Source: Fusobacterium sp. DD2
Lineage (GTDB): Bacteria; Fusobacteriota; Fusobacteriia; Fusobacteriales; Fusobacteriaceae
Reading direction: 5' to 3'
DNA: 41,853 nt
Assembly (NCBI RefSeq): GCF_018205345.1
Contig: NZ_JADRHM010000014.1
Span: 1-41,853 of the forward strand
Part shown: positions 1-41,853 of the stretch, one piece after another
Layout of the letters: every line of letters begins with the position of its first letter
Numbering within the stretch: position 1 is the first letter of the stretch
Translations under genes and position numbers: made by a program
The notes under the pieces: model-generated
Seen by the model: only the letters and a program-made list of their open reading frames with translations
Told to the model about the DNA's origin: nothing
Database searches by the model: none

Positions 1-28
1 TTATCCTTAATAAATAAAAAATATTTTT

Positions 29-121
29 TGGCGGAAGCGTGTAGGAATCGAACCTACCAACGATTAAAAATCGCCCTACAGTTTTGAAGACTGCTGAAAA
101 CACCAGTTTTCTTCCGCTTCC
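29..121 (-). tRNA. selC: tRNA-Sec (anticodon UCA)
   Basis: Reads UGA codons for selenocysteine together with SelB. On the minus strand the 93-nt sequence folds with a long acceptor stem (GGAAGCG against CGCTTCC), a six-pair D stem (GAAAAC/GTTTTC) typical of tRNA-Sec, an anticodon loop CTTCAAA with anticodon TCA at 85-87, a long variable arm (CGATT/AATCG) and a T arm GTAGG-TTCGATT-CCTAC. The discriminator G and an encoded CCA end occupy 32 to 29. It begins 1 nt after the stop codon of the DUF3343 gene, so it is probably cut out of the sel operon mRNA. A T-rich stretch follows at 1-28, but I see no clear GC-rich terminator. Confidence 0.97.
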
Positions 122-122
122 A

Positions 123-386
123 TTAAATTTCCTGGATTTCTTTTTTCAGGCCAACTTTATTGACAAGATATTTTTTTACTTGAATATTTTCCTGTAAAAG
201 TAATTTTTCAACTTTATCTTTGTCATTTAAGTCAACTTTTATTGATAACCCACATCCTGCACTGATCTCACCAGGCAACGGTATAATTCTACAACATATT
301 TGTGAATTTTGCAATACTTTTTCAAGTTTCATTACAAAGTGAGTAGAATCAGATGCAAGAAGTAAAAATTGTTCGTTTTTTATCAT
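123..386 (-). CDS. DUF3343 family protein, putative selenium/sulfur carrier
   Basis: Small 87-residue protein. It resembles the DUF3343 family, whose members sit beside yedF and sel genes and are described as putative Se/S carriers; the biochemical role is not settled. A conserved-looking Cys-Gly pair lies near residue 45 (EISAGCGLSI), preceded by a CC pair (ICCRII), leaving thiols available for a carrier role. Its ATG overlaps the yedF stop in an ATGA arrangement, which implies translational coupling, and its own stop lies 1 nt before tRNA-Sec. The placement between selB/yedF and selC makes a selenium-related function the best inference. Family call fairly sure, function only inferred. Confidence 0.8.
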   Translation of the reverse strand: MIKNEQFLLLASDSTHFVMKLEKVLQNSQICCRIIPLPGEISAGCGLSIKVDLNDKDKVEKLLLQENIQVKKYLVNKVGLKKEIQEI

Positions 387-958
387 GGTTTAATAACCTT
401 TGTAGATTTCATTTGTCTTTCAGCAATTGTATACATGTTAGTAACTGTTCCTGCTTTTAATTTATCAGTTAGTCCATAGAAATTTAAACATGTTCCACAA
501 GATAAGATTTCTACTCCTCTAGCTTCAAGTGTAAGAAGGTCGTTAAGGCTTTCAGAACCTTCTACAGCAAGTTTAACTCCTTCATTGTAAAGAAGTATAG
601 TCTTAGGAAGAAAATCCATTTCAGAAAGGGTATAGATGAATCCTTTTATAAGTATTTTACCTAATTCTGGATCTCCATTTCCCATATGCAGTGAACTTAT
701 AACAACTACTGTATTATCGTGTTCTTCCATTAAACCTACTGTTTCTTTAACTTTATTTATCACTATTCTGAAAGTATCTCCAGAACTCTCAACGTCATAA
801 GCATAACCCATTTCTTGTGACATTTTTTCAAGATTTTCAAGAGAAATTTTGTTATCAACAGAAACTTCAACTTGACCTTCTTCGATTTTTTTTAATGCAT
901 TTTTTGTCATAATAATTGGTACAGGACAAACTTGCCCTACAGCATCTACTTTAATCAT
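383..958 (-). CDS. yedF: YedF: TusA-like/DsrE-like selenium metabolism protein
   Basis: 191 residues with two parts. Residues 1-70 are a TusA/SirA-like domain with the signature CPVP (Cys11), the usual sulfur or selenium carrier cysteine. Residues about 80-190 form a DsrE-like domain with a CxxC near residue 155 (SCGTCLNF). This fusion is known as the sulfurtransferase-like selenium metabolism protein YedF and is typically found in genomes with selD. The start has an AGGAGG site about 5 nt upstream. The gene follows selB by 9 nt and overlaps the DUF3343 gene. Delivery or mobilisation of reduced selenium for SelD is the likely role, inferred from context. Confidence 0.9.
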   Translation of the reverse strand: MIKVDAVGQVCPVPIIMTKNALKKIEEGQVEVSVDNKISLENLEKMSQEMGYAYDVESSGDTFRIVINKVKETVGLMEEHDNTVVVISSLHMGNGDPELGKILIKGFIYTLSEMDFLPKTILLYNEGVKLAVEGSESLNDLLTLEARGVEILSCGTCLNFYGLTDKLKAGTVTNMYTIAERQMKSTKVIKP

Positions 959-967
959 TTCTTCCTC

Positions 968-2839
968 CTATTTTATTAAAATCCTTATATCATTAAGCTG
1001 TTTTGTAATTTTTAAACTATCAAGTGTTTGTAAGATAAGTATAGCACTATCCCTGTTACAATTCAAGAGTTCCCTGGTTTTTGCAACAGTTAAAGAACTA
1101 TTATTTTCAAAGTATTCCTGGATAATTTTTATAGCTTCTTTAAGATATCCTTTTAATATAAAATGGTTGTCCTTTGTATGTATAATAAAATTATTTTTTA
1201 CCATGTAATTGTGCATTCTATTGAATAATTCATTATCTTTATAATTTGAATAGATCTCTTCATAAGATTTAAGGTTAAATTTTTCAGCTTTATACATACC
1301 AAAAATAATCTCTTTCATTGTTTTTTCTTCTTTATTGAGTCTGATTTTAAAATCTTTTCTTGAGATAAAATCTCCATTGATTTTTATAATCTCTTTTTCT
1401 ATTCCAAGCTCTATTAGTGCATTAAACTCTTTTGAGCTATAATCACAGAAAAGCTTATTTTTTAACTCCAGTTTTTCAATTCCAGGGTCTAAAGAATACT
1501 CTGCATGAAATAAGTTTAGAGTTTTTACTATTTCGTCAAAAACCTCTTTTATTCTATCCTTATGAATATATCTTTTATCAAGAATATAGATAGTTTTATT
1601 ATTTTTAAGTGTTTCTATAATATTTGAGGAAGAGGTTCTTGCAAAACTTTCTATCTCTTTCTGTGTTATAAGATTTGAATACTTAATCTTGTTTTCTATC
1701 AGAATATCAAGTTTTTCAGTATCTAATTCTTTTAGCATATTAAGATAGTTTGCCTCATACTTTTTGAAATTTTTACTTGGGATATTTAAAATTTTTATTC
1801 TACCAATTGTTGTAATAGGGGAATAATTTCTTATAATTCCAATATCTCCATGAGCACCAGACATATTTCCCTCTATAGTGATTTTTCCATAGGCTGTTTC
1901 TCCACCAACAAGAAAATTTCTATCAGCAAAATTAATTCGGCCTATCAATTCAGAAGTACCAATATCTACTCTTACTCTGCTATTATTTTTTAATTTTTTT
2001 ATCTCTGGCAGGAGATAAAAAACAGCATCTGCACTATTAGAAGAATAGATTGTATCACTTTTTGCTAGAATATTTCCTCTTTGTATCTCATTTTTATCAA
2101 TGTTAGCGAGATTTAGTGCACATCTGTGTCCATAATCAAGAGTTTGTACATCTACTCCATGGTTTTGTATGTTTTTAACTTTCACTTCTATATTTTGTGG
2201 ATATAGAGTTAGAGTATCACCAATAGCGACTTTACCACTGGAAATTGTTCCAGTTACTACTGTTCCAAAACCTTTAACTTGGAAAGATCTATCTATGTTC
2301 ATTCGAAAATCTAAATTTTTAATATTTTTAATATCTTTGATTTTCTTCCAGATTAGATTTTTAAGCTCTTCATATGAACCTTTATCATCAGGAGAAACAG
2401 TAAAAATATTCTCTTGTAAAAAAGTACCCTGAAAAAATTTATAACATTGTTTTAATACTTTCTCATATTGAATATCGTCCACAAGGTCTCTTTTTGTAAG
2501 AACAACTATTCCATTTTTTATTCCTAAAAGCTTTATAATTTCAAAATGTTCAACTGTTTGTGGCATAATTCCATCATCACATGCAATGACTAAAATTACA
2601 AAATCTATACTTGATACACCTGCAGTCATATTTTTAATAAATTTTTCATGACCAGGTACATCAATTAATCCAACAGAGCTTCCATCTTGAAATTCAAGCT
2701 TGGTGAAACCAATATCAATTGTCATACCACGTTTTTTTTCTTCTGGTAAAGAATCAGTATCTATTCCTGTAAGAGCATGTACAAGTGTTGTTTTACCATG
2801 GTCAATGTGGCCAGCCATACCGATAATAAGATTACTCAT
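968..2839 (-). CDS. selB: Selenocysteine-specific elongation factor SelB
   Basis: A GTPase that carries Sec-tRNA-Sec to the ribosome and reads the SECIS hairpin downstream of UGA. At 623 residues it has the usual length. The N-terminal EF-Tu-like G domain shows G1 GHIDHGKTT (residues 10-18), the switch II motif DVPGHE and the G4 motif TKRD. Domain 2 is marked by [15 protein letters not shown] near residue 185. The C-terminal half (about 380-623) is Lys- and Ile-rich and matches the winged-helix tandem that binds SECIS RNA. Its ATG lies 1 nt after the selA stop codon, with AAGGAAA inside the end of selA as the ribosome site. It serves at least SelD, encoded in the same operon. Confidence 0.97.
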
Positions 2840-2840
2840 A

Positions 2841-4214
2841 TTAGTAGATTTCCTTTATATTTTTTGCTTTATTTAGGATAACTGGAATATCTTCATCAAA
2901 GATTGTCTTTAAATCAATTATAAAGGCATCTTCTGAAATACGCCCAATTATATTTGTATCTCCTTCACGGAATTGTTTTTCAATTACTTGTGGATTTCCT
3001 TTAAATCTAACAGCATAGCTAGGGACAGTTTCTTCTGGCATTGACCCCCCACCTATTTTAGCTCTTGTTTTTATAATTGTTGTTTTAATATTTAACTCTG
3101 AAAGCTTTGAGTATAATTCATCAGCTTTTTTATAAACATCTTTTTCATTTTCAGTAATCATCCTTAAAGTTGGAATCTCTTTTATAGCTTCTCTTTCATC
3201 TAAGTAAAGTTGTAGAGTCATTTCAAGCGTACTTAGAACCATTTTATCAACTCTAAAAGCTCTTAAGTATGGATTGTTTTTAAGACGCTCTATAAGTTCT
3301 TTTCTTCCTAAAATAATACCACATTGAGGGCCACCTAAAAGTTTGTCTCCACTTATTGTGACAATGTCGATTCCTGAGGCTATACTTTCCTGAACAGTAG
3401 GCTCCTTTGTAATACCATATTTAGAAAAATCAACAAGAACTCCACTTCCTAAATCTTCCATAGTAAGGATGTTATTATCTTTCCCTAATTTTGCAATTTC
3501 ATGATTAGGAACAGACTCTGTAAATCCAATTATTTTAAAATTAGATGTGTGTACTTTCAGTATTAAACCAGTTTCTTCATCAATTGCTCTCTCATAGTCA
3601 AATAAATGAGTTTTATTTGTACTTCCTACTTCTTTTAAAGTAGAACCTGAAAGTTCCATAATTTCAGGTATTCTAAAAGAACCACCAATTTCAACAAGTT
3701 CCCCTCTGGAAACTATTGATTTTTTTCCTTTGGCAAATTCATTTAAACATATAACAACTGCTGCTGCATTGTTATTAACTACAAGTGCAGATTCAGCACC
3801 TGTAAGCTTGCAAATTATCTCTTCTACGTGAGAATTTCTATTCCCTCTCATACCAGTTGAAATTTTGTACTCAAGGTTGTTATAACCAGTAGCTATTTCT
3901 GATACATATTCAAAGACCCTTTTATTTAAAATAGAACGTCCAAGATTTGTATGGATAATAACTCCAGTTCCATTTATTACTCTTTTTAAATTATGCTGGT
4001 TGTATTTTTTAGAATTATTTAAAATATTATCAATAATCTCTTCTAATGAGAAATCTTCAATCTCTTTATTTTTAATTTTATTTCTAAAGTTAGCAATTTC
4101 ATCAGTTACTAATTGATAAAAAGAGTTATAATTAAGTTTTTTTTCAAGTTCACTTAATCTTTTATCCTTCATTAAAATATCTACTTTCGGTAGTTTACGA
4201 AAAAGATTTTGCAT
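2841..4214 (-). CDS. selA: L-seryl-tRNA(Sec) selenium transferase SelA
   Basis: A PLP-dependent enzyme that converts Ser-tRNA-Sec to Sec-tRNA-Sec using selenophosphate from SelD. At 457 residues it has the usual bacterial length. The N-terminal domain (residues 1-80) is the tRNA-binding part. The core carries [16 protein letters not shown], the PLP-fold segment VVNNNAAAV, and the PLP lysine in [12 protein letters not shown] at about residue 289. The ATG is 3 nt from the end of selD, its ribosome site lies within selD, and its stop is 1 nt from selB, so selD-selA-selB is tightly coupled. No missing motifs are visible. Confidence 0.97.
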
Positions 4215-4217
4215 GTT

Positions 4218-5249
4218 TTACCTCACAATCAAATATTTATTCTGTTTTTCTTCAACAGAACCTACGATAAATGCGTCAACATTTTTTGACTTAAATTCAT
4301 TTAGAAGATTTCCTAGATATTCAGGTGAAATTGAAAATAGTAATCCTCCAGATGTTTGGGGATCAAAAAGAATCTCCTGTAACCATAAAGGTGTTTTTTC
4401 AAATTCGATATCTCTACCTACGAAATTTCTATTTAGTTGCCCACCAGTTGTGATCATAAAATCTTTAGCATACTGATCAGCACCAGTAATGAATGGAATA
4501 AATTCCTGTTCAAAAATTAAAGTTTTTTCTGAACCTTTTGCCATTTCATATGCATGACCTAGGAAACCAAATCCTGTAATGTCTGTACATGCAGTTACAG
4601 GGTATTTAGTTATTATTTCCCCAGCATATTTATTGAGCATAGTCATATATTTTATACTTTCATCTATTGATTCTTTGCTGGCAAGATTAACTTTTGATGC
4701 AGTTGTAACTACTCCAGTACCAAGTTTCTTAGTATATATAAGTATATCACCATCTTTACATCCATGGTTTTTAAGTATCTTATCAGGATGAGCAAGACCA
4801 GTTACAGAAAGCCCATATTTTATTTCAGGATCATGAATTGAGTGTCCACCACTTAGGACAGCTCCAGCTTCTACAACTTTTTCTGCTCCACCTTTTAAGA
4901 TTTCACCTAATATATGGATATCCATTTTTTGAGGGAAACAAACAATATTCATAGCTGTTTTAGGAGTACCTCCCATTGCATACACATCACTTAGTGAATT
5001 TGCAGCAGCTATTTGTCCAAAAATATATGGATCGTCTACCATAGGTGTAAAGAAATCCAATGTTTGTATCATTGCAATATCATCAGTAAGTTTATAAACT
5101 GATGCGTCATCAGATTTTTCAAATCCAACTATCAGGTTTTCATCTTTCACACTTGGAAGATCTGATAGTATCTCAGAAAGGACCTCTGGTCCTATTTTAC
5201 TTGCTCAGCCACCTACTGAGCATCTATCTAAATGTAATTTTTCACTCAT
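4218..5249 (-). CDS. selD: Selenophosphate synthetase SelD, a selenoprotein (TGA = Sec15)
   Basis: Makes selenophosphate from selenide and ATP for SelA. The reading frame starts at ATG 5249 behind a GGTGG-type ribosome site and runs MSEKLHLDRCSVGG-U, with TGA at 5205-5207 as codon 15, then ASKIGPEV and on to a 343-residue protein. The TGA falls exactly at the catalytic Cys/Sec position of SelD (motif GG-[C/U]-xxK). The rest has the AIR-synthase-like fold with FEKSDDASVY, the metal/ATP-binding DFFTPMVDDPY and GGHSIHDPEIKYG. Stopping at TGA would leave only the segment up to 5150, starting at an internal ATG and lacking the active-site loop. Selenocysteine in SelD is known in other bacteria. 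A hairpin suited to SelB follows the TGA. Confidence 0.95.
5180..5207 (-). promoter_or_regulatory. Bacterial SECIS-like hairpin of selD
   Basis: Twelve nt after the UGA codon, the mRNA can form a perfect five-pair stem GGACC-AGA-GGUCC (5192 to 5180), extendable by an outer A-U pair. Bacterial SECIS elements lie directly downstream of UGA inside the coding region and present a small apical loop to the SelB winged-helix domain. Position and size fit; this loop is AGA with one G. Its function is inferred from the in-frame UGA and the presence of the SelB gene. Confidence 0.75.
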
Positions 5250-5262
5250 TTTTCCACCTCAT

Positions 5263-5526
5263 TTACATTAATTTAACTATGTATCTTAATGCTCCAACAT
5301 AAAACTCTCTTTTTGCCTTATTATCAGCTGAATAAATCATATCAGCCAGTATTTTTATATCTTCTCTAATATCTTCTTTTGTAGCTCCCTGATAAATTAC
5401 AGCAAGCTCACCTTTGAAATCCTGCATAAAATAATCATAAAGTTTACCAGCAACAAGTCTTTTTCTACGAGTGCTATTATAAGTATCACAAGCTTCTACA
5501 ATTGCATCTATTCTTTGGTTATTCAC
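5263..5526 (-). CDS. Hypothetical 87-residue protein between aroB-ppx and selD
   Basis: I do not recognise this protein. It is 87 residues long and mixed-charge, with an RRKR patch near residue 21, no signal peptide and no membrane segment, so it is probably a small helical cytosolic protein. It contains one Cys near residue 13 (EACDTYN). Its start overlaps the end of aroB-ppx by 8 nt and its stop is 13 nt from selD, so it lies inside the operon and is likely translated by coupling. Base composition matches its neighbours. It is real on grounds of coupling and position; its role is unknown. Confidence 0.7.
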   Translation of the reverse strand: MNNQRIDAIVEACDTYNSTRRKRLVAGKLYDYFMQDFKGELAVIYQGATKEDIREDIKILADMIYSADNKAKREFYVGALRYIVKLM

Positions 5527-7516
5527 AGTCTATCTCCTCCGTTATCATTGCACCATTTAAGTTGTCAGATTCAGATACAGTAATTTTGTTACAATTTAAT
5601 AATTCCATTATTGTTTTTAAAATAATTGTTCCTGCTATAATTACATCAGCTCTTTTTTCTTCAAGACCTATAATTTTCTTTCTGTGTTTTAAATCTTTTG
5701 ATAAAAAAAGTGAAAGATTATCTTTTATATTTTCATGATCAAGTGTGAAAAGATGAACTTTTTTAGAATCATAGTTTTCCATCTGTTCAAGGACAGAAAC
5801 TTGAGTTGTAGCTGTACCTGCTACTCCAATTAGATTAAATTTCTCTTTTGAAATTGCAGCTAGAGGTTTTAAAATATCTTTTATCCAGCTGATACATTCA
5901 TCTATTTTTTCCTGTGTATAGGTATCATTTTTAAAGAAAAGCTCAGTTGCTCTTACAGCTCCTATATTAAAACTTTTTATAAAATCAATTTTATCTTTTG
6001 TACCCAGTGTAAATTCAGTACTTCCTCCTCCAATATCAACAACGAGAATTGGATCATTAAAAACAATAGTGTTTCCTTTAAAATTAAGTGTTGCTTCTGC
6101 TTCACCACTTATGCATTTTATTTTAATACCAAGTTTATCTACTGCTTTTAAAAACTCATCCCTATTTGAAGAATCTCTGGTAGCAGATGTGGCAAAAGCA
6201 TTTAAAGAAAGAACTCCATATAATTGAGCTATATTTTTATACTCCTTTAGACATTTTAAAGTTCTTTTTATTGCTTCTGGTTTAAGATAATGATTTTTAT
6301 TGACATCTTCACCAAGTTTTACTATTTTTACAAGTTTTATAATCTCTTTTTCAATTGTAATATCATTGTTATTTTTTAAAATCTGAGCAATGAAAAGTCT
6401 GCATGAATTTGTTCCAATATCAATTATACCTTTTATAGACCTATTTTTGAATAGGTCAATTACAGAAATTATATTTTTTTCATCTACTTTATCCTTGTAC
6501 ACTGAATAATCAGAATTAAAAAGAATAAAGTTAATAGCTCCATAACTATTTTTCTTATCTTTTTTCAATCCATTTAAAATTGTAGTGTAGTTATAAAAAA
6601 TAGGGTATGGATTGATATTATATTTTTTGAATAGCTCAATAACATCACAAATAAATTTCTCAGAAATGTTATTAAGAAGGTTTGAAAGATAAAGTTCAAA
6701 TACAGTTCCTTTAGCTACTGCTTCACCATGTGTAATTCCTTTGAAGTTAAAAAGTTTTTCAAGGGCATGCCCATATGTATGTCCAAGATTTAAAAGAGCT
6801 CTCTCTCCAGTTTCAAATTCGTCTGCTTCAACGAATGATTTTTTAATGTTACATGATGTTTCTATCATATCAATTATAGTTTTTTCATCTAAATTTGAAA
6901 TTTTATCTGAGTTATTTTTTAGGAATTCAAAATAGCTTTTGTCTTTAGAATATATAATTAATGAATGTTTTATTATTTCAGACATTCCAGATGAAAACTG
7001 TTCCTTAGGAAGGGTAGGCAAAAATTGGGTATCAATTAATACAAGCTTTGGTTGTTTAAAGGCACCTATAAGATTTTTTCCTTTTGGATGGTCAACTGCT
7101 GTTTTTCCACCAATACTTGCATCAACTTGAGCCAGAAGGGAAGTTGGAATTTGAATAAAATCTATCCCTCTCATAAAAGTTGCTGCAGTAAAGCCACCAA
7201 TATCACATACTACTCCACCACCTAAAGAGATAAGAAGAGATTTCCTTGAAAATTCATTATCTATCATAAAATCATAGGTACTCATAACTGTTTCTATATT
7301 TTTATGCTCTTCTCCCTCTGGAATTGTAAAATAGTAAATCTGCTCCTTTGAAAAGATAGATTTAAATTTGTTAAAATACAGCTTTCCAATTTCATCATTT
7401 GAGAGGATAATTATTTTGTCATAATTATCTATATACTCTTTGAGCTGAGAAAGAATATTTTTCCCTAAAAGAATTGAATATTGAGCTGTTGAAGTGTTAA
7501 TTTTTATTTTTTTCAT
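5519..7516 (-). CDS. aroB: Fusion: 3-dehydroquinate synthase (AroB) + Ppx/GppA phosphatase
   Basis: A single 665-residue frame with two full enzyme domains. Residues 1-350 are AroB, which cyclises DAHP to 3-dehydroquinate in the shikimate pathway: SLGGGVVCDIGGF (NAD site), IPTSLLAQVDASIGGK, and the zinc-ligand motif LNLGHTYGHALE. Residues about 360-665 are a Ppx/GppA phosphatase of the ASKHA fold, with GIIDIGTNSCRLF, ATSATRDSSN and VVDIGGGSTEFTLG; family members hydrolyse polyphosphate or pppGpp. The start is ATG 7516, which has GGAGC 7 nt upstream; a longer frame beginning 20 codons earlier lacks such a site. It is the first gene of the sel operon. Domain calls are firm; whether both halves are active is unknown. 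Confidence 0.93.
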   Translation of the reverse strand: MKKIKINTSTAQYSILLGKNILSQLKEYIDNYDKIIILSNDEIGKLYFNKFKSIFSKEQIYYFTIPEGEEHKNIETVMSTYDFMIDNEFSRKSLLISLGGGVVCDIGGFTAATFMRGIDFIQIPTSLLAQVDASIGGKTAVDHPKGKNLIGAFKQPKLVLIDTQFLPTLPKEQFSSGMSEIIKHSLIIYSKDKSYFEFLKNNSDKISNLDEKTIIDMIETSCNIKKSFVEADEFETGERALLNLGHTYGHALEKLFNFKGITHGEAVAKGTVFELYLSNLLNNISEKFICDVIELFKKYNINPYPIFYNYTTILNGLKKDKKNSYGAINFILFNSDYSVYKDKVDEKNIISVIDLFKNRSIKGIIDIGTNSCRLFIAQILKNNNDITIEKEIIKLVKIVKLGEDVNKNHYLKPEAIKRTLKCLKEYKNIAQLYGVLSLNAFATSATRDSSNRDEFLKAVDKLGIKIKCISGEAEATLNFKGNTIVFNDPILVVDIGGGSTEFTLGTKDKIDFIKSFNIGAVRATELFFKNDTYTQEKIDECISWIKDILKPLAAISKEKFNLIGVAGTATTQVSVLEQMENYDSKKVHLFTLDHENIKDNLSLFLSKDLKHRKKIIGLEEKRADVIIAGTIILKTIMELLNCNKITVSESDNLNGAMITEEIDCE

Positions 7517-7547
7517 AAAATAGCTCCTTACAAGATATCTTTTGATA

Positions 7548-7576
7548 ATTATACCTAAAAAAAGCCTTTTCTTCAA
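7548..7576 (-). promoter_or_regulatory. Promoter of the aroB-ppx/sel operon
   Basis: On the minus strand, TTGAAG (7576-7571), 17 nt, then TATAAT (7553-7548): a sigma70-type promoter. Transcription would begin near 7541, about 25 nt before the ATG at 7516. No other strong promoter is visible before selD, so it may drive the whole cassette down to tRNA-Sec. Confidence 0.75.
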
Positions 7577-7670
7577 GTATAATGAGGAGGAGAGGCATTT
7601 CTATAAATCCGATTTTCTATCATCAAAATAATTATTTTTACATTTTTAGTATATTATTTTTATTATAAAA

Positions 7671-7679
7671 TGGTATAAT
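7671..7679 (+). promoter_or_regulatory. Extended -10 promoter of htpX
   Basis: TGGTATAAT is an extended -10 element (TGn plus perfect TATAAT). No good -35 box is seen in the T-rich sequence upstream. It lies 36 nt before the GTG start of htpX and faces away from the sel operon promoter. Confidence 0.7.
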
Positions 7680-7714
7680 AGGACAAATGAGTTTGAAATA
7701 AAGGAGGGATTAAA

Positions 7715-8563
7715 GTGAATACTTTAAAAACTTTTTTCTTAATGGCAATAATGACATTTATATTAATGTTTATTGGAAATTTAATCGGTGGTCAAAATGG
7801 AACATTGATAGCCTTAATCTTTGCTGGTGTAATGAACTTTGTTTCTTACTGGTGGAGTGATAAAATTGTACTTTCAATGTATGGAGCACAACCAGTTGAT
7901 TCTAATAGCCATCTGTATCAGATAGTTGCTAATTTGGCACAGAGAGCAAATCTTCCAATGCCAAAGGTATATATAATTAATGAACAACAACCTAATGCCT
8001 TTGCAACAGGAAGAAATCCTCATCATGCAGCAGTTGCTGTAACTAGAGGACTTATGGATATTGTAGATGACAATGAGCTGGCAGGAGTAATAGGACACGA
8101 ATTAGGGCATGTTTCTCATAGAGATATTCTAATAAGTACTGTTGCTGCTACCATGGCTGGAGCTATCTCTTTTCTTGCAAATATGGCTAAATGGACTGCT
8201 ATATTTGGTGGAGGAAGACGTGATGATGACAATCGTGGAGGAAATGCTATAGGACTTATTGCTGTTGCAATCTTTGCACCTTTAGCTGCAATGCTCGTTC
8301 AAATGGCTATATCTAGAACTAGAGAGTATAAAGCTGATAGATTTGGTGCAATGGTAAGTGGAAATCCTGAGTATCTTGCAAATGCACTTAGAAAATTGGA
8401 TATGTACAGCAAAAGAATACCTATGCCAAATGCCGCTCCAGCAACTGAAAATATGTTTATTGTAAGCCCACTTGCAGGAAGTAAAATGGCTAATTTATTT
8501 AGTACACATCCTTCAACTGAGGATAGAATAAGAAAACTTGAAGAAATGAAATATGAGAGATAA
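7715..8563 (+). CDS. htpX: HtpX-like M48 membrane zinc metalloprotease
   Basis: A membrane-embedded zinc endopeptidase involved in quality control of membrane proteins. At 282 residues it has family length. Two hydrophobic helices lie at about 4-22 and 27-45. The zinc motif HELGH is at 128-132, and the third ligand Glu is at about residue 204 in SRTREYKADRFG; more hydrophobic segments flank it (about 143-160 and 180-200). The start is GTG at 7715 with a near-ideal AAGGAGG 8 nt upstream. A small exported protein gene follows 22 nt downstream, probably on the same transcript. Confidence 0.95.
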   Translation: MNTLKTFFLMAIMTFILMFIGNLIGGQNGTLIALIFAGVMNFVSYWWSDKIVLSMYGAQPVDSNSHLYQIVANLAQRANLPMPKVYIINEQQPNAFATGRNPHHAAVAVTRGLMDIVDDNELAGVIGHELGHVSHRDILISTVAATMAGAISFLANMAKWTAIFGGGRRDDDNRGGNAIGLIAVAIFAPLAAMLVQMAISRTREYKADRFGAMVSGNPEYLANALRKLDMYSKRIPMPNAAPATENMFIVSPLAGSKMANLFSTHPSTEDRIRKLEEMKYER

Positions 8564-8585
8564 TCTCAAATACTTGGAGGGAAAA

Positions 8586-9038
8586 ATGAAAAAGAACTTG
8601 ATTATGTTATTAGGAGGACTTTCTTTATTAGGAGCTACTACTTATGGAGCTGAGATAATTCCTGAATACTATTTAATGGAGAGATTACTTATAAATTTGG
8701 AACAATCTCATACATACATATCAAAAGACAGTTCTAAAGAGTTAAAAGCAATTCAACTTAATAATGAAATTTTAAAGAAATTAAATACAAATGAAAATCC
8801 AATATATGTGTACGATTCTGATGGAAATCAGAAGCTTGTAAGAAAGGGAGATTATTTTGTAGCTCCTACAAGACTTTCTAGTATATATGTTATGGAAAAA
8901 GATAAATTTGAAAATGGGTATAGAGATGAAACTCTTCCTGAAAAAAATATAGGAACTGTTATAGAAAGTGATGATAATAAAGTTAACCCAACAGATGTAG
9001 ATGAAGGAAGTATGGATATAAAAGAAATTGCACAATAA
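8586..9038 (+). CDS. Small exported protein of unknown function
   Basis: A 150-residue protein with a clear N-terminal signal peptide: MKKN, a hydrophobic core IMLLGGLSLLGA, then a likely cleavage site near TTYGA-EII (about residue 22). The mature part is acidic and hydrophilic, with no cysteine pairs or known motif that I can see. I chose the ATG at 8586 because it has TGGAGGG about 5 nt upstream and gives a proper signal peptide; an in-frame ATG 11 codons earlier would overlap the end of htpX. Located between htpX and a YihY-family gene; an envelope role is the only fair inference. Confidence 0.8.
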   Translation: MKKNLIMLLGGLSLLGATTYGAEIIPEYYLMERLLINLEQSHTYISKDSSKELKAIQLNNEILKKLNTNENPIYVYDSDGNQKLVRKGDYFVAPTRLSSIYVMEKDKFENGYRDETLPEKNIGTVIESDDNKVNPTDVDEGSMDIKEIAQ

Positions 9039-9058
9039 AATAAGTGAGGTTTGATGTT

Positions 9059-10312
9059 ATGGAGACAAAGTCGGTCAAGGAGTTTTTCAACGAGATGATA
9101 TCTCAGGGAAAAATTAGTAATATAATTAACGTTGTAAAAAAAGCATTGGAGAATTATAGAAGAGCAAACTCAAAATTATGGGTTACATCCTTATGTTTTT
9201 ATACAATTTTATCCTTGGTTCCAATTTTTGCAATTCTCTTCAGTTTAGGAAGTTGGTTGGGAATAAATGACTATTTTTTAAGGAAAATGATAGATTATTC
9301 TCCACTAAATGAGGAATCTGTTGAGCTTCTGGTAACATTTGCACAAAATTTTATAGAAAATACACGTACAGGTATTTTAGCTGGATTAGGTTTTTTAATA
9401 TTAGGTTGGACATTGATTTCCATGTTTTCTATTATTGAAAAGGCCTTTAATGATATTTGGAAAGTTGAGAAAACAAGAATGTTTTTGAGACAGATAACTG
9501 ACTATATATCTTTTATTATTTTGTTTCCAACACTTATTGTTATATCTAGCGGAACTACAAAACTTATGGAAGTATTAGGTTATTCAGATGGATATTTTGG
9601 AATGTTTATAAATGCTATACCATTTATTACACTTATGACTTTTTTTACAGCTTTATATATGATGATTCCAAATACTAAAGTGAATTTTATTCCAGCATTT
9701 ATATCTTCAATATTTATAACAATGTTTTTTTATGGATTCCAATCCCTATTCTTCTTGTTACAGGGGATGGTAGCAACTTACAATAAAATATATGGAAGTT
9801 TCTCAGTTGTATTTATATTTCTATTCTGGTTGCGTATGATGTGGTTTTTCTTGATTTTAGGAGCACATTCATGCTACTTTTTACAAAACAGAGATACTCA
9901 TCTTGAAAAAGACCCAGAAACTGTCTCTTTTAGAGGAAAAGAGTATGCAGCAACTGTTGTCATGAAGGAGTTAATTGAAAAATATATGAACAATTCAGCT
10001 CCTGCAACAGTAAAAGAGATAAGTAAAAAATATGATATTCCATATGAAATTATACGATATGTTATTGATGTTTTAATTGATGCACAGCTTATAGCAGAAG
10101 TGGTGAATACGGGAGTAGCTGAAGAAAGCTATGTAGTTATAAAAAATGTTGATGGAATAAAATTTAAAACTGTCTATAATGCCTTGGAAAATTATGGAGA
10201 ACCGTTAATCATTCATGAAAATGAAGAGTTGGATAATCTCCTTTCAGTATCTGTAAATAAAGATTTTGAATTTGAATTTAAAAAATATATAGAAAATAAA
10301 AACCACAGCTAA
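9059..10312 (+). CDS. YihY/BrkB family inner-membrane protein
   Basis: Matches the YihY/virulence factor BrkB family (once misnamed ribonuclease BN): multi-pass membrane proteins of uncertain transport or envelope function. 417 residues. Hydrophobic segments are seen at about residues 50-70, 110-130, 150-170, 190-210, 220-245 and 255-280, with the typical conserved stretch AFNDIWKVE near residue 135. The C-terminal third is soluble and looks like a winged-helix fold (SAPATVKEISKKYDIPYEIIRYVIDVL). I chose the ATG at 9059, spaced well from GTGAGG; a GTG at 9044 is an alternative. A terminator overlaps its stop codon. Confidence 0.88.
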   Translation: METKSVKEFFNEMISQGKISNIINVVKKALENYRRANSKLWVTSLCFYTILSLVPIFAILFSLGSWLGINDYFLRKMIDYSPLNEESVELLVTFAQNFIENTRTGILAGLGFLILGWTLISMFSIIEKAFNDIWKVEKTRMFLRQITDYISFIILFPTLIVISSGTTKLMEVLGYSDGYFGMFINAIPFITLMTFFTALYMMIPNTKVNFIPAFISSIFITMFFYGFQSLFFLLQGMVATYNKIYGSFSVVFIFLFWLRMMWFFLILGAHSCYFLQNRDTHLEKDPETVSFRGKEYAATVVMKELIEKYMNNSAPATVKEISKKYDIPYEIIRYVIDVLIDAQLIAEVVNTGVAEESYVVIKNVDGIKFKTVYNALENYGEPLIIHENEELDNLLSVSVNKDFEFEFKKYIENKNHS

Positions 10313-10327
10313 AACTGTGGTTTTATT
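10299..10327. terminator. Bidirectional Rho-independent terminator
   Basis: Six-pair stem CCACAG (10303-10308) and CTGTGG (10315-10320) with loop CTAAAA, flanked by AAAA on the left and TTTTATTTT on the right. It works for the YihY gene on the plus strand and for the rhodanese gene on the minus strand. The YihY stop codon lies inside the loop region. Confidence 0.85.
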
Positions 10328-10652
10328 TTACTATTTTATATGGCCATGTATTTATTCCACCAAACTCATAGATATTTTTATAACCTAGGAAATGAAGTTT
10401 AAGTGCAGCATGAAGACTTCTATGACCACTTCTGCAATAAACAAGAAGTGGTTTATTCATATCTGATAGCTCTTCAGGTGGTTCATACCCTATCTCTTCA
10501 TTTGGAAGATTTATTGCATTTTCTATATGGCCTAAATTAAATTCCTGAGGAGTTCTTACATCTAAAATAATATAGTCTGGATGTTCATCCATCATTTGCT
10601 TTGCTTCTTCGTGACCTATTCTATTATAAGGTAGTGTATTGTTATTATTCAT
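10323..10652 (-). CDS. Single-domain rhodanese-like sulfurtransferase
   Basis: 109-residue rhodanese domain. It has the N-terminal motif YIILDVRTPQEFNLGHIENAINLP and the active-site loop VYCRSGHRS with catalytic Cys73. Such proteins move sulfane sulfur from persulfide donors; the exact partner is unknown. No signal peptide, so it should act in the cytosol. The start ATG 10652 has AAGGTG 6 nt upstream. It is divergent from cas6a across 205 bp and convergent with the YihY gene. Catalytic motif complete. Confidence 0.93.
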   Translation of the reverse strand: MNNNNTLPYNRIGHEEAKQMMDEHPDYIILDVRTPQEFNLGHIENAINLPNEEIGYEPPEELSDMNKPLLVYCRSGHRSLHAALKLHFLGYKNIYEFGGINTWPYKIVK

Positions 10653-10677
10653 TATTTCACCTTTCTAATGTTTATTT

Positions 10678-10759
10678 TTTTACTCAACTATTATAGCATT
10701 AAGAATTCACTGATACAAGTAAAATTTAAAAAATATAGAGGTGTTTTACTTGAGTAAAA
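10678..10759. repeat. Four copies of TTTTACT/AGTAAAA in the rhodanese-cas6a divergent region
   Basis: TTTTACT at 10678-10684, AGTAAAA at 10718-10724, TTTTACT at 10744-10750 and AGTAAAA at 10753-10759. The second and third extend to a perfect nine-base inverted repeat, CAAGTAAAA and TTTTACTTG; the third and fourth form a compact palindrome with a 2-nt centre. They surround the rhodanese promoter and lie just upstream of the cas6a -35 box, so they could be an operator. Low sequence complexity makes chance a real alternative. Confidence 0.4.
10690..10718 (-). promoter_or_regulatory. Promoter of the rhodanese gene
   Basis: On the minus strand: TTGTAT (10718-10713), 17 nt, TATAAT (10695-10690) preceded by TGC, giving an extended -10. 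Transcription would start near 10683, about 30 nt before the ATG. Confidence 0.65.
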
Positions 10760-10770
10760 GTGTATAAAAA

Positions 10771-10804
10771 TTGACAAATGAAGATTATAAGGGTAACCTA
10801 TAAT
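10771..10804 (+). promoter_or_regulatory. Promoter region of cas6a
   Basis: TTGACA at 10771-10776. At 17 nt spacing stands TAACCT (10794-10799), overlapping a perfect TATAAT at 10799-10804, which would be spaced 22 nt. The block GGTAACCT and its exact distance from TTGACA recur before cas6b. Which -10 is used cannot be told from sequence. Confidence 0.55.
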
Positions 10805-10857
10805 TAGAGAGATAAATAATTGAAATTGATTTATATAATAAAAAGGGAGGGGAAAAT

Positions 10858-11559
10858 TTGAAAATTAATTTATGGCAAATAGAATTAAAAGTATTTCTTC
10901 TAAAAGATATTGCCTATAGAGATGTCGTGACAAAAGTGGCAACATTTATAGATAGTGCTCTTTTAAATGATGAAAAATGGAGTACTTATCATTTAGAACA
11001 GAAGTATAAAGGTTATTCGTTCAATTCTTTGTACCCTATAATGAAAAATGGAATATATAAAAAAGGAAGAGTTTATACTGTTCAGATTAGAACAGTGGTG
11101 GAAGAATTAAAAGACTTTTTTATGGAAAGCTTAAAGGATAATATAACAGAGGAAATGAAAGGTTTACTAACTCATGTTAGACCAATGAAAACTAAAAAGA
11201 GTATAGATAAATTAATATCAGTAACACCTTTAGTTATCAAAACTAAAAAATCTTATTGGCGTAAAGAGATGAATGTAGAGCAATTTTTAAAAAAGATATG
11301 TACAAGTATTACAAATCAGTATAAAGAGTTATATGGCGGGACAATAGATGAAAATGTTCCTATTTTTACAGGAATAAAGTTTAGAAATAGATTTCCTATT
11401 GTAACAAGATATAAAAAGGTAAAACTTCTTGGAGAAAAGGTTGTTTTAGAAGTTGCTGATAATGAGATAGCTCAAAAACTTGCATTTTTAAGTTTAGGAG
11501 TTGGAGCTGGACATATGGGTGCAAGAGGATTTTCTTTTATGAATCCTAGGTGGAAGTAA
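10858..11559 (+). CDS. cas6: Cas6 endoribonuclease, first paralogue (type I-B)
   Basis: Cuts pre-crRNA inside the repeat to leave an 8-nt 5' handle. 233 residues with the C-terminal glycine-rich loop of Cas6 (GVGAGHMGARGFSFMN, about 213-228) and the conserved N-terminal region with HLEQKYKGYSFNSL, whose His is a candidate catalytic residue. The start is TTG at 10858 behind AGGGAGGGG. It aligns without gaps over 233 residues to the second Cas6 downstream, at roughly two-thirds identity by eye, so the pair is a duplication. It is cut off from the main operon by a 383-bp gap holding a separate small-RNA unit and a terminator, so it has its own promoter and expression. No sign of decay. Confidence 0.92.
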   Translation: MKINLWQIELKVFLLKDIAYRDVVTKVATFIDSALLNDEKWSTYHLEQKYKGYSFNSLYPIMKNGIYKKGRVYTVQIRTVVEELKDFFMESLKDNITEEMKGLLTHVRPMKTKKSIDKLISVTPLVIKTKKSYWRKEMNVEQFLKKICTSITNQYKELYGGTIDENVPIFTGIKFRNRFPIVTRYKKVKLLGEKVVLEVADNEIAQKLAFLSLGVGAGHMGARGFSFMNPRWK

Positions 11560-11612
11560 GTAATTTTATGAAAAATATAGAAGAGTTTGAATTATGAAAT
11601 ATAAAATTATTA

Positions 11613-11641
11613 TTGTTATAACAGCTAAAATAGGATATAAT
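11613..11641 (+). promoter_or_regulatory. Promoter of the mini-CRISPR (CreR-like) RNA
   Basis: TTGTTA (11613-11618), exactly 17 nt, perfect TATAAT (11636-11641). Transcription would begin near 11648, about 45 nt before the first degenerate repeat. An inverted repeat ATAGGAT (11630-11636) and ATCCTAT (11653-11659) brackets the -10 and start site and could be an operator. Confidence 0.7.
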
Positions 11642-11691
11642 CATTCTTGAAAATCCTATAATTTTAAATTTTTTGTAAAAAAATTTTAGAA

Positions 11692-11721
11692 AAATAATAT
11701 TTACATTGGTGGTATTTAAAT
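11692..11721 (+). repeat. Degenerate CRISPR repeat psi-R1
   Basis: Ungapped 30-nt alignment to the array repeat gives 25/30 identities, with mismatches at positions 2, 3, 4, 9 and 20. The 3' part TTACATTGGTGGTATTTAAAT minus its first base keeps all but one base, including the 5' handle region. Located 9 kb from the array. Confidence 0.92.
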
Positions 11722-11748
11722 ATATACATAAAACTAAAGTATAGGATA

Positions 11749-11778
11749 ATTGAATATTTACAGAAGCTGTATCACAAA
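11749..11778 (+). repeat. Degenerate CRISPR repeat psi-R2 (5' half preserved)
   Basis: Ungapped alignment to the array repeat gives 20/30 identities overall, but 13/14 in the 5' half (ATTGAATATTTACA). It shares with psi-R1 the T at position 9 where the array has A, which suggests a common older repeat version. Its last bases run into the terminator stem. Confidence 0.75.
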
Positions 11779-11804
11779 AAGAGAATTGTAATTCTCTTTT
11801 TGTA
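11776..11804 (+). terminator. Rho-independent terminator of the CreR-like RNA
   Basis: A perfect 12-base inverted repeat, AAAAAGAGAATT (11776-11787) and AATTCTCTTTTT (11790-11801), ending in a T run followed by GTATTT. It closes the mini-CRISPR transcript and would also stop read-through from cas6a, isolating it from the cas6b operon. Confidence 0.88.
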
Positions 11805-11823
11805 TTTACTTTTTTTAATATAT

Positions 11824-11843
11824 TCAATATAAATAAAACTAAA
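11824..11843 (+). promoter_or_regulatory. Predicted target of the CreR-like guide in the cas6b promoter
   Basis: Plus-strand TCA (11824-11826) followed by ATATAAATAAAACTAAA (11827-11843). Compared with the pseudo-spacer ATATACATAAAACTAAA, only position 6 differs. TCA is a known type I-B PAM in clostridia. A 27-nt guide footprint would run to 11853, covering most of the -35 hexamer at 11850-11855. After position 17 the pairing is lost, which would favour binding over Cas3-driven cleavage. Confidence 0.78.
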
Positions 11844-11849
11844 AAGATA

Positions 11850-11884
11850 TTGACAAATATAAAAAATAGAGGTACCCTTATATT
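11850..11884 (+). promoter_or_regulatory. Promoter region of the cas6b-cas2 operon
   Basis: TTGACA at 11850-11855; at 17 nt spacing TACCCT (11873-11878); then TATATT at 11879-11884 (23 nt spacing). It shares with the cas6a promoter TTGACAAAT and the block GGTA-[A/C]-CCT at the identical distance of 21 nt from the start of TTGACA. The CreR-like target lies directly upstream. Confidence 0.6.
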
Positions 11885-11942
11885 AAGATAAAGAAGTAAA
11901 TTAATACATTATTTACAATTATAACACAAAAGGAGGGAAAGT

Positions 11943-12644
11943 ATGAGTATAAATTTGTGGCAGATAGAGCTGAAGGTTTTTCTTCTTAAAGATATTGATC
12001 ATAGAGATGTAATGTCTAAGGTTGCTGTTTTTATTGATACCACTCTTAAAAAGAGTGATAAATGGAAACAGTATCATGAAGAAAAAAAATATAAGAATTA
12101 TTCTTACAACTGTCTCTATCCAATCATGAAGTGTGGTATATATCCTAAAGGAAGGGTGTATACAATACAGATTAGAACAGTTGTAGAAGAGCTTAAAGAT
12201 TTCTTTGTAGAAAATCTGAAAGATAACACTACTGAAGAGATGAAAGGTCTTATAACTGAAGTAAGAGTTTTAAAACCTGATAAGTTTATTGATAAACTTA
12301 TCTCTGTTACACCGCTTATAATTAAAAGTGATAAGCCTTACTGGAGAGAGGACTTAACAGTTGAACAATTTTTAGACAAGATAAGAGTACTACTTACCAA
12401 AAAATATAATGAAATTTACGATGACAAAATTGATGAGGAGATTCAAGTTTTTACTGGAATCAGTTTTAGAAACAAGTGTCCAATAGCAACTAAGTATAAA
12501 AATATACGTATTCTCGGGGAAAAGGTAGAACTAAATGTTGCTAGAAACGAGACTGCACAAAAACTTGCATTTTTAAGTTTAGGTGTTGGTGCAGGTCACA
12601 TGGCAGCTAGAGGATTTTCTTTTATGAATCCTAGATGGATATAA
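11943..12644 (+). CDS. cas6: Cas6 endoribonuclease, second paralogue (type I-B)
   Basis: 233 residues, same length as the upstream copy and alignable without gaps. It has the Cas6 glycine-rich loop GVGAGHMAARGFSFMN near the C-terminus and the N-terminal motif HEEKKYKNYSYNCL with a candidate catalytic His. It is the first gene of the main cas operon; cas8b follows 15 nt later. The ATG at 11943 has AAGGAGGG 7 nt upstream. It would process the array transcript and remain on crRNA as a Cascade component. Unlike the first copy, it lies behind the promoter that the CreR-like guide matches. Confidence 0.94.
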   Translation: MSINLWQIELKVFLLKDIDHRDVMSKVAVFIDTTLKKSDKWKQYHEEKKYKNYSYNCLYPIMKCGIYPKGRVYTIQIRTVVEELKDFFVENLKDNTTEEMKGLITEVRVLKPDKFIDKLISVTPLIIKSDKPYWREDLTVEQFLDKIRVLLTKKYNEIYDDKIDEEIQVFTGISFRNKCPIATKYKNIRILGEKVELNVARNETAQKLAFLSLGVGAGHMAARGFSFMNPRWI

Positions 12645-12659
12645 AAGGAGGTGAGGTAG

Positions 12660-14411
12660 ATGTTGCAGGAATGCATAGAGATATTTAAAAAAGAGTATCT
12701 TGAAAAGGGAGAGAATCTTATTACAGACAACTATAAGCTTGGAGTTGGAGACTATTTCATAGTTAAAGATGATGGAAGCTATAAGCATGTAGTAATAGAT
12801 AAAAAAACAGAACCTAAAAATGAAGAAGAGTATAGTTATTTAGCAGAACGTGATTATCTGAGCAGTCTGTTAGATATGAATAAACCAATGGATAGTACAA
12901 AACAGATTCACTCAAATAACTATCTGAGTTTTTATGTAAAAAATAATGTTCTTACTGAAAAAAAAGAAAAGTTACGTAACAGTATAAAAAGTTTTTATGA
13001 AACTTTAAAGGATCCACGTTTGAAATACAAAGGTGAAAAGAAAAAGAATTATGAAGAACTGGAAGAAAAAATAGGAAAACCTGATACAGATAAAATTGAT
13101 AAAATTCAAGGATGGATTGAAGAAAATCTTTGGAAACTACAAGAGGAAAGTGCAAAAGGAAAAGACTATATAAAAATATTTTTTGATGCTGATTTAGAAG
13201 AATACAAGAAAGAAAATGAAAGGTATGTACTTCCAAATATTTATAATTCTACTGACTTCAATGTTGTTATAGATGAAAAAACTTTTGGATTACCAAATAA
13301 TAACTTAGGATTAAATGCAAAGAAACCGTTCTTAGAAAATAAGACTAGAAAGAAAAAATACACAGTTCCTTATTTACTTAATGAAGAGGATGTATTTTTG
13401 CAGAAAAAATTCTTTGATTATCTTTTTAACTGGGCATGTAAAAATCGCAGAAATATCTATTTTAGTCAGAATGGAATAGAGCAATTTACTGATAAGGATT
13501 TACCTTCAAAAAAAATAAATGGATATTATATGAGAGCTGTAAAAAATAAGAGTGAAGCAGAGATACAGAGATTTGATGTTATAACTAACTATAATCCATA
13601 CTTGGAAAATAGAATCAAGGTATTGGACTATTTAAAGAAAACACATGATTCAAAATATGCAAAGTTAAATTATGGACATGAAATAGAGAGTTTAAAGGCA
13701 TTGATTGAGACTATAAACTCACTTATTTTAAAGGGGAAAATGTATGGAATAATTTTTGAGAATATAAAGGATTTAAAAATAGCAGATTCAAGACTTAAAT
13801 ATATTGGAAATATGTATAAAGATGTTTTCTATAACCTGGTAGTAAGAGGAGACCTGGATGGATTTATTAAAATATACAGGAAACTTTTTATTTACTGTAT
13901 AAAGAGTAGTTTGATAAATAGCAATTATGATTTTGAAGCATGCGAACTTTTTAATTTAATGCTAAGTATAGAAGATAGTTTTGAGGATAAGGAGGGAAGA
14001 TTTATGACACAGGTAAAAGACATTCGTGAAAAGCTCAAAAAATGTTTTGAGAAAAAAGAAGGAGAGTTTGTAAATGATAGGGAGTATTATTTTGCAATAG
14101 GGCAACTGGCACAATTTTTATTGAGTAAAAAGAAAAGTACAAGTAAAACACATGAAAGTACAGTAAGGTTTATAGAAGCTAAATATGATGAAAAACTGAA
14201 GAAAGAGCTAGTACATCTATTTAAAAGATATGGATATGATATAAACAGGTTTAATACTAGATTCAATCTGCTGTTTTCCATGGTTATGGATTATACTCCA
14301 GAAAATAAAAAAGTTGATGAAAGTGGATTATTATGTGGAATTTTAAGCAACTGTTTATTGTATGAAAAAATGGATAAAGCTATAATTGAAAATGAAAATG
14401 AGGAGGCATAG
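12660..14411 (+). CDS. cas8b: Cas8b (Csh1-like) large subunit of type I-B Cascade
   Basis: 583 residues, in the position and size range of the type I-B large subunit that recognises the PAM. Cas8b is poorly conserved, so the call rests on its place between cas6 and cas7/cas5 of the Csh2/Cas5h kind as much as on sequence. It is Lys- and Glu-rich, with no nuclease motif visible. In related I-B systems the C-terminal part of the cas8b gene also yields the small subunit Cas11 by internal initiation; a GGAGG before ATG at about 14004 (ataaGGAGGgaagattt-ATG) would be a candidate internal start. The ATG at 12660 has AGGAGGTGAGG upstream. Confidence 0.85.
   Translation: MLQECIEIFKKEYLEKGENLITDNYKLGVGDYFIVKDDGSYKHVVIDKKTEPKNEEEYSYLAERDYLSSLLDMNKPMDSTKQIHSNNYLSFYVKNNVLTEKKEKLRNSIKSFYETLKDPRLKYKGEKKKNYEELEEKIGKPDTDKIDKIQGWIEENLWKLQEESAKGKDYIKIFFDADLEEYKKENERYVLPNIYNSTDFNVVIDEKTFGLPNNNLGLNAKKPFLENKTRKKKYTVPYLLNEEDVFLQKKFFDYLFNWACKNRRNIYFSQNGIEQFTDKDLPSKKINGYYMRAVKNKSEAEIQRFDVITNYNPYLENRIKVLDYLKKTHDSKYAKLNYGHEIESLKALIETINSLILKGKMYGIIFENIKDLKIADSRLKYIGNMYKDVFYNLVVRGDLDGFIKIYRKLFIYCIKSSLINSNYDFEACELFNLMLSIEDSFEDKEGRFMTQVKDIREKLKKCFEKKEGEFVNDREYYFAIGQLAQFLLSKKKSTSKTHESTVRFIEAKYDEKLKKELVHLFKRYGYDINRFNTRFNLLFSMVMDYTPENKKVDESGLLCGILSNCLLYEKMDKAIIENENEEA
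13990..14411 (+). other. Possible internal Cas11-like small subunit within cas8b
   Basis: Inside cas8b, GGAGG at about 13990-13994 is followed 8 nt later by an in-frame ATG at about 14004 (reading MTQVKDIREKLKK). From there to the shared stop the frame gives about 135 residues, mostly helical and charged, the size of a Cas11 small subunit. Internal translation of Cas11 from the 3' end of cas8 is known for type I-B and related systems. The site is strong for an in-gene sequence, but use is unproven. Confidence 0.5.
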
Positions 14412-14413
14412 TT

Positions 14414-15352
14414 ATGAAAAATAGAGTATATGGTATCATTGGTATTAGCTCTATAATGGCTAACTGGAATGCAGATTTTAGTGGATTTCCAAAGAGCCTT
14501 TCTACAGGGGAAGTATTTGGTAGTGACAAGGCATTAAAATATCCTATGAAAAAAATGTGGGATTCAAATGGTGAAAAAGTTTTATATATAAAAACTATGA
14601 AGGTTGATGAGGATAAGAAAAAAGGTGAAATTTCAGTAAGACCGAAATCACTTAAAGAGAGATATGATGAAATATTTGAAACAAATCTAAAAGAAGAAAA
14701 GGACAAACTTCAGGTTAGAAGAAATCTTTTTAGTGCAATAGATGTAAAAAACTTTGGAGCTACATTTGCAGAAGAAAAAAATAATATAGGGATTACCGGA
14801 GCAGTTCAGATAGGACAAGGACTAAACAGATACGAGGACACATATGCTGAAGAACAACAGATATTATCTCCATTTAGAGATGGAAGTAAAGATGCCGAAG
14901 GAGAAAAAGATCAATCTACTCTTGGAACTAAGATATTTAGTAATGAAGCTCATTATTTCTATCCGTTTACGATAAATCCAGCATCTTATGATGAGTATGT
15001 AAAAATGGGAGTAACTGAAGGGTATACAGAAGAGGATTATAAGAAATTTAAAGAGGCAGCTCTTGTTTCGGCAACATACTACAATTCAAATTCAAAAGCA
15101 GGATGTGAAAACGAGTTTGCGATATTTGTAAAAACTAAGCCTGAATTCTACCTTCCAAACTTAGATCAATATTTGAAATTTGAAAAGGGAGAGGAAATCG
15201 ATACTTTAAAACTTGGATTTGATGAAATGTTAAATGACTGTAAAGATAATATTGTATCAGTAGAAATTTACTATAATACTTTAAACCTAAAGGTAGAACA
15301 TAACATAAAAGGTGCAAAGGAGTTTAATATATTTACAAGAAAAGGAGTATAG
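14414..15352 (+). CDS. cas7: Cas7 (Csh2-type) backbone subunit of type I-B Cascade
   Basis: 312 residues. It forms the helical backbone that holds the crRNA spacer. The start MKNRVYGIIGISSIMANWNAD, with a long charged middle and the segment NFGATFAEE...ITGAVQIGQGLNRYED, is typical of Csh2/Cas7 of I-B. The ATG at 14414 has GGAGG 8 nt upstream and lies 2 nt after the cas8b stop; cas5 begins 2 nt after its own stop, so the three are translated as a unit. No defects seen. Confidence 0.94.
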   Translation: MKNRVYGIIGISSIMANWNADFSGFPKSLSTGEVFGSDKALKYPMKKMWDSNGEKVLYIKTMKVDEDKKKGEISVRPKSLKERYDEIFETNLKEEKDKLQVRRNLFSAIDVKNFGATFAEEKNNIGITGAVQIGQGLNRYEDTYAEEQQILSPFRDGSKDAEGEKDQSTLGTKIFSNEAHYFYPFTINPASYDEYVKMGVTEGYTEEDYKKFKEAALVSATYYNSNSKAGCENEFAIFVKTKPEFYLPNLDQYLKFEKGEEIDTLKLGFDEMLNDCKDNIVSVEIYYNTLNLKVEHNIKGAKEFNIFTRKGV

Positions 15353-15354
15353 TT

Positions 15355-16098
15355 ATGGAGATATTAAAATTCAGGTTAAATGGAAAAACAGCTTTCTTCA
15401 AGAATCCTGAAGTTAATACTTATCTGTATTTTTCATATGGAAATATCCATAAAGTTGCTATACTTGGCATTCTTGGAGCAATACTTGGACTTAAAGGCTA
15501 CAATCAGCAAGGAAGTAAGGAGAACTATCCAGAGTTTTATGAAAAACTTAAAGATATAAAAATAGCTATTGTTCCACTTAATAGCAGAGGAATGTTTGAT
15601 AAGAAAATTCAATCATTTAATAACTCTGTAGGTTATGCCAGTGGAGAAGAGGGTGGAAATCTTATTGTAAAAGAGGAATGGCTTGAGAATGTAGACTGGG
15701 AAATTTATATTTTGATTGATAAAAATAAAGTGGTTCAGGAGCTTAAAGATAGATTATTAAATAGACAATTTAAATATAATATCTATCTTGGAAAAAATGA
15801 TCATCCAGCAAATATCTTGGAAGTTGAACTTTTACAAGGGAAAGAGATCAAAGATATAACTTCTGAAATAGACTCCCTATTCATAAAAGGAGAAGCAGAA
15901 TCTTATACTGAAAATAGTGGATTGAGAAAAAGAAGAAGTGAAATTATCAAATTTCTATATGATGAAAGGCTGCCTTATGCATTGCATGAGCAGTCAAATC
16001 AATATCAAATGAAGAACTTTATTTTTACAAATTACAAACAAAAGATTAATGGAGATAATTTTGTGAAAATAAATGATAAGTTAATACAACTATTTTAA
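15355..16098 (+). CDS. cas5: Cas5 (type I-B, Hmari-like)
   Basis: 247 residues. It caps the 5' handle of the crRNA in Cascade. The start MEILKFRLNGKTAFFKNPEVNTYLYFSY and the following GILGAILGLKGY match the Cas5h/I-B pattern, in which the N-terminal RAMP strand is followed by a short helix that contacts Cas8. The AAGGAG site is about 8 nt upstream of the ATG. It lies 2 nt after cas7 and 22 nt before cas3. Confidence 0.93.
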   Translation: MEILKFRLNGKTAFFKNPEVNTYLYFSYGNIHKVAILGILGAILGLKGYNQQGSKENYPEFYEKLKDIKIAIVPLNSRGMFDKKIQSFNNSVGYASGEEGGNLIVKEEWLENVDWEIYILIDKNKVVQELKDRLLNRQFKYNIYLGKNDHPANILEVELLQGKEIKDITSEIDSLFIKGEAESYTENSGLRKRRSEIIKFLYDERLPYALHEQSNQYQMKNFIFTNYKQKINGDNFVKINDKLIQLF

Positions 16099-16120
16099 AT
16101 AAATAAAGGGAGAGAGGTAA

Positions 16121-18802
16121 GTGTTACTGGAGAATAAATTGATTATGACAAGTGCGGAGAGTGAGATTTTATTAAATAATAAATTCAAGTTGTTTCCGAT
16201 AAAAAAATTTGTAAAGAATATTGATAAATATCTTGCTCATATTGAAAAAGATAGAAAAGAAAAACTTACAGAACACATGATTCTTGTGATGAAAAAATTT
16301 ATCCAAATATGTAATAAAAAAAAACTCTTTCCCATTCTATCAAAATTTTGGAATGGGTCAGAGTCTTTTTTAAATTTCTGGATAGAGATGCTTGTAAATA
16401 CTATATACATGCATGATATAGGAAAAATTAATATAGTATTTCAAAAAGAAAAAATGAATAATTCTATTTCAGATGTAGATTTTGATATGCAGGATTCAAA
16501 ACATTCGCTGTTTTCAGCAGAAATATATATTCAATATTTTATGATGAAACTTAATGATTTATCAGAACAAGATGATGAAAATATAAAAAGGTTAATGTTA
16601 TTTATATATTTGAATGGATATATTATTTCGCGTCATCATACGAAACTAGATAACTATTCTGTTCAACTGAAAAACATATGTGAAGAAATTAATAAGGAAG
16701 ATTTTTTAGAGGAAACAAAAAAATATTGCCCAGATTTAAATTTTAGGGATTTGGATTTAAAGTTTCAAAAAGATTTGAATGCATTAGATTTAAGTTATAA
16801 TTATATATTACACCCAATTGAAGGAGAAGAAAATGAATTAATAGATTCCTATGGAAAAGATTGGGAAAGTATTGATTTGTATGTATATTCAAGACTTGTT
16901 TATGGTCTTCTTGTATCCGCAGATTTCTATGCTACATATGAATTTATGACTGGAAATAAGATAGAAAATCTTGATGTTATTGAGAATGTAGAAGAATTTT
17001 GTGAAAAATTTGATACACATTCTATAATTGAGGGAATTAGGAAACATGATTCAGGAGAAAAGAGATTTGATGAGAAGAATATCAACAAATATAGAAGCGA
17101 GATCTTTGTAGAAGCTGAAAAAACAATTAAGAAAAACGCAGATAAAAACATATTTTATCTGGAATCTCCTACTGGTTCAGGAAAAACTATTACTTCCATA
17201 AATCTTGCATTAACACTTTTAAAAGAAGATAAGAGATTAAGTAATATATTTTATATTTTTCCATTTAACACTTTAGTTGAGCAGACATCCAACTCTTTAC
17301 ATGAGTTTTTTGATTCTGAAAAGATAGGGGTTATAAATTCAATTACACCTATGGATTTTGTAATGAAAAGCAGAAATGGTAGTGGAAAATATTCTGATGT
17401 AAAAGAAAATATAAAATCAGAGGGAAATTATAGTGATATTGATTATGAGGCTACTTTAATGAAACGTCAGTTTATTCATTATCCACTTGTAATAACAACA
17501 CATGTACATTTTTTTAGAGATCTTTTTGGTCTGGAAAGAGATGCGAATTTTGCACTTCCTCATTTGGCAAACAGTGTAGTAATAATGGATGAAATTCAAA
17601 GTTACAAAAGTGACATTTGGAAGGAAACAATAATATTTTTGAAAAAATATGCTGAGCTCTTGAATATAAAAATTATAATAATGTCAGCTACACTTCCAAA
17701 CTTGGGAAAACTTTTAGATACTACTTATGAGATACCAAGTCTTATAGATAGAGCAAAATATTTTAATAATCCGATTTTTAAAGATAGAGTGTGTCCTGAT
17801 TTTAGTCTGCTAAATAAGAATGATAAGAATACTGAAGAAAAAGAAGAGTTTTTTGAACAGTTGATGGAAAAAGTAATCACTGAGTATAAGAGTAATAAAA
17901 AAGTTATAATCGAATTTATTCTTAAGAAAAGTGCAAATGAATTTTTTGCTAAGTTGTCAGAAAATTCTGAAATAGATAAAGCAGATCTTTTTCTTATGAC
18001 TGGTGATGATAACAAAGTAGAAAGAGAGAGAATTATAAATATTACTAAAGAAAAAGAGAGAACAAAAATGATTCTTGTTGCAACTCAAGTGATAGAAGTT
18101 GGAGTTGATATTGATATGGATGTTGGATTTAATAATATATCTCTGCTTGATTCAGAAGAACAATTTTTAGGTCGTATAAACCGTTCTTGTAAAAAGAAGC
18201 AGGCAAAAGCATATTTCTTTTATTATGATGAGCCTAAAATTATCTATAAAGATGAAGTTCGTGTTCAAAACAAAAATCTTTTGATAGAAGATGAAATTCA
18301 GGAAAAACTTTTGAATAAATCCTTTGATAAATACTATCAGATTATTTTGCAAGACCTGAATACTGAAAGTAATAGATTTAATGAAAATAATATTGATACA
18401 TTTAAAAATGGTATTGTCAGAGTTCTTGACTACAGAGGAGTAATGGAGAGAATGGAACTGATAAAGGATAAGGATACTGCTACACTCTATTTGCCAAGTG
18501 TAATAGAGTATAAAGGAAAAACATACGATGGTTTCAAAGCGTGGGATGATTTTAAAGAGCTGTTTGAAAACTCTAAAATAAGTTATGCAGAGAAAAAAGT
18601 TAAAATGGCAGAAATTATGGAGGTTATCAGTCTGTTTTCTTACAATTTACCTAAGGTATATCTCTATGGAATTAGTTATAATGACTACATAGGGGACAGG
18701 ATATTTAGAGTAGATGATTATGAAAAATATTTTGTAAATGGTAAATTTGATAGAAATAGATTGAAACAGTTGAAAGACGATAGTTTTGAATTTATAGTAT
18801 AG
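16121..18802 (+). CDS. cas3: Cas3 HD nuclease-helicase
   Basis: Nicks and unwinds target DNA after Cascade binding. 893 residues with both domains in one chain. The HD nuclease has His52, the HD pair at 98-99 in YMHDIGK, a His near 129 (KHSLF) and the RHH motif near 170. The SF2 helicase has Walker A SPTGSGKT near 350, DEIQ near 491, SAT near 522, a conserved IEVGVDID and the motif VI-like QFLGRINRS near 682. The start is GTG at 16121, with GAGAGG upstream; the first ATG would come 8 codons later. All catalytic motifs are present, so the system should be able to degrade DNA. Confidence 0.96.
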   Translation: MLLENKLIMTSAESEILLNNKFKLFPIKKFVKNIDKYLAHIEKDRKEKLTEHMILVMKKFIQICNKKKLFPILSKFWNGSESFLNFWIEMLVNTIYMHDIGKINIVFQKEKMNNSISDVDFDMQDSKHSLFSAEIYIQYFMMKLNDLSEQDDENIKRLMLFIYLNGYIISRHHTKLDNYSVQLKNICEEINKEDFLEETKKYCPDLNFRDLDLKFQKDLNALDLSYNYILHPIEGEENELIDSYGKDWESIDLYVYSRLVYGLLVSADFYATYEFMTGNKIENLDVIENVEEFCEKFDTHSIIEGIRKHDSGEKRFDEKNINKYRSEIFVEAEKTIKKNADKNIFYLESPTGSGKTITSINLALTLLKEDKRLSNIFYIFPFNTLVEQTSNSLHEFFDSEKIGVINSITPMDFVMKSRNGSGKYSDVKENIKSEGNYSDIDYEATLMKRQFIHYPLVITTHVHFFRDLFGLERDANFALPHLANSVVIMDEIQSYKSDIWKETIIFLKKYAELLNIKIIIMSATLPNLGKLLDTTYEIPSLIDRAKYFNNPIFKDRVCPDFSLLNKNDKNTEEKEEFFEQLMEKVITEYKSNKKVIIEFILKKSANEFFAKLSENSEIDKADLFLMTGDDNKVERERIINITKEKERTKMILVATQVIEVGVDIDMDVGFNNISLLDSEEQFLGRINRSCKKKQAKAYFFYYDEPKIIYKDEVRVQNKNLLIEDEIQEKLLNKSFDKYYQIILQDLNTESNRFNENNIDTFKNGIVRVLDYRGVMERMELIKDKDTATLYLPSVIEYKGKTYDGFKAWDDFKELFENSKISYAEKKVKMAEIMEVISLFSYNLPKVYLYGISYNDYIGDRIFRVDDYEKYFVNGKFDRNRLKQLKDDSFEFIV

Positions 18803-18809
18803 GAGGAAT

Positions 18810-19295
18810 ATGATCAATATAACAGGAACTGTAGTCAATTATTATGTGCATTGTAAAAGGCAATGTTATCTATTTTACAATAAGATAGAGATGGAGGATG
18901 AAAGTGAACTTGTTAGAATTGGACGTGCCCTTCATGAAGAAAAAGAAACTGAAGAGATAGCTATTGAAAATATCAAATTGGATAAAATGAAAGGTGACTA
19001 TCTTATAGAACTAAAAAAATCTGATGCTGATTTAGATGCTGCAAAAGCTCAGCTTCTGTATTATCTTTATATTTTAAAAAATAAGGGTATAGTAAAAAAA
19101 GGTAAAATAGAAGTTGTAGAAAAAAATAAGCAGAATCACAAAGTAATTGAAGTTTTACTTGATGAACAAAATGAAAATTATTTAAAAAAAATGCTTACAG
19201 ATATAGAAGAATTATTAGAAAAGAATAAAGTTCCAAAGGTAGAGAAGGATAAGAAATGTAAAAAATGTGCCTATTATCCATACTGTTATATATAG
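18810..19295 (+). CDS. cas4: Cas4 exonuclease, adaptation protein
   Basis: 161 residues. A RecB-like nuclease with an iron-sulfur cluster that trims prespacers and selects PAM-proximal ends. Cluster cysteines: one N-terminal (Cys15 or Cys19 in HCKRQC) and three C-terminal (Cys150, 153, 159 in CKKCAYYPYC). The nuclease core shows the short motif YLIELKKSD with the E-x-K pair, followed by DLDAAKAQLLYYLYIL. AGGAGG stands 5 nt before the ATG. It sits between cas3 and cas1 as in other I-B loci. Confidence 0.95.
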   Translation: MINITGTVVNYYVHCKRQCYLFYNKIEMEDESELVRIGRALHEEKETEEIAIENIKLDKMKGDYLIELKKSDADLDAAKAQLLYYLYILKNKGIVKKGKIEVVEKNKQNHKVIEVLLDEQNENYLKKMLTDIEELLEKNKVPKVEKDKKCKKCAYYPYCYI

Positions 19296-19306
19296 GAGGG
19301 TAGGAT

Positions 19307-20317
19307 ATGCGTAGATTGAGAACCAGCACTAGAGTAATAATGAGTATGGGAACGTTAGAGAGAAAGGATAATTCTTTATGTTTTAAAGGAGAAGGTAAAA
19401 AAGTATATATTCCTGTTGAAAATACTAAAGAAATATATGCACTTCAGGAAATTAATCTAAATAGCAAATTATTTGGATTGCTTGCAAAACATGGGATAAT
19501 ATTGCATATTTTTGATTATTATTGTAACTACTGTGGAAGTTTTTATCCACGTGAGAAGCATATAAGTGGTAAATTAACAATAGAACAAGTAGGTTGTTAT
19601 CATAAATATAAGGAAAAAATAGCAAAAAGGATTGTCAGTGGAATAGGAAAAAATATATATGAAGTTTTATACCACTATTATAGACATGGAAAGCAAGAGT
19701 TGAAAGAGTATCTTGACTGGCTTGCGTTAAAGGTAGATGAGAGACTGGAAGAGTGTGTAACAATAAACGATATTATGGCAGTAGAAGGTGAAATTTGGAG
19801 TAAGTTCTACAATTCATTTCAATATTTTCTTAATCCAGATTTTATAATGAATAAGCGTGTTAAAAGGCCACCTGATAATCCGATAAATGCGTTGATATCT
19901 TTTGGAAATAGTGTTCTTTACACAAAAACTATCTCTCAATTATACCAAACTCAACTAGATCCGAGTATAAGTTTCTTGCATTCACCAGCAGAAAGAAGAC
20001 TTTCATTGTCTTTGGATCTTTCAGAGGTATTTAAACCTATAATAGTATTTAAAACAATTTTTGAATGTATAAACAATAGACGTCTAAGTGTGGAAAAACA
20101 TTTTAGGAAGAAATATAACTACTGTTTACTAAATGATGACGGAAAACAAATATTTTTAACAGAATTGTTTTTACGTATGGAGGAAACCTTCCTGAATCCC
20201 AAACTTAATAAAACCATGAGCTACCTCACAGCAATAAAATATGATGGATACAAGCTGATTAAATTTATATTAGAAGGAGAAGAATTCTATCCTTTTAACA
20301 TCAAGGAGAAGATTTAA
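19307..20317 (+). CDS. cas1: Cas1 integrase of type I-B
   Basis: 336 residues. Joins new spacers to the leader end of the array as a complex with Cas2. The metal-binding residues are seen as Glu in MAVEGEIWSKFY (about 160), His in FLHSPAERRLSL (about 225) and the Asp/Glu pair in LDLSEVFKP (about 237-241). The ATG at 19307 has GGAGG about 8 nt upstream. Its stop overlaps the cas2 start by one base (TAATG), a mark of coupled translation. Confidence 0.97.
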   Translation: MRRLRTSTRVIMSMGTLERKDNSLCFKGEGKKVYIPVENTKEIYALQEINLNSKLFGLLAKHGIILHIFDYYCNYCGSFYPREKHISGKLTIEQVGCYHKYKEKIAKRIVSGIGKNIYEVLYHYYRHGKQELKEYLDWLALKVDERLEECVTINDIMAVEGEIWSKFYNSFQYFLNPDFIMNKRVKRPPDNPINALISFGNSVLYTKTISQLYQTQLDPSISFLHSPAERRLSLSLDLSEVFKPIIVFKTIFECINNRRLSVEKHFRKKYNYCLLNDDGKQIFLTELFLRMEETFLNPKLNKTMSYLTAIKYDGYKLIKFILEGEEFYPFNIKEKI

Positions 20318-20607
20318 TGAGTAGGAATAGATATAATTTTAACTATATTTTTCTTTTTTATGATGTAAATGAAAAAAGAGTAAATAAGATTTTTAAAGTA
20401 TGTAAAAAATATTTAACACATTATCAGAGATCTGTTTTTAGAGGAGAAATAACACCAGGTAATCTTCTAAAATTAAAAAATGAGGTAAGGAAAGTTATTA
20501 ATGAAAAAGAGGACTCTGTATGTATAGTCAAATTTATAAATGATAGGTATTTTGCAGAAGATACACTAGGAGTGCTATGGAAAGAAGATGAAGATTGTTT
20601 TATATGA
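20317..20607 (+). CDS. cas2: Cas2 adaptation subunit
   Basis: 96 residues. A dimeric scaffold that bridges two Cas1 dimers during spacer integration. Beta strand 1 with the conserved Asp is in YIFLFYDVNEKRVNK; the middle has YQRSVFRGEITPGNLLKL, typical of Cas2. It is the last cas gene, followed by the leader and array. Confidence 0.96.
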   Translation: MSRNRYNFNYIFLFYDVNEKRVNKIFKVCKKYLTHYQRSVFRGEITPGNLLKLKNEVRKVINEKEDSVCIVKFINDRYFAEDTLGVLWKEDEDCFI

Positions 20608-20780
20608 GTTTTCCAAGTGGAAAAATAAAAAAAACTTTGAAATCCTCATAAAATAATTGTTTGCAACGAAAAATATAGAATGTTGAAAATTTGATGTGAG
20701 GTTGGAAAAAAATTGAGGCATTCCTTAAAATATGGTATATTGAAAGAAAGTTGTGATTTCAGAGTAAGCTGATTATGACC
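20608..20780 (+). other. CRISPR leader
   Basis: 173 bp of A/T-rich DNA between cas2 and the first repeat, with A-runs and no reading frame. It contains a good promoter whose start would be about 33 nt before repeat 1. The leader side is set by the adjacent cas genes and by the degenerate repeat at the far end of the array. Confidence 0.85.
20713..20741 (+). promoter_or_regulatory. Array promoter in the leader
   Basis: TTGAGG (20713-20718), 17 nt, TATATT (20736-20741) with an extended TGG before it. Drives pre-crRNA from near 20748. Its hexamers differ in context from both cas6 promoters and carry no match to the CreR-like pseudo-spacer. Confidence 0.72.
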
Positions 20781-22514
20781 ATTGAATAATTACATTGGTA
20801 GTATTTAAATACTGGTTCTCCATTTACAAAAGCAGGACCTTTAAACATTGAATAATTACATTGGTAGTATTTAAATTCACAAGGAACTTTACACCAAAAT
20901 TCAAGGTTTTTATTGAATAATTACATTGGTAGTATTTAAATTATGAACTTGAATTAGTTAAAAATGTTTCAGCTGGATTGAATAATTACATTGGTAGTAT
21001 TTAAATTGCCAGAATTTAGGCTTATTGAGCACGAAAAAACGGATTGAATAATTACATTGGTAGTATTTAAATTCTTTTCCAAACTTTTCTTCTGTTATTT
21101 TTTCAAGCATTGAATAATTACATTGGTAGTATTTAAATTGGCAGTTAATATCTTTTAAATCCTTATTATAAAAATTGAATAATTACATTGGTAGTATTTA
21201 AATTCACTTCCAAGCCAAACTGCACCAAATGAACCTCTTATTGAATAATTACATTGGTAGTATTTAAATAAGGATTGATTATGACTTAGATGATGATTTG
21301 CTTGAGATTGAATAATTACATTGGTAGTATTTAAATTCATCCGAATTAGTCATCTCATCTGTCCACCCCATCATTGAATAATTACATTGGTAGTATTTAA
21401 ATCAAAAATACAGAAGTCTTTACAATACTGATGGAATATTGAATAATTACATTGGTAGTATTTAAATGGGCCGTTGTTTATTATTTTATCCCCATCAATC
21501 CAATTGAATAATTACATTGGTAGTATTTAAATTCACTTCCAAGCCAAACTGCACCAAATGAACCTCTTATTGAATAATTACATTGGTAGTATTTAAATTT
21601 TTTTAATTCATCCTTTTTATAATTTTGGAATTTTATTGAATAATTACATTGGTAGTATTTAAATAATCTACAAAACATATAGATTTATTGAAAGTTATTG
21701 ATTGAATAATTACATTGGTAGTATTTAAATAATTAAAGTTTATAAATAATTTCAAAACTAAACAGAATTGAATAATTACATTGGTAGTATTTAAATAGTT
21801 ATACTTCCAACGTGTTGAAGAGAGCAAAAAAAAATTGAATAATTACATTGGTAGTATTTAAATTATTCTATTGATTTAGGGGAAAGAAAAAACCCCTCTA
21901 TTGAATAATTACATTGGTAGTATTTAAATGTGAAACGGATCACTCCTGGGGGTATTCAAAAAAAAATGAATAATTACATTGGTAGTATTTAAATTAAGTG
22001 AAAACGCCCCCCTTTACAAAGTGTTTACATTGAATAATTACATTGGTAGTATTTAAATAACTCCATAGGTATTATAACATACCTCAAAAACCTATTGAAT
22101 AATTACATTGGTAGTATTTAAATGCTATTACTCCTCTTTCTCTAATATTCCCTATATCAAATTGAATAATTACATTGGTAGTATTTAAATTATTGTTATA
22201 ATAGCTTTTGTAAGTTGTGTTTAAAATTGAATAATTACATTGGTAGTATTTAAATCTTAAAGCAGATTTTAAACCAACAGAAAAAGAAGTATTGAATAAT
22301 TACATTGGTAGTATTTAAATTAAACATACTTGATACAACTGCATTCATTAGTTCATTGAATAATTACATTGGTAGTATTTAAATTTTAGAGTTTTCAGAG
22401 TCTCCAATGTTTCACTTCTATTGAATAATTACATTGGTAGTATTTAAATGTAGTAACACGAGGGCTCTTTAGTTTATCAACAAAATTGAATAATTACACA
22501 GGTAGTATTTAAAT
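20781..22514 (+). CRISPR. Type I-B CRISPR array, 27 repeats and 26 spacers
   Basis: A 30-nt repeat starting ATTGAATAATTACA and ending TATTTAAAT occurs 27 times, from 20781-20810 to 22485-22514, with spacers of 34-37 nt. All copies look identical except repeat 19 (21965: second base A for T) and the last one (TT to CA at positions 15-16), which marks the old, leader-distal end. The 3' eight bases ATTTAAAT would form the crRNA 5' handle. The repeat has little palindrome, so Cas6 likely reads it unstructured. Spacers 7 (21204-21239) and 12 (21533-21568) are identical. I cannot name the targets. Confidence 0.99.
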
Positions 22515-22609
22515 ATACTTCACCTAAAAACTTACACAACTAAGAAGGACGGTGGAGTTTTTTAGTTTTAAGAACAGAGATTATTTTTATTCTAAAAGAG
22601 GCCTATATG

Positions 22610-22618
22610 TGGTATAAT
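22610..22618 (+). promoter_or_regulatory. Extended -10 promoter of the cob operon
   Basis: TGGTATAAT, the same extended -10 as before htpX, 31 nt upstream of cobU. No convincing -35. The 134 bp between the array and cobU show no room for a full cobalamin riboswitch. Confidence 0.65.
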
Positions 22619-22648
22619 TAAAACATTGAAATAGAAGTAGGAAGTGAA

Positions 22649-23215
22649 ATGATGGGAAAAATTATTTATTTTATAGGTGGAGCTAGAAGTGGAAAAAGCT
22701 CTAAAGCTGAAGGGTATATTTTTGCAAGAAATTATACTAAAAAAATATATGTTGCAACAGGTATAGCTTTTGATGAAGAGATGAAAGCTAGAGTAAAAAA
22801 ACACCAAGAACAACGAGGCAATAACTGGTTGACAATTGAAGGATATAAAGACCTTGTAGAAAAAATAAAACCTCATGTTGAAGCAGGTGGGGTAATTCTT
22901 TTAGATTGTTTAACAAATATGGTAACAAATTTGATGATAATGGATAAAGAGTATGACTGGGATAAAATTTCAGTTGAAGAGGTTGAACAGTTGGAAAAGG
23001 AAATTACTGATACAACTATTTCTCTAATTGACTATCTAAAATCAATAGAGATGGATACAGTCGTAGTATCTAATGAATTAGGAATGGGACTTGTTCCAAC
23101 ATATCCATTAGGAAGACATTTTAGAGATATATGTGGACGTATTAATCAGCTTGTAGCTGGATATTCAGATGAGGCATATTTAGTAGTGTCTGGAATAATG
23201 ATGAAGTTAAAATAG
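22649..23215 (+). CDS. cobU: CobU: adenosylcobinamide kinase / guanylyltransferase
   Basis: Phosphorylates adenosylcobinamide and transfers GMP to give adenosylcobinamide-GDP. 188 residues, family length. P-loop GGARSGKSS near residue 8, the His region RVKKHQEQRG near residue 50 (GMP attachment in the family), DCLTNMVTNL, and the C-terminal VPTYPLGRHFRDICGRINQLVA. Two ATGs stand in a row; the second (22652) has better spacing to AGGAAG. It leads a four-gene set for the lower ligand and nucleotide loop of B12. Confidence 0.95.
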   Translation: MMGKIIYFIGGARSGKSSKAEGYIFARNYTKKIYVATGIAFDEEMKARVKKHQEQRGNNWLTIEGYKDLVEKIKPHVEAGGVILLDCLTNMVTNLMIMDKEYDWDKISVEEVEQLEKEITDTTISLIDYLKSIEMDTVVVSNELGMGLVPTYPLGRHFRDICGRINQLVAGYSDEAYLVVSGIMMKLK

Positions 23216-23234
23216 TTTTAGGAGGAAATAATAG

Positions 23235-24014
23235 ATGAATGGAATAGCTTTACTTTTTAGATTTATGACTAGGTTACCAATGGGGTATGAACCTGAGTTT
23301 GATTCAGATAAATTAGGAAAAAGTATGAAATTTTTTCCAATAGTTGGAATGGTAATAGGAGCAATAAACTTTTTATTTTTCCTACTACTGGCAAATACAA
23401 TAGTTTTTACACCAATGGTTATGGTAGTTTTATTGGTAATGGTTGAGGTAATAGTAACTGGTGGATTGCATTTAGACGGACTTGCAGATACTTTCGATGG
23501 CATTTTCAGCTATAGAAGTAAGCAAAAAATGTTGGAAATTATGAAAGATTCAAGACTTGGGACAAATGGTGGTCTTGTTCTTATTATGTATTTTATTTTA
23601 AAAATAACACTTTTATATGAATTAGATACTGTAGCTGGTGTTCCTTCTGGTTTAGTTCTTTTTGTAGTGCCAGTATTAGCAAGACTTAATAGTGTTGTAA
23701 ACTGCGCATCAGCACCTTATGCTAGACCAACAGGGATGGGAAAAACATTTGTGGATCATACAGACGGTACTGGAGTGTTAATAGCAACTGTGCTAACTGC
23801 AGTATTTACAGGATGTGTATGTTATGTCTTTGGACTGCCTTATCAAATTTTAGCTGTAATACCAGTTTTAATGATACTAGGTTACGGTTTTGCAAAACTT
23901 ATAACTAGAAAAATTGGTGGAATTACAGGAGATACACTGGGAGCTGTTTTAGAACTTTCAGAAATAATTGCAATATTTTTAATATATATTGTATTTAGAT
24001 ATATAGTGATGTAA
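23235..24014 (+). CDS. cobS: CobS: adenosylcobinamide-GDP ribazoletransferase
   Basis: Joins adenosylcobinamide-GDP to alpha-ribazole (phosphate) at the membrane, the last or next-to-last step of cobalamin assembly. 259 residues, strongly hydrophobic with about six membrane segments. The acidic motif GGLHLDGLADTFDG near residue 77 is the family signature. AGGAGG lies 9 nt before the ATG. Between cobU and cobC, as expected. Confidence 0.95.
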   Translation: MNGIALLFRFMTRLPMGYEPEFDSDKLGKSMKFFPIVGMVIGAINFLFFLLLANTIVFTPMVMVVLLVMVEVIVTGGLHLDGLADTFDGIFSYRSKQKMLEIMKDSRLGTNGGLVLIMYFILKITLLYELDTVAGVPSGLVLFVVPVLARLNSVVNCASAPYARPTGMGKTFVDHTDGTGVLIATVLTAVFTGCVCYVFGLPYQILAVIPVLMILGYGFAKLITRKIGGITGDTLGAVLELSEIIAIFLIYIVFRYIVM

Positions 24015-24031
24015 GGAGTGGATACAGGAGA

Positions 24032-24610
24032 ATGGGAAGACTTATTATAGTAAGACATGGACAGACACAGATGAATTTAGATGGTCTTTTCTTTGGTAAG
24101 CTTGACCCAGTTTTAACAGAACTTGGAGAAAAGCAGGCTTATGATGCTAGAGAGAGATTAAAAGAGATTAAATATGATAATATATATTCAAGTGATTTAA
24201 AAAGAGCATCACAAACAGCAGAAATAGTAAATTATCTTGATAAAGAGATTCAATATGATAGCAGACTTCAGGAGATTGATTTTGGAATTTTCGAAGGATT
24301 GACTTATGAGGAGATAAAAGAAAAATATCCTGCACAGTGTGTGAGAAGTCAAAATGATTGGGAAAACTATGATTTTGAAACTGGAGAGAGTCCAAAGGAT
24401 TTACAGAAAAGAGCTGTATCTTTTATAGAGAGCCTGGATTTAGAAAAGGACAACCTTATAGTAACTCATTGGGGAATAATTGGTTGCATTTTAAGTTGGT
24501 ATCTTTCAACAGGTTTGAAAAGTTACTGGAACTATTCAATAAATAACTGTGGAATAGCAGTGATTGAATTTTCTGATGGATTTCCAGTGCTTACAGCATT
24601 AAATATATAG
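24032..24610 (+). CDS. cobC: CobC: alpha-ribazole phosphatase (histidine phosphatase)
   Basis: 192-residue histidine phosphatase of the phosphoglycerate-mutase fold, with the catalytic motif VRHGQT (His9) at the N-terminus, [12 protein letters not shown], and the second His in VTHWGIIG. Many proteins share this fold; the cobS and cobT neighbours make alpha-ribazole-5'-phosphate the likely substrate. CobT begins 1-10 nt after its stop. Confidence 0.88.
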
Positions 24611-24611
24611 G

Positions 24612-25676
24612 GTGATTAATTTGATTAAAGAGATAAGAGAAATGTTGGGAAATATTTCTGGATTAGATGAAAAATCAGTTCAAGAGGCACAAGATGAGCT
24701 GAATAGAAAAATGAAACCTCAAGGAAGTTTGGGTATTCTTGAAAAAATAGCAATTCAAATGGCAGGAATATATGGATTTCCAGTAAAAGGTGTTGAGAAA
24801 AAATGTCATATTGTTGCATCGGCAGATAATGGCGTAATTGAAGAGGGAATCTCATCATGTCCATTAGAGTACACACAGATTGTTTCTGAAGCTATGTTAA
24901 ACAGAATAGCAGCTATTGGACTTTTAACTAAAAGATTAGGTGTAGAATTTAATCTAGTAGATATAGGGATTGCAGGAGATATTCCTAGAGAGTACCCAAA
25001 TCTTTATAGATTAAAAGTAAAAAAAGGAACAAAAAACTTTTATAGAGAACCAGCAATGACCAGAGAAGAGTGTCTAAAAGCAATTCAAACTGGAATGGAT
25101 ATGATAAAGGACAAAGGAGAAGGAGTTACTGTATTCTCTAATGGTGAAATGGGAATAGGAAACACTTCAACAAGTTCAGCTGTATTGTATTCTTTTACAA
25201 GAGGGGATATTGACAGTATAGTTGGAAGAGGTGGAGGCCTTTCTGACAGTGCCCTTGTAAAGAAAAAAAAGATAATAATAGAGTCATGTGAAAAATATAA
25301 TACATTTGAGATGGATCCAGTGGACGTTCTTGCACATGTTGGAGGACTTGACATTGCATGTATGGTTGGAATGTATCTTGGATGTGTAAAATACAGAAAA
25401 CTTATGCTAGTAGATGGGTTTATATCTGCAGTTGGTGCATTAGCTGCATGTAGAATTGAACCACTTGTAAAAGAGTTCATCTTACCTACACATATGAGTG
25501 AAGAACCTGGAATGAAAATAGTTTTAAATGAAATAGGAAAAAAAGCATTTTTAAATATGGAGATGCGGTTAGGAGAGGGAACAGGAGCTGTTCTTACATA
25601 TCCTATGATAGATTGTGCATTAGATGTTATTAATGGAATGAAAACACCTGTAGAAGTTTATAAGCTGTTTTCTTAA
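24612..25676 (+). CDS. cobT: CobT: nicotinate-nucleotide:dimethylbenzimidazole phosphoribosyltransferase
   Basis: Makes alpha-ribazole phosphate from a lower-ligand base and nicotinate mononucleotide. 354 residues, family length. [18 protein letters not shown] near residue 35 matches the start of the family core; [15 protein letters not shown]-like and GRGGGLSD loops bind the nucleotide; the catalytic Glu is in RLGEGTGA near the C-terminus. The start is uncertain: GTG at 24612 abuts the cobC stop, while TTG at 24621 is better spaced from GGTGAT. Some anaerobes attach bases other than dimethylbenzimidazole, so the true base is open. Confidence 0.94.
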
Positions 25677-25694
25677 AACTAAGGAGGGGATGGA

Positions 25695-26393
25695 GTGGCA
25701 AATTCAGAACTTGTAAAAGGGCATAGAAAAAGATTAAAAGAGAGATACAAAAAAGGTGGCTATGAAACTTTTGAGGAGTATGAATTTTTAGAGCTGCTTC
25801 TGACCTATGCAATACCTAGAAAAGATGTAAAGGATGTTGCAAAAAAATTATTGACAGATTACAAAAATATAACTAATATAATAAATTCAGATATTAAATC
25901 ACTTACAAAAGTAGAGGGAGTAGGGGAAAGTACAGCTTTATTTTTGAGACTTTTAGGTGATGTAGTTAAGAATACGACTAGTAATGAGGTAATGGATAAA
26001 GATTTATCAACCTTTATTGGAGAGATAAGAACTAAAAATTCTCTTCTTAATTATTTACATGCTAAGATAGGTCATTTATTAGATGAGGAATTTGATGTTT
26101 TATACCTTAATAATGCAAATAAATTACTAGCGACAGAAAAACTTTTTTGTGGTACAATAGACAAAAGCGTTGTATACCCACGTAAAATCATTGAAAGAGT
26201 GCTATTTTACAATGCTAAAGGAGTTATTTTTGCTCACAATCATCCTTCAGGAAATATAGAGCCGTCAAGAGCAGATGTAGAGCTTACACAGCATATGAGA
26301 GATGCTTTGGATATGATAGACGTAAAACTATTAGACCATGTTATAATTGGTAAAAATAGGTATTTTAGTTTTTTAGAAGAAGGACTGATGTGA
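25695..26393 (+). CDS. radC: RadC family JAB-domain protein
   Basis: 232 residues. An N-terminal helix-hairpin-helix region (VEGVGESTALFLR, about 75-90) is followed by a JAB/MPN metal site FAHNHPSGNIEPSRAD near residue 180. The family was linked to DNA repair, but that role has been doubted and the activity is not established. The start is GTG at 25695 with AAGGAGGGG 6-8 nt upstream. It is probably co-transcribed with cob genes and with ricT, which starts 15 nt later. Confidence 0.92.
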   Translation: MANSELVKGHRKRLKERYKKGGYETFEEYEFLELLLTYAIPRKDVKDVAKKLLTDYKNITNIINSDIKSLTKVEGVGESTALFLRLLGDVVKNTTSNEVMDKDLSTFIGEIRTKNSLLNYLHAKIGHLLDEEFDVLYLNNANKLLATEKLFCGTIDKSVVYPRKIIERVLFYNAKGVIFAHNHPSGNIEPSRADVELTQHMRDALDMIDVKLLDHVIIGKNRYFSFLEEGLM

Positions 26394-26408
26394 GAATAGG
26401 AGGATTTA

Positions 26409-27338
26409 ATGGAAAATTTAAATATAGAGCAAGAAGAAAAAAAAGTAGAGACACAGGAGCTTAAATATTATAAGGTTCTTGGAGTGATGTTTGAAGTAAC
26501 TAAAAAAAGATATTATTTTGAAGTAACTGATGATACTGAATATAAAAAGGGAGATAAAGTTATTGTAGATACTGTAAGAGGAAAAGAACTTGGAAGTGTC
26601 TATGGAGAAGCTAGAATGTTGCCTGAAACAGAGCTTGTATTACCTTTAAAACCAGTAATAAAGAAAGCTGATGAAGAAGAACTAGCAAAGTATACACAAT
26701 TGAAGGAAGAGGCAGCAAAAGCCTTTGAAATATGTAAAGATAGAATTGCTCAGCATAAACTTCCAATGAAACTTGTTGAAACTGAGTATACTTTTGATAA
26801 AACTAAACTTATTTTCTATTTTACAGCAGAAGGAAGAATAGATTTTAGAGAATTAGTTAAGGATTTAGCTAATATTTTTAGATTAAGAATAGAACTTAGA
26901 CAGATTGGAGTAAGAGACGAAGCAAGAATACTTGGAACTATAGGAATTTGTGGTAAAGAGCTTTGTTGCAGAACTTTTATAAATAAATTTGATTCTGTAT
27001 CTATAAAAATGGCAAGAGACCAGGGACTTGTAATAAACCCTACAAAAATTTCAGGTGTATGTGGAAGACTTCTTTGCTGTATAAATTATGAATATAGTCA
27101 GTATGAAGAGGTACTTAGAAAATATCCCGCAGTTAATCAAAGCGTAAGAACAGCTAAAGGAGAAGGAAAGGTAATCAGTATCAGTCCTTTAAGTGGATAT
27201 ATGTTTGTTGATATTGAGGATAAGGGAATCATGAAATTTGAATTACATGAAGTTAAATTCAACAGAAGAGAAGCGAATAAACTTAAAAATGTTAAAACAG
27301 CTGAAGAAATAGAGCACAGTGAATTAGAAAAGGAATAG
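26409..27338 (+). CDS. ricT: RicT/YaaT, PSP1-domain iron-sulfur protein
   Basis: 309 residues with the PSP1 C-terminal domain. Two cysteine clusters, GICGKELCCRTF (about 178-189) and GVCGRLLCCIN (about 217-227), are those known to help hold Fe-S clusters in B. subtilis RicT, a part of the RicAFT complex that affects RNA processing and development. No ricA or ricF gene lies next to it here. It overlaps nothing; trmN-like methyltransferase starts 2 nt after its stop. Confidence 0.88.
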   Translation: MENLNIEQEEKKVETQELKYYKVLGVMFEVTKKRYYFEVTDDTEYKKGDKVIVDTVRGKELGSVYGEARMLPETELVLPLKPVIKKADEEELAKYTQLKEEAAKAFEICKDRIAQHKLPMKLVETEYTFDKTKLIFYFTAEGRIDFRELVKDLANIFRLRIELRQIGVRDEARILGTIGICGKELCCRTFINKFDSVSIKMARDQGLVINPTKISGVCGRLLCCINYEYSQYEEVLRKYPAVNQSVRTAKGEGKVISISPLSGYMFVDIEDKGIMKFELHEVKFNRREANKLKNVKTAEEIEHSELEKE

Positions 27339-27340
27339 AA

Positions 27341-28018
27341 ATGTCTGTGGTAGAGGATAGAAGTGTACTGGGAAATGGATTTGAAATAATTCAGGATAAA
27401 TCAGGATTTAGATTTTCAGTAGATGCAGTGCTTTTAGCAGATTTTTTTACACCAGGAAAAAAAGGAAAAATTTTAGATATCGGGACTGGAAATGGAATTA
27501 TTCCCTTGTTGATAGTTATGAGAGATAAGGGAGATGAAATTTATGGTATTGATATTCAAAAAGAGAGTTGTCAATTAGCTGAAAAAAATGTAAAATTAAA
27601 TAAGCTAGAAGAGAAGATAAAAATTGTAAATTGTGATGTCAAAGAGTATCCCTATGGGAACTCTTATGATTATATAGTTTCTAATCCCCCTTACATGACA
27701 ATAGATGGGAAGAAACAAAATGAAAATGATAGTAAGTCAATAGCTAGGCATGAATTAAAACTTAATCTTAGAGAGTTGATAAAAAATGCTAAAAGACTAT
27801 TAAAGCCCATTGGAACTTTTACAATGGTGCATCGTAGCTATAGATTTATAGAAATATGTAGAGAGTTAGAAGATTGTGGTTTTTCTGTAAAGAGAGTTAG
27901 ATTTGTGCATTTTTCTAAAGAAAAAAATTCAAACCTTGTTTTAGTTGAAGCAGCAAAAGGGAAAAAGTGCAAATTGGAAATTGAACCGCCAATCTTTCTT
28001 GAGGAGAGTGGTTATTAA
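27341..28018 (+). CDS. tRNA1(Val) (adenine-37-N6) methyltransferase family protein
   Basis: 225-residue SAM-dependent N6-adenine methyltransferase. SAM site ILDIGTGNGIIPLLI near residue 45 and the catalytic motif VSNPPYM near residue 110 match the TrmN6/YfiC group, which methylates A37 of tRNA1(Val). The N-terminus (GNGFEIIQDKSGFRFSVDAVLLADF) is typical of that group. It starts 2 nt after ricT, a pairing also common in Firmicutes. Confidence 0.88.
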   Translation: MSVVEDRSVLGNGFEIIQDKSGFRFSVDAVLLADFFTPGKKGKILDIGTGNGIIPLLIVMRDKGDEIYGIDIQKESCQLAEKNVKLNKLEEKIKIVNCDVKEYPYGNSYDYIVSNPPYMTIDGKKQNENDSKSIARHELKLNLRELIKNAKRLLKPIGTFTMVHRSYRFIEICRELEDCGFSVKRVRFVHFSKEKNSNLVLVEAAKGKKCKLEIEPPIFLEESGY

Positions 28019-28093
28019 AAAAGATAGTGCTAGGATTAATATTTTAACGATTATATAATAAAAAAATAAAGGAGATTATTTACAGAAGGCAAA

Positions 28094-28519
28094 ATGGAAC
28101 TTTTAAAATTTGTTGAAGAAAATGACTTAGAAGGGTTTAAAGATAATTTAGACATGGATTCAATGGAAGAACAAGATAGTGATAGAAATACTATTTTACA
28201 CCATTGTGTTGATATGGACAAAATTGATTTTGTGGACACGTTATTATATAATGGGGCTGATCCTAATATAAAAAACAAGGATGGAAACACACCTCTACAT
28301 ATTGCTGCACAGAAAGATTTAGGAAAGATAATGGAATTACTTCTTGAATTTGGTGGAGATATTGATATAAAGAATAACCGTCAAAGAACAGTGCTAAATC
28401 TTGCAAATGTGGGAAAAGCAAAAAAGGTATTGAAAGCTATAGAAAATAGTGGTGCAGATTATGACTTCACATCTGGTGTTGAGAAAATAAGTCATCACAG
28501 AAAATTTGAAGATTTCTAA
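28094..28519 (+). CDS. Ankyrin-repeat protein
   Basis: 141 residues with about three ankyrin repeats: RNTILHHCVDMDKIDFVDTLLYNGADPN, KNKDGNTPLHIAAQKDLGKIMELLLEFGGDID, and a shorter KNNRQRTVLNLA unit. No signal peptide, so it is likely a cytosolic protein-binding module; the partner is unknown. The ATG at 28094 has AAGG 4-5 nt upstream. A TATAAT at 28054-28059 might give it its own promoter. A strong terminator follows. Confidence 0.85.
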   Translation: MELLKFVEENDLEGFKDNLDMDSMEEQDSDRNTILHHCVDMDKIDFVDTLLYNGADPNIKNKDGNTPLHIAAQKDLGKIMELLLEFGGDIDIKNNRQRTVLNLANVGKAKKVLKAIENSGADYDFTSGVEKISHHRKFEDF

Positions 28520-28553
28520 TACTTTTGCAAATTGATATAAATGCAATGTTAAT

Positions 28554-28586
28554 AAAGACTCTGGATATAAAACCAGGGTCTTTTTT
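28554..28586 (+). terminator. Rho-independent terminator after the ankyrin gene
   Basis: AAAGACTCTGG (28554-28564) pairs with CCAGGGTCTTT (28573-28583) through 11 pairs including one T-G, loop ATATAAAA, followed by TTT. Closes the cob-radC-ricT region. Confidence 0.9.
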
Positions 28587-28650
28587 ATGTGATCTGGTAA
28601 ATAAATAAGGTTAAATAAATAAGATATAGTATAGCAAGTAAAAATATTTA

Positions 28651-28659
28651 TGTTATAAT
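28651..28659 (+). promoter_or_regulatory. Extended -10 promoter of uvrB
   Basis: TGTTATAAT, an extended -10, 34 nt before the uvrB ATG. No clear -35. I see no SOS-type operator that I can support. Confidence 0.6.
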
Positions 28660-28692
28660 TAAACTGTAAAGAAATTGAGGTAAGGTGGTAAA

Positions 28693-30678
28693 ATGTTTAA
28701 GTTGCACTCAAATTATCAGCCTACTGGGGATCAACCAGAGGCAATAAAAAAAATTGCTGAAAATATAAATGATGGTATAACAGATCAGGTTTTATTAGGA
28801 GTAACAGGGTCTGGTAAAACTTTTACCATTGCAAATATAATAAAAGAAACAGATAGACCTGCACTTATTTTGGCACCTAATAAGACTTTGGCAGCTCAGT
28901 TATATTCGGAGTATAAAAAGTTTTTTCCAGAAAATGCAGTTGAATATTTCGTATCTTATTACGATTACTATCAGCCAGAAGCATATATTGCAGTAACAGA
29001 TACATATATTGAGAAAGATTCATCTGTAAATGATGAGATAGAAAAATTAAGACAGGCTGCAACTGCCGCTCTTATTAACAGAAGAGATGTAATAATTGTG
29101 GCATCTGTGTCAGCTATTTATGGATTGGGATCAGCTGAAACTTATAAGAAAATGACTATTCCAATAGATAGACAGACTGGAATATCCAGAAAAGAGTTAA
29201 TTGAAAGACTTATAAGTATAAGATATGAAAGAAATGATATTGCTTTTGAAAGAGGTAAATTTAGAATAAAAGGTGACGTAATAGATGTATATCCTACTTA
29301 TATGGAAACAGGATATAGATTGGAATTTTGGGGAGAAGATTTGGAACAAATGTCTGAAATAAATACTTTAACTGGTCAGACTATTAAACGTAATTTAGAG
29401 AGAATAATGATATACCCAGCAACTCAATATTTAACAGCTGATGGGGATATAGAAAGAATAATTGCAGAGATACAAAGGGACAAAATTGCTGAAGTTGAGG
29501 CTTTTGAAAAAGAGGGAAAACTTTTAGAGGCTCAAAGATTAAAACAGAGAACAGATTATGATATAGAAATGATAAGAGAGATAGGATATTGTAAAGGAAT
29601 AGAAAATTATTCCAGATATCTTTCAGGAAAGAAACCTGGAGAAACTCCAGATACACTTCTTGAGTATTTCCCAAGAGATTTTGTAACATATATTGATGAA
29701 TCGCACATATCAGTACCACAGATTCGTGGAATGTATAATGGAGATAGAGCAAGAAAAGAATCTTTAGTAAAGAATGGTTTTAGACTTAAAGCAGCTTTAG
29801 ATAATAGGCCATTGAGATTTGAAGAGTTTAGGAACATAACAGGTCAGACAGTATTTGTTTCTGCTACACCTGGAGATTATGAATTGGAAGTTTCAAATGG
29901 AAATATTGCAGAGCAACTAATTAGACCAACAGGAGTTTTAGATCCTGAAATAGAGGTTCGTCCAACTAAAAATCAAGTGGATGATCTTATGGAAGAGATT
30001 AGAAAAAGAGCTGAAAAGAAAGAGAGAGTTCTTGTAACAACACTAACTAAGAAAATGGCTGAGGAGCTTACAGAGTACTATATTGGTTATGGATTAAGAG
30101 TTAAATATATGCACTCAGATATTGACACATTGGAAAGAATAGATATAATAAATGGGTTGAGAAAAGGAGAATTTGATGTGCTTGTAGGAATAAACCTTTT
30201 ACGTGAAGGGCTTGATATTCCTGAGGTGTCATTAGTAGCAATACTTGAAGCAGATAAAGAGGGATTTTTAAGAAGCAGAAGATCTTTAGTACAAACTATA
30301 GGGCGTGCTGCAAGAAATGTGGAAGGTAGAGTTATATTATATGGAGATGTGATGACTGATTCTATGCGTGAGGCAATAGAAGAAACAAATAGAAGAAGAA
30401 AGATTCAAAATGAGTATAATATATATAATAATATAGATCCAAAGAGTGTAGTAAGAGAGATTGCTGAAGAGATGGTTAATCTGGATTATGGAATTTCTGA
30501 AGAATCTTTTGAAGAAGCCAGAGAGAAGAAGGTATTCTCATCAAGAAAAGATATTGAAAAAGAGATATCAAAACTTGAAAAAGAGATAAAAAGATTATCA
30601 CAAGAATTGGATTTTGAAACTGCAATTGTTAAAAGAGATGAAATGATTAAATTGAAAAAGTTATTATTAGAATTTTAA
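28693..30678 (+). CDS. uvrB: UvrB, excinuclease ABC subunit B
   Basis: Damage-verifying helicase of nucleotide excision repair. 661 residues, family length. Walker A GVTGSGKTF near residue 37, the beta-hairpin region YYDYYQPEAYIA near 95, DESH near 338, motif VI QTIGRAARN near 540, and the UvrA/UvrC-binding UVR motif in the last 45 residues (LSQELDFETAIVKRDEM). First gene of a run that continues with xseA, a TPR gene and dprA, so it is a DNA-repair and processing operon. Confidence 0.98.
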   Translation: MFKLHSNYQPTGDQPEAIKKIAENINDGITDQVLLGVTGSGKTFTIANIIKETDRPALILAPNKTLAAQLYSEYKKFFPENAVEYFVSYYDYYQPEAYIAVTDTYIEKDSSVNDEIEKLRQAATAALINRRDVIIVASVSAIYGLGSAETYKKMTIPIDRQTGISRKELIERLISIRYERNDIAFERGKFRIKGDVIDVYPTYMETGYRLEFWGEDLEQMSEINTLTGQTIKRNLERIMIYPATQYLTADGDIERIIAEIQRDKIAEVEAFEKEGKLLEAQRLKQRTDYDIEMIREIGYCKGIENYSRYLSGKKPGETPDTLLEYFPRDFVTYIDESHISVPQIRGMYNGDRARKESLVKNGFRLKAALDNRPLRFEEFRNITGQTVFVSATPGDYELEVSNGNIAEQLIRPTGVLDPEIEVRPTKNQVDDLMEEIRKRAEKKERVLVTTLTKKMAEELTEYYIGYGLRVKYMHSDIDTLERIDIINGLRKGEFDVLVGINLLREGLDIPEVSLVAILEADKEGFLRSRRSLVQTIGRAARNVEGRVILYGDVMTDSMREAIEETNRRRKIQNEYNIYNNIDPKSVVREIAEEMVNLDYGISEESFEEAREKKVFSSRKDIEKEISKLEKEIKRLSQELDFETAIVKRDEMIKLKKLLLEF

Positions 30679-30687
30679 GGGGTAATT

Positions 30688-31908
30688 ATGTTTGAAGAAA
30701 GAACTTATACAGTAACTGAATTAAATAAAAGGGTAAAAGGGTACTTAGAGGGAAATAGTGAATTTAGAGAATTTTTCTTAGAAGGGGAGATGTCAGGAGT
30801 CACTTATTATAAAAGTGGACATCTTTATTTCAATCTGAAAGATAAAAATGCTCAGGTAAAATGTGCAGCATTTAGTTATAAATTCAAAAAAATACCTGAA
30901 GATTTAAAAGATGGAGATGCAGTAAAATTATTTGGAGATGTTGGATTTTACGAAGCAAGAGGAGATTTTCAAGTCCTTGTAAGACATATTGAAAAACAGA
31001 GTAAATTAGGTCAGATGTATGCAGAACTTGAAAAGGTAAAAAAAGAGATGGAAAAAGCTGGATATTTTGATCCATCAAAGAAGAAACCACTGCCATCATA
31101 TCCTAAAAATATAGGTGTTGTAACTGCACTTACTGGAGCAGCAGTGCAGGATATAATAAAAACAATTAAAAAAAGAGATGACAGAATAAATATATATGTA
31201 TACCCTGCTAAAGTTCAGGGAACTGGATCTAAAGAGGAAATCGTTAAAGGGATAGAAGTGCTTAATAGGATTCCTGAAATCGATCTTATAATTGCTGGTA
31301 GAGGTGGAGGAAGTGCTGAGGACTTATGGGCATTTAATGAAAGAGAAACAGCAATGGCTTATTTTAATTCGGAAAAACCTATAATTTCAGCTGTTGGGCA
31401 TGAAGTTGATTTTATGTTAACAGATCTCACTGCAGATGCAAGAGCAGCTACTCCTACACAGGCAGTAGAGATGTCTGTTCCTGAAAAAGTTAAAAGCGTA
31501 GAAAATGTTCAGGATAGAATAAGATATGTAAGAACTCTTTTATTGGGAAAAGTTGAAAGAATGAAAAAAGAACTTAGACTTAGAGAGGAAAATTACTATA
31601 TTAAAAACTTTTCAAAAACAATTGAAGAGAAAAATCAAAGTTTAATAGATCGTGAAAAAGAGATTAAAAGTCTTATGGAACTTAGTATAAGTAAATTTCA
31701 GAATGAATTTGATAAAAGAATACATAAGCTTATGGCATTAAATCCATTGAGTACACTGGAAAGAGGTTATAGTGTAGCAACTAAAGGGGATAAGGTCATA
31801 AAGAGTGTAGAAGATATAGAAGTTAATGATGAGATGAATATAAAAGTTTTAGATGGAACAATAAAAGGAATTGTGAAGGAGAAAATTTATGAAAAAAACA
31901 TTGATTAG
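30688..31908 (+). CDS. xseA: XseA, exodeoxyribonuclease VII large subunit
   Basis: 406 residues. Single-strand exonuclease subunit. N-terminal OB fold (EFFLEGEMSGVTYYKSGHLYF at residue 25 on, split here), catalytic core with GVVTALTGAAVQDI and IAGRGGGSAEDLWAFNERE near 210, and GHEVDFMLTDLTADARAATPTQAVE. The C-terminal coiled coil binds XseB. The small subunit gene xseB is not next to it; instead a TPR gene overlaps its last 20 nt. Confidence 0.96.
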   Translation: MFEERTYTVTELNKRVKGYLEGNSEFREFFLEGEMSGVTYYKSGHLYFNLKDKNAQVKCAAFSYKFKKIPEDLKDGDAVKLFGDVGFYEARGDFQVLVRHIEKQSKLGQMYAELEKVKKEMEKAGYFDPSKKKPLPSYPKNIGVVTALTGAAVQDIIKTIKKRDDRINIYVYPAKVQGTGSKEEIVKGIEVLNRIPEIDLIIAGRGGGSAEDLWAFNERETAMAYFNSEKPIISAVGHEVDFMLTDLTADARAATPTQAVEMSVPEKVKSVENVQDRIRYVRTLLLGKVERMKKELRLREENYYIKNFSKTIEEKNQSLIDREKEIKSLMELSISKFQNEFDKRIHKLMALNPLSTLERGYSVATKGDKVIKSVEDIEVNDEMNIKVLDGTIKGIVKEKIYEKNID

Positions 31909-32581
31909 TCTGCTTGCATTAGCAGTATTTAATTTTTCATATGGAGAAGAGGTATACACTGTTGTAAGAACTGTTACACCATATATGACAGAAGAACAGC
32001 AGGAAATGAGTCAACGTTGGGAAAGAATAAAAAAAATGGATGCTCAAATAACATATCAACCAGACAAAAATGTGCTGAGACAGATTCATGATGATTATGA
32101 CAACGAGTTTAAAATTTATATGGAGTATTTAAAAGAGAATCCTTCTGAACTTTTCCGTGTTGGAGATTATTATTTTAGAAGCGGTAGATATGAGAAAGCT
32201 TATGAAGTTTTTTCACAGGGTACTGGAGATGTAAAAAGTATGTTTGGTGCTGCTACTGCTGCAAGATTTTTAGCAGATAATGTAAATGCATTGAAATTTT
32301 ATAACGAAATAATAGAAAAAAATCCAAAATTTTATGAGGCTTATCTTGGAAGAGGAATCATAAATAGAAATATGGGTAACTATGAAGGTGCTATAAGTGA
32401 CTTTAAAAAATACATGGAATTTGTTCAGAATGAATCTGTATATTTAGGATTAGGAGATTCATATCTTGCTTCAGGAAAGTATGTAGAGGCTAAAAACATA
32501 TTGGAGATTGGTAGAAGCAAATTCCCACAATCATCGCTTATAAAGGAGATGTTGATGAAAGCATACTCAAATTTAAAATAG
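31889..32581 (+). CDS. Exported TPR-repeat protein
   Basis: 230 residues. Signal peptide MKKTLISLLALAVFNFSYG with cleavage near residue 19-20. The mature part has tetratricopeptide repeats from about residue 85 on (YEKAYEVFSQGTGD, PKFYEAYLGRGIINRNMGNYEGAISDFKKY, ESVYLGLGDSYLASGKYVEAKNIL). TPR proteins scaffold complexes, here in the periplasm or outer envelope. The start overlaps xseA by 20 nt and has AAGGAG upstream. Its function is not known to me. Confidence 0.85.
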   Translation: MKKTLISLLALAVFNFSYGEEVYTVVRTVTPYMTEEQQEMSQRWERIKKMDAQITYQPDKNVLRQIHDDYDNEFKIYMEYLKENPSELFRVGDYYFRSGRYEKAYEVFSQGTGDVKSMFGAATAARFLADNVNALKFYNEIIEKNPKFYEAYLGRGIINRNMGNYEGAISDFKKYMEFVQNESVYLGLGDSYLASGKYVEAKNILEIGRSKFPQSSLIKEMLMKAYSNLK

Positions 32582-32591
32582 GGGGAATTTA

Positions 32592-33653
32592 ATGGAATGG
32601 TTTAGACTTGAAGCAACAGGGGTGAGAAGAGGGACACAGAGAATACTTTTAAAAAGATTTGAAAATTATGAGGATATTTTTAAATTGGGGAAGAGTTATT
32701 TAACAATGGCAATGAAAATAGATAACGATGAGGTTGAGAAAATTTATCTTTCAAAAGATATAGATCTGTTATCTGAATTAAAAAAGTTGGAAGATAGTGG
32801 AGTTGGAGTTTTATTTTTAAAAAGTAAGAATTATCCTGTAGAACTAAAAAATATTGCACAACCTCCAATATTTATCTATTATAAGGGAAATATCGATCTT
32901 TTAAAAGGCAGAAAAATAGCAGTAGTTGGAACAAGAAAAGCAACTACATATGGTAAGATAACATGTGAAAAATTTGTACGGGAATTAGTTGAAAACAGTA
33001 TTACAACTGTAAGTGGTTTAGCATTGGGAATAGATGGAGTATGTCATAAAATAACTTTGGACAATAATGGTAAAACTATAGCAGTTGTAGGAAGTGGACT
33101 GGATATGATATATCCTAGTAGAAATGAAAAACTTTGGAAAAGGATTGAAAGATATGGTCTTTTATTAAGTGAATTTCCATTGGGGACAGAACCTTTTACC
33201 TATAATTTTCCTTTAAGGAATAGGATAATTGTTGGGTTGTCCAGAGGAGTTTTAGTTGTTGAAAGTCAAAAAAAGGGAGGTAGTTTAATAACTGCTGAAC
33301 TTGCATTAGAAGAGGGGAGAGATGTTTTCGCTGTACCAGGAGATATTTTTTCACCATGTTCAGAGGGAACTAATATGCTTATAAAAAATAGTCAGGCAAA
33401 ATTGGTATCTGATGTCAATGATATATTGAGTGAATATGGTTGGGAAAGCGATAAATTGGATATCACAAAAAAATTAAATTTGACAGAACATGAAATAAAA
33501 ATATACAATGTTCTTGATAGAGAAAAAAATCTTGATGAAATTATACTTGAAAGTTCGATGAAAGCTGGAGAGATTCTCTCTATTTTAATGGAATTAGAGG
33601 TAAAGAAAATAATTTGTAGTGTACCTGGAGGGAAGTATCGAAGAAGGGTATAG
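32592..33653 (+). CDS. dprA: DprA/Smf DNA-processing protein
   Basis: 353 residues. Loads RecA on incoming single-stranded DNA during transformation. The Rossmann-like core is complete: AVVGTRKATTYG near residue 110, VSGLALGIDGVCH, VVGSGLDMIYPSRN, LLSEFPLGTEPFTYNFPLRNRI and GSLITAELALEEGRDVFAVPGD. The C-terminal 60 residues look like the winged-helix domain 3. Located 10 nt after the TPR gene. Confidence 0.96.
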   Translation: MEWFRLEATGVRRGTQRILLKRFENYEDIFKLGKSYLTMAMKIDNDEVEKIYLSKDIDLLSELKKLEDSGVGVLFLKSKNYPVELKNIAQPPIFIYYKGNIDLLKGRKIAVVGTRKATTYGKITCEKFVRELVENSITTVSGLALGIDGVCHKITLDNNGKTIAVVGSGLDMIYPSRNEKLWKRIERYGLLLSEFPLGTEPFTYNFPLRNRIIVGLSRGVLVVESQKKGGSLITAELALEEGRDVFAVPGDIFSPCSEGTNMLIKNSQAKLVSDVNDILSEYGWESDKLDITKKLNLTEHEIKIYNVLDREKNLDEIILESSMKAGEILSILMELEVKKIICSVPGGKYRRRV

Positions 33654-33661
33654 ATAAAATA

Positions 33662-33690
33662 TTGATTTTTTTCGTATAATTTAGTAGAAT
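33662..33690 (+). promoter_or_regulatory. Promoter of topA
   Basis: TTGATT (33662-33667), 17 nt, TAGAAT (33685-33690). A TATAAT at 33675-33680 lacks a -35 at proper distance. The start site would be near 33697. Confidence 0.5.
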
Positions 33691-33719
33691 GTTACGGGAA
33701 AAGAAAGGAACCGATAGGG

Positions 33720-36002
33720 GTGAAAAATGTGGCAGTTAAAAAAAATCTGGTGATAGTTGAGTCACCTGCAAAAGCTAAAACAATTGAAAAGATTTTGGGG
33801 AAAAAATTTCAAGTTGTAGCATCTTTTGGTCATGTTAGAGACCTGCCAAAAAGTAAACTTGGTGTAGATGTTGAGAATGGTTTTACACCATCGTACAACA
33901 CAATTAAGGGAAAAGGTGAAGTAATAAAAACCTTAAAAAGTTATGCAAAGAAATCTGATAAAGTTTATCTGGCATCTGACCCGGATAGAGAGGGAGAGGC
34001 AATTGCATGGCATATTGCTCACGCTTTAAAATTAGATGAAAATGCTGATAACAGAATTGAATTTAATGAGATTACAGAAAATGCTATAAAGGAGTCTATT
34101 TTACATCCTAGAAAAATAGATATGGATAAAGTAAATGCACAACAGGCAAGAAGAATACTTGATAGACTTGTTGGATATGGAATAAGTTCTCTTCTATGGA
34201 AATGTATTGCTTCAAATACAAGTGCAGGGAGAGTACAATCAGTTGCATTAAAACTTATTTGTGATCTTGAAGATAAAATAAAAGCATTTGTTCCAGTTAA
34301 GTTCTGGGATATAAAAGGAGATTTTACAGGAAATCTTAATTTAGCATTATATAAAATCGAAGATAAAAAAGTTGATAAACTTACAGAAGAAAAATATGTA
34401 AAAGAGATAAAAAAACTTGAGAAAAAGGATTTTGAAATAAGTCAGGCAAAAGTTAGTAAAAAGACTAAGAATTCGCCTAATCCTTTAAAAACAAGTACTC
34501 TTCAGCAACTGGCATCTTCTTATCTTGGATTTTCAGCTTCTAAGACAATGAGAGTAGCTCAAGGTCTTTATGAAGGTGTAGATGTAGATGGAACTCATAA
34601 AGGGCTTATTACTTATATGAGAACTGACTCAATAAGAATTTCAGAAGTAGCTCAGGAAATGGCGAAAAAATATATATTGGAAAATTTTGGTAAAGAATAT
34701 TTAGGTACTAAAAAGACAAGCAAGAGCAAACAAAAAATTCAGGATGCTCACGAAGGAATAAGACCTACAGATATCAATCTTACACCAGAATTTTTAAGTA
34801 AATATTTAGATGCAGATCAATTAAAGTTATATAGATTGATTTGGGAGAGATTTTTAATTTCTCAATTAGCTCCAATGAAATATGAACAATTTGAACTTGT
34901 AGCATCACGTGATAAGTTTGATTTCAGAGGAACTATCAACAAGATAATTTTTGATGGATATTACAAGGTATTTAAAGATGAAGAGGATTTACCACTTGGA
35001 GATTTCCCTGATATAAATGTTGGGGATAAAGTTTTACTTGAAAAACTAAATATAAAAGAGGACTATACAAAAGCTCCTTCAAGATTTACTGAATCATCTT
35101 TAGTTAAAAAATTAGAATCTGAAGGAATAGGTAGACCATCTACTTATGCAGCAATAATAGAAACTTTAAAGAAAAGAGAATATGTGAAACTTGAAGGAAA
35201 AAGTTTTGTTCCTTCAGCACTGGGTTATGAAATAAAAGATGTGTTAGAAGAAAACTTCCCAAATATAATGAATGTTAAATTTACTGCAGAACTTGAAAAT
35301 GAGCTTGATGATGTTGCAGATGGACATAAAGATTGGGTAGGACTTTTATCGATATTCTACAAGGAGCTAAAAGAATATATTGATAAATTTAAGGTAAAAG
35401 TAGAAGAAGAAGCAAACAGAATAATAGAATCAGATATGCCTTGTCCTTGTGGAAAAGGAAACATGATAATGAAGACAGGAAGATTTGGAAGATATCTCGC
35501 ATGTCCTGTATCTGAAGAAGATGGAGGATGTAAAGAGAAAATCTCTCTTAAAGGAATTGAGATAGATCCCGAAGAGATCAAAGAGGGTAAAATCTTTGTA
35601 AAAAATAGAGTTCAGGAGTTATTAAAAGAGAAAAAAGGTAGACCTACTGATGTAAAGACAGATAAAGGGGATATCTATCTGTTAAAAGTTGGAAGATATG
35701 GTGCATATCTTGAGAGTGAAAAATATTCTGAAGATAAACTTAGAATGCCACTTCCATCAGAAATTAGAAAAAAATTAAAAAACAATGAAATTATAGAAAA
35801 AAATGGAATTGTTCAGATAAATGGACTTCTTCAAGCTATAAAAGATGAAGAAGATAGAATAATTAAAGAAGCTGGAGTCTGTGAAAAATGCGGAAAACCA
35901 TTTAAAATTGGAAGAGGAAGATGGGGAAAATTCTTAGCATGTACAGGATATCCAGAATGTAAAAATATTAGAAAGATACCAAAACCTAAAGAGGAGAAAT
36001 AA
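33720..36002 (+). CDS. topA: DNA topoisomerase I
   Basis: Relaxes negative supercoils. 760 residues. TOPRIM domain with IVESPAKAKTIEKILGK and ASDPDREGEAIAWH, SAGRVQSVALKLICDLE, and the active Tyr in GLITYMRTDSIRIS. The C-terminus keeps two zinc-ribbon modules, CPCGKGNM...C from about 575 and CEKCGKPF...YPEC near the end. The start is GTG 33720 or GTG 33729; the latter is better spaced from AGGGGTGA. Its TAATG overlap with trmFO shows coupling. Confidence 0.97.
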   Translation: MKNVAVKKNLVIVESPAKAKTIEKILGKKFQVVASFGHVRDLPKSKLGVDVENGFTPSYNTIKGKGEVIKTLKSYAKKSDKVYLASDPDREGEAIAWHIAHALKLDENADNRIEFNEITENAIKESILHPRKIDMDKVNAQQARRILDRLVGYGISSLLWKCIASNTSAGRVQSVALKLICDLEDKIKAFVPVKFWDIKGDFTGNLNLALYKIEDKKVDKLTEEKYVKEIKKLEKKDFEISQAKVSKKTKNSPNPLKTSTLQQLASSYLGFSASKTMRVAQGLYEGVDVDGTHKGLITYMRTDSIRISEVAQEMAKKYILENFGKEYLGTKKTSKSKQKIQDAHEGIRPTDINLTPEFLSKYLDADQLKLYRLIWERFLISQLAPMKYEQFELVASRDKFDFRGTINKIIFDGYYKVFKDEEDLPLGDFPDINVGDKVLLEKLNIKEDYTKAPSRFTESSLVKKLESEGIGRPSTYAAIIETLKKREYVKLEGKSFVPSALGYEIKDVLEENFPNIMNVKFTAELENELDDVADGHKDWVGLLSIFYKELKEYIDKFKVKVEEEANRIIESDMPCPCGKGNMIMKTGRFGRYLACPVSEEDGGCKEKISLKGIEIDPEEIKEGKIFVKNRVQELLKEKKGRPTDVKTDKGDIYLLKVGRYGAYLESEKYSEDKLRMPLPSEIRKKLKNNEIIEKNGIVQINGLLQAIKDEEDRIIKEAGVCEKCGKPFKIGRGRWGKFLACTGYPECKNIRKIPKPKEEK

Positions 36003-37315
36003 TGACAGGAAACAAAGAAGTAATAGTAGTAGGTGCTGGACTGGCAGGAAGTGAAGCTGCTTATCAGCTGGCAAAAAGAGGAATAAAAGTTAAACTTTAT
36101 GAAATGAAGTCTAAAAAGAAAACTGAGGCTCATAAAAGTGAGTATTTTGGAGAATTAGTATGTAGTAATTCACTTGGAGCTGATAATCTTGCTAATGCTT
36201 CAGGTCTTATGAAAGAGGAATTAAGAAGACTTGACTCATTGCTTGTAAGAATAGCAGATAAGCATAGAGTACCTGCAGGGCAGGCATTAGCAGTTGATAG
36301 GGAAGGTTTTGCCAGTGAGATAACAGAAACATTGAAAAGCATGGAAAATATTGAGATTATTGAGGAGGAATTAACTGAGATTCCTAAAGATAAAATAGTT
36401 TTGATAGCTTCTGGTCCTTTAACATCTAAAGATTTATCAGATAAAATAGGAGAGTTAACTCATAGTGGATATCTTTATTTCTATGATGCTGCAGCACCAA
36501 TAGTTACTGCAGATTCAATAAATATGGATATTGCATATCGTCAATCTCGTTATGGAAAGGGAGATGGAGAGTATATAAACTGTCCAATGAATAAAGAAGA
36601 GTATTATAATTTTTATAATGCACTTATCAATGCAGAGAGAGTTCCATTAAAAGCATTTGAAGAGGAGAAAATATTTGATGCATGTATGCCAGTGGAGAGA
36701 ATAGCCATGACTGGAGAGAGAACACTTGTATTTGGACCACTTAAACCTAAGGGATTGATAAATCCTAAAACTGATAAAATGGACTATGCAGTAGTTCAAC
36801 TTAGACAAGATGATAAAGATGGAAAATTATATAATATTGTTGGATTCCAAACTAACCTGAAATGGAGAGAACAGAAAAAAGTATTTACAATGATCCCTGG
36901 ATTAGAAAATGCAGAATTTGTTAGATATGGAGTAATGCATAGAAATACATTTATAAATTCTACAAAACTTCTTGATGAAACTTTAAAATTAAAAGGAAAT
37001 GATAATGTATATTTTGGCGGTCAAATTACTGGAAGTGAAGGATACGTTTCTTCAATAGCTACTGGAATGATGGCAGCTATAAATATTGCACATAGATTGG
37101 AAGGAAAAGAACCATTTATATTAGATGATAGAAGTGCTATTGGTGCTATGGTCAAATATATAACTGAGGAAAAGAAAAATTTTCAACCTATGGGACCAAA
37201 CTTTGGAATTATAAGAAGTTTGGATGTTAAAATAAGAGATAAAAAAGAGCGTTATAATGAGGTTTCAAAAATTGCTCTTGCTTATCTTGACACAAAATTA
37301 CATGAGATTAGATAA
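36002..37315 (+). CDS. trmFO: TrmFO, folate-dependent tRNA (uracil-54) methyltransferase
   Basis: Makes m5U54 in the T loop using methylenetetrahydrofolate and FAD. 437 residues. FAD site VVGAGLAGSEAAYQLAKRG at the N-terminus, ELVCSNSLGADNLANASGLMKEE, the conserved CPMNKEEY and FDACMPVE segments holding the family's catalytic cysteines, and GGQITGSEGYV near the end. Order topA-trmFO-xer-hslV is the same as the topA-gid-codV-codW order of Bacillus. Confidence 0.96.
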   Translation: MTGNKEVIVVGAGLAGSEAAYQLAKRGIKVKLYEMKSKKKTEAHKSEYFGELVCSNSLGADNLANASGLMKEELRRLDSLLVRIADKHRVPAGQALAVDREGFASEITETLKSMENIEIIEEELTEIPKDKIVLIASGPLTSKDLSDKIGELTHSGYLYFYDAAAPIVTADSINMDIAYRQSRYGKGDGEYINCPMNKEEYYNFYNALINAERVPLKAFEEEKIFDACMPVERIAMTGERTLVFGPLKPKGLINPKTDKMDYAVVQLRQDDKDGKLYNIVGFQTNLKWREQKKVFTMIPGLENAEFVRYGVMHRNTFINSTKLLDETLKLKGNDNVYFGGQITGSEGYVSSIATGMMAAINIAHRLEGKEPFILDDRSAIGAMVKYITEEKKNFQPMGPNFGIIRSLDVKIRDKKERYNEVSKIALAYLDTKLHEIR

Positions 37316-37335
37316 ACATAAGCAGGTGTGTATAG

Positions 37336-38214
37336 ATGGAAAATGAAAATTTTGAAAAAAATATAAGAGAATATCTATATTTTGCAGAATTTGGAGAGAA
37401 TAAAAGTCAAAATACTATCTTATCACTAAAGAAAGACCTTTTTCAGTTTTCAAAATATCTTTTAGAGATTGAAAAAACTGAAAGTGCTAAAGAGGTTTCT
37501 TCAGTTATGATAAGAGGGTTTATACTTTTTTTGCAGGAAAATGGTAATTCTAAACGTACCATTAATAGGAAGCTCTCTTCTTTAAGATCATTTTTCAAAT
37601 ATCTTGTTAGAAACAATATAGTATACCAAAATCCAGCTGAAATAGTGGCATCTCCATCTTTTTCTGTTGAAAAACCAGATGTATTAACTATTGAAGAGAT
37701 AAATAGTTTAAGAGAGGTGATTTCACTTAAGACAGCTAATGGAATAAGAGATAGGCTTATGCTTGAGCTTTTATACTCAAGTGGTATTACTACAGTAGAG
37801 TTGCTTAGTGTGGGAGAGGGAGTTTTTGATTTAGATAAAAGAGAACTCTATGTTACAAATGGGAAAAATAATAGAATAGTATTTTTTAGTGAAAGAGTTC
37901 GTAAATATTTTAAAGACTATGTAGAAGCAAAAAAAAAGAAATATAAGGAAAAATACAATCCAGATATACTTTTTGTCAATGGATCAGGAAATAGATTAAG
38001 TGACAGATCCTTGAGAAGAATAATTGATAGATATGCCAAAAAAGCAGGAATAGAAAGAGAGATCAGTCCATATAGCTTTAGGCATACTTTTGCTGTGCAT
38101 ATGCTTTCTCATGGTATGGATGTACTATATGTAAAGGAATTAATGGGACACGTTAATATTGAAAGTACAAAACTTTATGAACAGATGATAAGCGGTGTAA
38201 CATTGAATTTATAA
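37336..38214 (+). CDS. Tyrosine recombinase, XerC/CodV-like, with altered catalytic residues
   Basis: 292 residues. N-terminal SAM-like core-binding domain (about 1-100) and C-terminal catalytic domain. The usual first catalytic Arg in GLRVSEL is replaced here (SGITTVEL, about residue 155), and the usual His of HxLRH is Tyr (SPYSFRH). The second Arg, the His of LMGHVNIES and the nucleophile Tyr in TKLYEQ are kept. So strand cleavage may be weak or lost, unlike true XerC or XerD. It lies where codV stands in Bacillus, before hslV. Family call is firm, activity doubtful. Confidence 0.88.
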   Translation: MENENFEKNIREYLYFAEFGENKSQNTILSLKKDLFQFSKYLLEIEKTESAKEVSSVMIRGFILFLQENGNSKRTINRKLSSLRSFFKYLVRNNIVYQNPAEIVASPSFSVEKPDVLTIEEINSLREVISLKTANGIRDRLMLELLYSSGITTVELLSVGEGVFDLDKRELYVTNGKNNRIVFFSERVRKYFKDYVEAKKKKYKEKYNPDILFVNGSGNRLSDRSLRRIIDRYAKKAGIEREISPYSFRHTFAVHMLSHGMDVLYVKELMGHVNIESTKLYEQMISGVTLNL

Positions 38215-38230
38215 ATAAGGAGTGAACACA

Positions 38231-38761
38231 ATGATTAAAGCAACTACAATAATAGCTATAAAAAAAGATGGTAAAGTTGCAATGGCAGGAGATGGACAAG
38301 TTACCTTTGGTGACGTTGTATTTAAAAATAATGCCAAGAAGATAAGAAAAATTGAAAAATATAAAGTAATGGCTGGTTTTGCAGGAGCAGCAGCTGACGC
38401 TTTTGCTTTAATGGATAAATTTGAAGCAAAACTTGTTGAGTTTGAAGGAAATTTAAAAAAGTCTGCAGTGGAACTTGCAAAAGAGTGGAGAACAGATAAG
38501 GCTTTAAGAGTTTTAGATGCTATGTTAATTGTAGCTGATAAAGATACTATCCTTATCCTTTCTGGGAATGGAGATGTTATAGAGCCAGATGGAAATATAG
38601 CAGCTATAGGTAGTGGAGGAAACTATGCTTATGCTGCTGCAAAAGCATTACTAAACCATGTGGACACAATGACAGCAGAAGAGATAGCAAAAGAAGCTAT
38701 GTCAATAGCTGGAGATATATGTATATACACAAATAAGAATATTATCTGTGATGTAATCTAA
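38231..38761 (+). CDS. hslV: HslV (ClpQ) peptidase subunit
   Basis: Proteasome-like threonine peptidase of the HslUV complex. 176 residues. The short leader MIKA precedes the catalytic [58 protein letters not shown] and AGDICIYTN are complete. I chose ATG 38231, 8 nt after AAGGAG, over an in-frame GTG 9 nt earlier. The HslU ATPase gene, normally next, is absent; yqeH follows by 17 nt. Confidence 0.95.
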
Positions 38762-38778
38762 AAATAAGGAGAGATATT

Positions 38779-39894
38779 ATGAGTGAGAAAGTCTGTATAG
38801 GTTGCGGTATTGAACTGCAATGTGATGATCCCAACAAAAGTGGATACCTTCCACCTGAAAAATTTAATGATTCGCATGATCATTATTGCCAAAGATGTTT
38901 TAAAATAAAAAATTATGGACAATATATTCCTGTAAAACTTACAAGAGATGATTATAGAGAAGTTGTACAAAAAGAGATGCAAGATGCCAAAGTTGCAATA
39001 GCAGTATTTGATATTATTGACTTTGAAGGATCTTTTGATGATGAGATATTAGATGTGTTAAGAGAGATGGACTCAATAGTTGTAATAAATAAACTTGATT
39101 TGATTCCAGATCAAAAACACCCTTCAGAAGTTGCAAACTGGGTAAAAGGAAGACTTGCAGAAGAGGGGATAGCCCCACTTGATATAGCTATAGTAAGCAG
39201 TAAAAATGGATATGGAATTAATGGGATTTATAAGAAAATAAAATTTTTCTATCCAGATGGTGTGCAAGCTATAGTACTAGGAGTTACTAATGTTGGTAAA
39301 TCTAGTATTGTAAATAGATTGGTAGGAGCTAAAACTGCTACTGTTTCTAAATATCCAGGAACAACTTTAAAAAGTGTTAAGAGACAGATACCACATACAA
39401 ATATAGTATTAGTTGATACTCCAGGATTAATTCCTGAAGGAAGAATATCTGATATGGTATGTGAAAAATGTAATTTAAAGATGGTTCCTTCTAATGAAAT
39501 ATCTAGAAAAACATTTAAAGTAGCTAAAAATAGAGTTCTAATTGTTGGACAACTAATCTGGTTTAAAGTTTTAAATGATGATGGTATAAAACCTATTTTT
39601 TCACTTTATGCAGCTAAAGATGTAATGTTCCATGAGACAAATGTTGAAAAAATGAAAGAATTTATTGAAACAGATAAAGGTAATATGTTGAATCCACCTT
39701 GTGACAGCTGTAGAGAAAGTTACAATGCTTTAGAAAAAGTGAAACATAGATTAACTATTAAAGCAGGACAGGAACTGGCAATAAAAGGTTTAGGATGGAT
39801 ATCTGTTAAAAGAGGACCTTTAGAAATAGAACTTGTTTGTCCAAAAGAAGCTGGAATAGTAATAAGACCTGCTTTTATAAAACCAAAGAGATAG
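38779..39894 (+). CDS. yqeH: YqeH, circularly permuted ribosome-biogenesis GTPase
   Basis: Helps 30S subunit assembly in Bacillus. 371 residues. N-terminal zinc finger CIGCGIELQC...YCQRC, then the permuted G domain: G4 NKLDLIP near residue 115 comes before G1 GVTNVGKSS near 170 and G3 DTPG near 213. The C-terminal half holds a second cysteine-bearing region (CEKC, and CDSCRESY). Length fits the family. The next gene begins 3 nt after its stop. Confidence 0.95.
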   Translation: MSEKVCIGCGIELQCDDPNKSGYLPPEKFNDSHDHYCQRCFKIKNYGQYIPVKLTRDDYREVVQKEMQDAKVAIAVFDIIDFEGSFDDEILDVLREMDSIVVINKLDLIPDQKHPSEVANWVKGRLAEEGIAPLDIAIVSSKNGYGINGIYKKIKFFYPDGVQAIVLGVTNVGKSSIVNRLVGAKTATVSKYPGTTLKSVKRQIPHTNIVLVDTPGLIPEGRISDMVCEKCNLKMVPSNEISRKTFKVAKNRVLIVGQLIWFKVLNDDGIKPIFSLYAAKDVMFHETNVEKMKEFIETDKGNMLNPPCDSCRESYNALEKVKHRLTIKAGQELAIKGLGWISVKRGPLEIELVCPKEAGIVIRPAFIKPKR

Positions 39895-39897
39895 AAA

Positions 39898-40380
39898 ATG
39901 GCAAGCAAAGATAAAAAAATAGAGTCTTTTATCATGTGGTTGTTTATAATAGTAGCAGTTGTTGTAGCTGTTGTATTAGGAACTTTCAGTGTAAAAGATA
40001 TAAGAGAATCCAAAAAAGCAGAAAATGTTGTAAATGATTTAACTGAACTCAGAATAGCTCTTGAAAAGTATTATCAAGTAAGCAGACATTACCCTGAACT
40101 GACAAAAGATGGAGCAAAGGATAATTTAAAACTACTTGATTATATAGATGAAAATGGTAAAAAAATATCTTTTGCTGATATTTATGGACATAATACAATG
40201 CCTAAAACTTCAGCAACAGAAAGCATAACTGAGAATAATGAAGTATTTGATACGAAAAATTTTGACAATGGAACAGAAACAGGTGGATGGAATTATGATT
40301 ATGCCAACCAGACTGGAGAGATTCATGCAAATTTGAAAGATAATGCTTATTCTCAGGGAATAAAATGGCAAGAATACTAG
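39898..40380 (+). CDS. Single-pass membrane protein, pseudopilin-like
   Basis: 160 residues. A short charged N-terminus (MASKDKKIES), one hydrophobic helix at about 11-28, then a long helix (KAENVVNDLTELRIALEKYYQVSRHYPEL) and a C-terminal GGWNYDYANQTGEIHANL. The helix with DL-x-x-L-x-x-ALEKYY-x-x-x-x-xYP and the final WxYD stretch resemble type II pseudopilins, but the G-FTLIE prepilin peptidase site is missing. Its ATG is 3 nt after yqeH. Could also be an unrelated anchored protein; confidence in the fold is low. Confidence 0.6.
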   Translation: MASKDKKIESFIMWLFIIVAVVVAVVLGTFSVKDIRESKKAENVVNDLTELRIALEKYYQVSRHYPELTKDGAKDNLKLLDYIDENGKKISFADIYGHNTMPKTSATESITENNEVFDTKNFDNGTETGGWNYDYANQTGEIHANLKDNAYSQGIKWQEY

Positions 40381-40396
40381 TGGGAGGATGTTGTTA

Positions 40397-41788
40397 ATGA
40401 AGTATGATATTATATTTTTAGGTGGCGGACAAGCTGGAGTATTTGGAGCTTATGAAGCTGTTGAGAAAAATCCAGATCTTAAGATACTTATACTTGATAA
40501 AGGAAAGATGTTAACTCAGAGAGTTTGTCCAAAAGAAAATATAGGAACATGTGTTAATTGCCCAACTTGTTCAATTATTTATGGAATGAGCGGAGCAGGA
40601 GCATTTTCAGACTCAAAATTCAATATGGATTATAGAGTAGGTGGAGATGTGCATGTTATCACAGGAAAACAGATTGTAAATGAAACAATACTTGATGTAG
40701 TTAAAGTATATAGAAAATTTGGTTTCAATGAAGAGCCAACTGGACTTAGATACAATAGTGCAATGGAAAAGATAAAAAGAGGATGTATAGAGAATGGGAT
40801 TCAGCTTGTAGATACTCCTACAATGCACCTTGGAACAGACGGTTCAAGAAAACTGTATACTAAGTTGATAGAATACCTTATGTCAAAAGGGGTAGAGTTT
40901 GTAACTGAAAGAGAACTTGATAAACTAATAGTTGATGACAACAGAGTTAGAGGAGTAATTGTAACACATAGAGGTCAGGAAGAGAAATATTATTCGGATC
41001 ATGTTGTTGCAGGTTTAGGAAGAAGTGGTGCAAAGAAAATGATGGAACTTTGCCAACTTCACAATATTAAATATGAAAATGGTGCTATTGATATCGGTGT
41101 AAGAGCTGAAATACCAGACATCATCATGAAAGAGATAAATGAAAATTTCTATGAAGCAAAAATGATCTATTATTCAAGAAACTACAGAGATAAGATGAGA
41201 ACTTTCTGTAGTAACCCAAGTGGATTTATAGCAGCTGAAAAATATGATGATTTTGTTCTTGCAAATGGACACGCATATAAAGATAGAAAATCTACAAATA
41301 CAAATCTTGCACTTTTATGTACTAAGAAATTTACAAAACCATTTAATCAGCCTTTTGAATATGCAACAGCTATTGCTAAAATGTCTGCAATGTTAACAGG
41401 TGGAAAATTGATGGTTCAATCTTATGCAGATTTAAAAGAAGGACGTAGATCTACTGATGAAAGATTAGCAAGATTAAATATAGTACCTACAACAGAGGAT
41501 TATGTAGCAGGAGATATTGCTCTAGCATGTCCTCAAAGACTTTTAGATAATATAATGGAATTTATTGAAGTATTAGATAAAATTACTCCAGGATTTGCTT
41601 CAGGAGACCTATTACTTTACTTCCCAGAGATAAAATTTAGAAGCACTAGAATAGAAATTGATAAAAATATGGAAACAAGCATGCAAGGACTTTATGCAGT
41701 TGGAGACAGTTCAGGATATGGAAGTGGACTTAATATTGCTGCAGTAATGGGAATACTTGCTGTAAGAGATATTTTAAGTAAAAAATAG
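40397..41788 (+). CDS. FAD-dependent oxidoreductase (COG2509-like)
   Basis: 463 residues. FAD/NAD-binding Rossmann start YDIIFLGGGQAGVFGAYEA, a Cys-rich stretch CPKENIGTCVNCPTC near residue 45-60, the segment MSGAGAFSDSKFN, and a C-terminal FAD motif GLYAVGDSSGYGSGLNIAAVMG. It resembles the FAD-dependent dehydrogenase group of COG2509; the substrate is not known. I chose ATG 40397, 9 nt after GGGAGG; an ATG at 40388 directly abuts that site. Last gene in the window, followed by a hairpin. Confidence 0.82.
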   Translation: MKYDIIFLGGGQAGVFGAYEAVEKNPDLKILILDKGKMLTQRVCPKENIGTCVNCPTCSIIYGMSGAGAFSDSKFNMDYRVGGDVHVITGKQIVNETILDVVKVYRKFGFNEEPTGLRYNSAMEKIKRGCIENGIQLVDTPTMHLGTDGSRKLYTKLIEYLMSKGVEFVTERELDKLIVDDNRVRGVIVTHRGQEEKYYSDHVVAGLGRSGAKKMMELCQLHNIKYENGAIDIGVRAEIPDIIMKEINENFYEAKMIYYSRNYRDKMRTFCSNPSGFIAAEKYDDFVLANGHAYKDRKSTNTNLALLCTKKFTKPFNQPFEYATAIAKMSAMLTGGKLMVQSYADLKEGRRSTDERLARLNIVPTTEDYVAGDIALACPQRLLDNIMEFIEVLDKITPGFASGDLLLYFPEIKFRSTRIEIDKNMETSMQGLYAVGDSSGYGSGLNIAAVMGILAVRDILSKK

Positions 41789-41817
41789 TTGTAATATATA
41801 TTTTTAGGTAAAAATGG

Positions 41818-41850
41818 TACTTTATTTCTCAAAAACTGAGAAAAAAAGTA
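41818..41850. other. Imperfect hairpin after the last gene
   Basis: TACTTTATTTCTCA (41818-41831) pairs with TGAGAAAAAAAGTA (41837-41850), 14 positions with one A-A mismatch, loop AAAAC. Could be a terminator for the oxidoreductase gene, but the window ends before any T run can be seen. Confidence 0.4.
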
Positions 41851-41853
41851 TCA

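Follow-up and report, generated by a model that had tools for sequence, protein, structure and literature searches.

The window, by which we mean the whole stretch of DNA that was analysed (41,853 nucleotides of contig NZ_JADRHM010000014.1 from Fusobacterium sp. DD2), carries a type I-B CRISPR-Cas locus on its plus strand. The locus begins with two adjacent cas6 genes. Copy 1 (10858-11559) scored 51.8 bits against TIGR01877, just under the cut-off of 58.65, and copy 2 (11943-12644) scored 60.7 bits. Copy 2 is the first gene of an operon that continues with cas8b, cas7, cas5, cas3, cas4, cas1 and cas2 (12660-20607). The NCBIfam models named cas5b, cas3, cas4, cas1b and cas2 and, more weakly, cas7; cas8b has no NCBIfam basis and was identified by where it lies and by its homologues elsewhere in I-B loci. 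The open reading frames of all cas genes of the locus are intact.

An ordinary CRISPR array lies at 20781-22514 on the plus strand, and it includes 27 repeats (ATTGAATAATTACATTGGTAGTATTTAAAT) and spacers of 34-37 nt. One of these spacers, which begins with TCACTTCCAAGCCAAACTGCACC, is present twice (21204-21239 and 21533-21568). In addition, a selenocysteine tRNA (Rfam RF01852) was found at the edge of the window (33-121, minus strand). A minus-strand ORF at 11546-11827 was taken by eye as a chance ORF.

A degenerate CRISPR unit between the two cas6 copies

Between the two cas6 copies, we found a degenerate repeat-spacer-repeat unit at 11692-11778 on the plus strand. The first repeat (psiR1, 11692-11721) is identical to the array repeat at 25 of 30 positions, and none of 20,000 simulations reached so much. 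The last 10 nt of psiR1 (GTATTTAAAT), with the 8-nt 5′ handle ATTTAAAT, are exactly those of the array repeat. The pseudo-spacer (psiS, 11722-11748) has 27 nt, compared with 34-37 nt for the array spacers. The second repeat (psiR2, 11749-11778) is more diverged, with 20 of 30 identical positions overall and 13 of 14 in its first 14 nt. The likeness of its 5′ half to the repeat at that place has a P of about 2.5e-4, and psiR2 keeps the hairpin TACAG-AAG-CTGTA. The initial annotation had placed the start of the feature at 11722; the unit is real, but that start omits the first degenerate repeat.

The unit is followed by an intrinsic-terminator-like hairpin of 13 pairs (11774-11803, plus strand), which would form the end of a guide RNA. 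It is the only terminator-like site in 10650-12000, where 0.2 would be expected. A promoter-like sequence for the guide RNA (TTGTTA-17 nt-TATAAT, 11613-11641, plus strand) agrees with the consensus at 10 of 12 positions. This is a weak point, since the promoter of the mini-CRISPR is a consensus match only and such matches were equally frequent in shuffled sequences.

No other clear ectopic repeat besides the array was reported in the organism's own genome, and a BLAST search with the mini-CRISPR region within the family returned AT-rich noise only. Meanwhile, the first 9 nt of psiR2 (11749-11757, ATTGAATAT) are the reverse complement of 11820-11828 (ATATTCAAT, which holds the TCA triplet discussed below), and this inverted pair frames the terminator hairpin. 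This could be a coincidence.

Match of the pseudo-spacer to the cas operon promoter

Nucleotides 1-17 of psiS (11722-11738, ATATACATAAAACTAAA) match 11827-11843 (ATATAAATAAAACTAAA, non-target strand, plus) at 16 of 17 positions, with a single C/A mismatch at position 6. The match starts exactly at the border of repeat and spacer, as expected of a protospacer. Position 18, which is the next flipped-out position, is also mismatched; pairing ends at 17 and the similarity then stops. Directly 5′ of the target lies TCA (11824-11826). The same triplet works as a PAM in the type I-B system of C. pasteurianum and has been predicted as a PAM for other clostridia (PMC4860712). Here, we regard this triplet as PAM-like, and it also borders the match of a second mini-CRISPR and one near-match of a plasmid array (see below). 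The match, its mismatch, the adjacent triplet and the end of pairing had all been claimed in the initial annotation, and each can be read directly from the DNA.

The target is placed immediately ahead of the cas operon promoter, which was recognised by eye at 11850-11878 on the plus strand (TTGACA at 11850-11855, 17 nt, and TACCCT at 11873-11878). TACCCT aligns with the GAGGTATAAT box upstream of cas6 in relatives; the promoter as a whole scores below the threshold of the consensus promoter search. It had been proposed that the footprint of the bound complex reaches the −35 hexamer of a cas6b operon. The match does lie at the promoter of this operon; the gene called cas6b is the second in a pair of neighbouring cas6 genes. 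Position 11850 would be covered by a full-length Cascade, but the 17-nt match itself ends 6 bp short of the TTGACA box. This geometry is a weak point, because a steric block assumes a footprint that extends beyond the pairing.

Both matching stretches are very AT-rich, and a looser match pattern was found 35 times in the window compared with 18.5 in shuffled sequences. These observations would favour a chance likeness between the two stretches. To estimate its frequency, spacers were simulated with order-1 to order-3 Markov models of the local AT-rich sequence and compared with both strands of the 164-bp upstream region. A match with at most one mismatch was obtained in 7e-5 to 2.1e-4 of trials (0.7-2 per 10,000), and such a match beside TCA in none of 100,000 trials per model (<1e-5). 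Furthermore, the only other site with at most one mismatch to psiS on either strand of the genome (2.36 Mb) was C45:6544, where the mismatch is at nt 13 and the preceding triplet is ATT, not TCA. The ordinary spacers of seven loci (the window and six others) reached 14 of 17 at most against the upstream region of their own cas6. Chance is therefore an unlikely source of the match, as had been argued initially in spite of the AT-richness. Had the likeness come from a local duplication with no connection to CRISPR, there would be little reason for it to end precisely where repeat and spacer meet. Taken together, we consider a likeness of either kind hardly credible.

The ordinary spacers yielded no convincing protospacer from which a PAM could be read in phage records, family genomes and four exact viral scans. 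The one 20-nt viral match of a spacer (L058) failed to extend, and a match in the organism's own genome (C85) has 10 mismatches over 36; both were rejected as protospacers.

The proposed autoregulatory circuit and known systems

The CreR regulators derived from modulatory mini-CRISPRs were reportedly described by Liu et al. in 2023 (Cell Host Microbe 31:1481). We think there is a good probability that the unit described here encodes an autoregulatory guide of the CreR type, with which Cascade would repress its own cas operon. We infer the steps of transcription, processing, binding, repression and release as follows. A short transcript of about 11648-11803 would be cut by Cas6 at both degenerate repeats, and the product would resemble a crRNA, keep the 8-nt 5′ handle intact and start with ATTTAAAT-ATATACATAAAAC. 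Loaded in type I-B Cascade, this guide would recognise TCA and the 17 nt that follow, with position 6 flipped out, at a site that closely precedes the −35 box from which the cas6-2-to-cas2 operon would be transcribed. The pairing would be too short for Cas3 cutting, and the complex would only block RNA polymerase. Spare Cascade would thereby repress its own operon, and ordinary crRNAs or anti-CRISPRs that occupy or disable Cascade would bring relief.

Published work on type I-B systems offers precedents for each of these steps. Repression by haloarchaeal CreA depends on pseudo-spacer nt 1-5 and 7-11 alone, and nt 6 is dispensable (PMC8501985), so the mismatch at position 6 should be tolerable, as was initially supposed. 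In the I-B system of Parageobacillus, complementarity of up to 26 nt represses without interference (PMC10551041), and this agrees with the earlier expectation of binding without cutting. According to two reviews, RNAs of the CreR kind direct Cascade or Cas12a to the promoters of their own cas genes, and they respond to crRNA abundance and to anti-CRISPRs (PMC12737573, PMC12948488).

In these reviews, a mini-CRISPR beside the cas genes gives rise to a crRNA-like RNA (PMC12737573, PMC12948488), and such an RNA is predicted from the sequence here. Further points of likeness to CreR as described there are a spacer-like sequence that matches the cognate cas promoter in part and around the seed, and the type I effector. 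CreR has no linked toxin gene; here, no plus-strand ORF of at least 80 aa lies between the target and cas6-2. The differences from those descriptions are that the present system is a type I-B system of Fusobacteriota and that the unit lies between two cas6 copies, of which one has a promoter without a target. The locus fits the CreR plan in every respect that can be seen in its sequence. Thus, the mini-CRISPR is probably a further example of CreR, a regulator already described. The circuit as proposed, including release by titration or blocking of the effector, is the published CreR circuit and is not new in kind.

CreA of the haloarchaeal I-B system CreTA shares the psiR1-psiS-psiR2 plan, the intact 8-nt 5′ handle, the seed pairing broken at position 6 and a PAM, here the PAM-like TCA, at a promoter (PMC8501985, PMC9458426). 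This common RNA architecture would also suit a CreTA/CrePA-like addiction unit, in which the guide represses not the cas genes but a toxin (an RNA or a small ORF), and the second mini-CRISPR described below does target a site upstream of an 86-aa ORF. However, the target at the present locus closely precedes the −35 box of cas6-2. The interval from target to cas6-2 is taken up by the promoter and a leader of about 60 nt, and no plus-strand ORF of at least 80 aa lies in it; a very short RNA toxin would fall below that search. In addition, no other site in the genome with at most one mismatch stands beside TCA. We therefore regard a toxin-directed guide as very unlikely. CreA also differs in that its target is a toxin and not the cas operon, in that it uses 11 paired positions compared with 17 here, which is a weak point of the comparison, and in that psiR2 (20/30) has diverged more than psiR1 (25/30) here. 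In Francisella novicida, scaRNA and Cas9 offer another likeness: a degenerate-repeat RNA reportedly redirects the effector and represses transcription by about 15 bp of pairing, but that system is of type II and targets lipoprotein genes (cited in PMC9458426).

Relatives, origin of the unit and the duplicated cas6

A close cas7 was present in 8 of 98 Fusobacteriota genomes, including that of the organism itself, and none of the relatives compared carries the unit or its pseudo-spacer. Four genomes of the same genus (cas8b 53-55% identical) have one cas6 with an ordinary array directly upstream, in the same position as the mini-CRISPR of the window. Thus, the mini-CRISPR was most likely derived from such an upstream array.

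The array decay that these four relatives suggest as an origin, together with the lack of visible conservation of the unit among relatives, would also be compatible with a functionless scar, that is, the decayed tail of an array that once preceded cas6 and had accidentally acquired its last spacer from the own cas promoter. Against this, the parts that were kept are those that a guide needs, namely the 8-nt handle, the seed except position 6, the TCA, the 5′ half and hairpin of psiR2 and the terminator. Moreover, a cell could not survive a working spacer against its own DNA unless that spacer were trimmed, and pairing was lost on the PAM-distal side only. We consider a mere relic improbable, and we continue with the CreR-type guide as the preferred reading.

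An independent mini-CRISPR was found in a genome of the same order and another Fusobacteriota family (locus L057, G085:C14:34000-53500). It includes a first repeat with 1 mismatch (4134-4163) and a degenerate second repeat near 4186. The start of its spacer matches 4278-4297 at 20 of 20 positions, directly after TCA; no third exact copy of this sequence exists in that genome, where all other sites have 3 mismatches. This independent match beside TCA counts in favour of the CreR-type reading of the unit in the window. The target lies not ahead of cas6 but ahead of an 86-aa hydrophobic ORF (4445-4702), for which Pfam gave no match and a search of 33 genomes of its family gave no homologue. A promoter-like sequence belonging to cas6 itself lies further down. 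Hence this unit may be CreTA/CrePA-like or may represent another form of cas control.

Four plasmid I-B loci from other phyla were also compared. Short arrays lie upstream of the cas genes in two of the four, and these arrays hold no guide that matches the nearby promoter. In the plasmid I-B array of G058, a genome of the same family as the window, an ordinary spacer matches another place on its plasmid at 16 of 17 positions (L018, 9190 and 15339), again directly after TCA. At locus L016 (4184-4219, minus strand, against the array at 13279-14770), a spacer of one array was apparently copied from repeat and spacer sequence in its sister array.

The proteins of the two cas6 copies in the window are 69% identical, and residues conserved in relatives are kept in both. 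The value of dN is 0.22, and dS is saturated. From this dN and the conserved residues, both copies look maintained. The promoter of copy 1 has the same TTGACA box, at 10771 (compared with 11850 for copy 2), and psiS has 8 mismatches at the equivalent place. Targeting of this promoter was rejected, as the best site anywhere upstream has 5 mismatches and no TCA. Because its promoter has no target, copy 1 is predicted to escape the guide loop, and it could keep the guide supplied. We tentatively suggest, as a speculative extension, a split Cas6 supply: cas6 and its promoter would have been duplicated, copy 2 and the operon would have come under the guide, and copy 1 would still process the guide and the crRNAs during repression; the phylum would in addition have turned upstream arrays into guides for different targets (the cas operon here, and a small ORF in the second mini-CRISPR).

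The locus provides a well-formed CreR candidate from Fusobacteriota. Four other species of the genus keep ordinary arrays at this position, so that the transition from array to regulator is open to direct comparison. Meanwhile, a cas6 copy that is predicted to lie outside the loop would offer a natural test of how autoregulation avoids starving the processing of its own guide.
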